Shown piece by piece: positions 1 through 58,516 of a stretch of 58,516 bases of DNA. The translations under genes and the position numbers were made by a program. The stretch is from positions 1 through 58,516 of the forward strand of contig JAIMBO010000005.1 in NCBI GenBank assembly GCA_023511405.1, read 5' to 3'. Position 1 is the stretch's first letter. Each line of letters opens with the position of its first letter. The notes under the pieces are model-generated. The model saw only the letters and a program-made list of their open reading frames with translations, had not been told where the DNA came from and did not search any database. Source of the stretch: Rubrobacteraceae bacterium (GTDB taxonomy: Bacteria > Actinomycetota > Rubrobacteria > Rubrobacterales > Rubrobacteraceae).

Positions 1-83
1 AGAGGGCGATCAAGATCTCCCGCTGGACGAGCGGACGCGGCTGGGTGATAGCCGACGCCGTCATGATCCGGCGCTACGGGTGA
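1..83 (+). CDS. 3' end of a protein, possibly with a golvesin-like C-terminal domain (partial)
   Basis: An open plus-strand frame enters from the left edge and stops at TGA 81-83. The last 26 residues include KISRWTSGRGWVIADAVMI and end in Tyr-Gly. The pattern of a short basic beta strand, a Gly-rich turn and then 'V-x-ADAV-x' resembles the end of golvesin/xanthan-lyase-type carbohydrate-binding modules, which usually finish with an 'ADAVR' strand. This is a weak family guess from one motif. The gene is convergent with the plsY-like gene, whose stop lies only 4 bases away, so there is no room for a separate terminator. Confidence 0.4.
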   Translation, partial: RAIKISRWTSGRGWVIADAVMIRRYG

Positions 84-87
84 TCTT

Positions 88-705
88 TCACCGCGGCCTT
101 TTCTGGAAGAGAAGCCTGAGGAGGAAGACTTTGAGGGGAGTCTCGGATCCTTTCATGTCTTCTCCGACCCCTTCGAGGCGTCTTACTGCCACTATCATCA
201 GCAGGAGGATGGATCCGGCTGCGTATGCCGGTGAGGAGCCGGTTAAGATCGTGAAGCAGGCGTAGAATAGAAAACCCGAGATGGTTCCCAGGGAGGTCTG
301 GCGTATCGCTGCTCCCGCCGCGTAGGTGGTCACCAGCACGAAGAATCCGGCCGGGTTCATCGCCGTCGCGGCTCCGGTTCCGACTCCGAGCGCCCGGCCC
401 CCTCTGAAGCCCAGGAAGACCGGCCATCCGTAGCCGACGACCGCTCCCAGCGCGGCCGAGACGACCGTGGCGTCGGAGGCCCCCAGAAACCGGGCGGTGA
501 GGGGTGGGAGGAGCCCCTGCAGGAAGACGCCGAGGGCAGTGATGGCCGCCGCCAGGCGTCCGGCGTGCTCGGCGACGTTGGCGGCTCCTATGTTGCCGGT
601 CCCGTAGCGCCGGATGTCTATCCCCGAGAGCAGCCGGGTGACGATGAGCCCGATGGGGATGGCCCCGACGAGGTACGAGAGAGCGAAGGCCAGAAGCTGA
701 GCCAT
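88..705 (-). CDS. plsY: PlsY-like glycerol-3-phosphate acyltransferase, paralogue 1
   Basis: This 205-residue integral membrane protein is of the PlsY (acyl-phosphate:glycerol-3-phosphate acyltransferase) family, which makes lysophosphatidate from acyl phosphate at the cytoplasmic membrane. The first PlsY motif is present (GTGNIGAANV, about residues 36-45) and the third is recognisable (FRGGRALGVGTG, about 100-111). The second motif, normally K-G-x-x-P, reads QGLLPP, so the conserved lysine is glutamine. Length and hydrophobicity fit the usual five-helix enzyme. It follows a second paralogue by 1 base and is surely cotranscribed with it. Either this copy is catalytically altered or the two act together. 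Confidence 0.82.
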   Translation of the reverse strand: MAQLLAFALSYLVGAIPIGLIVTRLLSGIDIRRYGTGNIGAANVAEHAGRLAAAITALGVFLQGLLPPLTARFLGASDATVVSAALGAVVGYGWPVFLGFRGGRALGVGTGAATAMNPAGFFVLVTTYAAGAAIRQTSLGTISGFLFYACFTILTGSSPAYAAGSILLLMIVAVRRLEGVGEDMKGSETPLKVFLLRLLFQKRPR

Positions 706-706
706 C

Positions 707-1438
707 TCAGAGGGCGGTGTCCCTGTCGTAGAGCAACCTGTAGACCAGTATCGCGCCTGCCTCGCGGGGCTCGCGGACGGGGATTGGCCTTGCCGTGGCC
801 CTCCGGATCAGGAGCACGAAGGCGTTCGCGGCCGTGCCCGCCACTACTTTTTCGTCGTACCCTTTCACCGAGCAGAGGAGCGGGAGGGAGCAGACGGCGA
901 GCGCGACCGAGAGGGGGCCGGACCTGGTCCGGGTGGTCTGCCGGTGCAGAAGGCCTCTCGCCCCGGCCTCTCCGGTCAGGGGTGGCAAAATCCTCAGGAT
1001 CCTCTCCGAGGCCATCGTCCCCAGGAAGACCGGCATGGCTCGGGGAGCCAGCATCAGGCTTGCGCCTATGAGTGGGGCGACGCCCCTGCCACCGGAGAAG
1101 GAGAGGAAGATGGGCCAGCACTGACCGGCCACCCCGGCAGTTGCTCCTGAACAGGCCAGGATCTCCTCTGTCTTTTCGTCTTCGATTGGGAGGATGGTTT
1201 TGGCCAGAAGGGGGGGCAGGGCGCCCTTGGAGAGGTCGGCGAGCCAGCCTGAGAGGGCGAGGGCGGGGCTTTTGGTACTCTGGAAGAGGTTGGCTGCGCC
1301 GACGTTTTTTGATCCGGTTTTTTTGAGGTCTATATTTTTTTTCTTTGCGAGGAGGGCTACGAAGGGCACCGAGCCGTAGAGGTAACTCAACAGGGCGTAC
1401 GCTCCGATCCCGGCGGCCTTTTTCGCATCGTACTCCAT
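707..1438 (-). CDS. plsY: PlsY-like glycerol-3-phosphate acyltransferase, paralogue 2
   Basis: This is a 243-residue PlsY-family membrane protein and the first gene of a two-gene unit. All three family motifs can be seen: SKNVGAANL (about 42-50), KGALPPLLAK with the conserved lysine (about 70-79) and FSGGRGVAPL (about 113-122). The 40 C-terminal residues extend past the normal PlsY end. A TATACT-like -10 element on the minus strand at 1453-1458 would start RNA about 8 bases before the ATG, giving a nearly leaderless message; I see no clear -35. It is divergent from the unknown gene at 1513. Compared with paralogue 1 this copy keeps the canonical lysine, so it is the better candidate for the active enzyme. 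Confidence 0.82.
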   Translation of the reverse strand: MEYDAKKAAGIGAYALLSYLYGSVPFVALLAKKKNIDLKKTGSKNVGAANLFQSTKSPALALSGWLADLSKGALPPLLAKTILPIEDEKTEEILACSGATAGVAGQCWPIFLSFSGGRGVAPLIGASLMLAPRAMPVFLGTMASERILRILPPLTGEAGARGLLHRQTTRTRSGPLSVALAVCSLPLLCSVKGYDEKVVAGTAANAFVLLIRRATARPIPVREPREAGAILVYRLLYDRDTAL

Positions 1439-1512
1439 AGCCCGTCTTGGTCAGTATATCCTCTGATTTTCGGGCGTTCACGACGAACTACTTTTTGAGA
1501 GAGGTGATCGGT

Positions 1513-1938
1513 TTGAAAGGGATCCCCGAAAGACTCCGGCATAAAACGCTCGAGATGCACGGCGTGGAGATCTTCCCCGGCATAGGAACCCCGTTCAGCC
1601 AGACGAGCAGGTTCGGTGCCGTCTTCGTCGCCGCCTGCGAGGGTCTCGACGCCACGAGGTTCCTCGGCTGGATAAACTACACCCCGATCTTCTTCGAACC
1701 AGGAACCGTCTGCTCGGTCGTCGGTGGCGGCTGGGCCGTCTTCTCCGGCTCCTCACTCCCCGTCTTCGGCGGGTTCGGCAGGGGGAGCGTCTCCTGGAAC
1801 CGCAACGGCAAGCTGGCCCTCGCAGAGATCACACTGCTCCACGGCTCCTCGACGACAGGTCACGTCCACGCCATCTTGAACCATTTCCCTTTCCCGCCCG
1901 CTCCACCCACCATAGAAGGAACCGTCCAGTTCTTCTGA
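1513..1938 (+). CDS. Unknown 141-residue protein, apparently beta-rich
   Basis: I do not recognise this protein. The chosen start is TTG 1513, preceded by a good ribosome-binding site (GAGAGGTGAT); upstream in-frame GTG 1504 and TTG 1447 are possible but less well placed. The product is about 141 residues, rich in Gly, Phe, Ser and Thr, with alternating hydrophobic stretches such as FGGFGRGSVSWNRNGKLALA, and no obvious membrane helix or signal peptide. It is an isolated plus-strand gene, divergent from the plsY pair and convergent with hflX. The downstream inverted repeat at 1943-1972 may serve both strands. Even codon use and an open frame with a ribosome site argue that it is real. Confidence 0.55.
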   Translation: MKGIPERLRHKTLEMHGVEIFPGIGTPFSQTSRFGAVFVAACEGLDATRFLGWINYTPIFFEPGTVCSVVGGGWAVFSGSSLPVFGGFGRGSVSWNRNGKLALAEITLLHGSSTTGHVHAILNHFPFPPAPPTIEGTVQFF

Positions 1939-1942
1939 ATCC

Positions 1943-1972
1943 AATTTCCGAGAATCGTACTTATCGGAAATT
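1943..1972. terminator. Inverted repeat between convergent genes, possible bidirectional terminator
   Basis: AATTTCCGA (1943-1951) and TCGGAAATT (1964-1972) form a perfect 9-bp stem with a 12-base loop. They sit exactly between the stops of the plus-strand unknown gene and minus-strand hflX. The arms end in AATT, giving short T tracts on both strands. The stem is AT-rich, so termination efficiency is uncertain. Confidence 0.4.
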
Positions 1973-3195
1973 CAGGCGATACGGTAGCGGCTGTAGCGGG
2001 GCAGGATCTGGTCTGGGATGGAGACGTCGAGGAGGGTTCCTCCCTCGAGGGGCTTTTGGGAGTGGACGATCGCCCGTTCGTAGAGGGTGGAGACGATCTG
2101 GTAGTCGGAGTGTGGGATGAGGAGCTCGAGACGCTCCATGCGCTCGGAGAGCCTGGAGTATATCCGGTCGAGGAGTTCACGGGGGTTTCTCAGGGCGCTG
2201 AGGAGCGTGGCGGAGGGATATCTGGTCTTTAGTGCTTTGATCTCGTGCGGTTTCAGGCGGTCGATCTTGTTGAGGCACAGGATGACATCTTCCTCCTCTG
2301 GTGCGGGATCCAGGCCCGAGAGCGTCTCTCTCACGACCGCTACCTCCTCGTCCAGGAACGGGCTCGACGCGTCGGCGCAGACGACGAGCACGTCGGCGTC
2401 CGCCGCCGCCTCGAGGGTGCTCTCGAAGGAGTGTACGAGCTGGGTCGGTAGCTTGCGTATGAAGCCCACCGTGTCCGTCATCAGGATGTCCGGGTTCCCT
2501 TCGGTTCCCCGCACGATCCTGGTGGAGGTCTCGAGCGTCTCGAAGAGCCTGTCGGCGGTGGACCCTTCGGAGGAACTCAGGGCGTTCAGCAGCGTCGTCT
2601 TGCCGGCGTTCGTGTAGCCCACGAGCGAGACGGACGGTATCCTGAGCCTCTCTCGGGACTCCCTCCTCACCCTTCTGGATCTTCGTTCCTGCTCGAGCCT
2701 TCTGCGTATGGTCCTCATCCTGTTGCGGATGAGCCTCCTGTCGTACTCCAGCTGCTGCTCGCCGGGTCCCCTAGTGCCCACGCCGCCTCCGAGTCGGCTG
2801 AGCGCCTCGTTCCTCCCCTTCACCCTCGGGAGCCTGTACTCCAGGTCCGCAAGCTCCACCTCCAGCTTGCTCGCCCGGTCCCTCGCGTGGGCCTCGAATA
2901 TCCTTATGATGAGCTCGGTCCTGTCCACGACGCTCGCCCTGCAGTCCCTCTCGAGGGCCCTCGCCTGGGATGCGCTGAGCTCGTCGTCGGTGATCACCAT
3001 CCCCGCGTCGCCCTCCTCGACAAGAGACCTCAGCTCCGCGCGTTTGCCGCTCCCGAGGTATCCGACGGGGTCACGCCGGCTCTGTTCCAGGGTGCCCACA
3101 ACCTCCACCCCGAGCGTCCTCGCCAGGCTCGCCAGCTCCTCGAGGTATCTGTCCTCTCCGGCGCCGACCAGGACGGCCCTCACGTCCCCGTCCAT
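1972..3195 (-). CDS. hflX: GTPase HflX
   Basis: A 407-residue ribosome-associated GTPase of the HflX family, which binds the 50S subunit and rescues or splits stalled ribosomes. An N-terminal HflX domain carries the family sequence GGGVGTRGPGE (about residues 173-183) and a basic linker helix. The G domain follows with G1 GYTNAGKTTLLN, G3 DTVGFIRKLP and G4 NKID, and there is a short C-terminal domain. The ATG at 3193-3195 lies inside the end of miaA (16-base overlap) and gives the usual family N-terminus; the frame is open further upstream but encodes unrelated sequence. It is the last gene of the miaB-miaA-hflX run, the same partnership found in many bacteria. Confidence 0.95.
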   Translation of the reverse strand: MDGDVRAVLVGAGEDRYLEELASLARTLGVEVVGTLEQSRRDPVGYLGSGKRAELRSLVEEGDAGMVITDDELSASQARALERDCRASVVDRTELIIRIFEAHARDRASKLEVELADLEYRLPRVKGRNEALSRLGGGVGTRGPGEQQLEYDRRLIRNRMRTIRRRLEQERRSRRVRRESRERLRIPSVSLVGYTNAGKTTLLNALSSSEGSTADRLFETLETSTRIVRGTEGNPDILMTDTVGFIRKLPTQLVHSFESTLEAAADADVLVVCADASSPFLDEEVAVVRETLSGLDPAPEEEDVILCLNKIDRLKPHEIKALKTRYPSATLLSALRNPRELLDRIYSRLSERMERLELLIPHSDYQIVSTLYERAIVHSQKPLEGGTLLDVSIPDQILPRYSRYRIA

Positions 3196-4031
3196 GGTAC
3201 CGCCCTTCCCATCATCTCCGAGGCGCTTTCGGCCACCAGGACCTCCGCCTTCCCTGACAGGCTCCGGGCCAGTTTGTCGAACCACCGTATCTGTCTCCTC
3301 GCCATCCGGCGCGTTCTCGCCGCTATTCTCCGGCGGGCTTCCTCTCGGGGGATCTCGCCCTTCACCACCCCGAGCAACTCCCGAACTCCTATGGACCCCA
3401 TCACCTGCTCGCTCACCGGCTCGCCGCCCCTCACCATGTCGTATATCTTCTCCGCCTCTTCGAGGCCTTCCCGGGCTATCCGCGTCGAGCGGCGTTCGAT
3501 CATCTCGTCCAGCATCTCCCTGTCGGGTCGGAGGTAGACGAGCGTCGTGTCGTACCTGAGATCCCCCTCCCATATCGAGCCTTCGGTCTTCGCCCCGATT
3601 AGCGAGAGCTCTATCTTTCTGGTCTCCCTCCTCTCGTTCTCGGATCCCCTGGCGAGCGCTCTGGCTCTCTTCCTCAGTTCTTCCTCCACCCTGGGCCAGA
3701 GTTGGATCTCGAGCAGCACGGCGTTCAGGTACATGCCCGTGCCCGCGTCGAGCACCAGGAGCGGCAGCTCTCGTTCCAGCCTGCGGACGGCCTCCCTGTG
3801 CAGCGCCACGTTCCACTCTTCGGTCACGCTGATGATTCCTACCAGGTTGGCCTCTCTCCGGCGTCTCTGGTTGGTTATGCTCGGTATCTCCCGGTAGACC
3901 TGCATCGAGTCCACGACCGTGGCGTTGGTGGAGAGCATGCCCGCCAGGTGATCCGCGAGGTCGCTCTTCCCGCTCGCCGTGGGACCGCATACGGCTATCG
4001 CCTTTTTTCTTCCCTCAGATCTCCTCTGCAT
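3180..4031 (-). CDS. miaA: tRNA dimethylallyltransferase MiaA
   Basis: A 283-residue enzyme that transfers the dimethylallyl group of DMAPP to N6 of A37 in tRNAs reading UNN codons, the first step of ms2i6A synthesis. The P-loop GPTASGKS is at about 16-23, followed by DSMQVYREIPS (about 41-51), the family's substrate-recognition loop, and AGTGMYLNAV, a variant of the usual GGTGLY motif. The length is slightly short for the family (about 300). It overlaps miaB by 17 bases and hflX by 16, implying translational coupling. MiaB, encoded next door, carries out the following methylthiolation of the same base. Confidence 0.94.
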   Translation of the reverse strand: MQRRSEGRKKAIAVCGPTASGKSDLADHLAGMLSTNATVVDSMQVYREIPSITNQRRRREANLVGIISVTEEWNVALHREAVRRLERELPLLVLDAGTGMYLNAVLLEIQLWPRVEEELRKRARALARGSENERRETRKIELSLIGAKTEGSIWEGDLRYDTTLVYLRPDREMLDEMIERRSTRIAREGLEEAEKIYDMVRGGEPVSEQVMGSIGVRELLGVVKGEIPREEARRRIAARTRRMARRQIRWFDKLARSLSGKAEVLVAESASEMMGRAVPWTGT

Positions 4032-5307
4032 ACAGGACGTGCGGTCCGGCGGAGTTCACCCTCGCCCTTACGTACTCTCCGGGTGAGGCGTCGGTCTCGA
4101 CGTGTACGGCGTGTCCGCTCCAGGTCTCTCCTATCGCGATGCCGTCTTCTCCCCTGGGGTGCCGGATGTAGATCTCTTCTTCCGCTCCTATCTTCTCTCT
4201 GTTCCTCTTGAGCGCGTTGCCCTCGACCGCCCGGAGTATTTCGAGGAACCTCCTCTGTACCACTTCTTCCGGCACCCTGCCCGGCATCTCCGCGGCCTCC
4301 GTGCCCCTCCTCGGCGAGAACTTGAAGATGTATGCTGCGTCGAAGCCGCAGTCTTCGACCAGCTCGAGCGTCCTCTGATGGTCTTCCTCCGTCTCTCCCG
4401 GGTGCCCGACTATTATGTCCGTGGAGAGCGTGCCGTCCGGGACGTTCTCCCTGAAGACTTCTATCTTCCTCCTGTACCTCTCTGCCTTGTACCCTCTGTG
4501 CATCATCTTCAGCATCCGGTCCGAACCCGACTGGACCGGCAGGTGGAGCCTCTTCACTATGTTGTCCTTCCTGCCGATCAGCTCCAGCGTCCTGTCCTCC
4601 ATGTTCGATGGGTGGCTGGTCGTGAACCATACCCTGGGTGCGATCTCGGAGACCCGCTCCAGCAGATCGCAGAACCTTAGCCCCTTCTGCCTCCAGGCAT
4701 CCACCGTCTGCCCGAGGAGGGTTATGTACTTCGTCCCGCTCTCCACCAGCTCTTCGACCTCTCCGAGCACGTTCTCCAGCGGCCTGCAGATCATCCTTCC
4801 CCTCACCGTCGGGACGATGCAGTAGCTGCACTGGTAGTTGCAGCCGGTCATTATGGTGACGAACGCGCTGTGCTGCCCTTTCATCCCCGGCAGGTCCGGC
4901 GTGAAGGTCTCCTCCATGTTGGGCAGCCCTATGAAGCTGGCGAGCTCGTAGGTGTTGTGGGTGCCTAGGACGAGGTCTATGCCGTACTGCTCTTTTAGCT
5001 CTCCGCCCTCCTCCGCAGCCCCTATGCAACCCGTGAGCGCCACCTTCTTCACTTTCCCTTCCCTCTTGAGCCTGTTCAGCTCCCCCAGGTGGCCCCTCAC
5101 CCTGTCCACCGCGTTCTCCCTCACGTAGCAGGTGTTGAGTATCACGAGGTCCGCGTCCTCGTACCGCTCGACCTCTTCGTAGCCTGCTTCGAGTAGCATC
5201 CGGCGCATCCTGTCGGAGTCGTGGACGTTCATCTGGCATCCGAACGTCCTTACGCACGCCGTTTGGGTCTGGTTCTTCGGGTTCGTCTTGGTATTATTCA
5301 TATTCAT
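4015..5307 (-). CDS. miaB: tRNA-2-methylthio-N6-dimethylallyladenosine synthase MiaB
   Basis: A 430-residue radical-SAM methylthiotransferase acting on i6A37 of tRNA. It has the N-terminal UPF0004 domain (TFGCQMNVHDSDRM near residue 20), whose cysteines hold the second iron-sulfur cluster, and the radical-SAM triad CNYQCSYCIVP (about residues 155-165). The C-terminal TRAM domain ends near LYAEEI. It overlaps the GHKL ATPase gene by 14 bases and miaA by 17. ATG 5307 is used; an in-frame second ATG lies two codons later. Length and motif spacing are normal. Confidence 0.95.
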   Translation of the reverse strand: MNMNNTKTNPKNQTQTACVRTFGCQMNVHDSDRMRRMLLEAGYEEVERYEDADLVILNTCYVRENAVDRVRGHLGELNRLKREGKVKKVALTGCIGAAEEGGELKEQYGIDLVLGTHNTYELASFIGLPNMEETFTPDLPGMKGQHSAFVTIMTGCNYQCSYCIVPTVRGRMICRPLENVLGEVEELVESGTKYITLLGQTVDAWRQKGLRFCDLLERVSEIAPRVWFTTSHPSNMEDRTLELIGRKDNIVKRLHLPVQSGSDRMLKMMHRGYKAERYRRKIEVFRENVPDGTLSTDIIVGHPGETEEDHQRTLELVEDCGFDAAYIFKFSPRRGTEAAEMPGRVPEEVVQRRFLEILRAVEGNALKRNREKIGAEEEIYIRHPRGEDGIAIGETWSGHAVHVETDASPGEYVRARVNSAGPHVLYAEEI

Positions 5308-6232
5308 CCTCTGGCTCGTAGAATCTTGCCTTCAGCGTCAGGATACCCGGCCGGCTCTCCGCCTCGATGGACTCGAGTCTAGCATAGCGGGCAGAGGCAG
5401 CCTCAGAGAGCAGGCTGCTCAGTCTCTCCATCTCCTCCCGATCGAGAGAGACCTCAGGAAGAGTATTACGGGGTTCCGGATCTTCTCCTCCCCTCCCTCT
5501 TCTCCTCCCTCTCCGCCCGGGTTCCTCCCACGATACCCTGCGCGCAGGCTCTACTTCTCCTCTCATGATCCTCTGAACCGTGCGCAGGGAGACCCTCAAC
5601 CCGAGCGAGCGCGCCTCCTCCAGTACCTTGGTCGTCTTCCCGTCCTTCCCATCCCTGCCGGTCTGTATTATACGGTTTTGTAAGAGGGAGGCGAGGATGG
5701 CTGAAGGGGTTCCGTAGTGGAGGTGCAGGTAGGGTGCATGGAGGAGGAAAGAGCGGAGCGTGGCGATGAGGTTGGCTCTGGATGGTCTGCTCTCGGACTG
5801 GAGGGAGCGTTCGGAGAGGTGGGTGGTATCCAGGGTGACGGAGAAAGAGGTTGGGGAGGAAGGAGAGACGAGGCGGGCCTCGACGGCGGCCTCCCTTATG
5901 TGGTAGAGGGAGAGCCCGGAACCGTGAGGAGGTTCTCCGGGGACGGTGGCGACGGGGTCGAGGTGCCGGGAAGTCACGCCCGGCTCGAAGATCAGGTCGG
6001 CGTAAGGCTCCGGCACCCCCCGGCCGTCGTCGATGACGACGAGGGTCCGGTAGCGGCGGGCCCGGAGGGTGGAGGCGACGAAGACGTTTTGGGCTCCGGC
6101 GTCGCGTGCGTTGCGCACGAGCTCTCTCAGGACGGCCTCGACCGAGTCGATGCGCGAGGGGGCCCGGCGGTGGCTCTCCGGACCGCCGAGCCGGGCGAAC
6201 CCGCCGCCGAGATCCCGGTAGGGAGAATCCAA
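5294..6232 (-). CDS. Orphan GHKL-type ATPase
   Basis: A 312-residue protein with an N-terminal GHKL ATP-binding fold and no histidine-kinase phospho-acceptor domain. The N box is ELVRNARDAGA (about residues 37-47), the G1 box IDDGRGVP (about 67-74), an F-box-like FEPGVTSR (about 82-89) and the G2 box HGSGLSLYHIRE (about 102-113). The first motif also resembles MutL motif I. The C-terminal half contains a possible helix-turn-helix (LRVSLRTVQRIMRGE) followed by a very Arg-rich linker. The apparent start is TTG 6232. It lies between rny and miaB, overlapping miaB. In Firmicutes this neighbourhood contains mutS and mutL, so a MutL-derived origin is worth testing. I assign no function. Confidence 0.75.
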   Translation of the reverse strand: MDSPYRDLGGGFARLGGPESHRRAPSRIDSVEAVLRELVRNARDAGAQNVFVASTLRARRYRTLVVIDDGRGVPEPYADLIFEPGVTSRHLDPVATVPGEPPHGSGLSLYHIREAAVEARLVSPSSPTSFSVTLDTTHLSERSLQSESRPSRANLIATLRSFLLHAPYLHLHYGTPSAILASLLQNRIIQTGRDGKDGKTTKVLEEARSLGLRVSLRTVQRIMRGEVEPARRVSWEEPGRRGRRRGRGGEDPEPRNTLPEVSLDREEMERLSSLLSEAASARYARLESIEAESRPGILTLKARFYEPEDEYE

Positions 6233-6247
6233 CGACCGCCTCCCTTT

Positions 6248-7792
6248 TTAGTGGGCGACCTCCGAGACCCGGCTCTCGCGGATGACGGTCACCTTGATCT
6301 GCCCGGGGTATTCCAGTTCGGTTTCTATCTGGCGGCTGATATCGTAGGCGAGCTTGGCGGCTATGCGGTCGTCCACCTCCGCCGGCTGGACCATCACCCG
6401 GATCTCCCGCCCGGCCTGGATGGCGTAGGCCTTGTCCACGCCCCGGTGGGAGAGCGCGATGTCCTCCAGGTTGCGCAGCCTCTCCAGGTAGGTCTCGGTC
6501 GACTCCCTGCGGGCCCCGGGCCTCGCCGCCGAGACCGCATCGGCAGTGGCCACGAGGACGTCCTCCACGCTCTCCATCTCGATCTCGTGGTGATGCGCGG
6601 AGATCGCGTGCACCACCTCCTCCGATTCGCCGCATTTCCTCGCGAACCGGCCCCCTATGAGTGCGTGGGTCCCCTCGACCTCGTGGTCCATCGCCTTCCC
6701 GATATCGTGCAGCAGGCCCGCCCTGCGTGCCACCTTCACGTTGGCCCCCAGCTCCTGGGCCATCATGCCGCAGAGGTTCGCCACCTCGACCGAGTGGGCG
6801 AGCACGTTCTGACCGTAGGAGGTGCGGTACTTGAGCGCCCCCAAAAGACGCACGAGATCACCGTGCATCCCGCCCCCCACCTTCGCGTCGTACATCGCCT
6901 GCCGGCCGGCGCTCCTCATCTCCTTCTCCACGTCCTTCCGGGCCCGGGCGACGACCTGCTCGATCCGGCCGGGGTGGATCCTGCCGTCCTCGACCAGACG
7001 CTCCATGGCGACCCGGGCAACCTCCCGTCTCACCGGGTCGAAGCAGGAGATGACGACCGTCTCCGGCGTGTCGTCGATGATCACGTCGACCCCGGTGTTC
7101 GCCTCGAAGGCGCGTATGTTGCGGCCCTCCCGACCTATGATCCGCCCCTTCATGTCGTCCGAGGGCAGCGCGACCGTCTTCACCGTAGATTCGGAGGTCA
7201 GCTCCGAAGCGAGCCGCTCCATCGTGGTCGAGATGATCCTGCGCGCCTCCATCTCGGCCCTCTCTTCGGCCTCGAGCGTACGATCCCGGACCATCCTCCC
7301 CATCCTGTCTTCGAGCTCCGCCTCGAGCCCGCTCAGCAGCCGCCGCTCGGCCTCGCCCCTGCTCAGGCCGGAGATCTCCTCCAGAACCTTCAGCTGCTCA
7401 GCCTCACGCTCGGCGAGCTCCTGGCGCTTCCTCTCCAGCGCCTCGTCGCGCCGCGAAAGCTCGCGCCTGCGCTCGTCCAGTTCCTCTTCCCGCCGATCGA
7501 GCGAGGCATCACGGTTGTTAAGCCGCTCCTCCAGCCGCGATAGCTCGGCCCGCCGCTCCCGCAACTCCGCCTCGACTTCGTCTTTGATCCGGAGCGAGGC
7601 CTCCTTGGCCGAAAGCGTGGCCTCGCGCTTTATGTTCTCGGCCTCCCTGCGCGCCTCCTGCAGGATCTCCGCGGCCTCGGCACGGGCCCGACCACGCCGC
7701 GAGCGCTCGCGCGCCCGCCAGAAGACGTAGCCGGCGCCGATGCCGGCCATGAGGCCGATCAACAGCCCCAGAATCGGCATTAACACGTTCAT
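6248..7792 (-). CDS. rny: Ribonuclease Y
   Basis: A 514-residue membrane-anchored endoribonuclease that starts mRNA decay. It has one N-terminal transmembrane helix (about residues 4-24), a long charged coiled coil (about 30-190), a KH RNA-binding domain (GRNIRAFEANTGV near 235-247) and an HD phosphohydrolase domain with LLHDIGKAMDHE (about 356-367). Length is typical (about 520). ATG 7792 has a good GGAGG site, and a 7-bp hairpin sits just upstream of that site. In this chromosome it coexists with RNase J, PNPase and RNase III, all encoded in this window. Confidence 0.96.
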   Translation of the reverse strand: MNVLMPILGLLIGLMAGIGAGYVFWRARERSRRGRARAEAAEILQEARREAENIKREATLSAKEASLRIKDEVEAELRERRAELSRLEERLNNRDASLDRREEELDERRRELSRRDEALERKRQELAEREAEQLKVLEEISGLSRGEAERRLLSGLEAELEDRMGRMVRDRTLEAEERAEMEARRIISTTMERLASELTSESTVKTVALPSDDMKGRIIGREGRNIRAFEANTGVDVIIDDTPETVVISCFDPVRREVARVAMERLVEDGRIHPGRIEQVVARARKDVEKEMRSAGRQAMYDAKVGGGMHGDLVRLLGALKYRTSYGQNVLAHSVEVANLCGMMAQELGANVKVARRAGLLHDIGKAMDHEVEGTHALIGGRFARKCGESEEVVHAISAHHHEIEMESVEDVLVATADAVSAARPGARRESTETYLERLRNLEDIALSHRGVDKAYAIQAGREIRVMVQPAEVDDRIAAKLAYDISRQIETELEYPGQIKVTVIRESRVSEVAH

Positions 7793-7808
7793 AGATTGTC
7801 CTCCAAGG

Positions 7809-7827
7809 GACCGCCAGAGAGGCGGTC
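7809..7827 (-). promoter_or_regulatory. Hairpin directly before the rny ribosome-binding site
   Basis: On the minus strand GACCGCC-TCTCT-GGCGGTC forms a perfect 7-bp GC stem with a 5-base loop, ending a few bases before the GGAGG of rny. There is no following T run, so it is not an intrinsic terminator. It could be a processing or autoregulatory site in the rny leader. Confidence 0.45.
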
Positions 7828-7887
7828 ACCCGCTCCAAGCCGTCTTGACTACACACTTGCTCCGAGAGAGGTCCCCGGTGGCCTCAC

Positions 7888-8493
7888 TCAGCGGGGGTCG
7901 CCGAGATATTCCCGCGCCACCTCGGCGCAAACCTCAGCCGGATACCCCCGCCGCCTCAGGAAACCGTGAACCCGACGCGCGAGGGCGTCGGATCTCTCCC
8001 CAGTATTATAGCGCCGCGCCGCGAGAACGCGGGCCTCCTCCAGCTCGGATACCTCCGCGTATTCCCGGCCGATCGCTTCTTCGGCGGTCTCCCGGCTCAC
8101 CCCGAGCCGGAGCAGGTCGGAGAAGGCCCTCCGCCTGCCGTACCCTCTCCCGGCCCGCTCCCGAGCGAGCCTGCGCGCGAAAGCGGCATCGTCGAGATAC
8201 CCCATCTTCGTGAGCTCCTCGACGACGTCCTCGACCACCTCCTCGTGGTGCCCGAAGCGCCTCAGCCTCCGGACCACCTCGAGCCGCGAACGGTCCCTGT
8301 GGGCGAGCAACCTCAGCGCCCGGTCCATCGCCAGCGGCCGCTCGTACTCGATCAACCGCTCCCGACGAACCTCGACCCCCTCCCGTAACCCCTCGCGCAC
8401 CACGGCCTCGGCCGAAACCTCCCCCCACCTCTTCCCCTCCAGATAAACCAGGGCCCTCCTGCGCCCGACCTCGAGCCCGGTCACCCGGGGCAA
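7888..8493 (-). CDS. recX: Regulatory protein RecX
   Basis: A 201-residue helical protein of the RecX family, which binds RecA filaments and limits recombinase activity. Tandem three-helix repeats are visible from about residue 50; the stretch ALRLLAHRDRSRLEVVRRL is a typical repeat-1 sequence and KMGYLDDAAFARRLARER marks repeat 2. It starts at TTG 8493, 3 bases after recA stops. RecA and its modulator are therefore made from one message, as in many actinobacteria. Confidence 0.93.
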   Translation of the reverse strand: MPRVTGLEVGRRRALVYLEGKRWGEVSAEAVVREGLREGVEVRRERLIEYERPLAMDRALRLLAHRDRSRLEVVRRLRRFGHHEEVVEDVVEELTKMGYLDDAAFARRLARERAGRGYGRRRAFSDLLRLGVSRETAEEAIGREYAEVSELEEARVLAARRYNTGERSDALARRVHGFLRRRGYPAEVCAEVAREYLGDPR

Positions 8494-8496
8494 GGA

Positions 8497-9531
8497 TCAC
8501 TCACCGCCGGAGAACGAGTCCTCCTCCGAACCGGAGGATCCCCTCGCACGATCGAGCCCCAGCCTGCCGTAGATGTCCGCCACGATCCGCTCACGCACCT
8601 CGGGGTTCTCCTTGAGAAACTTCCGCGCGTTCTCCCTTCCCTGCCCGAGACGCTCCTCACCGTAAGCGAACCAGGCCCCGGACTTCTGTATGACCCCCTG
8701 CTCGATGCCCACGTCGAGCAGGCTCCCCTCCTTCGAGATGCCCTCGCCGTACATGATGTCGAACTCAACCGTCTTGAACGGCGGCGCCACCTTGTTCTTC
8801 ACTATCTTTACCCGCGTCTGGCTGCCCACCGTCTCGTTGCCGTCCTTCAGTGCCCCTATACGCCTTATGTCCAGCCTGACGCTCGAGTAGAACTTCAGTG
8901 CGCGCCCGCCGGGTGTGGTCTCCGGAGACCCGAACATCACCCCGATCTTCTCGCGCAGCTGGTTGATGAACACCGCAGTGGTGCCCGAACGCGCCAGGGA
9001 ACCGGAGAGCTTCCTCAACGCCTGGCTCATCAGACGCGCCTGCAACCCGACGTGGGAATCCCCCATCTCACCCTCAATCTCAGCTCTAGGTACGAGGGCG
9101 GCGACGGAATCGACCACGAGGACGTCGAGTGCCCCGGAGCGGACGAGGGTATCTGCTATCTCCAGCGCCTGCTCGCCGTTGTCCGGCTGGGAGAAGTAGA
9201 GGTCGTCGAGGTTGACGCCGATGGCTTCGGCGTAGGTGGGATCCAGGGCGTGCTCGGCGTCCACGAAGGCTGCGAGGCCGCCCTCCTTCTGAGCCTCGGC
9301 TATGATGTGCAGGGCGAGGGTGGTCTTCCCGCTCGACTCCGGGCCGAAGATCTCCACTATCCTCCCCCGTGGCACGCCACCGACACCGAGCGCGAGGTCC
9401 AGCGCGAGCGCCCCGGTGGAGATCGAGGGGATGCGCTGCATCTCCCGATCCCCCATGCGCATGATCGAACCCTTGCCAAACTGGCGCTCTATCTGTGCTA
9501 CGGCCGCGCCGATCGCTTTGGTCTTGTCCAA
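8497..9531 (-). CDS. recA: Recombinase RecA
   Basis: The 344-residue ATP-dependent DNA strand-exchange protein. The N-terminal helix ALAQIERQF-type segment reads [14 protein letters not shown]; Walker A is [12 protein letters not shown] (about residues 64-75), Walker B is LVVDSVAAL, and the MAW-type [14 protein letters not shown] and loop-2 region are intact. The C-terminal tail is short and acidic. The start appears to be TTG 9531, with GGAGG nine bases upstream. A strong promoter (TTGGGA-17-TATAAT) lies immediately upstream, at 9571-9599. I saw no obvious LexA-type palindrome between promoter and gene. Confidence 0.98.
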
Positions 9532-9570
9532 TATAGAAGTCCTCCAGGATGTCTCTCGGGTGCACGACAG

Positions 9571-9599
9571 ATTATACGTGGCGCCCGGACTCCTCCCAA
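9571..9599 (-). promoter_or_regulatory. recA-recX promoter
   Basis: On the minus strand TTGGGA (9599-9594) and a perfect TATAAT (9576-9571) are separated by 17 bases. They sit between the end of the RodZ-like gene and recA, leaving a leader of roughly 35 bases. Confidence 0.75.
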
Positions 9600-9614
9600 G
9601 ACGCCATCCCTTCT

Positions 9615-10490
9615 CTAGGAAGAGCCCGCCTGCTTGAGCGTGAAGGTTCGGGTGAGGACCTGCCCCATCTCACCGAGGGCCCCGTAATTCTGACCGTTTA
9701 TCCTGACCTTCACCGCCCCGGCGTTGCCGCTGGTTATGCTGATCTCGTGCCGGGCCGTAAACGTCCTGGAAAAACCGGGCTCGACCGTCTGGACGAAGAC
9801 CACCTTGCCATCGCTCTTTATCTCCAGCCAGGAAGGCCCTCCGGAGACGTCGAGCCTGGCCTCGAGCGCCCGGGTCGTCACCTCCCCGCTGCTCCCTCCG
9901 GCGGGTTGTTTGCCACCCTGGCCGGAGCGAGAAGCGTTCTGCTGTTGCTTGGCGGGATGCGCCGCTCCCCCACCACCCTGCCCTCCGGAGGCTCCCGGCG
10001 AGTAAGAAGCCTTACCTATGTAGTAAAAAGCGGCGACGACGGCGAAGAGCAACACGACGGCGAAGATCGGAAGGGCCACGGAGGTGCCGGAGAAACGCCT
10101 CCCCCTCTCGGCTTCCCTGATCCCTTCGGAAGAAACCAGGGGTGGAGCGTCCCGCTCCACCGAAACCTCGCCGGACAGGATTGGATCGTCCTCATCCTCA
10201 CCCTGATGCGCGGCTTGATACTCACGCATCCTGCGCGCGTACTCCTCGCCGTCCAGCCCGAGATGGTCGGCGTAGGTCCTCACGAACCCCCGCACGTAGA
10301 CCGGAGCAGGCATGACCCCGTAGTCCTCCCGCTCGATTCCCTCCAGGTAACGGCGGCGGATCTTCGTCGCCCGCTCGACATCCTCCAGCGAGAGGCCCAG
10401 CTCCTCACGGGCACGTCTCAGCTCCTCCCCGATGCCTGCCCCGTCTCGGGCCCCGGAAGACCCGCGCTCCCATCCGCTCATCTCATCCAA
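9615..10490 (-). CDS. RodZ-like membrane helix-turn-helix protein (HTH_25 / DUF4115)
   Basis: A 291-residue protein with a RodZ-type plan. The N-terminal Xre-like helix-turn-helix covers about residues 20-85 ([20 protein letters not shown], then [17 protein letters not shown]). One transmembrane helix lies near residues 137-157. A Gly/Ser/Gln-rich periplasmic linker (about 163-200) and a C-terminal DUF4115 domain follow. RodZ links the MreB cytoskeleton to cell-wall synthesis in rods; in other actinobacteria this architecture is found without MreB. Start is uncertain between TTG 10490 and the ATG three codons later, neither with a good ribosome site. It follows ftsK by about 20 bases. Confidence 0.82.
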
Positions 10491-10511
10491 AGAATATCAC
10501 AGGAGTTTCCA

Positions 10512-12764
10512 TCAGCCTTCGGCGCCCTTTTCCTCTCCCTCGACTTCACGGTCACCCTCCGGCTCTCCACCGAAGATCGTCGGGAGATCGGCCTCCCCAG
10601 CCACCACGGCCCGGCTCTTGGAGCCTTCGTAAGGCCCGACGACGCCTTTGCGTTCCAGCGCGTCTATTATCCGGCCCGCCCTCGAGTACCCCACCCTGAA
10701 GCGGCGCTGGATCGCGCTGACGGAGGCCTGGCGGGTCGTCACGACGAAGTTCGCCGCCTCCGGCAGGAGTTCGTCTTCCGGTTCCCCGTCCTCCGGCTCC
10801 GATGCGGTGGGCTGGGTCACCTCTTCGATGTAGCGGGCGGAGGCACGTTCGGCGCAGGCGGAGACGACCCTCTCCACCTCGGCCTCGGAGATGAAGGCGC
10901 CCTGCACCCGCGACGGCCTGAGGGCCGTGACGGGCTTGAAGAGCATGTCACCCCGCCCCAGGAGGGCCTCCGCGCCCGGGGTGTCGAGGATCACGCGGGA
11001 GTCGACCTGGCTGGAGACGGCGAAGGCGATCCTGCTCGGCACGTTGGACTTTATCATCCCGGTTATCACGTCGACGCTGGGACGCTGGGTGGCCACGACG
11101 AGGTGTATGCCGACCGCGCGGGCTTTCTGCGCGAGCCTTATGACCGCGTCCTCGACCTTCGCAGCGGCGCTCATCATGAGGTCGGCCAGCTCGTCTATCA
11201 CCACCACGACGTAGGGGAGCTGCTTCTCGGCCCGGCTGTTGTAACCATCGAGAGATCTGGTCCCGAACTCCTCGAGTATCTCGTAGCGGCGCTCCATCTC
11301 GGCCACGGCCCAGGAGAGCGCGTTGGAGGCCTTCTTCACGTCGGTGACGACGGGCGTGATCAGGTGCGGAACCCGCGCGAACTGGGAGAACTCGACCCTC
11401 TTGGGGTCTATGAGCACCATCTTCACCTGTCGGGGGTCGGTCGTGAGCAAGAGCGAGGTAAGAAGCCCGCTGAGCATCACGCTCTTCCCGCTGCCGGTGG
11501 CGCCAGCGACGAGCAGGTGCGGCATCTCGGCGAGGTCGAAGAAGACCGCCCGACCCGAGATGTCCTTGCCGAGCCCCACCGGCAGCGCCCAATCGTTGGC
11601 GCCGGGGTACTCCTGGAACACGTCCCCCAGGGTGACGGTGGCGGGCCTGCGGTTGGGCACCTCCACCCCGACGGCGCTCTTGCCCGGGATGGGAGCGAGT
11701 ATCCTGATCTCGGTGGCGGCCAGCGCGTAGGCTATGTCCTGGCGCAGGTTGCTGATCTTGCTGACCTTCACGCCGGAGCCGAGCCTGAGCTCGTAGCGGG
11801 TGACCCTCGGCCCGACGACCGCCCGCACTACCTGCGCCTCGACCCCGAGGTCGGCGAGGGCCTGGGTGAGGAGGCGGCTGGTCCCCTCCGCGTCGTGCTC
11901 CGGCTCTCCGCTGCCGGGTTCGAGGAGCGAGATCGGTGGCGGGGTGTAATCGCCGGCCACCCTCTCGGGCAACTCTTCGAGCCGCGCGGAGGGCTCCTTG
12001 CTTCGGGCAGGGAGTATTATCTCGAACCCGGCATCATCCCGCCGGACTTCCGGCGCGGGTTTCTCCGGGGCGGCGGTGCGAACCTCCCGTGCGCTCTCAT
12101 CGTCCCCCCTCTCGCTCTTCCCCCCGATACGCGGGCGCCGGAGCGCGAAAGATCGACGGGTCCGCTTCGTAAGCCCCGCCACGGCCGCGGGCAGAGACAC
12201 GGCCACCTCCGGGAACATCAGGTAGAACCCCGCCAGGTAGAGCAGGGCGAGGAAGAAGATCACACCCACGAAACCGCTCGCCCCGTAGACCAGTGAGTAG
12301 AGGGCGCTCCCGACCAATCCTCCGTTCCGGGAGTAGAGCCCGGGATCGAAACGCCCCGCGGCAGGGATTCTGGCGGCGAGCGCCGCCGCGGTGGCCAGGA
12401 GGATGAGCGTCACCCCGGCCGTCCGACGGCGGGAGAGCCGCCTCATCAAAGAGAGCGCACCCGCCAGCGCCACCAGAGGAGCCAGGGCCAGCCCGACCTC
12501 CCCCATCAGGTAGGTCACGGCCACCCGGCCGGCGCGCCCGAGCAAAGCACCGCGCCCGGTGACGAACGCCGCGGTGAAGAACACCCCGCAGCTTACGAGG
12601 AAGAGGCCGAAGGCCTCCCTCGGCACGGCGGAGAAGGGGCGCAGGAGGACCGAAGACGGCCCGCGGGAGAGGCCTTTGCCGCCTTTCTTTCTCCCGCGAG
12701 CGCCTCCGTGCCCGGTGGAGCCCCTTTTGGAGGACTTTCTCGATGTACGGCCTCTCGAAGCCAC
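10512..12764 (-). CDS. ftsK: DNA translocase FtsK/SpoIIIE
   Basis: A 750-residue septal DNA pump that clears chromosomes from the division site. The N-terminal quarter has about four membrane helices (about residues 40-185), followed by a charged linker. The alpha/beta motor has Walker A GATGSGKSVML and Walker B VVVIDELADLMM, plus the RecA-like stretch ATQRPSVDVITGMIKSN. The C-terminal winged-helix gamma domain (FRVGYSRAGRIIDALERKGV) reads KOPS-like sequences. It starts at GTG 12764 after rnj. Size is normal for the short-linker form. Confidence 0.95.
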   Translation of the reverse strand: MASRGRTSRKSSKRGSTGHGGARGRKKGGKGLSRGPSSVLLRPFSAVPREAFGLFLVSCGVFFTAAFVTGRGALLGRAGRVAVTYLMGEVGLALAPLVALAGALSLMRRLSRRRTAGVTLILLATAAALAARIPAAGRFDPGLYSRNGGLVGSALYSLVYGASGFVGVIFFLALLYLAGFYLMFPEVAVSLPAAVAGLTKRTRRSFALRRPRIGGKSERGDDESAREVRTAAPEKPAPEVRRDDAGFEIILPARSKEPSARLEELPERVAGDYTPPPISLLEPGSGEPEHDAEGTSRLLTQALADLGVEAQVVRAVVGPRVTRYELRLGSGVKVSKISNLRQDIAYALAATEIRILAPIPGKSAVGVEVPNRRPATVTLGDVFQEYPGANDWALPVGLGKDISGRAVFFDLAEMPHLLVAGATGSGKSVMLSGLLTSLLLTTDPRQVKMVLIDPKRVEFSQFARVPHLITPVVTDVKKASNALSWAVAEMERRYEILEEFGTRSLDGYNSRAEKQLPYVVVVIDELADLMMSAAAKVEDAVIRLAQKARAVGIHLVVATQRPSVDVITGMIKSNVPSRIAFAVSSQVDSRVILDTPGAEALLGRGDMLFKPVTALRPSRVQGAFISEAEVERVVSACAERASARYIEEVTQPTASEPEDGEPEDELLPEAANFVVTTRQASVSAIQRRFRVGYSRAGRIIDALERKGVVGPYEGSKSRAVVAGEADLPTIFGGEPEGDREVEGEEKGAEG

Positions 12765-12830
12765 TCCCCTAGTTTAACTTACGGGCCGCCACTTCCGGAA
12801 CATACACCCCATGTAGGGTGACGAGAAAGC

Positions 12831-14492
12831 CTACACCTCAACTATTAGGGGGATGATCATGGGTCGCTTGCGGGTGCGCTCGAAGAGGAAGCTGGAGAGA
12901 TCCTTGCGTATGGCGTTCTTCAGCTCTCCCCAGTCGGTGATGTGGCGCCGGGCCGTATCCTGCAGGGTACCGCGCACCCTCTCCACGGCTTCTTCCATCA
13001 GGCCGTTGGAGCTCTGCGTCGCGACGAACCCGCGTGAGATCACGTCCGGGTCTCCCAGAAGCTGACCGCCCTGGGCATCGATACGCGCTATGACGACGAA
13101 CATACCGTCCGCCGAGAGCTGCTGCCTCTCACGCATGACGCCGTCCGCGGTGTTCGCGAGTCCACCACCATCGACCAGGAACATCCCGGCGGCGACGTTT
13201 TCGATCCTACGGGCGAGACCATCCCGGAACTCGAGCCGGCCGCCGTTCTCCAGGATGAAGATGTTCTCCTCTGGTATACCGAGGCTCGCCGCGGTGTTCG
13301 CGTGGTGGATCAGATGACGGCACTCACCGTGCACCGGCACCAGATAACGCGGCTTCAGCAGCGTAAGGACGATCTTCTGTTCCTCCCGGGCGGCGTGCCC
13401 GGAGACGTGCACCTGCTGCAGAGGGCTGTAGAGCACCTCGACCCCACGCTTCATCAGGTTGTTGATCGTGTTGGAGACGCTCCGCTCGTTGCCCGGTATG
13501 GGGTGCGCGGCGATGACCACCGTATCCCCCCGACCCGCCTCTATGGTGCGGTGGGTGCCGTTCGCGATGCGCGAGAGGGCCGCCATCGGCTCCCCCTGGG
13601 AGCCGGTGGTCAGAACCACCAGGTCAGAGTCGGGGATGCGGGCTATCTCCCGCTGGTCGACCATCATCTCCGATGGGAGATCGAGGTACCCCAGATCCCG
13701 GGCTATCTGCACGTTGCGTACCATCGAGCGCCCGGTGACGGCGACGAGCCGCTCGTGCTCTTTCGCCGCCTCGACCACCTGCTGGATGCGATGGATGTGC
13801 GAGGCGAACGAGGCGACGATGATCCTCCCGGTCGCCTTCTCGAAGACCTCCCGGAAGGTCTCTCCCACGACCTTCTCCGACGGCGTGTAACCGGGACGCT
13901 CGCTGTTGGTCGAGTCCCCGAAATAGGCGAGCACCCCCTCCTCGCCGAGCGCGGCGAGCCGCCCGAGATCCGTGGGTTCACCCTCTATCGGGGTGAGGTC
14001 TATCTTGTAGTCGCCGGAGAAGACGATGAGCCCGGCACCTGTGCGGATCGCGACGGCCACCGCGTCCGGGATGGAGTGGTTGACGTTTACGAACTCGACC
14101 TCGAACCCGCCGACCGAGACGCTCTCCCCGGCGGAGACCTCGCGCAGGTCGGCCCGCTTTATCCCGAACTCCTGCAGCTTGCTCCTGACCAGCCCGAGCG
14201 TGAGCTTGGTGGCGAAGACCGGGACGTCGAACTCACGCAGCAGATACGGGAGGGAACCGACGTGGTCCTCGTGCCCGTGGGTGAGGATCACAGCCCTCAT
14301 CTCCCCGGCATGCTGCCTGAGGTAGGTGAAGTCCGGCAACACCAGGTCTATGCCCGGCATCTCTTCGTCCGGGAAAGCCATGCCGGCATCCACGAGAAGG
14401 ATGCCGCCACCACCCCGGACGGCGGTCATGTTCTTGCCGATCTCCCCCAGTCCTCCCAGGGGGATGACCTGCAGAGTCTTTTCGTCTAGCAG
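12831..14492 (-). CDS. rnj: Ribonuclease J
   Basis: A metallo-beta-lactamase/beta-CASP 5'-to-3' exo- and endoribonuclease of about 553 residues. The metal site HGHEDHVGS is near residues 73-81; beta-CASP motifs and the C-terminal domain follow. The first ATG (14427-14429) would remove the conserved N-terminal strand LQVIPLGGLGEIGKN, which is encoded in frame directly upstream. That segment has no ATG, GTG or TTG, and a TAG closes the frame just before it. The only near-cognate codon placed after the strong ribosome site AAGGAGGAGGT is CTG 14492-14490, so I extend the gene to CTG. It follows the M16 peptidase gene. Confidence 0.93.
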   Translation of the reverse strand: MLDEKTLQVIPLGGLGEIGKNMTAVRGGGGILLVDAGMAFPDEEMPGIDLVLPDFTYLRQHAGEMRAVILTHGHEDHVGSLPYLLREFDVPVFATKLTLGLVRSKLQEFGIKRADLREVSAGESVSVGGFEVEFVNVNHSIPDAVAVAIRTGAGLIVFSGDYKIDLTPIEGEPTDLGRLAALGEEGVLAYFGDSTNSERPGYTPSEKVVGETFREVFEKATGRIIVASFASHIHRIQQVVEAAKEHERLVAVTGRSMVRNVQIARDLGYLDLPSEMMVDQREIARIPDSDLVVLTTGSQGEPMAALSRIANGTHRTIEAGRGDTVVIAAHPIPGNERSVSNTINNLMKRGVEVLYSPLQQVHVSGHAAREEQKIVLTLLKPRYLVPVHGECRHLIHHANTAASLGIPEENIFILENGGRLEFRDGLARRIENVAAGMFLVDGGGLANTADGVMRERQQLSADGMFVVIARIDAQGGQLLGDPDVISRGFVATQSSNGLMEEAVERVRGTLQDTARRHITDWGELKNAIRKDLSSFLFERTRKRPMIIPLIVEV

Positions 14493-14511
14493 CTCGTACT
14501 ACCTCCTCCTT
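14490..14511 (-). promoter_or_regulatory. Ribosome-binding site and probable CTG start of rnj
   Basis: AAGGAGGAGGT (14511-14501) is followed after 8 bases by CTG (14492-14490). An in-frame TAG lies between the two, so the conserved N-terminus cannot start further upstream. The family-conserved segment begins within ten codons of this CTG. Confidence 0.65.
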
Positions 14512-14535
14512 TTCCTGGTCCCCGCAGGGTGTGTA

Positions 14536-15813
14536 TCATCCTCTCCTCACACCCTCCGGTTGCAGATACTCACCCAGATCGGTCTCCTCCGGCCCCACGG
14601 CCGCAAGATATATCTTCTCGAGATCCAGATACTCCCTCGCCAGACGCTGCACGTCATCCGCGGTCACGGCCTCTATACGCGAGGCCATCTCCTCCGGGGA
14701 GAGGAGCTCGGTACCGGTGACGACGCTGCGCCCGACGCGGTTCATCCGCGCTGAGGTGCTCTCGAGCGCCAGAAGCGTCGAGCTCTTGAGCTGCTGGCGC
14801 GTCCTCTCGAGCTCGTCCTCCGGGACGGGCTCCTCCTGTATTCGGCCTATCTCGTGCGCGATCACCTTGACCGCCTCCCGGACGTTCTTCGTCGTCGATC
14901 CGACGTATATCCGCATCGCCCCGGTGTCCGAGTAGCCGTGGTGGTAGGCGTAGACGGCGTAGGCCAGCCCGCGCTTCTCCCTGACCTCCTGGAAGAGCCG
15001 GCTGGACATCCCGCCTCCGAGCACGTTCGAGAGCGCCGCCATCGCGTATCGGTCCTCGCTCGAGGCCGGAACACCCCTGGCCCCGAGCGCCACGTGGTAC
15101 TGCTCGGTCTCCTTGTGCCGGTAGAAGAAACGGCTCTCGGGCCTGCCCGGCCGCGCTTCCCTCTCGAAGGGCGTCCCCTGAGGAAGATCCCCCAGACGCT
15201 CCTCGACCAGCGCCGCGAAGCGGTCCGGATCGAGCCTGCCCGCCCCTACGACGAAGACGTTCGGCGCGGTGTACGTGCGCTCGTGGAAGGTTCGGATGGT
15301 GTCGAGGTCGACCCCCCGCACCGTCTCGACAGAGCCTATCACCGGCCTGCCCAGCGGATCGCCGTGGAAGATCAGCGACGAGAGGTACTCGTCGGCCATC
15401 TGGTCCGGACGGTCCTCGTACATCTTGATCTCCTCGACGATGACCTCCCGCTCGCGCTCGAGGTCCGCGAAGGTCGGTTCCCTGACCATCTCGCTCACGA
15501 TCTCGAGCGCCCGCTCGAGGTGCTCCGGCAAAAAGCGGGCGTAGAGGACCGTGTACTCCTCGCTGGTGGCCGCGTTCTCCTGCGCGCCGATAGACTCGAA
15601 GGCCTGAGCTATCCCCAGCGCGTCCATCGAGGGGGTGCCCTTGAAGAGCATGTGCTCCATCAGGTGGGTTATGCCGGCGACCTCCTCGGGCTCGTCGCGG
15701 CTGCCGGCCCGGATCCAGACGCCGAGCGCGATGCTCTGCGCCTCCTCCAGGGGCTCGCTGAAGACCCTCACGCCTCCCGGAAGCACCCTCTCGACTACGT
15801 TCTCGTCCGGCAT
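14536..15813 (-). CDS. M16-family zinc metallopeptidase (processing-peptidase-like)
   Basis: A 425-residue member of the M16 (pitrilysin/mitochondrial processing peptidase) family, of the actinobacterial/Firmicute YmxG type. The inverted zinc motif HLMEH (about residues 49-53) and the downstream glutamate helix EREREVIVEEI (about 120-130) are present. The C-terminal half has the non-catalytic repeat, including the R/Y substrate-binding stretch EKRGLAYAVYAYHHGY. It lies between pnp and rnj, its usual neighbourhood in Gram-positive bacteria. The physiological substrate is not known. Confidence 0.9.
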   Translation of the reverse strand: MPDENVVERVLPGGVRVFSEPLEEAQSIALGVWIRAGSRDEPEEVAGITHLMEHMLFKGTPSMDALGIAQAFESIGAQENAATSEEYTVLYARFLPEHLERALEIVSEMVREPTFADLEREREVIVEEIKMYEDRPDQMADEYLSSLIFHGDPLGRPVIGSVETVRGVDLDTIRTFHERTYTAPNVFVVGAGRLDPDRFAALVEERLGDLPQGTPFEREARPGRPESRFFYRHKETEQYHVALGARGVPASSEDRYAMAALSNVLGGGMSSRLFQEVREKRGLAYAVYAYHHGYSDTGAMRIYVGSTTKNVREAVKVIAHEIGRIQEEPVPEDELERTRQQLKSSTLLALESTSARMNRVGRSVVTGTELLSPEEMASRIEAVTADDVQRLAREYLDLEKIYLAAVGPEETDLGEYLQPEGVRRG

Positions 15814-15817
15814 CGGG

Positions 15818-17884
15818 CTAGTCCTCTAGCTTCTCGAGGGAGATGCGGTTCTGCTTGTCCACCTCTAGCACCCGCACCTTTATCATGTCCCCCTCGTTGA
15901 CGACGTCTTCGACCCTCTCGATGCGCTTCTTGCCCGGCGCGAGCCGCGAGATGTGCACCAGCCCGTCCCGCCCCGGCGTCAGCTCGACGAACGCCCCGAA
16001 GTTGGTCGTCTTGACGACCCGGCCGGTGTAGATGTCCCCGGCCTCGACCTCCTTGGTCATGCCCCGTATGGCCGAGATGGCCCCCTTCACGGACTTGCCG
16101 TCCAGCCCGGCCACATAGACGGTCCCGTTGTCCTCGATCGAGATCGAAACCCCGTACTCGTCCTGCAGCGCGTTGACGACCTTCCCGCCGGGGCCGATGA
16201 CTATCCCGATCTTGTCCGTCGGTATCTCGATCTTCTCGACCCGCGGCGCGTACTCGGAGACCTCCGGCCGCGGCTCGGGGATGGTCCGCTGGATGATGTC
16301 CAGGATCTCCAGCCGACCCTTCTTCGCCTGCTCGAGCGCCTCCCTGAGAAGCTCGGCCGAGACGCCGGTGATCTTCATGTCCATCTGCAGCGCGGTCACC
16401 CCGTCGCGGGTGCCGGCGACCTTGAAGTCCATGTCCCCCAGGTGATCCTCGAGCCCCTGGATGTCCGTGAGGATGACGTAGTCGTCGCCCTCCTTCACCA
16501 GACCCATCGCGACCCCGGCCACCGGTGCCTTTATCGGGACGCCGCCGTCCATCAGCGAGAGCGTCGAGCCGCAGACGCTCGCCATCGAGGAGGAACCGTT
16601 GGACTCGAGCACGTCGGAGATTATCCTGATCGCGTACGGGAACTCCTCTTCGGAGGGGATCACCGGCAGAAGCGCCCTCTCCGCGAGGGCACCGTGCCCG
16701 ATCTCACGCCGCCTGGGCGCCCCGAGCCTGCCGGTCTCGCCGGTACAGTAGGGCGGGAAGCTGTAGTGGTGCATGTAGCGCTTGGTCGTCTGCGGCTCCA
16801 GGGTGTCGAGCCGCTGCACGTACCCGAGATCGGCCAGCGCGAGCGAGGAGAGGACCTGCGTCTCCCCCCGGGTGAAGAGCCCCGTCCCGTGCACCCTGGG
16901 AAGGACCCCTATCTCGGCCGTGGTCGGCCTTATCTCGTCGAACGCCCTGAGGTCGGTGCGCTTGCGATCCTCGAGGTAGAGCTTCCTGAAGGCCTCCTTC
17001 TCCAGCTCGTGGACGGCCTCGGCTATCTTCTGGGCTTCCTCTTCCTCTTTGCCCTCGATGAGCTCCTCGACCAGCTCGTCCAGCGCCTCGTTGCGCGCCC
17101 GGCGGTCGGTGGTGACGATGGAGTCTTTGATCCGATCGAGGTACCGCTCCCGCAGCTCGGCGACGAAGGGGTTCTCCTCCGGCGCCTCGAACTCTTGCTT
17201 TGGCTTTCCGACCTCGCGGGCGAAGTTCTCTATGGCCTCGGCCTGAGCGCGTATCGCCTCCTGGGCGAAGAGCATGGCCTCGACGATGACGTCCTCGGTG
17301 ACCTCGTTCGCCCCGGCCTCGACCATCGTTATGGCCTCGCGCGTGCCCGCGACCACCAGGTCGAGGTCGCTCTCCGCGAGCTGCTGGTAGGTGGGGTTTA
17401 GGATGAACTCACCGTCGAGGCTCCTCCCGACCCTGACGGCCCCTATCACCTGCTCGAGCGGGATGTCGGATATCGCGAGCGCGGCCGAAGCCCCGACCAT
17501 GCTCACCGTATCGTACGGCGTTATCTGGTCGGCGGCGAGTACGGTGCTTATGACCTGGACCTCGTAGTTGTACCCCTTCGGGAAGAGGGGCCTCAGCGGC
17601 CGGTCCGTGAGCCTGGCGGTGAGGATGGCCTTCTCCGAAGGTCTCCCCTCTCGCTTTATGAACCCTCCGGGGATCTTCCCCGCGGAGGACATCCTCTCCT
17701 CTATGTCTACCGAGAGCGGCAGGAAGCTGACCCCGGCCCTCGGTTCCCTGGAGCGGGTGGCGGTCGAGAGAACCATGGTGTCCCCCAGCCTGGCCGTCAC
17801 CGCACCGCCAGCCTGACGGGCGAGCTTGCCGGTCTCGAGCACCAGCGCCCTGTCGCCGACCGGTATCTCTAGACGCATATTCAC
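15818..17884 (-). CDS. pnp: Polyribonucleotide nucleotidyltransferase (PNPase)
   Basis: A 688-residue phosphorolytic 3'-to-5' exoribonuclease. It contains two RNase PH domains (the first with GFIKREGRPSE, the second with GSSSMASVCG and the metal-binding MDFKVAGTRDGVTALQMDMK region), a KH domain (IGVVIGPGGK-type: IGIVIGPGGKVVN) and a C-terminal S1 domain. The start is GTG 17884 or the ATG two codons later, after GGAG. It follows rpsO, the classical rpsO-pnp pairing. Size is near the family norm (about 700). Confidence 0.96.
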   Translation of the reverse strand: MNMRLEIPVGDRALVLETGKLARQAGGAVTARLGDTMVLSTATRSREPRAGVSFLPLSVDIEERMSSAGKIPGGFIKREGRPSEKAILTARLTDRPLRPLFPKGYNYEVQVISTVLAADQITPYDTVSMVGASAALAISDIPLEQVIGAVRVGRSLDGEFILNPTYQQLAESDLDLVVAGTREAITMVEAGANEVTEDVIVEAMLFAQEAIRAQAEAIENFAREVGKPKQEFEAPEENPFVAELRERYLDRIKDSIVTTDRRARNEALDELVEELIEGKEEEEAQKIAEAVHELEKEAFRKLYLEDRKRTDLRAFDEIRPTTAEIGVLPRVHGTGLFTRGETQVLSSLALADLGYVQRLDTLEPQTTKRYMHHYSFPPYCTGETGRLGAPRRREIGHGALAERALLPVIPSEEEFPYAIRIISDVLESNGSSSMASVCGSTLSLMDGGVPIKAPVAGVAMGLVKEGDDYVILTDIQGLEDHLGDMDFKVAGTRDGVTALQMDMKITGVSAELLREALEQAKKGRLEILDIIQRTIPEPRPEVSEYAPRVEKIEIPTDKIGIVIGPGGKVVNALQDEYGVSISIEDNGTVYVAGLDGKSVKGAISAIRGMTKEVEAGDIYTGRVVKTTNFGAFVELTPGRDGLVHISRLAPGKKRIERVEDVVNEGDMIKVRVLEVDKQNRISLEKLED

Positions 17885-17920
17885 TTATTCTCCTCTTTGC
17901 CGGTGTGGATAAAGGTTCTT

Positions 17921-18187
17921 CTACCGCCGCAGGCCGAGCCTGCTGATCAGCGACCTGTAGCGCTCGACGTCGTTCTTCGCCAGGTAGTTCAAAAGCCGGC
18001 GCCGCTTGCCGACCATCTTCAGAAGCCCCTGGCGAGAATGGTAGTCGTGCTTGTGGGTGCGCAGGTGCTCGGTCAGGTGGTTGATCCGCTGCGTCAGTAT
18101 CGCGACCTGCACCTCGGGCGACCCGGTGTCGTCCTCGTGCGTCCGATACTCTTCTATGATCTTCTGCTTGTCTTCCACTACCGCCAA
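17921..18187 (-). CDS. rpsO: 30S ribosomal protein S15
   Basis: An 88-residue small-subunit protein that binds 16S rRNA helices 20-22. The family core is seen in [19 protein letters not shown] and [20 protein letters not shown]. The likely start is TTG 18187 after GAGAGG with a 6-base spacer; no ATG is available near the N-terminus. It lies 36 bases before pnp. Confidence 0.97.
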
Positions 18188-18258
18188 CTTTTACCTCTCA
18201 AGTCTTTCTTTTCTCTTTTCTGCTCGAACTCTTTTCGGCCTATATGCTAACACATGCA

Positions 18259-19155
18259 TCAAAACGTCTTGCCCTGGAGGATCTCGCGGGCTTTGTGCAC
18301 GTCGGTCGCTATCTGGTCCCTGAGCTCCTCTACGCCCGAGAAGCGCTTCTCCGACCTTATCCTCTCGACGAAGGCGACGTCCACCGTCCTGCCGTAGAGA
18401 TCACCCTGAAAATCCAGGATATGGGCCTCCACACGTACGACCCGGCCGCCGAAGGTGGGGGCCACCCCGACGTTGGTGCAGGCGGCATGCTCTTCTCCCT
18501 CCACCCTGACGAACCCGGCGTACACGCCCCGCGCCGGAACGGCTACCCTGCCGTCCGGGATCAGGTTGGCCGTGGGGAACCCTATCTTGCGTCCCCGCTT
18601 CTCGCCCTCCATCACCTCTCCTCTGACCGCATGCGGCCGACCGAGCAGCCGCGCCGCCTCCCGTACTTCCCCGCGTGCGATCAACTCCCTGATCCTGGTC
18701 GAACTCACCCTCTCCCCATCACCCCGCTCGAGCCCGACCACCCGTACCCGGCCGCCGCTCCTGCGCATGAACTCCTCCAGATCCTCCGTGCTCCCGGCCG
18801 CCCGGTGCCCGAACCGGAAGTTCTCCCCGACGACGACGACGCGCGCCCCGAGCTCGCCTAGGAGAACCTCTTCGACGAACTCCCGGGGGCTCTTGCGCGC
18901 CATCCCCGCATCGAATTTCACGACCCGAACCTCGTCGACACCACACCCGAGCAGAAGCTCCCTCCTCTGCTCGAGCGTGGTCAGCAGCGGAGGTCCCCCC
19001 CCAGGCGAAAGCACCTCCCTCGGATGCGGCCAGAAGGTGGCTGCGAAAACGGGTATGCCCAGCCGGGCTCCTTCTTCTGTCGCGGCCCGGATCACGGCCC
19101 TGTGCCCGAGATGCACCCCATCGAAGTTTCCCAGAGCCACCACTACCCCGCGCAC
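18259..19155 (-). CDS. ribF: Bifunctional riboflavin kinase/FAD synthetase
   Basis: A 298-residue enzyme that phosphorylates riboflavin to FMN and adenylates FMN to FAD. The N-terminal nucleotidyltransferase domain has GNFDGVHLGHRAVI (about residues 8-21) and the C-terminal flavokinase domain has GRKIGFPTANL with the family's PTAN signature (about 190-200). Start is GTG 19155, overlapping the end of truB by 13 bases. The truB-ribF-rpsO-pnp order is conserved across many bacteria. Confidence 0.95.
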   Translation of the reverse strand: MRGVVVALGNFDGVHLGHRAVIRAATEEGARLGIPVFAATFWPHPREVLSPGGGPPLLTTLEQRRELLLGCGVDEVRVVKFDAGMARKSPREFVEEVLLGELGARVVVVGENFRFGHRAAGSTEDLEEFMRRSGGRVRVVGLERGDGERVSSTRIRELIARGEVREAARLLGRPHAVRGEVMEGEKRGRKIGFPTANLIPDGRVAVPARGVYAGFVRVEGEEHAACTNVGVAPTFGGRVVRVEAHILDFQGDLYGRTVDVAFVERIRSEKRFSGVEELRDQIATDVHKAREILQGKTF

Positions 19156-20024
19156 AGTACCACCTCCGGAACCGACCGGCCCCCCTCCCCCCGGTACACC
19201 GCGAGCAGCCTGCCCCCCCGCTCGACGCGGAAGCTGCCCCGCGGCTCACCCCACCTCATCGTCCTCCCGTTGCAGACCGCGATGGCCTCTCCCTCGTCCA
19301 CCTCCCTCGCCGGCAGGTGCTCCAGCAACTTTCGTGGATGTATTATGCGTTTATACACGGATTCCGCGTCCAGTGCTTCGGGGGGGAGGGCGTCCTTTAC
19401 GTGCAGGTGTCCGGTCGAGAGGCGGCGCAGGGAGGTGAGGTAGGCGGCGCTCCCGAGGGAGGCGGCGAGGTCGGAGACGAGGGAGCGGACGTAGGTTCCC
19501 GAGCCGCAGGTTATGGAGAAGGTCGCCTCGTCGCGTCGGGGATCAAAGGAGACGAGTTCGAAACGCTCGACCCGGACGCGGCGGGGTTCGCGTTCGACGG
19601 AGATACCGCGGCGGTGCAGATCGTAGAGCCGTTCGCCGCCCACCTTGAGGGCGGAGACCATGGGCGGGGTCTGCAGGATCTCCCCGGTGAAGCCGGGGAG
19701 GGACGCCCGGATCTCCGCCTCCGGCGGCAGGGTCGCGCCCTCGATCTCGACGATCTCGCCGTCGGCGTCGAGGGTGTCCGAGGTGGCGCCGAAGCGGGCC
19801 GTCGCCAGGTAGGTCTTGGGCAGATCCATCACGTACCGGGAGAGCCTCGTCGCGCGTCCGACGAGGACGACCAGGAGTCCGGAGGCCATCGGGTCCAGCG
19901 TCCCTGCATGGCCCACTTTGGTGCGGCGGGGCAAGAGTCGCTTGACCGGGTCGAGGGCTCGGGCGCTCGTCGTGCCGGAAGGCTTGTCCAGCAGCAGAGC
20001 CCCCGAGAGAGTCGGGCGCGCTAT
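19143..20024 (-). CDS. truB: tRNA pseudouridine(55) synthase TruB
   Basis: This enzyme converts U55 of tRNA T-loops to pseudouridine. Catalytic Asp lies in GHAGTLDPMASGLL. The first TTG (19934) would delete the essential N-terminal motif GALLLDKPSGTTSA, which is encoded in frame immediately upstream. From there to the nrnA stop there is no ATG, GTG or TTG. The coordinates given assume ATA 20024, which has GGAGG six bases upstream and overlaps the TAG of nrnA, giving 293 residues. CTG codons about nine codons later are the alternative. The start is therefore uncertain, but the gene is not: the rest of the protein is complete and overlaps ribF. Confidence 0.92.
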   Translation of the reverse strand: MARPTLSGALLLDKPSGTTSARALDPVKRLLPRRTKVGHAGTLDPMASGLLVVLVGRATRLSRYVMDLPKTYLATARFGATSDTLDADGEIVEIEGATLPPEAEIRASLPGFTGEILQTPPMVSALKVGGERLYDLHRRGISVEREPRRVRVERFELVSFDPRRDEATFSITCGSGTYVRSLVSDLAASLGSAAYLTSLRRLSTGHLHVKDALPPEALDAESVYKRIIHPRKLLEHLPAREVDEGEAIAVCNGRTMRWGEPRGSFRVERGGRLLAVYRGEGGRSVPEVVLCAG

Positions 20025-20977
20025 CGGGTGCCTCCGAGGTCGACCACCCCGGCGAGCTCCGCCAGGAGCATCTCCTTCGCCTTCTCCGGGCGCACGCCCT
20101 CGACGGTGTAGCCCGCGGCCAGACGGTGTCCCCCGCCGCCGAAGCGGCGGGCGATCTCGCCCACGTCCACCGTCTCCGAGCGCAGCGAGGCCTTCGTCCC
20201 CTCGGGAACCTCGCGCAGGTGGGCGACCACGTCCACGCCCGCCACGCTGCGCAGGTAGTCTATCGCCTCCTTGGAGTCGAGCTCGGTGGCACCGGTGCGC
20301 TCGTAGTCCTCGTTCTCGATCGTGGTCACGACGACCTCGCCGTAGCGCCGGGCCTTCGCCAGGCAGAGGCCCACGATGTTGAGCTGCTCGATGGTCGCCG
20401 TGCGGTTGAGGCGGTCGTACATCTCCGCCGGCACGACCCCCGCGCGCATCAGTTCGGCGACTATCTCGTGCGCCCGGGGGGAGACGTTGCGGAAGCGGAA
20501 GCCGCCCGTGTCGGTCCTTATCGCCGTGTAGAGCGCCTCGGCCGCGGGTTTGTCCACCTCGACCCCGAGCTCGAGGTAGAGGTCGTAGACGATCTCCGCG
20601 CTCGCCGCGGCCCGGGGGTTTACCAGGTTGTACTCGGCGTAGAGGGGGTTGTCCTCGTGGTGGTCGATGTTCAGCCGCGGGGTTCCACCGACACCGGCCC
20701 GGTCGGCGCGGGAGGTGTCGACGACGAGCAGGTCGTAACCCTCGGGGGCCTCGAAGAGCTGCTCGTGCGGCAAAAGCCAGCGGAGGTAGTCGGGTACGGG
20801 CTCGCCGTGGCAGAAGACGGCCTCGGCCCCCAGCTTGCGCAACAGATAGACGAGGGCCACCGCCGATCCCACGGCGTCCCCGTCCACGCCGGTGTGGGTG
20901 GTGACCGCGGCCCGGCTGATGCCCTTGAGGAAAGCGGCCACCTCCGCCGGCGTGTTAACCTCCGCTCGGGTCGTCAT
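20021..20977 (-). CDS. nrnA: DHH/DHHA1 phosphoesterase NrnA (nanoRNase / pAp phosphatase)
   Basis: A 318-residue bifunctional oligoribonuclease and 3'-phosphoadenosine 5'-phosphate phosphatase. It has the DHH-family metal motifs TGVDGDAVGSAVAL (D-x-D type, about residues 27-40) and NIDHHEDN (DHH, about 101-108), and a C-terminal DHHA1 domain with RFGGGGHRLAAGY. Size is normal. It starts at ATG 20977 inside the end of rbfA (23-base overlap). The rbfA-nrnA-truB-ribF order is a conserved translation cluster. Confidence 0.95.
   Translation of the reverse strand: MTTRAEVNTPAEVAAFLKGISRAAVTTHTGVDGDAVGSAVALVYLLRKLGAEAVFCHGEPVPDYLRWLLPHEQLFEAPEGYDLLVVDTSRADRAGVGGTPRLNIDHHEDNPLYAEYNLVNPRAAASAEIVYDLYLELGVEVDKPAAEALYTAIRTDTGGFRFRNVSPRAHEIVAELMRAGVVPAEMYDRLNRTATIEQLNIVGLCLAKARRYGEVVVTTIENEDYERTGATELDSKEAIDYLRSVAGVDVVAHLREVPEGTKASLRSETVDVGEIARRFGGGGHRLAAGYTVEGVRPEKAKEMLLAELAGVVDLGGTR
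20022..20035 (-). promoter_or_regulatory. Ribosome-binding site and non-canonical start of truB
   Basis: GGAGG (20035-20031) and a 6-base spacer precede ATA (20024-20022), which overlaps the stop codon of nrnA. No ATG, GTG or TTG occurs in frame between here and the conserved TruB N-terminal motif. Confidence 0.5.
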
Positions 20978-21314
20978 CGTCTCTCTTTACCTCCCTCAGT
21001 ACGGACTCTATCTTCGTCGCCCGCTCCACCACCGGGTCCGGCTCGAAGCGCAGCCGGGGCGTGCGACGCAGGTGCGTCTGGGCGGCCACGGCGGCCTGGA
21101 CGCGCCCCGCGGCGCTCTGCAGGCCCTCGTGGGCCTCCCGCTCGTCGTTCCCGGCGAGCACGCTGTAGAACACCGTCGCCCGCGAGAGGTCCGCGCTCAC
21201 CCTGACGTCCGTCACCGTCACGAGCCCCTTTATGCGGGGGTCCGAGAGCGCGGCCACCTCGTCGCCCACGATCTCCCTCAGCTGCGACTCTATCTTCCTC
21301 GTGCGTTCGCTCAC
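20955..21314 (-). CDS. rbfA: Ribosome-binding factor A
   Basis: A 119-residue KH-like 30S maturation and cold-adaptation factor. The N-terminal family sequence is RTRKIESQLREIVGDEVA, then DPRIKGLVTVTDVRVSADLS and the AAGRVQAAVAAQTHLRRTP helix-strand region, where A-G-x-x-R-x-x-[IV] is the family mark. It starts at GTG 21314 in a GTGA overlap with the ylxP stop. Confidence 0.96.
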   Translation of the reverse strand: MSERTRKIESQLREIVGDEVAALSDPRIKGLVTVTDVRVSADLSRATVFYSVLAGNDEREAHEGLQSAAGRVQAAVAAQTHLRRTPRLRFEPDPVVERATKIESVLREVKRDDDDPSGG

Positions 21315-21592
21315 AGCTTCAGAAACTCCTCCCGCCAGTCGAGGATCGAGAGCTCCTCATAGCCCAGAAGGATCCGGCGCAGTTCCTCCCGCCTCTGCTC
21401 CGCGGCTGCGGGTGAGACCGCGGCGAGGGCCACCTCGATCGTGGCCCTCTGCCAGAGGTCCTGGTGATCGCACTCGACCACCGAGACGTTCTTGTGCCTC
21501 AGGCGCTCCTTTATGGAGCGTATGGTCTGCCGCTTGTCCTTGAGGCTCGCCGCGTAGGGCAGCTCCAGCTCCAGACGTAGCGCGAAGAGCAA
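21311..21592 (-). CDS. ylxP: DUF503 protein YlxP
   Basis: A 93-residue protein of the DUF503/YlxP family, found next to infB and rbfA in many Gram-positive bacteria and tied to ribosome maturation by context. The family core SLKDKRQTIRSIKERLRHK is at about residues 16-34. Starts at TTG 21592, 9 bases after infB, and overlaps rbfA by 4 bases. Confidence 0.9.
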   Translation of the reverse strand: MLFALRLELELPYAASLKDKRQTIRSIKERLRHKNVSVVECDHQDLWQRATIEVALAAVSPAAAEQRREELRRILLGYEELSILDWREEFLKL

Positions 21593-21601
21593 GGCCCCAC
21601 T

Positions 21602-23704
21602 CTACCTCGGTACCTCGACGACCTGGTAGAACTCCAGGACGTCACCCTCTTTTACGTCGTTGAAGTTCTCTATGCCGACGCCGCACTCGAAGCCCTGCCG
21701 GACCGAGCGCACGTCGTCCTTGAAGCGCCTGAGCGAGGCGACCTGGCCGTCGTAGATCACGACGCCCTCGCGCACCACCCGCACGCGGTCGTTGCGGGAG
21801 ATCTCACCGCTCGAGACGTAGCAGCCGGCGACGGTGCCCACGTTCGGCACCCGGAAGGTCTGGCGCACCTCGGCCGTACCGGTCTCCCGCTCGGTCTCCT
21901 CGGGCGCGAGCATCCCGCGCATGGCCGCCTCGATCTCCTCGATCGCCTTGTAGATGACGTTGTAGGTGCGTATCTCCACGCCCTCGCGCTCGGCGAGCTG
22001 CTTGGCGGTGTTCGTCGGGCGGACGTTGAAGCCGAGCAGGATGCCGTCCGAGGCCGAGGCGAGCATCACGTCGGAGTCCGTCAGCGCCCCGACACCCGAG
22101 CGGACGATGTTTATGCGCACCTCGTCGGTGGAGAGCTTCGCGAGCGCGTCCTTGAGCGCCTCGACCGAACCCGCGGCGTCGGCCTTGACGACCAGGTTGA
22201 GCTCCTGGGTTCCGCCCTCACCGAGGAGATCCTCCAGCGTCCGGCGTGGTCCGCTCTCCGCCAGCTCCTGACGCCGGAGGGCGGCCTCCTGCTGCTCGGC
22301 GCGCGAGCGCGCTATGCGTTCGTGCTCGACGACCTCGAAGCGCGTCCCCGCCTCGGGCACGCCGGAGAGGCCCAGGATCTCGACCGGCGTGCCGGGGGTG
22401 GCCTCCTTGATCCTCTTGCCCGTGTAGTCGAGCATCGCCCGCACCCGGCCGTAGGCGGTGCCAGCGAGGACCACGTCGCCCTTGTGCAGGGTGCCCCGGG
22501 TTATGAGCAGGGTGGCGACCGGCCCGCGCCCCGTCTCGAGTTCGCTCTCGATCACGTACCCGCTCGCCGGAGCCTTGGGGTTCGCCCTGAGCTCCTCGAG
22601 CTCGGCGACGACCAGGATGTTCTCCAGGAGCTCGTCCACCCCCTCGCCCGTCTTCGCCGAGACCGGCACCGTCACGGTTTCGCCGCCCCATGCCTCGGGG
22701 GTCAGGCCCCGCTCGGCCAGCTCGCCGTAGACCCTGTCCGGGTTGGCGTCCGGCAGGTCGATCTTGTTGAGCGCGACCACGATCGGAACCCCGGCCGCCC
22801 GGGCGTGCTCTATGGCCTCCTCGGTCTGGGGCATCACCCCGTCGTCGGCCGCCACGACGAGCACCACGATGTCGGTGACCTGCGCCCCGCGGGCGCGCAT
22901 CTCGGTGAACGCCTCGTGTCCCGGGGTGTCGATGAAGGTTATCCTGCGCCCGTCGACCTCGACCTGGTAGGCCCCGATGTGCTGGGTTATCCCCCCGGCC
23001 TCGCCGGAAGCGACGCTGGTGTTGCGGATGTAGTCGAGCAGCGAGGTCTTGCCGTGGTCCACGTGCCCCATCACCGTGACCACCGGCGGTTTCTCGACGA
23101 GGTCTTCCGGGGAGTCCTCCGCCCCGCCCTCCTCGGGCACAGGCTCCTCGGCGCCGCCGATCTCCACCTTCACGCCGAGCGCCTCGGCGACGAGCTCTAT
23201 CTCCTCGGTCGAGAGCGTCTGGGTGACGGTCTTCATCTCCCCGAGCTCGAAGAGCACCTTGACGATCTGGGCCCCCGGCACACCGATGGCCTCCGCCAGA
23301 TCGTTCACCGTCGCGCCGGGCTCGACGCGCACGGCGTCCGACCCACCGCCGCCTTTCTTGCCGCCGGAGGGCTGCGCCTCCTCCCGTCCCGCAGGAGCCT
23401 CCTCGTGCGCCTTCGAAGAACCACGGCTCGTCGCACTCGCGTCTATGACCACCCTGCGGCGCTTCTTACCGCCCTTCGAAGAACCCTTGCCGCGGGAACG
23501 TTCTTCCCTAGACCCCCGACCTTTCCCCCCAGCCGTCCTGGCCCCACCGTTGCCGGAGAGGTCTCCGAAGACCCGCTCGTAGACCGGATCCTCGACCGCC
23601 GCGAAGTGGTTCTTCACCTCCACGCCCGCGTCGTTCAGACGCCCCATCACCTCTTTCGTATCGAGGGAGAGCTCGCGGGCAATCTCGTATACGCGTTTGC
23701 TCAT
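21602..23704 (-). CDS. infB: Translation initiation factor IF-2
   Basis: A 700-residue GTPase that places initiator tRNA on the ribosome. The IF2_N domain begins [16 protein letters not shown]; a low-complexity basic and Gly/Ser-rich linker spans about residues 55-125. The G domain has [20 protein letters not shown] and NKIDLP, followed by domains II-IV. ATG 23704 has GGGAGG eight bases upstream; a GTG two codons earlier overlaps the last base of nusA and is less likely. Length is that of the short IF-2 form. Confidence 0.97.
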
Positions 23705-23709
23705 TCTCA

Positions 23710-24840
23710 CTACCTCCCGCTATCGGAGCCCTCCACCAGGTCTTCGAAGTCCTTGGCCTGAGCCTGGTGGGACGGTATCCCGCAGAAAAGCGACCCCGGG
23801 AGCGCCATGTTGGCGCACCGCTTGCCGTTCGAGAGCACGGCCCGGCAGCGGTGCATCGAGGACTCTTCGTCAGGCTCCCAGTCGTCCTCCTCTTCGTCCA
23901 GCTCGATCGCCTGGCTCTCGGGCTTTATGTCTATCTTCCAGTCGGTGAGCTTCACGGCGAGCCGGGCGTTCTGCCCCTCGCGCCCTATCGCCAGCGAGAG
24001 CTGGTCGTCCGGCACTATCACCTCGGCCTGCCTCTCCTCCTCGTCCAGGTAGACCTCGCGCACCCGCGCGGGCGAGAGCGCCTTGGCGATGAAGCGCGCC
24101 GGGTCCGGGTCCCACTGGATGATGTCTATCTTCTCGTTCCGGAGCTCGGAGACCACCGCCCGCACCCGGCTGCCGCGCGGCCCCACGCAGGCCCCGACCG
24201 GGTCTATCCCGGACTCGTTGGACCACACCGCGATCTTCGAACGCAGCCCGGCCTCGCGGGCGACGGCCTTGATCTCGACGAGCCCGTCGTAGATCTCGGG
24301 CACCTCCAGCTCGAAGAGGCCCCGCAGCAGCCCCTCGTGCCGGCGGCTCACCACCAGGGAGGGGCCCCGTCCGGGTTCCCGGATCTCGAGCAGGTAGACC
24401 CTCAAGCGCTGGCCGTTCTCGTAGCGCTCGCCCGGCACCTGCTCGCTCGCCGGGAGGATCGCCTCGACCCTCCCGAGATCCACGATCGTCATCCTGCGGT
24501 GCGCCTGCTGGACGATGCCGGTCACCACCTCACCGATGCGCTCCCCGTATTCCTCGAGGAGCTGCCGGTTGTGGATCTCGTTGAGGCGCTGGTAGAAGGT
24601 CTGACGCATGACCTGAGCCGCGATCCGGGTGAAGTCGTGCGGGGTTATGTCCTCCCCGTCCTTCATCACCCTCAGCTCTCCTGTCTCACGGTCGAGGACG
24701 ACCTCCGCCCCCTCCACCGCTCCCTCTCTCTTCTCGTAGGCGGCGAGCAGGGATTCCTCCAGAACCTCCTTGACCGTATCGAAGGGTATCCCCTTCTCCG
24801 TCTCTATTTCGTGCAGCGCCGAAAGCAATGCCGTGTTCAT
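23710..24840 (-). CDS. nusA: Transcription termination/antitermination factor NusA with a C-terminal Cys/His tail
   Basis: A 376-residue NusA: N-terminal RNA-polymerase-binding domain, S1 domain (GIVQQAHRRMTIVDLGRVEA region) and two KH domains (GPRGSRVRAVVSEL; GREGQNARLAVKLTDWKIDI). After residue about 327 there is an added tail with C332-x9-C342-x10-C353-x4-H358 (sequences HRCRAVLSNGKRC and GSLFCGIPSH), which looks like a small zinc-binding motif. Most Gram-positive bacteria have ylxR between nusA and infB; here that gene is absent and nusA abuts infB. The start ATG overlaps the rimP stop (ATGA). Confidence 0.95.
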   Translation of the reverse strand: MNTALLSALHEIETEKGIPFDTVKEVLEESLLAAYEKREGAVEGAEVVLDRETGELRVMKDGEDITPHDFTRIAAQVMRQTFYQRLNEIHNRQLLEEYGERIGEVVTGIVQQAHRRMTIVDLGRVEAILPASEQVPGERYENGQRLRVYLLEIREPGRGPSLVVSRRHEGLLRGLFELEVPEIYDGLVEIKAVAREAGLRSKIAVWSNESGIDPVGACVGPRGSRVRAVVSELRNEKIDIIQWDPDPARFIAKALSPARVREVYLDEEERQAEVIVPDDQLSLAIGREGQNARLAVKLTDWKIDIKPESQAIELDEEEDDWEPDEESSMHRCRAVLSNGKRCANMALPGSLFCGIPSHQAQAKDFEDLVEGSDSGR

Positions 24841-25289
24841 AACCGTATGTCCTCCTTGAGGTGCGCGCGCGTGACGGAGCGGTACGGCAGCTCCACCCTC
24901 CCGCCTCCCTCCGAGAGCCTCAACACGAAGCTCTCCTCCCCGGCCCGCTCTATGACCCCGGTGAAGTTGCGCCTGCCGTCCACCGGCTCCCCGAGCTTCA
25001 CCTTGGCCTCCCGGCCGGCGAAGCGCCGGAAGTGTTCGGGTTTGGTCAGGGGGCGCTCGATACCGGGCGAGGAGACCTCTATTATTCCAGCGTATCCCTC
25101 GGCCTCGAGGGCGGGCGAGACCAGCGATGTCACCTGCGCGCAGAACTCGTGATCGACCGGGCCGTCCTCCCGGTCCACGAGAAGCGTCAGCAGGGGCCCG
25201 CCGCCGAAGCGGGCCTCGACCAGCTCCGTCCCGGCGGGCAGCACCTCTTCTACGACCTGTGCCAGCCTCTCAAGCTTCGCCGTCTCCAA
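24837..25289 (-). CDS. rimP: Ribosome maturation factor RimP
   Basis: A 150-residue 30S assembly factor, first gene of the rimP-nusA-infB-ylxP-rbfA-nrnA-truB-ribF run. The family sequence SSPGIERPLTKPEHFRRFAG is at about residues 72-91. The start is unclear: TTG 25289 lies only 1 base after GGAGG, too close for normal initiation, whereas ACG 25283-25281 lies at an ideal 7-base spacing but is a rare start. There is no ATG or GTG nearby. An intrinsic-terminator-like hairpin stands 17 bases upstream, downstream of the promoter. Confidence 0.93.
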   Translation of the reverse strand: METAKLERLAQVVEEVLPAGTELVEARFGGGPLLTLLVDREDGPVDHEFCAQVTSLVSPALEAEGYAGIIEVSSPGIERPLTKPEHFRRFAGREAKVKLGEPVDGRRNFTGVIERAGEESFVLRLSEGGGRVELPYRSVTRAHLKEDIRL

Positions 25290-25295
25290 ACCTCC
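25281..25295 (-). promoter_or_regulatory. Ribosome-binding site of rimP with an oddly spaced start
   Basis: GGAGG (25295-25291) is followed after 1 base by TTG (25289-25287) and after 7 bases by ACG (25283-25281), both in the RimP frame. One of them must be the start, because no other usual start codon is near. Confidence 0.45.
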
Positions 25296-25305
25296 TGCGG
25301 GCGTT

Positions 25306-25337
25306 AAAAAAGCAACGAGTCCTTGCGGACCCCTTGC
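25306..25337 (-). terminator. Intrinsic terminator/attenuator in the rimP-nusA leader
   Basis: On the minus strand GCAAGGGGTCC, loop GCAA, GGACTCGTTGC form an 11-bp stem with one G-G mismatch and one G-U pair, capped by a GNRA-type loop and followed by TTTTTT (25311-25306). It lies after rseP but also after the promoter that appears to serve rimP, so transcripts of the rimP-nusA-infB operon must read through it. Confidence 0.8.
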
Positions 25338-25351
25338 TCCACAACAACCTC

Positions 25352-25379
25352 ATTGTACATCAGAGTATGTAGGTTACAA
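25352..25379 (-). promoter_or_regulatory. Promoter of the rimP-nusA-infB operon
   Basis: Minus-strand TTGTAA (25379-25374), a 16-base spacer and TACAAT (25357-25352) begin 7 bases after the rseP stop. RNA would start near 25345, giving a leader of about 56 bases that contains the terminator hairpin. Confidence 0.6.
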
Positions 25380-25385
25380 GGCGTC

Positions 25386-26432
25386 CTAGCGGTTGGGGAT
25401 GAACGGTTTGCCCTCGAAGAGCTTGTTCAGATCCCCGTAGGTGGCGAACAGAAAGACCGCAAGGAGCAGGGTGAGCCCGAAGGCGGCGATCTTCATCACC
25501 GTCTCCTTGCTGACCGGCCTCCCGCGTACCTTCTCGGCGGCTATGACGAGCAGATGCCCCCCGTCGAGGGGAAGCAGCGGGATCAGGTTGAAGAGCCCGA
25601 GGTTGAGGCTTATGAACGAGAGCAGGGAGAAGAAGTACCCCTGCGAGACAGACTCGCTGCTTATGGCGACGATCCCGATCGGGCCGCTGACGCTCTTGGA
25701 GAAGCTCTGTTGCCCGCTCGCGAGCTGTCCGATGAAAGAACCGAGCTGTTCGGTGACGAACCAGACCCTGCTCGCCGCGAGCCCGGTGGCCTCGAGCGGA
25801 CCGTAGGTCCTGCGCACCGGCTGGGGCTGCACCCCGACGAGCGCCTGTCTCGGATCGTCCGGGTTCTTGCCGAGCCTGCCGGAGAAGGTCACCCTGTGGC
25901 CGTCCCTCCTGACCACCAGGGTGGCCTTCTCGCCGGGCTTCTGGGAGGAGACGGCCTTCTGGAACTCGCTCCAGCCGCTCATCTTCCTGCCGTCGAACGC
26001 CACGATCTCGTCCCCCGGTTTCACGCCCGCCTGCGCCGCGAACGAGTGTGGCACCACGTTCTCGACGCGCATGCTCGCACCCGTTATGACGCCGGAGAAC
26101 ATGTAGACCAGAGCGAGGATGACGATGGAGGCGAGGATGTTGGTGAACGGACCGGCGAGGATTATGAGGGCCCGCCTCCACGGTGGCTTGGCGGGGTAGG
26201 TGTCCGGTCCCTTCTCTTCGTCGTCCATCCCGGCCATCCTGGCGAAACCACCGAGCAGTACGATCCTGAAAGAGTAGACCGTCCGCCCGATCTTTCTCTG
26301 CAAAAGCGCGGGACCGAAGCCGACGCTGAACTCGGGTACGTGCACGCCGAGCGCCTTCGCCGTGAGCATGTGCCCCATCTCGTGGATGACGATCAGGAAG
26401 ATCAGGCCGAGTATGGCTATGATTACGGTCAA
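25386..26432 (-). CDS. rseP: RIP metalloprotease RseP (site-2 protease)
   Basis: A 348-residue intramembrane zinc protease. The zinc motif HEMGH is in the first membrane helix (about residues 17-21); a PDZ domain covers roughly 105-185 (QAGVKPGDEIVAFDGRKM), and the second metal site is PLLPLDGGHL (about 276-285) in a later helix. RseP/Rip1-type enzymes cleave membrane-bound anti-sigma factors and leftover signal peptides. It starts at TTG 26432. It is the last gene of the rpsB-to-rseP run, whose order (frr-uppS-cdsA-rseP) is widely conserved; dxr, often found here, is absent. Confidence 0.94.
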   Translation of the reverse strand: MTVIIAILGLIFLIVIHEMGHMLTAKALGVHVPEFSVGFGPALLQRKIGRTVYSFRIVLLGGFARMAGMDDEEKGPDTYPAKPPWRRALIILAGPFTNILASIVILALVYMFSGVITGASMRVENVVPHSFAAQAGVKPGDEIVAFDGRKMSGWSEFQKAVSSQKPGEKATLVVRRDGHRVTFSGRLGKNPDDPRQALVGVQPQPVRRTYGPLEATGLAASRVWFVTEQLGSFIGQLASGQQSFSKSVSGPIGIVAISSESVSQGYFFSLLSFISLNLGLFNLIPLLPLDGGHLLVIAAEKVRGRPVSKETVMKIAAFGLTLLLAVFLFATYGDLNKLFEGKPFIPNR

Positions 26433-26506
26433 GTCTCTACCTCTCAGAAGTTCGCCGGAGGCTTCTCGCGGTTATCTTACCGCACATACCGCCGCGCCCG
26501 GGCCGG

Positions 26507-27280
26507 CTACGAGGCCAGCACGACCAGGTAGTAGAGCACCGGGGCGGCGAAGAGCAGGCTGTCCACCCTGTCCAGCATGCCGCCGTGCCCCGGCAGCAGC
26601 CTGCCGAGGTCTTTTATCCCGAGGATTCTCTTGACCGAGGACTCGAAAAGGTCTCCGGCCTGCCCGAAGACCGAGATGACCCCACCCGCGACGAAAGACT
26701 GCCAGAGACCGAGCCCGAGGAAGTGCGAAGCCCCCACGCCGACCAGGACGGTGGCGGCGACGAGTCCGCCGACGGCTCCCTCCACGGTCTTCTTGGGGCT
26801 CACCTCCGGGGCCAGGAGCCGCCGGCCCACGAGGAGCCCCGTGAAGTACGCCCCCGAATCGGAGGCCCAACTTCCGACGAGCAGCAGAACCACCAGCAGA
26901 CGCCCGTGGGGGAGCCCGGCCAGAAGCCCGACATAGGCGAGCGGCACCCCGACCCAGAGCGCCATCATGAACCCGGCGAGCAAGACCAGGGGCGTGCGCG
27001 CCCCGCGCCGCTCGAGCAGGATGGCGAGCGTCACCGGAAGCACGAGCAGGCTGCCGCCGAGCGCCCCAGAAACCCCGAAAGGACCGGAGAGCACCACCGG
27101 TCCGAGCCCGGCGACCACCCCGGCCGAGAAAGGGAAGGGAGGCAGGGCCTGGGAGACCTCGTACGCCGCGATGACGGCCACGACGACGAGCGCCGCCAGG
27201 ATCACCCACCGGCCGGCGGCGATCACCCCGGCTATCACCGGAAGCAGGATGAGCGCGGTGGCGAGCCGCCACCGGAGCAA
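26507..27280 (-). CDS. cdsA: Phosphatidate cytidylyltransferase
   Basis: A 257-residue polytopic membrane enzyme that makes CDP-diacylglycerol from phosphatidate and CTP. Seven or eight hydrophobic segments are visible. The family signature is near the C-terminus: SVKRILGIKDLGRLLPGHGG then MLDRVDSLL, with conserved Lys, Asp, His and Asp. Start at TTG 27280. It sits 3 bases after uppS and 74 bases before rseP. It acts downstream of PlsY, encoded at the left end of the window. Confidence 0.94.
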   Translation of the reverse strand: MLRWRLATALILLPVIAGVIAAGRWVILAALVVVAVIAAYEVSQALPPFPFSAGVVAGLGPVVLSGPFGVSGALGGSLLVLPVTLAILLERRGARTPLVLLAGFMMALWVGVPLAYVGLLAGLPHGRLLVVLLLVGSWASDSGAYFTGLLVGRRLLAPEVSPKKTVEGAVGGLVAATVLVGVGASHFLGLGLWQSFVAGGVISVFGQAGDLFESSVKRILGIKDLGRLLPGHGGMLDRVDSLLFAAPVLYYLVVLAS

Positions 27281-27283
27281 TTT

Positions 27284-28018
27284 CTACACCCCGCCCCGGC
27301 GCCGGGACCTGGTCCCGAACCACTCGATGGCTTTGACGAACTCCTCGGGCGAGAAGTCCGGCCAGAGGGTCTCCGTGACGTAGAACTCGGCGTAGGCGAT
27401 CTGCCAGAGCAGAAAGTTCGACACCCTCAGCTCCCCGCTGGTGCGTATGACGAGGTCCACCTCCGGGGCCTCCGGCGCGTAGAGGTAGCGCCCGAAGGTC
27501 GCCTCGTCGAGCTCCTCCGGGGGAACCCCATCGGCCACGATGCGCCGGGCGGCGTCGACTATCTCGCTGCGACCGCCGTAGTTGAGCGCTATGTAGACGT
27601 TCAGGCGGTCGTTGTGCGCGGTGAGGCGCTCCGCCTCTTCGATCGCCTCGCACACCGCGGCGGGAAGCTTTTCGCGCCTGCCCATGAACCTCAGCCTCGC
27701 CCCACGCTCGTTGAGCTCCGGCACCTTGCTGCGCGCCGTCTCCAGAAAGAGCTCCATGAGCGTGTTCACCTCGGATTCGGGGCGGATCCAGTTCTCCGTC
27801 GAGAAAGCGTACAGCGTGAGGAACTCCACCCCCATCCTGCCGGCGGTCTCGAGCAGCGGCGTGAGCACGGTGACCCCGGCCCGGTGCCCGGCGGTGCGTG
27901 GCAGCAGCCTCCTCTTCGCCCACCGACCGTTGCCGTCCATGATTATCGCCACATGCCGCGGTACCGCGCCCCGTCCACCCTCGGAACGGGCGGGCACCCC
28001 GAAAACACGTTCTTTCAA
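27284..28018 (-). CDS. uppS: Undecaprenyl diphosphate synthase (isoprenyl transferase)
   Basis: A 244-residue cis-prenyltransferase that makes the lipid carrier for cell-wall precursors. The family motif IIMDGNGRWAKRR (about residues 26-38) holds the catalytic Asp; later motifs include YAFSTENWIRP and LVIRTSGELRVSNFLLWQ with conserved Arg and Ser. The start is TTG 28018. Length is typical for the long-chain enzyme (about 245). Confidence 0.95.
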   Translation of the reverse strand: MKERVFGVPARSEGGRGAVPRHVAIIMDGNGRWAKRRLLPRTAGHRAGVTVLTPLLETAGRMGVEFLTLYAFSTENWIRPESEVNTLMELFLETARSKVPELNERGARLRFMGRREKLPAAVCEAIEEAERLTAHNDRLNVYIALNYGGRSEIVDAARRIVADGVPPEELDEATFGRYLYAPEAPEVDLVIRTSGELRVSNFLLWQIAYAEFYVTETLWPDFSPEEFVKAIEWFGTRSRRRGGV

Positions 28019-28031
28019 CGGCTGCAGGAGC

Positions 28032-29984
<1,953 letters not shown>

Positions 29985-29986
29985 AC

Positions 29987-30892
29987 CTATCCTCTCTCCT
30001 CTTCTTCCTCCGACTCTACAGGCTGTCCCTCGCCCGCGGACACGCCGACCTCGCCATCTCCGGGTTCCTCCTCCCCCGAAGAGGAAGGAGCAGCCTCTTC
30101 CGTCCCCTCCTCTTCACCGATGGGCACCTGCGGCTCGGCCGCCTTCGCCTCCTCGACCGCCGGCGGTATCGGACGGTCCGTATCCTTTATCTCCTCACCA
30201 CCGCGCCCCTCGAGTATGGCGTCGGCGATGAGGCGCGTGATCAGGTTTATCGAACGGATGGCGTCGTCGTTGCCCGGGATCACGTAGTCGATCACGTCCG
30301 GGTCGCAATTGGTGTCGGTGAGCGCGACCACCGGTATCTTCAGCCGGTTCGCCTCCCGGACTATCAGCTCCTCCCGCTTGGGGTCCACGACGTACAGCGC
30401 CCCGGGCAGACGCTCCATCTCGGTGATGCCGGCGAAGTTGCGCCGCAGCTTCTGGTACTCCTTCTCGAGCGCGAACCACTCCTTGCTCGTGCGCTCCTCC
30501 TCGGGCGTCTCCGCCACCCGGGCCGCAAGCTGCTTGAAGTACTCGATCCGCGGCCGGATCGTGCGGAAGTTGGTGAGCATGCCGCCGATGTAACGCTCCG
30601 CGACGTACGGCTGCCCACACCTCAGCGCCTGCTCGGTGATCGTGAGCTGCGCCTGCTTCTTCGTCCCGACGAAGAGTATGTCCTGCCCGGCGGCGGCCAC
30701 GTCCCTGACGAAGGCCAGCGCCCGGTCGAGCAGCGTCAGGGTCTGGTCGAGATCTATGATGTGTACCCCCGCGCGCTCGGCGAAGATGTAGCGCTTCATC
30801 TTCGGGTTCCACCGCTTGGCCTGGTGCCCGAAGTGTACCCCCGCCTCTAGCAGCTCCCTTACGCCTATCTTCTGCTGGGTCGCGTTCTCCAA
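29987..30892 (-). CDS. rpsB: 30S ribosomal protein S2 with an acidic C-terminal extension
   Basis: A 301-residue S2. The family N-terminus LLEAGVHFGHQAKRWNPKMK (about residues 12-31) fixes the start near TTG 30892, which has GGAGAG upstream; the frame is open further upstream but encodes unrelated Arg-rich sequence. The central ADAILEG-type and NCDPDVIDYVIPGNDDAIRS segments are intact. After about residue 240 there is an extension of roughly 60 residues that is almost entirely Glu, Pro, Gly and Ser. Such acidic tails occur on S2 in several actinobacteria. Confidence 0.96.
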   Translation of the reverse strand: MENATQQKIGVRELLEAGVHFGHQAKRWNPKMKRYIFAERAGVHIIDLDQTLTLLDRALAFVRDVAAAGQDILFVGTKKQAQLTITEQALRCGQPYVAERYIGGMLTNFRTIRPRIEYFKQLAARVAETPEEERTSKEWFALEKEYQKLRRNFAGITEMERLPGALYVVDPKREELIVREANRLKIPVVALTDTNCDPDVIDYVIPGNDDAIRSINLITRLIADAILEGRGGEEIKDTDRPIPPAVEEAKAAEPQVPIGEEEGTEEAAPSSSGEEEPGDGEVGVSAGEGQPVESEEEEERG

Positions 30893-31028
30893 GTCTCTCC
30901 GCTCCTTGTTGCGATCAGGTGGTTCTCTCCTCCGCCTGCGTACGAAGTCCGCGCCGGGCGCAGACCACCACCTCATTCTGGGGCTCTCTCAGAGGCTCCT
31001 CGCAGGCGTGCGTGCTCAAACTCCGATG

Positions 31029-31037
31029 ATACTAGCA
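31029..31037 (-). promoter_or_regulatory. Probable extended -10 promoter of rpsB-tsf
   Basis: Minus-strand TGC-TAGTAT (31037-31029) resembles an extended -10 element. I see no good -35. RNA would start near 31022, about 130 bases before the rpsB start, leaving room for a leader of the autoregulatory kind known for S2 operons. Confidence 0.4.
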
Positions 31038-31076
31038 CACCACAAATGTTCCTTCTAGACGCTCACACCTCCACGA

Positions 31077-31135
31077 GTAACACCATCTCAACCATCCGTA
31101 ACATAATCGTTACACGCTCTATATGGAGTCGTTAC
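31077..31135. promoter_or_regulatory. Symmetric set of GTAAC/GTTAC boxes, candidate operator
   Basis: GTAAC occurs at 31077-31081 and 31098-31102; its reverse complement GTTAC occurs at 31109-31113 and 31131-31135. The starts are 21, 11 and 22 bases apart, close to whole helical turns. The central pair forms the palindrome GTAAC-N6-GTTAC. This looks like a cooperative regulator site upstream of rpsB, but no regulator is implied by context. Confidence 0.4.
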
Positions 31136-31158
31136 CCGCCCTGTCGGATAATCCTGTT

Positions 31159-31228
31159 GCCCCGGTTGAGATCAGCTGGAGTTCCCCCTCCAGCGCCTTC
31201 ACAACAACAACAACCGCCGGGGCTTTTT
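31159..31228 (+). terminator. Plus-strand intrinsic-terminator-like hairpin with no plus-strand gene
   Basis: GCCCCGG (31159-31165) pairs with CCGGGGC (31217-31223), enclosing a second hairpin GCTGGAG/CTCCAGC (31175-31181/31188-31194). TTTTT (31224-31228) follows on the plus strand. On the minus strand, where whiG ends nearby, there is no T run. It could end a small plus-strand RNA. Confidence 0.5.
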
Positions 31229-31237
31229 CTATCTCTC

Positions 31238-32062
31238 CTAACGGTTCTCCTCCAGCTTGGATCTGAGCTTGATGAGGGCCTGGCGGAGGATCTGAGAGAT
31301 TCGCCCTTCGGAGAGGCTTAGGGCCCGGCCTATCTCCCGGAGGGTGAGCCCTTCGTAGAAGTAGAAGGTGGCGACGACCCGCTCCTGCTCGCCGAGCTCG
31401 CTTATCGCTTCGGCCAGGTGTCGTCTGAGGTCCGTACGGTTCGCCTCCGACTGGGGATCGGCGGCTCCGAGATCGGAGATCATGCCGTGCAGTTCGCCTC
31501 CGAGGCGCTCGCTCATCTCCATTCTGGCCTCGAGGGAGTATATCCTCGATCTGGTATACCACCCCAGCAGGTTGCGGTACTCGTCCAGAGGCAGGTTCAT
31601 CTCGCCGGCGACCTCGAGTTCGGTCGGGTTCCGGCGCAGGTTCTGCGCCAGCCGTGAGGTAACCAGCTCGGCGTCCTTTATCTGGGACCGCACCCTCCTC
31701 GGTACCCAGTCCTGCCTCCGGAATTCGTCGAGCATCGCCCACCGTATCTTCGAGATCGCGTACGTCTCGAACTTGGTCTGTCTCTCGGGGTCGAAGGTCT
31801 CTATGGCGTCAAGGAGGCCCACCTGTCCCCAGGAGACGAGCTCCTCGGTCTCGACCGTTCCCTTTATCCCGGCGGGCATACGGCCGGTGACGTACTTGAC
31901 GAGCGGTGAGTAGTTGACCATCAGCCTTTCCTTGAGCCGGTTGACCTGCCGCCGCAGGCCGAGGCGGGCAGGATCGTCCGGCGAGAGCCTCGCAAGCTCG
32001 TTGCGGCGAGCGAGGTAGCGCTCCCACAGACGTCCTAGAGTATGACCACCTCCGATACCCAA
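31238..32062 (-). CDS. whiG: WhiG/FliA-type RNA polymerase sigma factor
   Basis: A 274-residue group-3 sigma-70 factor. Region 2 includes NYSPLVKYVTGRMPAG and LVSWGQVGLLDAIETFDPER with KFETYAISKIRWAMLDEFR for -10 recognition. Region 3 follows (residues about 125-190). Region 4 ends in LTLREIGRALSLSEGRISQI, the -35-binding helix-turn-helix. WhiG controls sporulation in Streptomyces and FliA controls flagella elsewhere; no flagellar or sporulation genes are visible here. Start at TTG 32062 with GGAGGGGG five bases upstream. It lies 39 bases after dprA and probably shares the comM promoter. Confidence 0.9.
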   Translation of the reverse strand: MGIGGGHTLGRLWERYLARRNELARLSPDDPARLGLRRQVNRLKERLMVNYSPLVKYVTGRMPAGIKGTVETEELVSWGQVGLLDAIETFDPERQTKFETYAISKIRWAMLDEFRRQDWVPRRVRSQIKDAELVTSRLAQNLRRNPTELEVAGEMNLPLDEYRNLLGWYTRSRIYSLEARMEMSERLGGELHGMISDLGAADPQSEANRTDLRRHLAEAISELGEQERVVATFYFYEGLTLREIGRALSLSEGRISQILRQALIKLRSKLEENR

Positions 32063-32101
32063 GAAGACCCCCTCCAGCTCCAGAACTTCACGGGCGCCTC
32101 C

Positions 32102-33214
32102 TCATCTCACGGGTCCCGTGCGGGAGAGCATCCCGCTCGCGTCGCGGCGGACATAACCTTTGAGCTCCAACAACGGCAGGACGCGCACGACTTCCTGCAA
32201 CCCCACACCGCTCCTGCGGGAGATCTGGTCCACGCTGCACGGCGTGAAGCCGATGCCGGCCAGGACGGCGGCCTCCCTGTGGGGTAGAACGGCCCAGAGA
32301 TTTTCGGTGAGCGATTCGTGCCACCTGCGCTCCTCCTCCGAGGGAGGCGCGACCGACTCGACGAACTCACCGACGTCCCAGAGTGGGGTGGCGCCCTCGG
32401 AGATCAGACGGTTCGACCCCCGACACTCGGGCACGCCTATCGGGCCGGGCACGGCCCAGACTTCCCTCCCCGCGTCAAGAGCATGCCGGGCGGTGATGAG
32501 GGCTCCGCTCCTCTGGGGCGCCTCCACGACGACGACGGTGTCGGCGAGCCCCGCGATTATCCTGTTGCGGGCCGGGAACCTCCAGGCGAGCGGCGGCTCG
32601 CCGAGGAAGTACTCGGAGAGGATAGTTCCCTGCTCCTCGACCCTCCGGTAGAGGTCGCGGTTCTTCCGCGGGTACACCACGTCGATCCCGCACCCGAGCA
32701 CGCCGACGGTCGTCCCCGGGGCCTCCAGCGCCCCTTCGTGGGCCGCGGCGTCCACGCCGAGGGCGAGCCCGCTGACGACGTTCACGCCCCGTCCTGCGAG
32801 GGCCTCGCCCAGCTTCCTCGCCGCCTCCAAAGCACCGGCCGAGGCCTTGCGCGAACCGACGATCGCGACCGACGGCGCCTCCGGTATCTCCCTCCCGCGG
32901 ACGAAGAGCGCCGGCGGGGGATCCGGGACCCGCCGCAACCGCTCCGGATACCCCTCGTCGGCCAGGGTCACCACCCGGGCTCCTCCCTCCTCGAGCGCCG
33001 CCACGACCTCCCCGGCGTCGAAACCGCGTCGGATCTCTTCGAGGATCCCGGCCGTCTTCTCGTTCAGCTCGATCCGCTCGCGCAGCCGCTCCAGCGGCTC
33101 CTCGAGGAGGATGCGGGGATCTGCGTCCCCGAGGCCGCGCACGATGCTCGCCCCCGCCCGAGCCTGCACCAGGGAGAGCAGCAGGTAGGCCTCTCTCTTC
33201 TCATGCCCCGACAA
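32102..33214 (-). CDS. dprA: DNA processing protein DprA
   Basis: A 370-residue protein that loads RecA on incoming single-stranded DNA during natural transformation. After an N-terminal SAM-like region it has the Rossmann-fold core with SVAIVGSRKAS (about 125-135), SGLALGVDAAAHEGAL (about 156-171), VLGCGIDVVYPRKN and FPARNRIIAGLADTVVVVEA. A C-terminal winged helix covers about 310-365. I chose TTG 33214 with AGGAGG seven bases upstream, overlapping the comM stop by 14 bases; sequence further upstream in this frame is not DprA-like. Confidence 0.94.
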   Translation of the reverse strand: MSGHEKREAYLLLSLVQARAGASIVRGLGDADPRILLEEPLERLRERIELNEKTAGILEEIRRGFDAGEVVAALEEGGARVVTLADEGYPERLRRVPDPPPALFVRGREIPEAPSVAIVGSRKASAGALEAARKLGEALAGRGVNVVSGLALGVDAAAHEGALEAPGTTVGVLGCGIDVVYPRKNRDLYRRVEEQGTILSEYFLGEPPLAWRFPARNRIIAGLADTVVVVEAPQRSGALITARHALDAGREVWAVPGPIGVPECRGSNRLISEGATPLWDVGEFVESVAPPSEEERRWHESLTENLWAVLPHREAAVLAGIGFTPCSVDQISRRSGVGLQEVVRVLPLLELKGYVRRDASGMLSRTGPVR

Positions 33215-34712
33215 GGCTCGTCCTCCTGTAGTTGAGGGCTTCTGCCAGATGGTCCACCGAGATCCTCGCCTCCCCCGACAGATCGGCCACGGTGCGCGCC
33301 ACGCGCAGGATCCTGTCGTGCGCCCTCCCGGAGAGGCCCATCCGGTCGATCGCCGCCGAAAAGAGCGCCTCGGCTTCCCCGTCGAGCTCGCACGTCTCGC
33401 GCAACCTGCGCCCGCCGAGCGCCGCATTCGGTACCCCCTGGCGCCGGAGCTGAACCTCCCGGGCCGCCACCACCCTCTCCCTGATCCGTGCGGACCCCTC
33501 CGCCCGGGGTGCCCCGCGCAACTCCCTCCTCCTGGGCCGCGGCACGTTGACGAACAGGTCGATCCTGTCCAGAAGAGGCCCCGAGAGTCGGCTCCGGTAA
33601 CGCTCCATCTGCGCCGCCGAGCAGCGGCACTCGTGGTGCGTATCCCCGGCGTAGCCGCACGGGCAGGGGTTCATCGAGCAGACGAGCGTCACCCGGGCCG
33701 GGTAGCTCACCGTCCCGGCGACCCGCGCGATCGTAACCCTCCCGTCCTCCAGCGGCTGACGCAGAACCTCGAGCGTCTTGCGGGAAAACTCGGGCAACTC
33801 GTCCAGAAACAGCACCCCGTGATGGGCGAGAGAGACCTCCCCCGGGCGCGGATTGCTCCCCCCTCCGGCGAGCCCGGACGTGGAGATGGTGTGGTGGGGA
33901 GAGCGGAACGGTCTTACCCTGAGCAGGCGTCCATCGGTCTGCCCGGCGGCGCTGTAGACCTTGGTGACCTCGATGCTCTCCTGCAGCGTGAGGGGAGGAA
34001 GGATGCCGGGCAAACGCCGCGCGAGCATCGTCTTGCCCGCCCCGGGGGGACCACACATGAGCACGTTGTGTCCGCCCGCCGCGGTCACCTCGAGGGCCCG
34101 CTTGGCGAAATCCTGTCCCACGACGTCGGCGAAGTCGTCCTCCCCCTCCTCTTCCCCGAGCCCCTCATCCGCCTCGGGGACGGCCGGCTCTATCCTCACG
34201 CCGCCTTCCAGGAACTCCACCGCCTCCCGCAGGCTCTCCACCCCGAACACCTCCACCCGTCCCATGCAAGCCGCCTCGGCGGCGTTGCGCGCCGGGAGGA
34301 GCAGCCGCGGAAGACCCTCTTCGTACGCCCTCTCCGCCATCGAGAGAGCCCCCCTGATCCCACGCACCCCACCGTCGAGCGAGAGCTCACCGGCGATCGC
34401 ACACCCCTCGAGCACCCGTGCCCGCAGCACACCCGAAGCGGCGAGTATCGCCAGCGCGATCGGAAGGTCGAAGGTCGGCCCCTCCTTGCGGAGGTTCGCC
34501 GGCGCGAGGTTCACCACCACCTTGCGCGCCGGAAACTTGTAGCCGGCGTTGGAGATCGCAACCCGCACCCGCTCCCGTGCTTCCTGAACCGCCGCATCCG
34601 GCAGCCCGACTATCGAAAACCCCGGCAGACCGGAGCTTATGTCTACCTCGACCTCGACGGGCACCGCGTCTACGCCGACCAGCGCCAGGCTCCGAGCCCG
34701 GCATACAGCCAT
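33201..34712 (-). CDS. comM: YifB/ComM-family Mg-chelatase-like AAA+ ATPase
   Basis: A 503-residue AAA+ protein of the YifB/ComM family; ComM is a helicase that promotes branch migration during natural transformation. The N-terminal ChlI-like domain has GLPGFSIVGLPDAAVQEARE (about 28-47). Walker A is GPPGAGKTMLARR (about 221-233) and Walker B is GVLFLDELPEF. The C-terminal Mg-chelatase helical domain ends YRRTSLVGA. It is the first gene of comM-dprA-whiG and is preceded by a strong promoter at 34754-34783. Confidence 0.94.
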   Translation of the reverse strand: MAVCRARSLALVGVDAVPVEVEVDISSGLPGFSIVGLPDAAVQEARERVRVAISNAGYKFPARKVVVNLAPANLRKEGPTFDLPIALAILAASGVLRARVLEGCAIAGELSLDGGVRGIRGALSMAERAYEEGLPRLLLPARNAAEAACMGRVEVFGVESLREAVEFLEGGVRIEPAVPEADEGLGEEEGEDDFADVVGQDFAKRALEVTAAGGHNVLMCGPPGAGKTMLARRLPGILPPLTLQESIEVTKVYSAAGQTDGRLLRVRPFRSPHHTISTSGLAGGGSNPRPGEVSLAHHGVLFLDELPEFSRKTLEVLRQPLEDGRVTIARVAGTVSYPARVTLVCSMNPCPCGYAGDTHHECRCSAAQMERYRSRLSGPLLDRIDLFVNVPRPRRRELRGAPRAEGSARIRERVVAAREVQLRRQGVPNAALGGRRLRETCELDGEAEALFSAAIDRMGLSGRAHDRILRVARTVADLSGEARISVDHLAEALNYRRTSLVGA

Positions 34713-34753
34713 CTCTAACTCCCCCCACGAGAGGACCAGCCGAAGCGAGGGGC

Positions 34754-34783
34754 ATTATACCAGCAGTATCGTATTGTATGCAA
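34754..34783 (-). promoter_or_regulatory. Promoter of comM-dprA-whiG
   Basis: Minus-strand TTGCAT (34783-34778), an 18-base spacer and a perfect TATAAT (34759-34754) with an upstream TG (extended -10). The leader is about 40 bases. The -35 touches a 12-base palindrome AACCCCGGGGTT (34783-34794) at the end of yraN. Confidence 0.78.
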
Positions 34784-34792
34784 ACCCCGGGG

Positions 34793-35149
34793 TTAGAAGG
34801 CGTCCTTCAGATGGGTTACGCTCGCACGCCCCCTTCGGACTAGTACTCCGATGGCGTCGAAGCGCACCTCCTCGAACTCGTCTTCGGGCAACCCGGAGAG
34901 GTAGTGGCTCGCCGCGGAGCGTATCCTCTCCTGCTTGCGAGGGGTGATGGATTCCAGGGGTTCGCCGAACCCCACCCCCCGGCGCAGCTTGACCTCGACG
35001 AAGACCAGGGTCGCACCGCGGCGGACGATGAGGTCTATCTCCCCCCGACGCGTCCTGTAGTTGCGGGCGAGGAGCTCGTAACCCTCCTGCACGAGGTGCC
35101 GGAGCGCAAGGTCCTCCCCCAGCCGTCCGGCATCCCGCCCGCCGCTCAT
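34793..35149 (-). CDS. yraN: UPF0102 endonuclease-like protein YraN
   Basis: A 118-residue protein of the UPF0102 family with a restriction-endonuclease-like fold. The core is GRLGEDLALRHLVQEGYELL, then RTRRGEIDLIVRRGATLVFVEVK with the E-x-D and E-V-K catalytic-type residues. The function is not established; the family is usually encoded next to rnhB, as here (2 bases apart). Confidence 0.92.
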   Translation of the reverse strand: MSGGRDAGRLGEDLALRHLVQEGYELLARNYRTRRGEIDLIVRRGATLVFVEVKLRRGVGFGEPLESITPRKQERIRSAASHYLSGLPEDEFEEVRFDAIGVLVRRGRASVTHLKDAF

Positions 35150-35150
35150 C

Positions 35151-35750
35151 CTAGAGGCTCTCCACCCCGGCGTAGCTCAACCGGTGCACCCTGCAGGGTC
35201 CGAGCTCGGCGAGCGCCAGACGGTGTACGGGCGTTCCGTACCCGCGGTTGCGTTCGAATCCGTACCCGGGATACTCCGCGGCGAGCCGGGACATCGCCGC
35301 ATCCCGCAGTACCTTGGCCACTATGCTCGCCGCCGCGACGACCGCGCTGCGCCCGTCGGCCCCGGGCAGGCTCTCTATCCCCTGTCGGAGGCGCAGGTTC
35401 CCGTCGGCCAGGTAGCACCCGGCGCTCCCTTCGAGCAGAGAGATAGCGCGCTCGAGAGCCAGGCGGTTCGCCGCTCCGATGCCGTGGCGATCGATCCACC
35501 AGGCCGGCACGGAGACCACCGAGAGTGCTTCGGCCCGGTCCAGCACCTCGCGGTAAGCAGCCTCACGGCGCTCCGGACGGAGCACCTTGGAATCTGCGAG
35601 GTTCTCGACCGTTCCCCTCCCCAGGACCACGGCCGCGGCCACCAGAGGACCCGCCAGCGCGCCGCGTCCCGCCTCGTCCGCTCCGGCCAGCGGGGCGCGG
35701 CGCCGGCCGGCCCACGCAGCGTCGAAGGCGTAGAGCGGCGAGCGCCCCAA
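35151..35750 (-). CDS. rnhB: Ribonuclease HII
   Basis: A 199-residue enzyme that removes ribonucleotides and RNA primers from DNA-RNA hybrids. The catalytic Asp-Glu pair is in AGADEAGRGALAGPLVAAAV (about residues 22-41). The other acidic residues are in YLADGNLRL and ASIVAKVLRDAAMSRLAAE (about 138-156). TTG 35750 is the likely start. It is 16 bases after rplS; the rplS-rnhB-yraN order is common. Confidence 0.94.
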   Translation of the reverse strand: MGRSPLYAFDAAWAGRRRAPLAGADEAGRGALAGPLVAAAVVLGRGTVENLADSKVLRPERREAAYREVLDRAEALSVVSVPAWWIDRHGIGAANRLALERAISLLEGSAGCYLADGNLRLRQGIESLPGADGRSAVVAAASIVAKVLRDAAMSRLAAEYPGYGFERNRGYGTPVHRLALAELGPCRVHRLSYAGVESL

Positions 35751-35766
35751 ACGTACTTCCGTGAGG

Positions 35767-36090
35767 TTACCGGGCTCGCTTCACCCGGGCCTTCTTCCCC
35801 ACCTTCTCCCGGATGTAATAGAGCTTGGCCCGGCGGACGTCCCCGCGGGTGACGACCTCTATCTTGGCGATCTTGGGTGAGTGGAGCGGGAAGATCCTCT
35901 CCACCGCCACGCCGAAGGAAGTCTTCCTCACGAGGAAGGTCTCGTTTATTCCGCCCCCCTTGCGCGCGAGACACAAACCCTCGAAGACCTGCGTACGTTC
36001 ACGGTTGCCCTCGACGACCCGGTAGTGAACACGAATGGTGTCGCCGGGCTTGAAGTCGGTGCGCGGCTCGATGTTCTCGCTCGTGATCAC
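35767..36090 (-). CDS. rplS: 50S ribosomal protein L19
   Basis: A 107-residue large-subunit protein at the subunit interface. Family sequences are [20 protein letters not shown] (about 12-31) and [20 protein letters not shown] (about 56-75), ending with the basic [12 protein letters not shown]. Start at GTG 36090 with GGAGAG five bases upstream, right after trmD. Confidence 0.96.
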
Positions 36091-36092
36091 AG

Positions 36093-36818
36093 TTACTCTC
36101 CTTTCGCAGCTTCTCGACGGGCTTCCGGCCGGGGAACGGCTGAGCAGCCGGCCGCTCTGAGACGCGCCTCCCGTTCGCGCCAGGCGCGGATCTTCTCGTG
36201 ATTTCCGGATAATAACACGGCGGGGACCCTCTCTCCATCCCACTCGGCGGGCCGGGTGTACTGCGGCGGGCCCATCACGTCCTCTCCGGAAGAGAAGGAC
36301 TCACCGACGAGGCTCTCGGAGTTCCCCAGCACCCCCTCCATCTGCCTTATCACCGCATCCGAGAGCGCGGCCGCGACTATCTCCCCCCCCGAGAGAACGA
36401 ACTCACCGAGAGAGATCACCTCATCTGCGATGACCCGGCTCACCCGCTCGTCGATACCTCCGTAACGGCCGCAGACGATCGTGAGATCACGCCGGTCGGA
36501 TAAGATCTCACGGACGTAACCCTGGTCGATCCTGCGCCCCCATGCCTCGGTCACGACGACCCGGCGTTCCTCCTTGAGCTCTCTCGCCGGCACGCCGTAG
36601 ACCTCCTCGAGCGCCCGCGCCACGATATCCACCCGGATGACCATCCCCGGTCCTCCCCCGAACGGCATGTCGTCTATCCTGCCGTCGGCGGAGAAGTCCC
36701 GCAGGTCGAAGGCCCTGAAATCCACCAGCCCGCGCTCTATCGCCCTCCCGACGACCCCGACCCGTACGGCCGCCTCGACGGCACGGGGGAACACGCAGAA
36801 AACGTCGATGCTCCGCAT
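36093..36818 (-). CDS. trmD: tRNA (guanine37-N1)-methyltransferase TrmD
   Basis: A 241-residue SPOUT methyltransferase that makes m1G37 and prevents +1 frameshifting. The N-terminal core has [14 protein letters not shown] (about 52-65), and the trefoil-knot cofactor site is [15 protein letters not shown] followed by [11 protein letters not shown] (about 113-147). The C-terminal region carries the tRNA-binding helices. It sits between rimM and rplS, the standard order. Confidence 0.96.
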
Positions 36819-36824
36819 AACGCG

Positions 36825-37322
36825 TTACGCCTCTTCCGGTGGCCGGGCGAGGATCCTTCCCCGCTCCAGGTCCACCTCGGTTACGTGTTCCCGGGTGAAG
36901 GGAAGGTAAGACTCACCACCCCGGCCGTGGACGACGAGCACCTCGTGCGCCGGGGTCTCGAAGGTCTCCGTGACCATCCCGATGGTCTCCCCGGATCCGG
37001 AGACGACCTCGAGTCCGATGAGGTCTCCCACGTAGTATTCCTCCTCGTCGGGCTCGTCCAGCTCCGTGCGGTCGAGCAACATCTCCTGTCCGCGCAGCTT
37101 AGAAGCCTCCTCGCGGCTCTCTACGCCGTCGAGGTCCACGAGGAATCCTTTCGGGGTGGATCGGCTGCGCAGGATCCTGCGTCTCCTCTCCGCCACGAAC
37201 GGCTCGACCCCCTCGCGCAGGTGCCGTCCCGAGCCGAAGGCCCTGACGCGCACGGTACCCCGCACGCCGTGCGGAGCCAGGATCCTGCCGATGGTGACCG
37301 GGTCAGAGGGCTCCCGGTGCAA
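36825..37322 (-). CDS. rimM: 16S rRNA processing protein RimM
   Basis: A 165-residue 30S maturation factor. The N-terminal domain reads IGRILAPHGVRGTVRV (about 10-25); the PRC-barrel part has YYVGDLIGLEVV (about 90-101) and ends with a DLERGRILARPPEEA tail. There is no ATG near the N-terminus. TTG 37322, overlapping the khpA stop by 7 bases, is the best available start; sequence further upstream in the frame belongs to khpA. Confidence 0.92.
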   Translation of the reverse strand: MHREPSDPVTIGRILAPHGVRGTVRVRAFGSGRHLREGVEPFVAERRRRILRSRSTPKGFLVDLDGVESREEASKLRGQEMLLDRTELDEPDEEEYYVGDLIGLEVVSGSGETIGMVTETFETPAHEVLVVHGRGGESYLPFTREHVTEVDLERGRILARPPEEA

Positions 37323-37327
37323 GGTTC

Positions 37328-37567
37328 CTAGTCCAGAACCTCCACCGTCACCCGGCGCTCGGCCTTCACGGAGGCGGCCTTCATGACCTTGCGGATCGCG
37401 TTTATCGTCCGGCCGCCCTTGCCGATGACCTTGCCCATGTCCTCGCTCGCGACCCGTAGCGTGAGGCTGACCCGGCTCCCCCGCTCCTCGCCGGAGATCT
37501 CGATGCTCCGCGGATCGTCGACGAGCCCCTCGACCAGAAACCGCAGCAGATCCTCGAACTGCCGCAT
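37328..37567 (-). CDS. khpA: KH-domain RNA-binding protein KhpA
   Basis: A 79-residue single-KH protein. The GxxG loop lies in VIGKGGRTINAIRKVMKAA (about 51-69). KhpA, usually with KhpB, binds many small RNAs and mRNAs and affects cell elongation in Gram-positive bacteria. It sits 9 bases after rpsP and overlaps rimM, its usual place. Confidence 0.93.
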   Translation of the reverse strand: MRQFEDLLRFLVEGLVDDPRSIEISGEERGSRVSLTLRVASEDMGKVIGKGGRTINAIRKVMKAASVKAERRVTVEVLD

Positions 37568-37576
37568 GCCTCCCTC

Positions 37577-37819
37577 CTAGAGGACCCCGGAGATCTCGAG
37601 CAGCTTGCGCACCTGGTCGGTGGGCTGGGCGCCCTTGGCGAGCCACTCCCGCGCCTTCTCGGTGTCTATCTGTATGTCCGAGGGGTTGGTGCGCGGGTTG
37701 TAGGTGCCGATCCGCTCTATGAACCGGCCGTCCCGGGGGCTGCGCGAATCGGCCACGACGACCCGGTAGAACGGGTTCCTGTTGGACCCGAACCTGGCAA
37801 GCCTTATCTTCACCGCCAT
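37577..37819 (-). CDS. rpsP: 30S ribosomal protein S16
   Basis: An 80-residue S16. The N-terminus [20 protein letters not shown] and [16 protein letters not shown] are diagnostic, and the C-terminus ends with the [18 protein letters not shown] segment. ATG 37819 is used; the frame continues open upstream only as out-of-phase sequence of ffh. Confidence 0.96.
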
Positions 37820-37842
37820 GTCATCACCTTCCTTCTCTTCTC

Positions 37843-39159
37843 TCAGAACGGGACTTTCGGGAAACCTCTCCCCTTGCCCATCTGCCGCATCATCTTCTGC
37901 ATCTCGCCGAACTGCTTGACGAGCTTCTGCACCTCCTGCGGGCTCGTTCCCGAGCCGCGGGCGATCCTGCGCACCCGGCTCGGGTTGTGCAACAGCTTGG
38001 GGTTTCGCCGCTCCTGCGGGGTCATCGAGGTTATGATGGCCTCGACCCTCCCCATCACCCGGTCGTCTATCTCGACGTCCTTCAGCTGCCGGCCGAGGCC
38101 GGGGATCATACCGAGCAGCCCCGAGAGCGGCCCCATCCTCTTTATCATCTGCATCTGCTTGAGGAAGTCCTCGAAGGTGAACTTCCCGCTCATGAGCTTC
38201 CTGCCCTGCTCCTCGGCCTGCTCGCGGTCCATCTGGGCCTCGGCCTTCTCTATGAGCGTCAGGACGTCCCCCATCCCGAGGATGCGTCCGGCCATCCTGT
38301 CGGGGTAGAAGTAGTCGAACTCGCTCATCTTCTCGCCCTCGGAGGCGAACTTTATCGGCCGCCCGGTGACCGAGACGACCGAGAGCGCGGCCCCGCCGCG
38401 GGCATCGCCGTCGAGCTTGGTGAGGATCATGCCGTCGAAGTCCGCGTACTCCTGGAAGGCCTGCGCGACCTCCACGGCGTTCTGCCCGGTGACGACGTCG
38501 AGCACGAGCAGGACAGAGTGCGGCTTTATCCGCTCGCGCACCCGCCGCAGTTCCTCCATCATCTGCTCGTCGACGACCTGCCGCCCCGCGGTATCCACGA
38601 TGACGAAGTCGTACCCCTCGTCCTTGGCACGCCTGATGCCGCGCTCGGCGATGTCTTCGGGCGCGGGCTCGGTACCCTCGCTGTAGACCGGGACCCTCAG
38701 CTCGCGCCCTATCTGCTCGAGCTGGTCTATGGCGGCCGGACGGTAGGTGTCGCAGGCGATGAGGTAGGGGTGCTTGCCCATCTTCCTGACGAAGAGCGCG
38801 AGTTTGCCGGCTGCGGTCGTCTTCCCGTGCCCGTTGAGTCCCGCGAGCATCACGACCGTCGGCGGTCGGGAGGCGAAGGTGAGCTTGCTCGCCGTCCCGC
38901 CCATCAGGTTCGCGAGCTCCTCGTTGACGATCTTGACGACCTGCTGACCCGGTGAGAGCGCCTTCGAGACCTCCGCCCCGGTCGCCCGCTCGCGCACGTT
39001 GGAGACGAACTCCTTGACGACGTTGTAGTTGACGTCGGCCTCGAGCAGCGCGAGGCGTATCTCGCGCGTGACCTTCTTTACCTGATCCTCCGTGAGGGTC
39101 CCGCTGCTGCGTACGCCCTCGAGAGCGGTGTTCAGCCTGTCGCTTAAAGTGTCGAACAT
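37843..39159 (-). CDS. ffh: Signal recognition particle protein Ffh
   Basis: A 438-residue SRP GTPase that binds signal peptides and SRP RNA. The N domain helix bundle is followed by the G domain: G1 [14 protein letters not shown] (about 105-118; the usual sequence has Gln-Gly-[SA] here), [17 protein letters not shown]3 DTAGRQ, G4 [10 protein letters not shown]. The C-terminal M domain is Met-rich ([20 protein letters not shown] and the final [15 protein letters not shown]). It lies between ftsY and rpsP. Confidence 0.96.
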
Positions 39160-39162
39160 CTC

Positions 39163-40293
39163 CTAGAGCTCCCCGAACAAAGCTTCCGCGAACTGCCGGG
39201 CGTCGAACGGGTGCAGATCCTCGACCTTCTCCCCCACCGAGACGAGCTTTATCGGCACCCCGATCTCGTTGGCTATCGCAAGCGCGATGCCGCCCTTGGC
39301 CGTTCCGTCGAGCTTGGTCAACACGATGCCGCTCACCCCTATGGCCTCCTTGAACATCTTGGCCTGCCTCAACCCGTTCTGCCCGGTGGTCGCATCCACC
39401 GTGAGCAGCACCTCGTGCGGGGCCCCGGGCAGCTGCCGGCCGATGACCCTCCCTATCTTCTCCATCTCGGCCATGAGGTTGAGCTTGGTGTGCAGCCTCC
39501 CCGCGGTGTCCACGATCAGAACGTCCATCCCCTCCCTCTTTGCGGCCTCGACGGCCTCGTGCGCCACGGAGGCCGCGTCGGCGCCGCGCTGCCGGGCGAT
39601 GACCGGCGCCCCGGTCTTCCTGCCCCACTCCTGCAGCTGCTCTATCGCCGCGGCCCGGAAGGTATCCCCGGCCGCGAGCATCACCTTCCCCGGCAGGAAG
39701 TTGACCAGCTTGCCTATCGTGGTGGTCTTCCCGGTCCCGTTGACCCCGACCATCAGGATGACCGTGGGCTTGTGCGAGACGTCGAGCTCGACGGGCCCGG
39801 AGAGCATCCTCTCGGCCTTCTGCACGAGAAGCTCCCGGAGCTCCTCCCCGCTCGTGATGTTGCGCCTGAGAGCCTCCTGTTCGAGCTCCCCGACGAGCTT
39901 CGCCGTGGTCGTCACCCCGACGTCGGAGGCTATGAGGATCTCCTCGACCCTCTCCCAAAACTCTTCGTCCTCGGCGTCCTTGAACTCGGCCACCGCCGCG
40001 TTCAGCTGCCCGACGACCGACTCCCGGCTCTTCCGTAGCCCCTGCCTGAGGCGGCCGAACCAACCGGCCTCTTCCCGGTCTTCGTGCTCTTCGCGACCTT
40101 CTTCCTGCGCTACTCGCGCCGCCTCCGCTTCACGCGGCGCAGGCTCCTCCTCCCGCACCGCTTCGGGCTCCTCACGGGCAGGGGGAGCGGCCTCCGCCGC
40201 ATCCTCCTGTCGCTCCTCCGCGGCCTCTATCCGAGGAGGTTCGGCTTCGGGCTCTCTCTTCCTCCTGAAAAAGTTGCGCCAGGAACGGGCCAT
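39163..40293 (-). CDS. ftsY: Signal recognition particle receptor FtsY
   Basis: A 376-residue SRP receptor GTPase at the membrane. Residues about 10-75 form a Glu/Arg-rich acidic A domain; the amphipathic [15 protein letters not shown] helix (about 77-91) is the likely membrane-targeting element. The G domain has G1 [26 protein letters not shown]-type [15 protein letters not shown]3 DTAGRLHTK and G4 [11 protein letters not shown] chose ATG 40293, 11 bases after smc. The C-terminal GVGEKVEDL-type motif reads [13 protein letters not shown]. Confidence 0.96.
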
Positions 40294-40304
40294 AGCGCCG
40301 GACT

Positions 40305-43300
40305 CTACTCTCCTTTTAGACGTTTGGACACAACCGCAGTGGCCCCGGTCCCGTCCACGGATACGCCGTAGAGGACGTCGGCCGAGGCCATGGTGCGCTT
40401 CTGGTGGGTGACCAGAAGTATCTGGCCCTTCGCGCGGTAAGAGTCTACCACAGAGAGAAAGCGAGCCAGGCTGAGATCGTCGAGCGCGGCCTCCGCCTCG
40501 TCGAGCATGCAGAACCACCCCGACTCCCGAGCTCCGCCGAGAAAGATGCTGAAGAGAAACGCGAGCGCGATCAGCGACCTCTCCCCGCCAGAGAGCACGC
40601 GCAGCGGCTTCCATCCCCTACGGCCTATCCCGACCGCTATCTCCACCCCCTCCTCGGAGAGCTCGAGCCTGCCCCGCCCACCGGACATCATGCGCGGGAC
40701 CATGCCTTCGAAGGTCTCGCGTACCCGTTCGAAGGTGCTCAGGAAACGACGCTCTATCTCCTGGTCTATCTCTCGTATTATGCGTTTTATATCCGCGGCG
40801 GCCGCTTCGGCGTCCTCGCGCTGGGAGACGAGGAAACGGTGTCGCTCGCGCAGCTGTTCCTGCTGGGAGATGGCGAGCAGGTTGACATCTCCGAAGTTCT
40901 TGAGGCGGCGAGCGAGTTCGCGTCTCTCCCGCTCCGTATCGGGACCGAGATCTTCAGCCTTCCGACGTGCCTCCTCCAGGGTAGCGCCCCACTCGGAGTG
41001 CAGCTCTTCCCGCGCCGCCTCGGCGCCGCGTTCGGCGCGGTGCAGTTCGTCCGCGAGGCGCTCGCGCTCTCCGCGGGCTTCGGCGATCTCCCCGGCCAGC
41101 CCGGCCGCGCTGGAGGCGAGATCCTCTTGCAGACGGCCGAGTCTCCGGCGTCTCTCGCCGGCCTGCTCGCGGGTGCGCCGCAGCGCCTCCTTCATCTCCG
41201 ACAGCCTATCGGAGAGGGAGGCGCAGACGTCGAGCGTCCGTCGGGCGAGGTTCTCCAGAACCCCTGCGTCCGGAGTCGGGGCGGCCGCGGAGGAGCGTCT
41301 CACGGTGTGCAGGAGACGTTCGTGGCGTCTCTCGAGAGAGTGCAGTACCCGGCGTCCATCGGCGAGTTCGTGTTCGGTGGTACGCAGGCTCTCCCGTGCG
41401 TTCGCCCGGGCGGACGCGGCCTCCGAAGCCTCCTTCTCGGCTTCGCGCAGCTCGCGCGCCACAGCGGCGAGCCTCTCCTCTTCGGCGGAGATCTCCCGGG
41501 CGAGCGCTCCCGCCCGTTCCCTATGCCCGCGCGCCCTCTCCCGCGAACGACGTTCCGAGGCCGCGAGGCGCTCCGCGCGGGAGGCGAGGAGGTCCCTGGC
41601 ATCGAGGAGCCTCCTGCAGAGAGCATCGAGCTCGGAGGAAGCACGGGAGAGTCCACGCAAAACTTCGGTGGTGCGCGACAAACCGCTCCACGCCTCATCC
41701 AGCATGACCTCCGGCCCACGCTCTAGGTCGGCAAGCCTCTTCTCCTCCCGGCGGATACGACCCTCGCGCTCGAAGAACCCCGAGCCGCCGCGAGCCACGC
41801 TGGCCCGCGTCAGGCGCAGCCCCTCCGGCGTCACGAAGACGTGGCCGTTCGAGAGCTCGGCGCCGGAAGGATCCTCGACGACGTAGATACCGCAGAGGAT
41901 CCTGCGTATCGGCTCCGAGTAGCGCGGGTCGGTGACCTCGATACACTCCCACAGCGGCAGGCCGGGGAGGGCACCTTCCTCCTCGACCGGGCTCGCATCG
42001 AGGCGGACCGCCACCCTCTCGGATCCGGTGACCAGCCGCAGACCCGCGCCGAGATCGTCCGCCAGCACCCCATCTCCGAGCTCCCGCAGGGCTGCGTCCA
42101 CGGCCGACTCGAAACCGGGGCGGGCCCGGATCACCTCGCGCAGCCTGATCGAGGTCCCCGCGCTCTCCCGGCCAGCACGCAGCCTCCTGAGGGTGGATTC
42201 GGCGCTCCCGCGTATCGCCGCGAGCGCTCCCTGGCGCTCACGGGCCGCGGTGAGCAGGCCCTCGAGATCACGCCGGCGCTCGGATATGCGCCGTTGCAGC
42301 CCGGAAGTCCGGTTTTGAAGCCCCGTGGGATCCTTCGTCCGGCGCAGGGTCCCCGGCAGGCGCTCGAGCCTCTCGAGCAGATGGTCCGGCATGTGGCTGC
42401 TGGAAGCATCCTCGGACATCTGCTCCAGCCGGGCCCGAAGCCGCTCCAGCCCGAGCGCGATCTTCTCCCTCTCACCGGAGAGAGCCTCCACCCTCTCGCG
42501 TGCCGCGCGCAGCTCCTTCCCGGCCCGGTCCGCCGCCTCGAGCCTCCTGGCCCGTTCAGCCTCGAAAGCCTCCACGCGCCGGCGAGCCTTCCCCAGAGCC
42601 TTCGCCACCTCCTCCAGCCTCTCCCGGAGCACGGCCTCCGGCCTTGACACCCCGCGTCCCAGCCCCTCCAGACGGACGGAAGCCCGCTCGAGGCGCACGG
42701 AGAGACGCCGCAGGCGCTCCTGACACCCCTCGATCGCACCGAAGGTCGCATCCTGGCGAGAGAGCTCCTCTTCGATCCTTACGAGATCTTCGGAGAGGCG
42801 ATCCCGCCGCGCGCGCAGTTCGCTCTCCCGCTTCGAGAGCTCGTGCACCCTCGCTTCCGCCCGCCGGAGCTCCCGCCTCCGGCGTTCGAGATCCCGGCTC
42901 GCCAGCCGGTAGAGGTGCGCCAGGCTCAGGCTCCGGTAGCGGGCTTCCAGCTCCCGGTACTCACGGGCCGCCTCGGCCTCGCGTTCTATCCTGCGCAGTT
43001 GGGATGCGATCTCGGCCTCCATCTGGCGGCTCTTCTCGAGCTGGTCGCTGGCCTGCTCCAGCCTCCTCGCCGCCGCCACCCTGCGCCTGCGGTACACACC
43101 CAGACCGGCAGCCTCCTCGAGCGCATCCCTCGCGGCCGAAGCCCCACCGGTGACTATCGATCCGACGGCCCCCTGACGAACGATGCTGTGCCGCCCCACT
43201 CCTGCCTCCCCGGCGACCGCGCGAACGTCCACGAGGCGGGCCGAAGAGCCGTTTATCCGGTAGGAATTCTGCCCGTCACGAGAGATGCGCCGGGTGATGG

Positions 43301-43592
43301 AGACCTCTTCGTACGGCAGCGAGATCTCCCCGGAAGAGTTGTCGAAGACCAGCGTGACCTCCGCCACGGCCGCCGGTTTCAGGGTCTCTGAGCCGGAGAA
43401 GATCACTTCGGACATCGAGCCGGCCCTCAAGAGGCTCGGGCTCTGCTCACCGAGCGCGAAGAGCACCGCGTCGGTGATGTTGCTCTTGCCGGAGCCGTTG
43501 GGACCGATGATCGCGGTCACTCCCTTCTCCAGCGGCATCCGCACCGGCCGCACGAAGGTCTTGAAGCCCTTTATGTAGATGTCCTTGAGCAT
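40305..43592 (-). CDS. smc: Chromosome segregation ATPase SMC
   Basis: A 1095-residue SMC ATPase, core of the condensin complex. N-terminal Walker A is IIGPNGSGKSNITDAV (about residues 28-43). Two long coiled coils flank a hinge at about 470-600. The C-terminal lobe has signature LSGGERSLIALAFLF and Walker B FCMLDEAEAALDD. The protein is somewhat shorter than B. subtilis SMC (about 1186), with shorter arms. smc-ftsY-ffh is the usual order; rnc, normally just upstream, is displaced to 46.4 kb by aceA and a LysR gene. Its ATP-binding partners ScpA/ScpB are not in this window. Confidence 0.96.
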   Translation of the reverse strand: MLKDIYIKGFKTFVRPVRMPLEKGVTAIIGPNGSGKSNITDAVLFALGEQSPSLLRAGSMSEVIFSGSETLKPAAVAEVTLVFDNSSGEISLPYEEVSITRRISRDGQNSYRINGSSARLVDVRAVAGEAGVGRHSIVRQGAVGSIVTGGASAARDALEEAAGLGVYRRRRVAAARRLEQASDQLEKSRQMEAEIASQLRRIEREAEAAREYRELEARYRSLSLAHLYRLASRDLERRRRELRRAEARVHELSKRESELRARRDRLSEDLVRIEEELSRQDATFGAIEGCQERLRRLSVRLERASVRLEGLGRGVSRPEAVLRERLEEVAKALGKARRRVEAFEAERARRLEAADRAGKELRAARERVEALSGEREKIALGLERLRARLEQMSEDASSSHMPDHLLERLERLPGTLRRTKDPTGLQNRTSGLQRRISERRRDLEGLLTAARERQGALAAIRGSAESTLRRLRAGRESAGTSIRLREVIRARPGFESAVDAALRELGDGVLADDLGAGLRLVTGSERVAVRLDASPVEEEGALPGLPLWECIEVTDPRYSEPIRRILCGIYVVEDPSGAELSNGHVFVTPEGLRLTRASVARGGSGFFEREGRIRREEKRLADLERGPEVMLDEAWSGLSRTTEVLRGLSRASSELDALCRRLLDARDLLASRAERLAASERRSRERARGHRERAGALAREISAEEERLAAVARELREAEKEASEAASARANARESLRTTEHELADGRRVLHSLERRHERLLHTVRRSSAAAPTPDAGVLENLARRTLDVCASLSDRLSEMKEALRRTREQAGERRRRLGRLQEDLASSAAGLAGEIAEARGERERLADELHRAERGAEAAREELHSEWGATLEEARRKAEDLGPDTERERRELARRLKNFGDVNLLAISQQEQLRERHRFLVSQREDAEAAAADIKRIIREIDQEIERRFLSTFERVRETFEGMVPRMMSGGRGRLELSEEGVEIAVGIGRRGWKPLRVLSGGERSLIALAFLFSIFLGGARESGWFCMLDEAEAALDDLSLARFLSVVDSYRAKGQILLVTHQKRTMASADVLYGVSVDGTGATAVVSKRLKGE

Positions 43593-43601
43593 CCTGCGCG
43601 A

Positions 43602-43631
43602 ATTCTACGTGCTTTCCCCCCGGTAAGCACG
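43602..43631 (-). promoter_or_regulatory. Probable smc promoter with an inverted repeat in the spacer
   Basis: Minus-strand TAGAAT (43607-43602) is a good -10 about 10 bases before smc. A 7-bp inverted repeat CGTGCTT/AAGCACG (43608-43614/43625-43631) occupies the spacer and could be an operator. No clear -35. Confidence 0.4.
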
Positions 43632-43657
43632 CCGGAAAATCCCGCAAAGCGCCGCTC

Positions 43658-43691
43658 AAAAAGCTCCGGGGGAGCATTTGCTCCCCCGGAG
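43658..43691 (-). terminator. Intrinsic terminator after aceA
   Basis: CTCCGGGGGAGCA (43664-43676) and TGCTCCCCCGGAG (43679-43691) form a 13-base perfect inverted repeat. On the minus strand it is followed by C and TTTTT (43662-43658). It separates aceA from smc. Confidence 0.88.
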
Positions 43692-43718
43692 TCCGGCTCT
43701 GCCGCGGCTCTCCGTTGC

Positions 43719-45014
43719 TCAGCCGCGCTCTCGGCTGACCTCGAACTGGGCCTCCTCGGTCGAGCCGGTGAGCGCCGTGGTCGAGGCGAGCCCCCCGGCG
43801 ACGACCTGCGCGACGTCGTCGAAGTAGCCGGCCCCGACCTCGCGCTGGTGCCTGGTGGCGGTGTAGCCGCGCTCCTCCGCCTCGAACTCGGCCCGTTGCA
43901 GGCGGGCGTAGGCCGCCATACCTTCGTCGCGGTAACCGTCGGCGAGGTCGAACATGGAGTAGTTGAGCGCGTGGAACCCGGCGAGGGTGACGAACTGGAA
44001 GCGGTAACCCATCTCTCCGAGCTTCTCCTGGAAGCTCGCGATCTCCTCCTCGGAGAGGTTGCGCTCCCAGTTGAACGAGGGCGAACAGTTGTAGGCGAGC
44101 AGCTTCCCGGGATAACGTTCGTGGATCCCCTCCGCGAACTCCCGCGCCTCCCCCAGGTCCGGCGTGGACGTCTCGCACCAGATGACGTCCGCGTAAGGAG
44201 CGTAGGCTATCCCGCGGGCGATGGCGTGCTCGAGCCCGTTTCTCACCCGGTAGAAGCCCTCCACCGTCCTCTCGCCCGTTATGAACGGCTCGTCCGCCGG
44301 GTCGACGTCGGAGGTTATCAGCTTGGCGGCCTCCGCGTCGGTGCGGGCGATGATCACCGTCGGAACCCCCATGACGTCCGCGGCGAGCCGGGCCGAGATG
44401 AGGTTCCGTATCGCCTGGGAGGTGGGGAGCAGAACCTTCCCGCCCATGTGCCCGCACTTCTTCTCCGAGGAAAGCTGATCCTCGAAGTGCACCCCGGCGG
44501 CCCCGGCCTCGATCATGGCCTTCATCAGCTCGAAGACGTTGAGCGCCCCGCCGAACCCGGCCTCGGCGTCGGCGACTATTGGAGCGTACCAGTAGACGCC
44601 GTCCCTGCCCTCGGCGTGGTGTATCTCATCGGCCCTCCTGAGCGCCCGGTTGATGCGCCGCACGAGCTCGGGCGCGCTGTTGGCCGGGTAGAGGCTCTGA
44701 TCCGGGTAGGTCTGCCCGGCGAGGTTGGCGTCGGCGGCGACCTGCCAGCCGGAGAGGTAGATGGCCTCCAGACCGGCCTTGACCTGCTGGACGGCCTGGT
44801 TCCCGGTCATCGCACCCAGAGCCCGCACGAACGGACGCTCGTGCATCAGCCTCCAGAGCCTCTCCGCTCCCATCCTGGCCAGCGTGTGCTCGAAGCGCAC
44901 CGACCCCGCGAGCCGGGAGACGTCCTCGGCGGAGTAGGGACGCTCGATCCCCTCCCACCGCTCATCCTCCCAGCTCTTCTCTATCTCCGTCGGATCCATC
45001 CCAGACATCGTCAC
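43719..45014 (-). CDS. aceA: Isocitrate lyase
   Basis: A 431-residue enzyme that splits isocitrate into glyoxylate and succinate, the entry to the glyoxylate shunt for growth on C2 units. The catalytic Cys motif [14 protein letters not shown] is at about residues 184-197, with [11 protein letters not shown] just before it and the TPSPSFNW-like substrate loop [11 protein letters not shown] near 322. Length is standard. GTG 45014 has GGAGG five bases upstream. It is followed by a strong terminator and preceded by a small unknown gene and a divergent LysR gene. It may work with the acetoacetate-forming operon at 47-58 kb. Confidence 0.95.
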
Positions 45015-45054
45015 CTGGACCTCCCTCGAAAGAAGACTCCGGTTCCCCGGATAC

Positions 45055-45279
45055 CTACGACGCAGCGCGTCTCTCAGACCGCTCTTCTCGCCACCCCTCC
45101 GCCGAAGAGATCGGCCTCACGTAGACCACACCACGCATAGGCCCGCCCCTCCAACGGTAGAGAACCTCGTAACGCTCGCGCCCGATCAGGACACGCCGCC
45201 CGATCTCCGGCATCTCAGGCTCGTATCCCGCACCGAGCACCTCCTCGGAGAACGCCTCCCTGTACTGCACCGGGATCAT
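45055..45279 (-). CDS. Unknown 74-residue protein upstream of aceA
   Basis: I do not recognise this protein. ATG 45279 has AAGGAGG eight bases upstream, better than the ATG 12 codons earlier, and gives 74 residues: an acidic N-terminal half and a strand-rich segment [19 protein letters not shown] (about 36-54), then a charged tail. No membrane segment or known motif. It is 40 bases before aceA and likely cotranscribed with it, so it could be an accessory or regulatory protein of the glyoxylate shunt. Confidence 0.65.
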
Positions 45280-45372
45280 CCCCAAAACCTCCTTCCTGGA
45301 ATGTGCGGGTATCACCCGATTACCAACTGCCAGAAAGGCTACCAGCCCCCTTGCTATTAATCCAATTGTTTG

Positions 45373-45401
45373 TTTACATATGAACGATAGAGAATTTTTA
45401 T
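45373..45401 (+). promoter_or_regulatory. Promoter of the LysR gene (divergent promoter region)
   Basis: TTTACA (45373-45378), a 17-base spacer and TTTTAT (45396-45401) lie about 20 bases before the LysR start. On the opposite strand the same AT-rich stretch contains a TTCATA-17-ATTAAT candidate for the small gene and aceA, so the two promoters may overlap. Confidence 0.5.
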
Positions 45402-45419
45402 ATCCAGCGAGGAGGACTG

Positions 45420-46379
45420 ATGCTTTTCAAGCAGATAGAGTGCTTTCTGGCGGTGGCGCGGCTGGGCAACGTGAGCCGGGCGGCGGAGGAGATGTTTCTC
45501 ACGCAGCCGACGCTCACGGCGAGGATAAAGGCTCTGGAGGAGGAACTCGGAGCTCAGTTGTTCGCGAGGACGAGCCGGGGGATGCGGCTGACGGAGGCCG
45601 GCAAGGAGTTTCTGCCGCACGCCGAGCGTGTGATGAAGAGCGTCGAGGAGGGCCGGCGGAAGATAGAAGAATTAAACGGGCTGACGGGTGGTCGGCTCGT
45701 CATCGGATCTTCGCCGGGGGTAAGCACCTACGCGCTGCCGGCGCTTCTGGAGCGTTTCTCCGGGGCGTATCCGAAGGTTTCGATCTCGGTGAGGACCGGG
45801 CATTCGGAGGACGTGCTGCAGATGGTGCTCGACGACGAGGTGCAGCTGGGGCTTGCGCGCGAGATGCAGCACGCCGAGGTGGAGAGCATACCACTTTATG
45901 AAGACGAGCTGGTCCTCGTGGTCTATCCAGAACACGCCTTCACGGAGAAGGGGACGGCAACGCTCGGCGAGGTGAGCAGAGAGCAGATCGTCATGTTCGA
46001 CACCGCGTCGAGCTACTACGGCCTCACCCGCGACCTGTTGCGCAAAGCCGGAGTCACCCGGTTCCGCACCCTCGAGCTGGACAACATAGAGGCGGCCAAG
46101 CGGATGGTCGAGCATCGCCTGGGGGTCGCGTTTTTGCCCCGCACCGCCGTGGTCCGGGCGGTCGAAGCCGGGAGGCTGTGCATCATAGAGCTGGAGGACG
46201 CGCCGAGGACGCGCCGGCCGATCGTGGCGCTCCGGCGCAAGGATCTCCCCTCCCCTCCCCCGGTTGAAGCCTTCCTGGAGATCGCCTCCCAGATGGGACA
46301 GAAGAAGAGCCGGGCGGAGCTCTCTCCGGCCCTCGCGGCAGAGTTCGAGAACCTGCAGCTCATGGACCTCTTCACTTAA
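45420..46379 (+). CDS. LysR-family transcriptional regulator
   Basis: A 319-residue LysR-type regulator. The winged helix-turn-helix is at about residues 1-60 (IECFLAVARLGNVSRAAEEM, then FLTQPTLTARIKALEEELGA), followed by a type-2 periplasmic-binding-like effector domain (about 90-295). ATG 45420 has GGAGGA just upstream. It is divergent from the small gene and aceA, the classic layout in which a LysR protein controls its neighbour and itself. The glyoxylate-shunt link is inferred only from position. It is convergent with rnc. Confidence 0.92.
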   Translation: MLFKQIECFLAVARLGNVSRAAEEMFLTQPTLTARIKALEEELGAQLFARTSRGMRLTEAGKEFLPHAERVMKSVEEGRRKIEELNGLTGGRLVIGSSPGVSTYALPALLERFSGAYPKVSISVRTGHSEDVLQMVLDDEVQLGLAREMQHAEVESIPLYEDELVLVVYPEHAFTEKGTATLGEVSREQIVMFDTASSYYGLTRDLLRKAGVTRFRTLELDNIEAAKRMVEHRLGVAFLPRTAVVRAVEAGRLCIIELEDAPRTRRPIVALRRKDLPSPPPVEAFLEIASQMGQKKSRAELSPALAAEFENLQLMDLFT

Positions 46380-46390
46380 GAACCGGGAAC

Positions 46391-46413
46391 GAGCGTTACG
46401 GAATCCTACGCTC
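46391..46413. terminator. Weak inverted repeat between convergent lysR and rnc
   Basis: GAGCGT (46391-46396) and ACGCTC (46408-46413) flank an 11-base loop at the meeting point of the two genes. No T run follows on either strand, so its role in termination is doubtful. Confidence 0.25.
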
Positions 46414-47065
46414 CGACGTGTACCTCGACCGTCGAGCGCGGGAGCGGACGGGTACCGAGGATCTCGAGGGCCGCCCGGGCGGCCGCCTGCTCGCTCTCCT
46501 TGATCGAGTGCCCCTTGCCGGTCGCTATCTCCTGCCCGTCCACGGAAACCCCGGAGGTGAAGATGGGCCGGTGCGGAGGACCCTGTTTCGAGATGACGCG
46601 GTAGGTGGGGCGAAGACCGTCCGCCTGCAGCGTCTCCTGCAGCATGGTCTTCCAGTCCCGGAGCTCCTCGGTGTCGATCTCGGCCGGGTTGAAGATCTCG
46701 TCTATCGTCCTGTAGACGAGGTCCCGGTCGATCAGATAAGCCGCCCCGATGATAGCCTCCACCGTGTCCGCTATCACCGAGTCGTTCATGACCGAACTCT
46801 CGATCTCCTCTTCGATCCCCTCTTCCCGGCCGACGCTGGCGAGGAAAGACTTCCTCACCAGATGAGCCCGGATGCGCGTCAGGTCACCCTCGAGAAGCTC
46901 CGGATAGCTGTGGAAGACCAGCTCGGCGACCCGGCTGTTCAGGACGGAGTCTCCCAGGAACTCGAGCCGCCCGTTCGATTCGTAGGGGTCGGCGACGCTC
47001 GGGTGGGTGAGCGCCCGCTGACGCAGGGGTTCGGGCAGTATCTCTATGAGTTCCCTTATGGACAT
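46406..47065 (-). CDS. rnc: Ribonuclease III
   Basis: A 219-residue double-strand-specific endoribonuclease for rRNA processing. The catalytic motif NGRLEFLGDSVLNSRVAELV is at about 30-49 (usual ERLEFLGD), the second acidic motif is ADTVEAIIGAAYLIDRD (about 97-113), and the C-terminal dsRBD covers 145-212. ATG 47065 is chosen; GTG 47095 would add ten residues and cannot be excluded. It is separated from smc by aceA and lysR, unlike the common rnc-smc order. Confidence 0.93.
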   Translation of the reverse strand: MSIRELIEILPEPLRQRALTHPSVADPYESNGRLEFLGDSVLNSRVAELVFHSYPELLEGDLTRIRAHLVRKSFLASVGREEGIEEEIESSVMNDSVIADTVEAIIGAAYLIDRDLVYRTIDEIFNPAEIDTEELRDWKTMLQETLQADGLRPTYRVISKQGPPHRPIFTSGVSVDGQEIATGKGHSIKESEQAAARAALEILGTRPLPRSTVEVHVGA

Positions 47066-47292
47066 CGCACCCTGCTCTGCTCGAGTGTATTGCACGACTC
47101 ACCCATTCCAGGGCTGAACACGAAATGCTCGCTCATCTTTCTTATTTTCCCACTCTTTTCATGCCCTGTCCACAAGATACCGGATGGCCGTCCGCTTATC
47201 AGGGAGCGGGTGAGCGCCGCCCGGCATTCTCTTCGATTCGACACCGGAGGTCAATCGCACGAAGCCTGCTCCGCAGAAGGTTCAAATAGTAG

Positions 47293-49275
47293 TCAATCTC
47301 CGTCTTCGCAGCTTCGGTGCCTCGCGTATGCGGCGAAGGCGTCGAGGGCAGCCGGGTCGAGGAGGGAGTCGCGGCTCGCGACCTCCTCCGGGCGGGCGCC
47401 GCGCAGGATGCGCTTGACGGGCACCTCGAGCTTCTTCTGGGAGAGCGTCCGGGGTATGGAGGGGACGGCCTCGATGGCGTCGGGGACGTGGCGCGGGGAG
47501 AGCTCGCGGCGGAGGGTGGCGGCGATGCGGGAGCGCAGGCGCTCGTCGAGCTCTGTGCCCGGCGCCGGGACGACGAAGAGCAAGAGCTCGCCGGGTCCGC
47601 CCTCGGCGTCTTCGAGGTGGACGACGAGGCTGTCGGCGACCTCCTCGAGGGACTCGACTACGGAGTAGATCTCCCCGGTCCCCAGGCGCACACCGCCGCG
47701 GTTGAGCGTCGCGTCCGAGCGGCCGGAGATCACGCAGCTTCCGCGCTCGGTGAAGCGGATCCAGTCGCCGTGGCACCAGACGCCCGGGAAACGCTCGAAG
47801 TACGCGGCGCGGTAGCGCCTGTCTCCGGGGTCGTTCCAGAAGCCGAGCGGCATCGAGGGCATGGGAGAGCGGATCACGAGCTCCCCGAACTCGCCGACGA
47901 CCGGTCGGCCGCGCTCATCGTAGGCGGCGGCGTCGACCCCGAGGCAGGGGCCGGAGATCTCACCCCGGTAGACCGGCTGCAGCGGGCTCCCCTGCACGAT
48001 GCCGGTGCACACATCGGTCCCCCCGCTGCCTATGTTCAGCAGCACGTCGGGTCCGAGCTGCTCGTAGACCCAGTCGAAGCCCTCCGGCGGCAGCGGGCTC
48101 CCCGCCGCCCCTATCTGCCGCACGCTCGAGAGGTCGAACTCCCGACCTACCTCGAGGCCGGCCTTGCGGCAGGCCATGAGGTAGGCCGGGGCGACGCCGA
48201 GCATCGTCGCGCCGGTCTGCTCGGCCAGCCGCCACTGGAAGGCGAGATCCGGGTAGAGCGGGTTGCCGTCCATGGTGACTATCGCCGACCGCAGGAGCAG
48301 CGCCGAGACGAGGGCGTTCCACATCATCCAGGCGGTAGTCGTGAACCACATCAGCCGGGCTCCGGGACGGAGATCCCAGGTCAGACCCAGGTTCTTGAGG
48401 TGTTCGAGGAGGATGCCGCCGTGCCCGTGCACTATGGCCTTGGGTTTGCCGGTGGTGCCCGAGGAGAAGAGCACGTAGAGCGGATGGTCGAAGGGCACCG
48501 GCTCGCAGCGGAGCGGCTCCTCCTCCGAGAGCAGCTCCTCCCAACCGACCGAATCCGGCAGAACGTCCTCCGCCCCTCCGACGTACGGGACGTGCACGAC
48601 GTGCTCCAGCGTGGGCAGCGCCCGCCGGATGTCCCGCACCTCCGCCCGGCGGTCGATGTGCTTCTCCCCGTAGCGGTAGCCCGTCACCGCGAGCAGCACC
48701 TTGGGGTCGAGCTGCCCGAAGCGGTCGATCACGCTGCGCGGGCCGAACTCCGGCGCACAGGTTACCCAGATGGCCCCCAGGCTCGCGGTGGCGAGAAAGG
48801 CCACGACCGTCTCCGGGACGTTCGGGAGGTAGGCAGCGACGCGGTCGCCGGGGCCAACCCCCAGGCGCCGGAGCCCGGCGCGGGCCCGCGCTACCTGCTC
48901 GCGCAGCTCGCCGAAGGTCAGCTCGAAGGGAGCCCGCGTCTGGGAGTGGGCGAAGATGGCGACCTCTCCGTCGTCGCCCGAGGGGGTGAGGATCCTCTCC
49001 GCGTAGTTCAGGCGCGCGCCCGGGAACCAGCGGGCGCCGGGCATCTCGCGCGCGGCGAGCACCCGTTCGGGAGGGGTGTGGGCGCGCACGCCGTAGAAGT
49101 CCCAGACAGAGCGCCAGAACGCCTCGAGATCCCCCACCGACCAGCGCCAGAGCTCGTCGTAACCCTCGAACTTGAGGGCGCGCTCCTCGCGCAGCCAGCG
49201 CACGTAGCGTCCGATCTCGGTGGTCTTCAGGACGTCCGGAGGCGGCATCCAGAGCACCTCGCCCGTCAGAGCCAC
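47293..49275 (-). CDS. aacS: Acetoacetyl-CoA synthetase
   Basis: A 660-residue ANL-superfamily acid-CoA ligase of the acetoacetate type (acetoacetate + ATP + CoA to acetoacetyl-CoA + AMP + PPi). The N-terminus carries the acetyl-CoA-synthetase-like extension with GARWFPGARLNYAERIL. The adenylation motif is LFSSGTTGKPKAIVHGHGG (about 264-282), then ISGRSDATLNRGGVRLGTGE and the catalytic lysine near the end (TLSQKKLEVPVKRIL). GTG 49275 overlaps the HAD gene by 10 bases. It is the last gene of the eight-gene operon and points to acetoacetate or a similar beta-keto acid as the pathway product. Confidence 0.93.
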   Translation of the reverse strand: MALTGEVLWMPPPDVLKTTEIGRYVRWLREERALKFEGYDELWRWSVGDLEAFWRSVWDFYGVRAHTPPERVLAAREMPGARWFPGARLNYAERILTPSGDDGEVAIFAHSQTRAPFELTFGELREQVARARAGLRRLGVGPGDRVAAYLPNVPETVVAFLATASLGAIWVTCAPEFGPRSVIDRFGQLDPKVLLAVTGYRYGEKHIDRRAEVRDIRRALPTLEHVVHVPYVGGAEDVLPDSVGWEELLSEEEPLRCEPVPFDHPLYVLFSSGTTGKPKAIVHGHGGILLEHLKNLGLTWDLRPGARLMWFTTTAWMMWNALVSALLLRSAIVTMDGNPLYPDLAFQWRLAEQTGATMLGVAPAYLMACRKAGLEVGREFDLSSVRQIGAAGSPLPPEGFDWVYEQLGPDVLLNIGSGGTDVCTGIVQGSPLQPVYRGEISGPCLGVDAAAYDERGRPVVGEFGELVIRSPMPSMPLGFWNDPGDRRYRAAYFERFPGVWCHGDWIRFTERGSCVISGRSDATLNRGGVRLGTGEIYSVVESLEEVADSLVVHLEDAEGGPGELLLFVVPAPGTELDERLRSRIAATLRRELSPRHVPDAIEAVPSIPRTLSQKKLEVPVKRILRGARPEEVASRDSLLDPAALDAFAAYARHRSCEDGD

Positions 49276-50081
49276 TTCAGGATCTCCCCCACTCCCTCAA
49301 CCACCGCATCCGGGCGCCGGCGTTCCGGCACCCGCTGCAGGTCCACCGACCCGCTGGTTCCGCTGCGCACTAGGATGGTGAACGAGCCCCCCAGGCGACC
49401 CAGCCCGATATCCATGTCCAGGTCATCCCCGATGACAGCCATCTCCCGGGATTCCACCCCGAGCCGCTCGCAGGCCGCGCGCACCGCCATCCGCGAGGGT
49501 TTGCCGACCACGGTGGGACGCTTCCCCGTAGCCTTCACCAGCGCAGCGGTCACCATCGCGCCGCGGCTGAAGATCATACCGTTCGCCCCCCAGTAGCCGG
49601 GACCGTAGCTGGCCGTGAGAAGGGGCGCGCCCCGGGTGATGGCCCGCGCCGCGCGTTCCAGAGAGTCGAAGTCCACCTCGTTTACGTGGGTGACGAAGAC
49701 CACTTCGGCGTCCTCCCCGTCCGTGAGCGGCACGCCCGCCTCCGCCATGCGTTCGCGGGTCGTCTCGGAGCCGAAGACCATGGTCCGCCGTCCGCCGTGG
49801 CGGCGCGCCAGATACCCGAGCGCGCTGCAGACGGGGGTCAGGACCTCGTCGTCGCGCACGGGGAGCCCGCCCTCGCGCAGCCCCCGCGCGAACTCCTCGG
49901 GACGCAGGTGCGTGCCGTTGGTGAACAGCACGAGCGGCCGGCCGGAGGTCCGGATCTTCTCCAGCACCTCCGGCGCGCCGGGGAGCGGCCGCGGGTGAAA
50001 GCCGGCGTCGCGGTGCACGAGCGAGCCGTCCACGTCGAAGACGAACCCGCGTATCCTCTCAAGCTTCTTTGCGCCAGACAA
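49266..50081 (-). CDS. HAD-IIA family phosphatase (NagD/PGP-like)
   Basis: A 271-residue HAD hydrolase of subclass IIA, the group with NagD, 4-nitrophenyl-phosphatases and phosphoglycolate phosphatases. Motif I is FVFDVDGSLVHRD (about 13-25, nucleophile Asp), motif II FTNGT, the C2 cap covers about 85-180, then the motif III lysine in VVGKPSRMAV and motif IV GDDLDMDIGLG. Start TTG 50081 overlaps the carboxyltransferase gene by 23 bases. Position inside the operon suggests it dephosphorylates an intermediate or side product such as an enol phosphate; this is inference. A housekeeping role is the alternative. Confidence 0.88.
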   Translation of the reverse strand: MSGAKKLERIRGFVFDVDGSLVHRDAGFHPRPLPGAPEVLEKIRTSGRPLVLFTNGTHLRPEEFARGLREGGLPVRDDEVLTPVCSALGYLARRHGGRRTMVFGSETTRERMAEAGVPLTDGEDAEVVFVTHVNEVDFDSLERAARAITRGAPLLTASYGPGYWGANGMIFSRGAMVTAALVKATGKRPTVVGKPSRMAVRAACERLGVESREMAVIGDDLDMDIGLGRLGGSFTILVRSGTSGSVDLQRVPERRRPDAVVEGVGEILKWL

Positions 50082-51537
50082 TGGTATCCCCCGTACGTTC
50101 GTCTTCGAGCCTCAGATAAGAGATGGAGTCGCGCCTGGAGAGCTCGTGCAGGAGCCGCACGACCGGTGCGCGTCCGGGGCGCACCAGCGGCGCGCGTGGC
50201 CTGCCGCGCTCGGCGACCATGGCGTCCACCTGTTCCGCGGGCATCGTGAGGCGCAACAGCAGCTCTTCATCGGAGATCCGGCGACCGAAGCGCTCGCGGG
50301 CCCCGTCCAGAGAGATCGGCTCGAGATCCTTCAGCTCGGAGGCGCGCGGCGTCGAGAGCACGCGGTCGGCGACCTCGGGGTCGACGGGCGCCGGGGTCTC
50401 GTAGTAGTGCCCGAGGAAGTAGCGCACCATCTCGTCCGAGACCCTCGACCAGCGCTCGCCGGAGATGACGTTCATCACGGCCTGGGTAGCGACGAACTGC
50501 GAGACCGGGGTGACCATGATCGGGTAGCCCATCTCCGCGCGCACCCGGGGGACCTCCTCCAGGACGGCGTCGAAGAGCTCCGGCCGGCCCAGCTCCTGCA
50601 GCTGCCGACGGGTGGTGGAGATCATGCCCCCCGGCATCTGGTGCCGGAAGTAGGCGCCGTCGAACTCCCGCGGGCTGCCGGGCGGCAACCCGCGCTCGCG
50701 GGCCAGCTCGTCGAAGTACCCGGAGACGGCCTCGAGCGCCTCCGTATCCAGGTCGTACGAGAGGCCCTCGGCCTCCACGTTGCGCAGCGTGGATTTGGCG
50801 GGAGGATTCGAGCTTCCGCTCCCCAGCGGCTCCACCGCGGTGTGCAGCGTCCGCACCCCGGAGCGCAGCCCCTCGACGTAGGCGAGGGGACCGAGCCCGA
50901 TCGTGCAGTGGCTGTGGAGCTCGACCGGGCGGGGGGCGAAGCGCTCGATGAAGCCCGGGATCAGGGTGCGCACCGCCTCCGGCATCAGGAGCCCTCCCGG
51001 ATCCTTCAGGTAGAGCCGGTCGATGTCCTCGGAGCGGGAGACCGCTTCAGCCCGCTCCAGGTAGTAGTCGTGGGTGTGGACCGGGCTTATGGAGTAGGTC
51101 AGCCCGACGACGACCTCCTCGAAACCCTCCTCTCGTGCGACGCGGGCCATCCGGAGGAGCGCCTCGGGCTGGTTCGAGGGATCGACGATCTGGATCCTGC
51201 GCATCCCGTTGCGCACCCAGCAGCGGAAGGCCAGGCGCATGACGTCCTCGCCGGCGGGGACCCAACGGATGAAGCGCATGCCGGTGGTGATAAGCCCCAG
51301 CGGCGTGTTCGGCATGGCTGCGCTCACCAGCCGGATCCGCTCCCAGGGATCCTCCCGGTGGAAGCGGACGGAGACCGCCATGTGCGTGCTGGAGGTGAAG
51401 TCCAGAGCGTGGAAACCGACGCGGTCCATCGTCGGGGCTATGGCGAGGACGTCCTGGGTGGTGAGCCCGGTCGCGGACCACAGGCTCTGGTTGCCGTCGC
51501 GTATGGTCGTGTCGACGATCTCAACGGTATCGCTCAT
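50059..51537 (-). CDS. Biotin-dependent carboxyltransferase, pyruvate-carboxylase/5S type but divergent
   Basis: A 492-residue TIM-barrel carboxyltransferase related to the pyruvate carboxylase and transcarboxylase 5S domains. R13-D14-x-x-Q17-S18 (DTTIRDGNQS), the metal-bridging carboxy-lysine K178 in YLKDPGG and metal ligands H208/H210 in LHSHCTIGLG are kept, as is HQMPGGM. In the FRxFD motif, whose Arg binds the carboxylate of pyruvate, this protein reads RRIQIVD, with Gln116 at the Arg position. That suggests an acceptor without a carboxylate, for example a ketone. It shares ATGA with the biotin carboxylase stop. Standard annotation would be 'pyruvate carboxylase subunit B', which I think is wrong here. 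Confidence 0.88.
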   Translation of the reverse strand: MSDTVEIVDTTIRDGNQSLWSATGLTTQDVLAIAPTMDRVGFHALDFTSSTHMAVSVRFHREDPWERIRLVSAAMPNTPLGLITTGMRFIRWVPAGEDVMRLAFRCWVRNGMRRIQIVDPSNQPEALLRMARVAREEGFEEVVVGLTYSISPVHTHDYYLERAEAVSRSEDIDRLYLKDPGGLLMPEAVRTLIPGFIERFAPRPVELHSHCTIGLGPLAYVEGLRSGVRTLHTAVEPLGSGSSNPPAKSTLRNVEAEGLSYDLDTEALEAVSGYFDELARERGLPPGSPREFDGAYFRHQMPGGMISTTRRQLQELGRPELFDAVLEEVPRVRAEMGYPIMVTPVSQFVATQAVMNVISGERWSRVSDEMVRYFLGHYYETPAPVDPEVADRVLSTPRASELKDLEPISLDGARERFGRRISDEELLLRLTMPAEQVDAMVAERGRPRAPLVRPGRAPVVRLLHELSRRDSISYLRLEDERTGDTIVWRKEA

Positions 51538-52880
51538 GCCGCAAGCACCGCCTCCTCGAGCCAGGTCGTGTCCACCGCCGCATCGGTGAAGTCCGGGTGG
51601 GCGAGAACGTGCATCAGCAGCTCGCGGTTGGTGGGAACGCCCTCCACCACGAGCCCCTCGAGCGCCTCGCGCATCCTCTCGATCGCCCCTTCGCGGTCCC
51701 CGGCGCAGGAGACGAGCTTCGCCAACAGCGAGTCGTAGTAGGGGGGCACGAGCGTCCCCTCCTCACAGTGGGTGTCTACCCGCAAACCCTCGATCCCGGG
51801 GACCGAAAAACGCGAGATCCTGCCCGGGGTGGGGCGGAAGCTGTGGGCAGGGTCCTCCGCCGTCAGGCGGCACTCTATCGCATGCCCGCGAAACTCCACC
51901 TCCTCCTGCGAGAGGCCGAGCCTCTCACCAGCTGCGATCCTCAGCTGGTCCGCCACGAGGTCGCGCCCGGTCACCAACTCGGTCACCGGGTGCTCGACCT
52001 GAATGCGGCAGTTCATCTCCATGAAGAAGAACTCCCCGCTCTCGGCGTCGACCACGAACTCCACGGTGCCGAGGTTGCGGTAGCCGATCTCGCGGGCGAA
52101 GGCGACGGCCGCACCGTGGAGCGCCGCGCGCGTCCCGGCGTCCAGCCCGGGGGCCGGAGCCTCTTCGACGATCTTCTGGTAGCGCCGCTGCACCGAGCAG
52201 TCGCGCTCCCCGAAGTGGAGCACGCCGCCGTGCTCGTCCGCCGCCACCTGCACCTCGACGTGGCGGGCGCTCCGGATGAAGCGCTCCACATACAGGCGTT
52301 CGTCACCGAAGGCCGCCCCCGCCTCGGCGAGCGCGACCCCGAACAGCCGCTCCAGCTCCTCCCGGTCCCGGGCCAGCTTGATCCCCCGCCCGCCACCGCC
52401 CGCCGCGGCCTTCAGCAGCACCGGGTAGCCCGCCTCCTCGGCGAAGCGCAAAGCGTCGGCGAGCGCGCTCACCTCGCCGCCCGGGACGACCGGCAGCCCG
52501 GCCTCGGCCGCGACCTCGCGCGAGCGGAGCTTGTCCCCGGCCAGCTCTATCACCTCCGCGGGGGGCCCGACGAAGCGCAGTCCGTTCTCGCGCGCGGCGG
52601 CGGCCAGCGCGGGGTTCTCCGAGAGGAATCCGTAGCCGGGGTGGATGGCGTCGCAGCCGGTGCCGATCGCCGCCTGCACCACCGCGCCCACGTTCAGGTA
52701 GCTTTGCGCCGGTGACCCCGGCCCGATGCACACCCCCCGATCCGCCATGCGAACCGCCAGGCCGCCGCGGTCGGCTTCGGAGAACCCCACGACGGTCTCC
52801 AGCCCGAGCTCGCGGCAGGAACGGACGATCCGCACCGCGATCTCACCCCGGTTCGCCACGAAGACGCGTCTCATCTTCAC
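51534..52880 (-). CDS. Biotin carboxylase subunit (AccC-type)
   Basis: A 448-residue ATP-grasp enzyme that carboxylates the biotin of the carrier protein using bicarbonate. N-terminal VFVANRGEIAVRIVRS (about 6-21), Gly-rich ATP loop AAAGGGGRGIKLA (about 160-172), ERDCSVQRRYQKIVEEAPAP and the catalytic EMNCRIQVEHPVTE are all present. GTG 52880 forms a GTGA overlap with the BCCP stop; an ATG two codons later is possible. Placed between BCCP and carboxyltransferase, so the three make a complete biotin-dependent carboxylase. Confidence 0.94.
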   Translation of the reverse strand: MKMRRVFVANRGEIAVRIVRSCRELGLETVVGFSEADRGGLAVRMADRGVCIGPGSPAQSYLNVGAVVQAAIGTGCDAIHPGYGFLSENPALAAAARENGLRFVGPPAEVIELAGDKLRSREVAAEAGLPVVPGGEVSALADALRFAEEAGYPVLLKAAAGGGGRGIKLARDREELERLFGVALAEAGAAFGDERLYVERFIRSARHVEVQVAADEHGGVLHFGERDCSVQRRYQKIVEEAPAPGLDAGTRAALHGAAVAFAREIGYRNLGTVEFVVDAESGEFFFMEMNCRIQVEHPVTELVTGRDLVADQLRIAAGERLGLSQEEVEFRGHAIECRLTAEDPAHSFRPTPGRISRFSVPGIEGLRVDTHCEEGTLVPPYYDSLLAKLVSCAGDREGAIERMREALEGLVVEGVPTNRELLMHVLAHPDFTDAAVDTTWLEEAVLAA

Positions 52881-53353
52881 CGGTCGGGCTCCACCCGGAA
52901 GAGCGGCTGGCCGTACTCCACGAGCTCTCCGTTCTCCACGCACACCTCGGCTATCCTCCCGGAGACCCCGGCACGGATGGAGTTCATCATCTTCATGACC
53001 TCGATCAGGCACACCACCGTGTCCGGCTCGACCCGGCTCCCGACCTCGACGTAGGGCCTGGCCCCGGGCGCCTCGGCGCGGTAAAACGTGCCGACCATCG
53101 GCGCCTCAATGGTGAGGGCGCCATCGGCGGCCCTCCCGTCAGAAGCCTCCTGTCCGGAGGCCGGAGGTTCCTCCCGTTTCGGCGCCTCGATGAGACGCCG
53201 CTCGTCGCCACCCGCCTCAGGCTCCTCGCGCGGCGGTGCGCCGCCGCGCCGCACGTACAGCCTCAGCCCGTTCGTCTCGATCCTCAACTCGTCCAGGTCG
53301 GACTCGTCGATGATCCGCAGGATCTCACGCACATCGTCGTCCGAGAGCGGCAT
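52877..53353 (-). CDS. Biotin carboxyl carrier protein (AccB-type)
   Basis: A 158-residue carrier. The N-terminal 35 residues resemble the AccB dimer region; a Pro/Glu/Gly linker spans about 36-80; the biotinyl domain follows (EAPMVGTFYRAEAPGA, about 83-98) with the attachment site EVMKMMNS and biotinyl lysine K121. It starts on the base after the ATP-binding gene stops. AccB-type carriers normally serve acetyl-CoA carboxylase, but here no accA/accD is adjacent; the partner is a pyruvate-carboxylase-type transferase. Confidence 0.92.
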   Translation of the reverse strand: MPLSDDDVREILRIIDESDLDELRIETNGLRLYVRRGGAPPREEPEAGGDERRLIEAPKREEPPASGQEASDGRAADGALTIEAPMVGTFYRAEAPGARPYVEVGSRVEPDTVVCLIEVMKMMNSIRAGVSGRIAEVCVENGELVEYGQPLFRVEPDR

Positions 53354-54448
53354 TCAGGACCTGCCTCTTTCTTCGTCGGAGACAACACCAAACGTTCCCA
53401 TGACCAGCTCGATCGCCGACCGGGCCCGCGGAGGTCCCCCGCCCCTGCGGCGCACGGTGGTGACGGGCCGGGACTGGACCACGAACAGAGCGTCCGGGAG
53501 CCCCCTCCCCCGGGCGAGCGCCCACTCGATGTCCTGGTGGGTGCCGAAGTGCCGCTCCACGCGACGGGCGACCTCGACCAGCGCCCGCAGGTGCTCCTCC
53601 CCCAGACAGGGCGTCTCCTGCCGCTCCGGCTCCACCTCCACCGTCCGCACCCCGGCCGAGGCGGGGTCGGGCCGGTACTCCAGGTGCTTGCGGCCGATGG
53701 ACCGGTGCAGCACCTCACCGGTCACCTTGCTCAGCCGGTACTCGTCCGGGGTCACCTCCCCCGCCACGACCGCTTCGCCCAGCCCCCAGCTCGCGTTCAC
53801 CGCGACCGTGCTGGGATCGCCGCTGAGCGGGTTGCAGGTGAACATCACGCCGGCGACCTCGGCGTCGACCATCATCTGCACGGTGACCCCCATGGCCGGT
53901 TCGCTCCCCGCCGCGGCCATCCTGGCCCGGTAGCTCAGCGCCTCGGGGCTGTAGAGGCTGGCCCAGCACTTTCGGACCGCCTCGCACACGCTCTCCGCAC
54001 CGCGCACCCAGAGGTAGGTCTTCTGCTGGCCGGCGAAGGTGGCCTGCTCGCTGTCCTCGCCGACCGCGCTGGAGCGGACCGCCACGGGGGGATTCTCCTC
54101 GCCGGCGGCCTCCGAGATCTCGCGGTACCGGCGGAGGATCTCACCCTCCAGCTCTCCCGGCAGGGGAGCGGAGCAGATCAGGCGGGAGAGCTCGCCGGAG
54201 ACGCCCCGCAACCCCTCCACGTCGTCCGCGTCCAGCTCGCGCAGTACTTCCGAAACGCGCCCCCGGAGACCGTTCTCCTCCAGAAAGAGCCCGAACGCGC
54301 CGGTCGAGATGGCAAACCCGGGTGGCACCGGTATGCCGCTCGCCAGGAGCTCCCCGAGGTTCGCGCTCTTCCCGCCGAAGCGCGGCTCCGCGGCGCGCCT
54401 GAGCTCGTTCAACGGGACGGTGTGCCCGGACATAGCCGTACTAGCCAT
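53354..54448 (-). CDS. PEP-synthase-type ATP-binding protein (PPDK_N domain alone)
   Basis: A 364-residue protein made of only the ATP-grasp domain of PEP synthase/pyruvate phosphate dikinase. Visible motifs are GGKSANLGEL (about 25-34), PVPPGFAIST (about 40-49), VRSSAVGEDSEQATFAGQQ, the ATP-binding QMMVDAEVAGVMFTCNP, ASWGLGEAVVAGEVTPDEY and the end QDIEWAL then VVQSRPVT. In such enzymes this domain transfers the beta-phosphate of ATP to a histidine on a swivelling domain. The swivelling domain is encoded by the next gene upstream, which it overlaps by 8 bases. The same split occurs in phenylphosphate synthase. Confidence 0.9.
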   Translation of the reverse strand: MASTAMSGHTVPLNELRRAAEPRFGGKSANLGELLASGIPVPPGFAISTGAFGLFLEENGLRGRVSEVLRELDADDVEGLRGVSGELSRLICSAPLPGELEGEILRRYREISEAAGEENPPVAVRSSAVGEDSEQATFAGQQKTYLWVRGAESVCEAVRKCWASLYSPEALSYRARMAAAGSEPAMGVTVQMMVDAEVAGVMFTCNPLSGDPSTVAVNASWGLGEAVVAGEVTPDEYRLSKVTGEVLHRSIGRKHLEYRPDPASAGVRTVEVEPERQETPCLGEEHLRALVEVARRVERHFGTHQDIEWALARGRGLPDALFVVQSRPVTTVRRRGGGPPRARSAIELVMGTFGVVSDEERGRS

Positions 54449-56270
54449 CGAGGACCGTCACCCTCCCGTTCGTGCCGTCCACCCGCACCCGCTGGCCGGT
54501 CCTGATGCGGGACGTCGCCGTGCCGGTGCCGACCACGGCGGGCAGCCCGTACTCCCGCGAGACGATCGCGGCGTGGGACATGATCCCCCCGATGTCCGTG
54601 ACGGTGGCTTTGATCTTGCTGAAGATCGGAGCCCACGCCGGCGAGGTGGAGGTGCACACCAGGATCTCCCCGGCCCGCACCTCGGAGATCTCCTCGAGCG
54701 AGCGCACCACCCGCGCCGTTCCTTCCACCTTGCCCGGTGAGGCGGCGGCGCCGGCGAGCTCGTTGCCGCCCCCGTCGCGCTGCGCCCGCGCCCACTCCTG
54801 CAGCTGCTGCGGGGTGACCCCCCAGAGCATGGCGATCGCAGGATCCACGACCGCCTCCGGCATCCGACCCAAAGCGGGAGGCGGCGTCCACTCTTCGAGC
54901 CGCTTCAGGATCCGCTTGCGCCGCTCCACGATCTGCGGCCAGTGGTGCGGCCCGAGCGCCTCGCCGCCGGTCGACCAGGTAAGCGCGAGCTCCTCCAGCG
55001 CCTGCATCACCTCGTAGCGGGAGAGCTGGAAGATGTCCTCGCTCTCCTCGATGAAGCCGTGCCGGGCGAGCAGCGCGCCGAACTCCCGGATCTTGTTGAA
55101 GAACCGCGACTGGAACCAGTAGTCGCAGTAGAACTTGTGCTCCTCCACGTACGGGAAGACCTTGCGCGAGAGCCCGAGCAACTCCCGGAAGGTCTGCCGC
55201 GCCTCCTCGTCCATAAGCGCCTCGTACTCGCCGACGAGCCGGTCCCGCCGCTCGGCCAGCTCACGCGTGGGCCGCTCGATGTCCTCGCCGGCCTGCAGCG
55301 CCGCGATGTGCCCGATGAGCGAGCTGTAGGGGATGCTGGGGTCGTCGTGCCAGCTGCCGTAGTAGTGGTAGAGCCCGTCGCCGGTCCCCATGTTGAACCA
55401 CGGGTCCTTGACCTCCTCGAGCTCCTCGAGCCAGCGCCGCCCGGCGTCGCTGCGCCCGAGCTCGGCCTCTATCTCCTCCGGCGAACGCCCCTCCCGGAAG
55501 GCCTCCGCCACCCCGAGGTCTATCGCCAGCCGCGCCAGCCGCCGCAGCTCGGCGTCCGGCCGGAAGAGGACGACGTCGATGCCGGCGACCATCTGCGAGA
55601 TGTGCTGGTCGGGGATGTCGGGCAGGGCCTGCTTGCAGAACTCCGAGAAGGTCAGGTACGCCCCGTAGCCGAGCAGCAGAAACTCGAAGTGGTACTGCCA
55701 CATCCGCTCGATGCAGTCCAGCGCCCGCCGGTAGCTGGCGAGCAGCGTGGCCCAGCTCGGCTCCCCACCTTCGAAGACGACGGCCTCCGGCTCGTACTCC
55801 GGAAGACCGGGGACTGGTATCTCGGAGACCTCGCGGTTGAGCGCCTCCATCCGCTCCCGCCAGCGGGCATAGAGCTCGTCCCAGTTCTCGTAGTAGTAGC
55901 CGGCGCGCTGCTGGAAGAAGCGCGACCGCTCGGCTATCTTCTCCGGATCGGTCACCGGGTTGGGCGAGATGTAGACGTAGCCGTTGACTATCCGGTAGTC
56001 GACCCCCATCGCCCCCGGTACCGCGAACGCCCGGTTCTGCCACCCCCCAAGCGCATAGTACGGCGTGTCGACCTCGACCATGTCGAACGCGGGCATCGGC
56101 ACCGGGAAGTGCATCGAGTTCCAGAACCACAGCCGGTTCTCGTCGTGCTCCCTGCGCCGCTCGTCGAAGAGCGCCCAAGGCGGGTACATCTCCTCCCACC
56201 CCTCACACCCCTCCGGTGTCTCGATCGAGAACGGGCTAGGAAAGTCTGTTGCTATTTCTTTTTTCGTCAT
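54441..56270 (-). CDS. Phosphohistidine (PEP-utilizer mobile) domain protein with a unique N-terminal substrate domain
   Basis: A 609-residue protein. The last 105 residues are the mobile phosphohistidine domain of PEP-utilising enzymes: SPGKVEGTARVV (about 509-520), then GGIMSHAAIVSREYGLPAVV with the phospho-acceptor His566. The first ~490 residues are Trp/Tyr-rich and mostly helical, contain no pyruvate/PEP barrel, and match no domain I can name; they resemble in plan the substrate-binding middle parts of phenylphosphate synthase and rifampicin phosphotransferase. With the ATP-binding protein it should form a two-protein dikinase (ATP to AMP + Pi + phosphorylated substrate). Its ATG is 2 bases after the GMC gene. 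Confidence 0.85.
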   Translation of the reverse strand: MTKKEIATDFPSPFSIETPEGCEGWEEMYPPWALFDERRREHDENRLWFWNSMHFPVPMPAFDMVEVDTPYYALGGWQNRAFAVPGAMGVDYRIVNGYVYISPNPVTDPEKIAERSRFFQQRAGYYYENWDELYARWRERMEALNREVSEIPVPGLPEYEPEAVVFEGGEPSWATLLASYRRALDCIERMWQYHFEFLLLGYGAYLTFSEFCKQALPDIPDQHISQMVAGIDVVLFRPDAELRRLARLAIDLGVAEAFREGRSPEEIEAELGRSDAGRRWLEELEEVKDPWFNMGTGDGLYHYYGSWHDDPSIPYSSLIGHIAALQAGEDIERPTRELAERRDRLVGEYEALMDEEARQTFRELLGLSRKVFPYVEEHKFYCDYWFQSRFFNKIREFGALLARHGFIEESEDIFQLSRYEVMQALEELALTWSTGGEALGPHHWPQIVERRKRILKRLEEWTPPPALGRMPEAVVDPAIAMLWGVTPQQLQEWARAQRDGGGNELAGAAASPGKVEGTARVVRSLEEISEVRAGEILVCTSTSPAWAPIFSKIKATVTDIGGIMSHAAIVSREYGLPAVVGTGTATSRIRTGQRVRVDGTNGRVTVLDG

Positions 56271-56272
56271 CT

Positions 56273-58216
56273 CTATATCCTCTCCACAATACCTCGGGCT
56301 ATCTTGTGCGCCACCGCCTCGATAGTCACCATCGGGTTCACCCCCAGCCCCGTGGGCAGCACCGAGCCGTCGACCACATACAACCCCTGCACGTCCCAGC
56401 TCTCACCCGTGGCATCGCATACCGACTCTCCGCGCGAAGCTCCCATACGAGCCGTGCCCATCAGATGAAAAGCTCCCAGAGTCACCTGAGCCGGGCCCCA
56501 ACCGCACCGGTCGGCTGCTAGAAGCATCTCCTCCCTGTTGCCCTTCCGGCCCGGTTCGTAGGTGACCCATCCGGCGTGAGACGAGTAGATGACCCGGGCA
56601 CCGCCGGCTTCGAGAATCTGTGCCGCACCATCCAGCCCCCGTCTCATCACCGCGCGGTCGAAGTCGGACAGAGTCCAGCGTGGCCTCGGAATGCCGTCAC
56701 GCCCCACGACGACCTCACCACCGTCGCGCGCCCGCTGAAGTGCCCCGTACCCGGCCGTGTAGCGGAGCGCCTGCATCAACTCGGCGCTCTCCCGTGCACC
56801 TCTCCAGGGGGCGAAGATCGCGAGGATGCTGGGAGGGGTGGCGGCCTGCTCGTACTTTATGCCGTACCCCTCACCGAGATCCAGAAGCTCGTCGGAGTAG
56901 GTAGCACCGAGCGTACCCTCCCAGGGTTTTATCTCCTCCTCAAAGATGCCCCATGTGAGAAGAACGGGGTGCAGCATGAGGTTCTTGCCTATTACGGGGT
57001 TGTCTATGCCCGAACGAATCATGATCGCCGGCGTGTGAATGGCTCCGGCGGCGAGCGCCACGATTCTGGCTCGTACGACAACCCTGTGACCGTCCCTCGT
57101 TCGCGCTTCCACACCCTGCACCCGCCCATTCTCTACCAGCACCCTCTTCACGGGAGCGTTCACGAGTAAGCGAGCCCCATTGTCGTAAGCGTCCTGAAGC
57201 CACGTCTTCAACGTCGACTGCTTGGCTCCGATCTGGCAACCGTAGTGGCAGAGCCGGCAGACATCCTCCCGACACCCCCGGCAGTTGCGCTGCATCACCT
57301 CCCAATGCCAGCCGAGAGCCTCAAACCCCTTGCGCATGACATGATCCCGCCTCGAAGGTATGCTGCTCTCGGTACCGATCGAGAGCCGCTCCCACACGGC
57401 ATCGATGCTCCTGCCGAAATCCTTGCTGGCCCACTCGGCGAGTCCGAAGCGCTCCTTCCACTCCTTGAGCACGTGCTCCGGCGGGCGGAAGCACCAGGTG
57501 TAGTTCACGACCGTACCACCCCCCAGACAGGAGCCGGCGAGCAGACCGATACTCTGGTCTTCGGCCGCTAGGTTGCCGCCGTCGAGATATAGGCGGGCGT
57601 AACCTGGAATCTCAGCCCCGTCGAAGTTCTCTTCGCTGTAATAGCCACCGGATTCGACGACGACCACGTCGAGTCCCGCAGCGGCGAGCACCCCCGCAGC
57701 GGTACCGCCCCCTGCCCCAGAGCCGACCACGCAAACGTCGCAGTCGAGCTCGGTATCCCCGGTCACCTCGAGCGGTCTGATGCTTTTCGGCGGTGGACTC
57801 TCCGGTGGTCCGAGCGGCCCCGGATAGCCGAGCCAATTCTCCACGGGGTCCGGCTCCTTCCCTTCGTGAGGCATGCAGTAGTACCCCAGCAGCACTCCCT
57901 TGCGGAACATCTGGAAGATTGCTCGCGACCTCGCATCAGGTGAGTCTGCGAGGCTCAACAGCACGCGCTCGCGCTCAGCCTGCGAGAGCGATGAGAAAGG
58001 AGCCTGCTCGGACCCGGCGATCTGTGTGTCCCACGTTTCGAGCAATGCCACGAAGGCGGCGCGGTCTTCGGAGGAAGGCGCGCTGCCCGCCGAGGCGAGC
58101 AACGCGTCTGGAACGCCACGCTCGGTGGCGGACGGAAGCCCGTCGATACCCGGTGCGAAGGTATCACATATCGCTTCGAGAGCCCTGCGAGCCTCACCGT
58201 CTATCTCGATGGACAT
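56273..58216 (-). CDS. GMC-family FAD alcohol oxidoreductase, long-chain alcohol oxidase type
   Basis: A 647-residue flavoprotein. Residues about 1-140 form a helical N-terminal domain like that of long-chain alcohol oxidases (gluconate-dehydrogenase-subunit-3-like). The FAD-binding GxGxxG is in VVGSGAGGGTAAGVLAAAG (about 164-182). A cysteine-rich stretch C-x2-C-x4-C-x2-C-x3-C (NCRGCREDVCRLCHYGCQIG) precedes KQSTLKTWLQDA, the FAO-type signature. The C-terminal GMC motif has HLMGTARMG and GLGVNPMVT with catalytic-type His and Asn. No export signal. First gene of the operon: it would oxidise an alcohol to the ketone or aldehyde used downstream. Substrate unknown. Confidence 0.9.
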   Translation of the reverse strand: MSIEIDGEARRALEAICDTFAPGIDGLPSATERGVPDALLASAGSAPSSEDRAAFVALLETWDTQIAGSEQAPFSSLSQAERERVLLSLADSPDARSRAIFQMFRKGVLLGYYCMPHEGKEPDPVENWLGYPGPLGPPESPPPKSIRPLEVTGDTELDCDVCVVGSGAGGGTAAGVLAAAGLDVVVVESGGYYSEENFDGAEIPGYARLYLDGGNLAAEDQSIGLLAGSCLGGGTVVNYTWCFRPPEHVLKEWKERFGLAEWASKDFGRSIDAVWERLSIGTESSIPSRRDHVMRKGFEALGWHWEVMQRNCRGCREDVCRLCHYGCQIGAKQSTLKTWLQDAYDNGARLLVNAPVKRVLVENGRVQGVEARTRDGHRVVVRARIVALAAGAIHTPAIMIRSGIDNPVIGKNLMLHPVLLTWGIFEEEIKPWEGTLGATYSDELLDLGEGYGIKYEQAATPPSILAIFAPWRGARESAELMQALRYTAGYGALQRARDGGEVVVGRDGIPRPRWTLSDFDRAVMRRGLDGAAQILEAGGARVIYSSHAGWVTYEPGRKGNREEMLLAADRCGWGPAQVTLGAFHLMGTARMGASRGESVCDATGESWDVQGLYVVDGSVLPTGLGVNPMVTIEAVAHKIARGIVERI

Positions 58217-58241
58217 GGCGCGTACTCCTCCTTTACCGCTT

Positions 58242-58328
58242 GTGTCGGCTTCAGATGCGTCCCGGATCCCGGGAAACCCCCACCCCTTGTTCCCCGTCCG
58301 GATACCCTCCGGAATCTGAAATCGACAC
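58242..58328 (-). promoter_or_regulatory. Structured 5' leader of the GMC/carboxylase operon
   Basis: On the minus strand GTGTCGATTTCAGAT (58328-58314) pairs with ATCTGAAGCCGACAC (58256-58242): 15 positions with one A-C mismatch and one G-U. It encloses hairpin TCCGG/CCGGA (58313-58297), a G-rich linker with three runs of four or five G (58296-58275) and hairpin TCCCGG/CCGGGA (58274-58260). The closing stem ends 8 bases before the AAAGGAGG ribosome site. It looks like a multi-stem regulatory RNA; I could not match it to a known riboswitch. Confidence 0.6.
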
Positions 58329-58375
58329 GTACCCTTTCAGCGCGGTCACCCCTGTTTCTTGGAGCGCTTTATGTT

Positions 58376-58405
58376 ATTTTGTTTTTAATGAATCGAGCGT
58401 GTCAA
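58376..58405 (-). promoter_or_regulatory. Promoter of the GMC/carboxylase operon
   Basis: Minus-strand TTGACA (58405-58400), 18-base spacer, CAAAAT (58381-58376). RNA would begin near 58369, giving a leader of about 150 bases. A short inverted repeat CATAC-N6-GTATG (58416-58431) lies just upstream of the -35 and could bind a regulator. Confidence 0.65.
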
Positions 58406-58432
58406 GCCTCTCATGCATACTGCTGTGTATGA

Positions 58433-58516
58433 CTACCTCCTGTAGGCGGTGCGGGCGTACTCGACCAGGGGAGCGGGCTGCACGGTGGCCCTTATCTCCA
58501 CCTGCCTGTGCTCCTC
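58433..58516 (-). CDS. 3' end of an unidentified gene (partial)
   Basis: A minus-strand frame enters from the right edge and ends at TAG 58435-58433. The 27 visible residues contain VEIRATVQPAPLVEYARTAY. That is too little to name a family. It ends about 28 bases before the -35 of the GMC operon, with no hairpin between, so read-through into the operon is possible. Confidence 0.5.
   Translation of the reverse strand, partial: EEHRQVEIRATVQPAPLVEYARTAYRR

Follow-up and report, generated by a model that had tools for sequence, protein, structure and literature searches.

The two kinase genes of the window, by which we mean the whole 58,516-nucleotide stretch of Rubrobacteraceae DNA that was analysed, very probably encode an ATP-dependent dikinase of the HpeHI type for the lignin-derived phenolic ketones acetovanillone and 4-hydroxyacetophenone, heading an Hpe-type catabolic operon. 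The pair and its operon are members of the known Hpe pathway and not a new enzyme type. The hpeHICBADEF operon is that of Rhodococcus rhodochrous GD02, whose purified kinase, carboxylase and phosphatase phosphorylate, carboxylate and dephosphorylate on the 4-hydroxyacetophenone and acetovanillone routes (PMC9618137, PMC12167813).

The initial annotation had described a split kinase with the ATP-grasp domain in a separate 364-residue protein, the phosphohistidine swivel at the end of a 609-residue protein and the PEP/pyruvate barrel in neither. Both open reading frames, which overlap by 8 nt, and the Pfam searches agree with this. PPDK_N at residues 23-334 (E 2.7e-105) was the sole Pfam match of the 364-residue protein and PEP-utilizers at residues 533-602 (E 1.2e-24) that of the 609-residue protein; Pfam gave no match to the barrel model in either. 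The phosphohistidine motif TDIGGIMSH, with His566, satisfies T/SxxGGxxxH with methionine replacing the regulatory threonine, which is the motif of two-component phenolic dikinases (PMC12167813). Together, domains and motif support the earlier view of a split dikinase with His566 as the likely phosphocarrier. Residues 1-490 of the 609-residue protein contain 3.5% W, 4.9% Y and 5.3% F, exceeding the other operon proteins, and are mostly helical in the AlphaFold model, so that the description of this part as a Trp/Tyr-rich helical domain holds. Homologues of the 609-residue protein were found in many phyla with 47-94% identity among the matches listed, and full-length NCBIfam models cover it (NF006153, 1052 bits); the split is therefore not a chance feature. 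The kinase of Rubrobacter taiwanensis, the nearest named genome, was 93-94% identical among the matches listed.

The fold of the N-terminal domain of about 490 residues was analysed with an AlphaFold model of the 609-residue protein, built from 49 homologues (pLDDT 91.8, pTM 0.91). In a Foldseek search against the PDB, rifampin phosphotransferase (RPH) was the sole whole-chain match, with a best E of 3.4e-18, 18% identity, a TM-score of 0.61 by query and an rmsd of 8.0. PPDK, PtsI and pyruvate kinase matched over stretches of about 100-235 columns that included the swivel. The whole-chain match supports the earlier suggestion that an RPH-like third domain replaces the PEP barrel, and HpeH has also been reported as rifampin-phosphotransferase-like (PMC12167813). 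A degenerate PEP barrel was rejected on the confident helical, RPH-like model, and membership in PEP synthase was rejected since the C-terminal TIM barrel is absent and the fold match is confined to the swivel. The pair is also not a rifampin phosphotransferase, as it consists of two chains and scored 124 bits with the rph equivalog model NF041857, where the cut-off is 999. The domain had been called unfamiliar; its modelled fold identifies it as the substrate domain found in two-component phenolic dikinases, namely HpeH, CreH and PpsA (described in PMC9618137 and PMC12167813). The architecture of the HpeHI type, a separate ATP-grasp protein and a partner with an RPH-like substrate domain and a C-terminal swivel, is found here. 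The best PDB match of the ATP-grasp protein was 9goj (E 2.6e-85), which has just the title 'Phosphoenolpyruvate synthase'. Since the ATP-grasp protein from the complete hpe-type operon on the Rhodococcus plasmid JS3073 (locus L034) is 97% identical to 9goj, we infer that 9goj is the published HpeI crystal structure (PMC12167813).

The operon spans positions 47293-58216 on the minus strand. Kinase H, kinase I, the biotin carboxyl carrier protein (BCCP), the biotin carboxylase, the carboxyltransferase, the HAD phosphatase and the acyl-CoA ligase are encoded together and in this order, by reading frames that overlap, abut or lie 2 nt apart. The GMC oxidoreductase gene is a probable operon member, and its enzyme may supply the ketone from a carbinol. 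It is missing from this position in two single-contig Rubrobacter relatives (G008 and G019), and an extra GMC oxidoreductase accompanies some kinases of the Rubrobacter/Solirubrobacterales clade. The last 84 bases of the window, directly upstream of the GMC gene, form the 3' end of a ligM gene (96% over 27 amino acids). The genes downstream of the acyl-CoA ligase gene are unrelated and mostly of the housekeeping kind.

Features of the kinase-carboxylase operon and the adjoining gene end in the window
Feature	Position	Strand	Evidence or remark
ligM-type O-demethylase gene, 3' end, 27 codons + stop	58433..58516	-	contig end cuts gene
GMC-family FAD oxidoreductase, N-terminal Gluconate_2-dh3 domain, 647 aa	56273..58216	-	Pfam
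HpeH-like kinase subunit, 609 aa	54441..56270	-	RPH-like substrate domain ~1-490, phosphohistidine swivel ~505-608, His566
HpeI-like ATP-grasp subunit, 364 aa	53354..54448	-	best PDB match 9goj
Biotin carboxyl carrier protein (HpeC-like)	52877..53353	-	biotin site EVMKM, Lys121
Biotin carboxylase subunit, 448 aa	51534..52880	-	Pfam, NCBIfam
Carboxyltransferase subunit, 492 aa	50059..51537	-	HMGL-like + PYC_OADA
NagD-like HAD phosphatase, 271 aa (HpeD-like)	49266..50081	-	FDVDGS motif
Acetoacetyl-CoA-synthetase-like acyl-CoA ligase, 660 aa (HpeE-like)	47293..49275	-	TIGR01217, 786 bits

Near the downstream side of the operon, an isocitrate-lyase-family gene (43719-45014, minus strand) and a divergent gene for a LysR-type regulator (45420-46379, plus strand) were seen. 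At the other end of the window, positions 88-1438 (minus strand) hold two adjoining genes of the glycerol-3-phosphate acyltransferase family (PF02660).

In the window's own assembly, the operon has no HpeF-like gene beside it. A homologue of the HpeF/CouO type is present elsewhere in the genome (contig C68); it is about 51% identical to the JS3073 amidohydrolase and a 91% homologue of one near the operon in R. taiwanensis. HpeF-like amidohydrolases were present in all five genomes tested. CouO belongs to the amidohydrolase superfamily (PMC4737184) and HpeF is 95% identical to it (PMC9618137). In the neighbourhoods examined, with near-duplicate loci counted, this amidohydrolase was observed at 7 of the 51 carboxylase-linked loci and at none of the 16 phenylphosphate-type loci, which supports the Hpe assignment without proving it.

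The type of the kinase was then analysed in a quick tree of 71 kinases with a midpoint root and SH-aLRT clade support. The labels were taken from tblastn of the neighbourhoods, and the rows labelled 'other' include contigs that end early. All 36 carboxylase-linked kinases, including those of the window and of JS3073, were inside one set of 47 rows (SH-aLRT 99); outside it were the 13 kinases with a ppcB homologue nearby and the one cresol-type kinase. The Rubrobacter and Solirubrobacterales kinases formed a clade of their own. NF006153 was the best NCBIfam submodel for the window and JS3073 kinases, NF006152 for the Azoarcus phenylphosphate-synthase homologue and NF006150 for a P450-linked Rhodococcus kinase. 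Judged by sequence, the window kinase belongs with the carboxylase-linked type, apart from the PpsA and CreH types. Kinase-carboxylase clusters of this kind occurred in several phyla among the neighbourhoods examined.

Further HpeH-like genes were observed. The same genome encodes a second, distant HpeH-like protein of 577 residues with 30% identity (L002, 1432-3165; G000:C113, 3377-5035). Its gene has a galactokinase-like gene on one side and, on the other, a gene for a GntR-like regulator followed by a cyclase-like gene, and no ATP-grasp partner was seen within the 4.7 kb read. At four loci of Thermomicrobium-type genomes (L033, L101, L102 and L105), the kinase pair precedes a biotin carboxylase gene that runs in the opposite direction, with BCCP and carboxyltransferase genes not nearby. 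At L058 and L088, two HpeH-like genes lie in one neighbourhood. At L047 (G001:C23, same genus) the HpeH reading breaks at about residue 440 and continues in a second frame that contains one TAG, owing either to a frameshift of the gene itself or to a fault in the assembly.

In G008 and G019 (loci L044, L045 and L150), pcaH, pcaG, pcaB, pcaD, a metF-like gene, the seven hpe genes, fhs, FTCD_C, folD, ligM and pobA all have the same orientation and are clustered in a stretch of about 20 kb. The ligM product of these relatives matched the LigM structures 5tl4 and 5x1i over its length (E 1.1e-162). In the window's genome, pcaHG (C193), pobA (C64) and further ligM copies are present as well. A Rieske vanillate demethylase was considered as a partner and set aside, as VanA_C matches were weak and missing in 3 of 5 Rubrobacter genomes and LigM homologues occurred in all five. 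We regard the cluster as a candidate lignin-ketone catabolic island, predicted from its genes to lead from acetovanillone to beta-ketoadipate. Acetovanillone is favoured as substrate because of the nearby ligM and 4-hydroxyacetophenone because of the nearby pobA; both may be used. No paper linking Rubrobacter to acetovanillone was found in a literature search. Stable-isotope probing of material from 52-62 C sites showed 13C enrichment of Rubrobacter MAGs by labelled lignin, and one of these MAGs carries a DesA-like demethylase (PMC9296663), which agrees with the proposed pathway.

In the proposed mechanism, the 364-residue ATP-grasp protein would bind ATP, and the swivel of its partner would accept the beta-phosphate on His566, converting ATP to AMP and Pi. 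The phosphorylated swivel would then swing to the RPH-like N-terminal domain, where the phosphate would be passed to the phenolic hydroxyl of a 4-hydroxyphenyl methyl ketone, either 4-hydroxyacetophenone or acetovanillone. Phosphorylation of a hydroxyl group, which the initial annotation had also expected, is probable. The methyl group of the phosphorylated ketone would be carboxylated by the biotin-dependent carboxylase; the HAD phosphatase would then remove the phosphate, and the acyl-CoA ligase would activate the dephosphorylated product with CoA. An amidohydrolase of the CouO/HpeF type, whose gene lies elsewhere in the genome, would split the activated product into acetyl-CoA (or acetate) and 4-hydroxybenzoate or vanillate. 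These would enter the pca pathway, 4-hydroxybenzoate via PobA and vanillate via tetrahydrofolate-dependent O-demethylation of the LigM type.

A new substrate had been expected from the N-terminal domain. The operon content, the tree position and the linked pca, pobA and ligM genes point instead to the known substrates acetovanillone and 4-hydroxyacetophenone. The same mechanism with another preferred hydroxyaryl ketone, such as acetosyringone or a hydroxyphenyl ketone with a longer chain, is unlikely. It would be in line with the separate clade of the Rubrobacter/Solirubrobacterales kinases, some with the added GMC oxidoreductase, and with the different substrate preferences of SYK-6 AcvAB and HpeHI (PMC13101465, PMC12167813), whereas the ligM and pobA genes next to the operon in the relatives are consistent with the products being vanillate and 4-hydroxybenzoate. 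That this clade phosphorylates a ketone beyond the known hydroxyphenylethanones, for example an enol trapped as its phosphate before biotin-dependent carboxylation, is in our estimate very unlikely; if true, ketone activation would here follow a new route. The ketone itself need not be phosphorylated, since HpeHI phosphorylates the phenol hydroxyl.

The enol oxygen would also be the target in a simple-ketone carboxylation, where acetone or a similar compound would be phosphorylated, the biotin enzyme would form acetoacetate and the last enzyme acetoacetyl-CoA, with the GMC oxidase perhaps as the ketone source. A GMC alcohol oxidase gene indeed adjoins the kinase, and the ligase passes the cut-off of the acetoacetate-CoA ligase model TIGR01217 (786 versus 520.9 bits), but the ligase of the JS3073 operon, the stand-in for HpeE, passes it too (766.5). 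The label therefore does not discriminate, and the acetone/acetoacetate pathway suggested by the ligase name is weakened. As such a route has no need for an HpeD-type phosphatase or for protocatechuate-catabolism neighbours, we consider it highly improbable. The chance that the pair is a phenylphosphate synthase acting on phenol or a CreHI-type 4-alkylphenol kinase is close to negligible. The window kinase shares 45% identity with the Azoarcus phenylphosphate-synthase homologue and 43% with the P450-linked Rhodococcus kinase, but those kinases are outside the 47-row set and fit other submodels best, and neither phenylphosphate carboxylase nor P450 genes were found near the window operon. These functions were rejected on operon content, tree and NCBIfam submodels.

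Taken together, our results extend the hydroxyphenylethanone pathway to Rubrobacter. The novelty is modest and lies in the clustering of Hpe operons there with pobA, pca and genes of tetrahydrofolate-dependent O-demethylation (ligM, metF-like, fhs, FTCD_C and folD). The genus includes known thermophiles, and the cluster is a candidate source of heat-stable enzymes for lignin use. The pathway prediction is directly testable because Rubrobacter genomes were labelled from lignin in that 52-62 C material (PMC9296663).

Among the known systems, PEP synthase shares the ATP-grasp and swivel domains with the window pair; its PEP/pyruvate barrel is absent here, and PEP/pyruvate enzymes match structurally at the swivel only. 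RPH has the same three domains and the predicted fold, but is a single chain acting on rifampin. The phenylphosphate synthase PpsAB, at 45% identity, is also a two-component dikinase and has this fold and mechanism, but it is linked to phenylphosphate carboxylase genes and outside the 47-row set. AcvABCDEF of Sphingobium lignivorans SYK-6 (PMC13101465), compared by description, likewise comprises kinase, carboxylase and phosphatase for hydroxyphenylethanones, but in a six-gene operon; according to a reference cited in PMC9296663, SYK-6 also employs LigM.

The direct comparison used the JS3073 plasmid locus, taken as near-identical, and 9goj as stand-ins for the characterised Rhodococcus operon, with the GD02, SYK-6, A. 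macra, C. glutamicum and Thauera sequences outside it. By these stand-ins the kinase subunits are about 44-50% identical to HpeHI, and since this is the closest characterised kinase type, the substrate preference in the window may differ. In contrast to the GD02 operon, the window operon is without an hpeF homologue, has an extra GMC oxidoreductase that is not in the published operon, and is adjoined by ligM and not by Rieske-type vanAB. In Table 1 of PMC9618137, HpeB is given as the carboxyltransferase and HpeA as the biotin carboxylase, with masses of 49.3 and 57.4 kDa; the stated masses and the gene order in JS3073, biotin carboxylase before carboxyltransferase, suggest that these labels may be swapped. 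Complete syntenous hpe clusters have been reported in just a handful of genomes (PMC9618137), and the Rhizobium leguminosarum plasmid pRlBT01c shows the identical seven-gene order, followed by an amidohydrolase gene. The window shares with GD02 the split kinase with its RPH-like substrate domain, swivel histidine and separate ATP-grasp protein, and a tight operon in which the three-part biotin carboxylase is encoded together with an HAD phosphatase and an acyl-CoA ligase. The complete hpe-type operon of JS3073 has the gene order and domain content of the window operon, and the proteins of the two operons are 32-59% identical.
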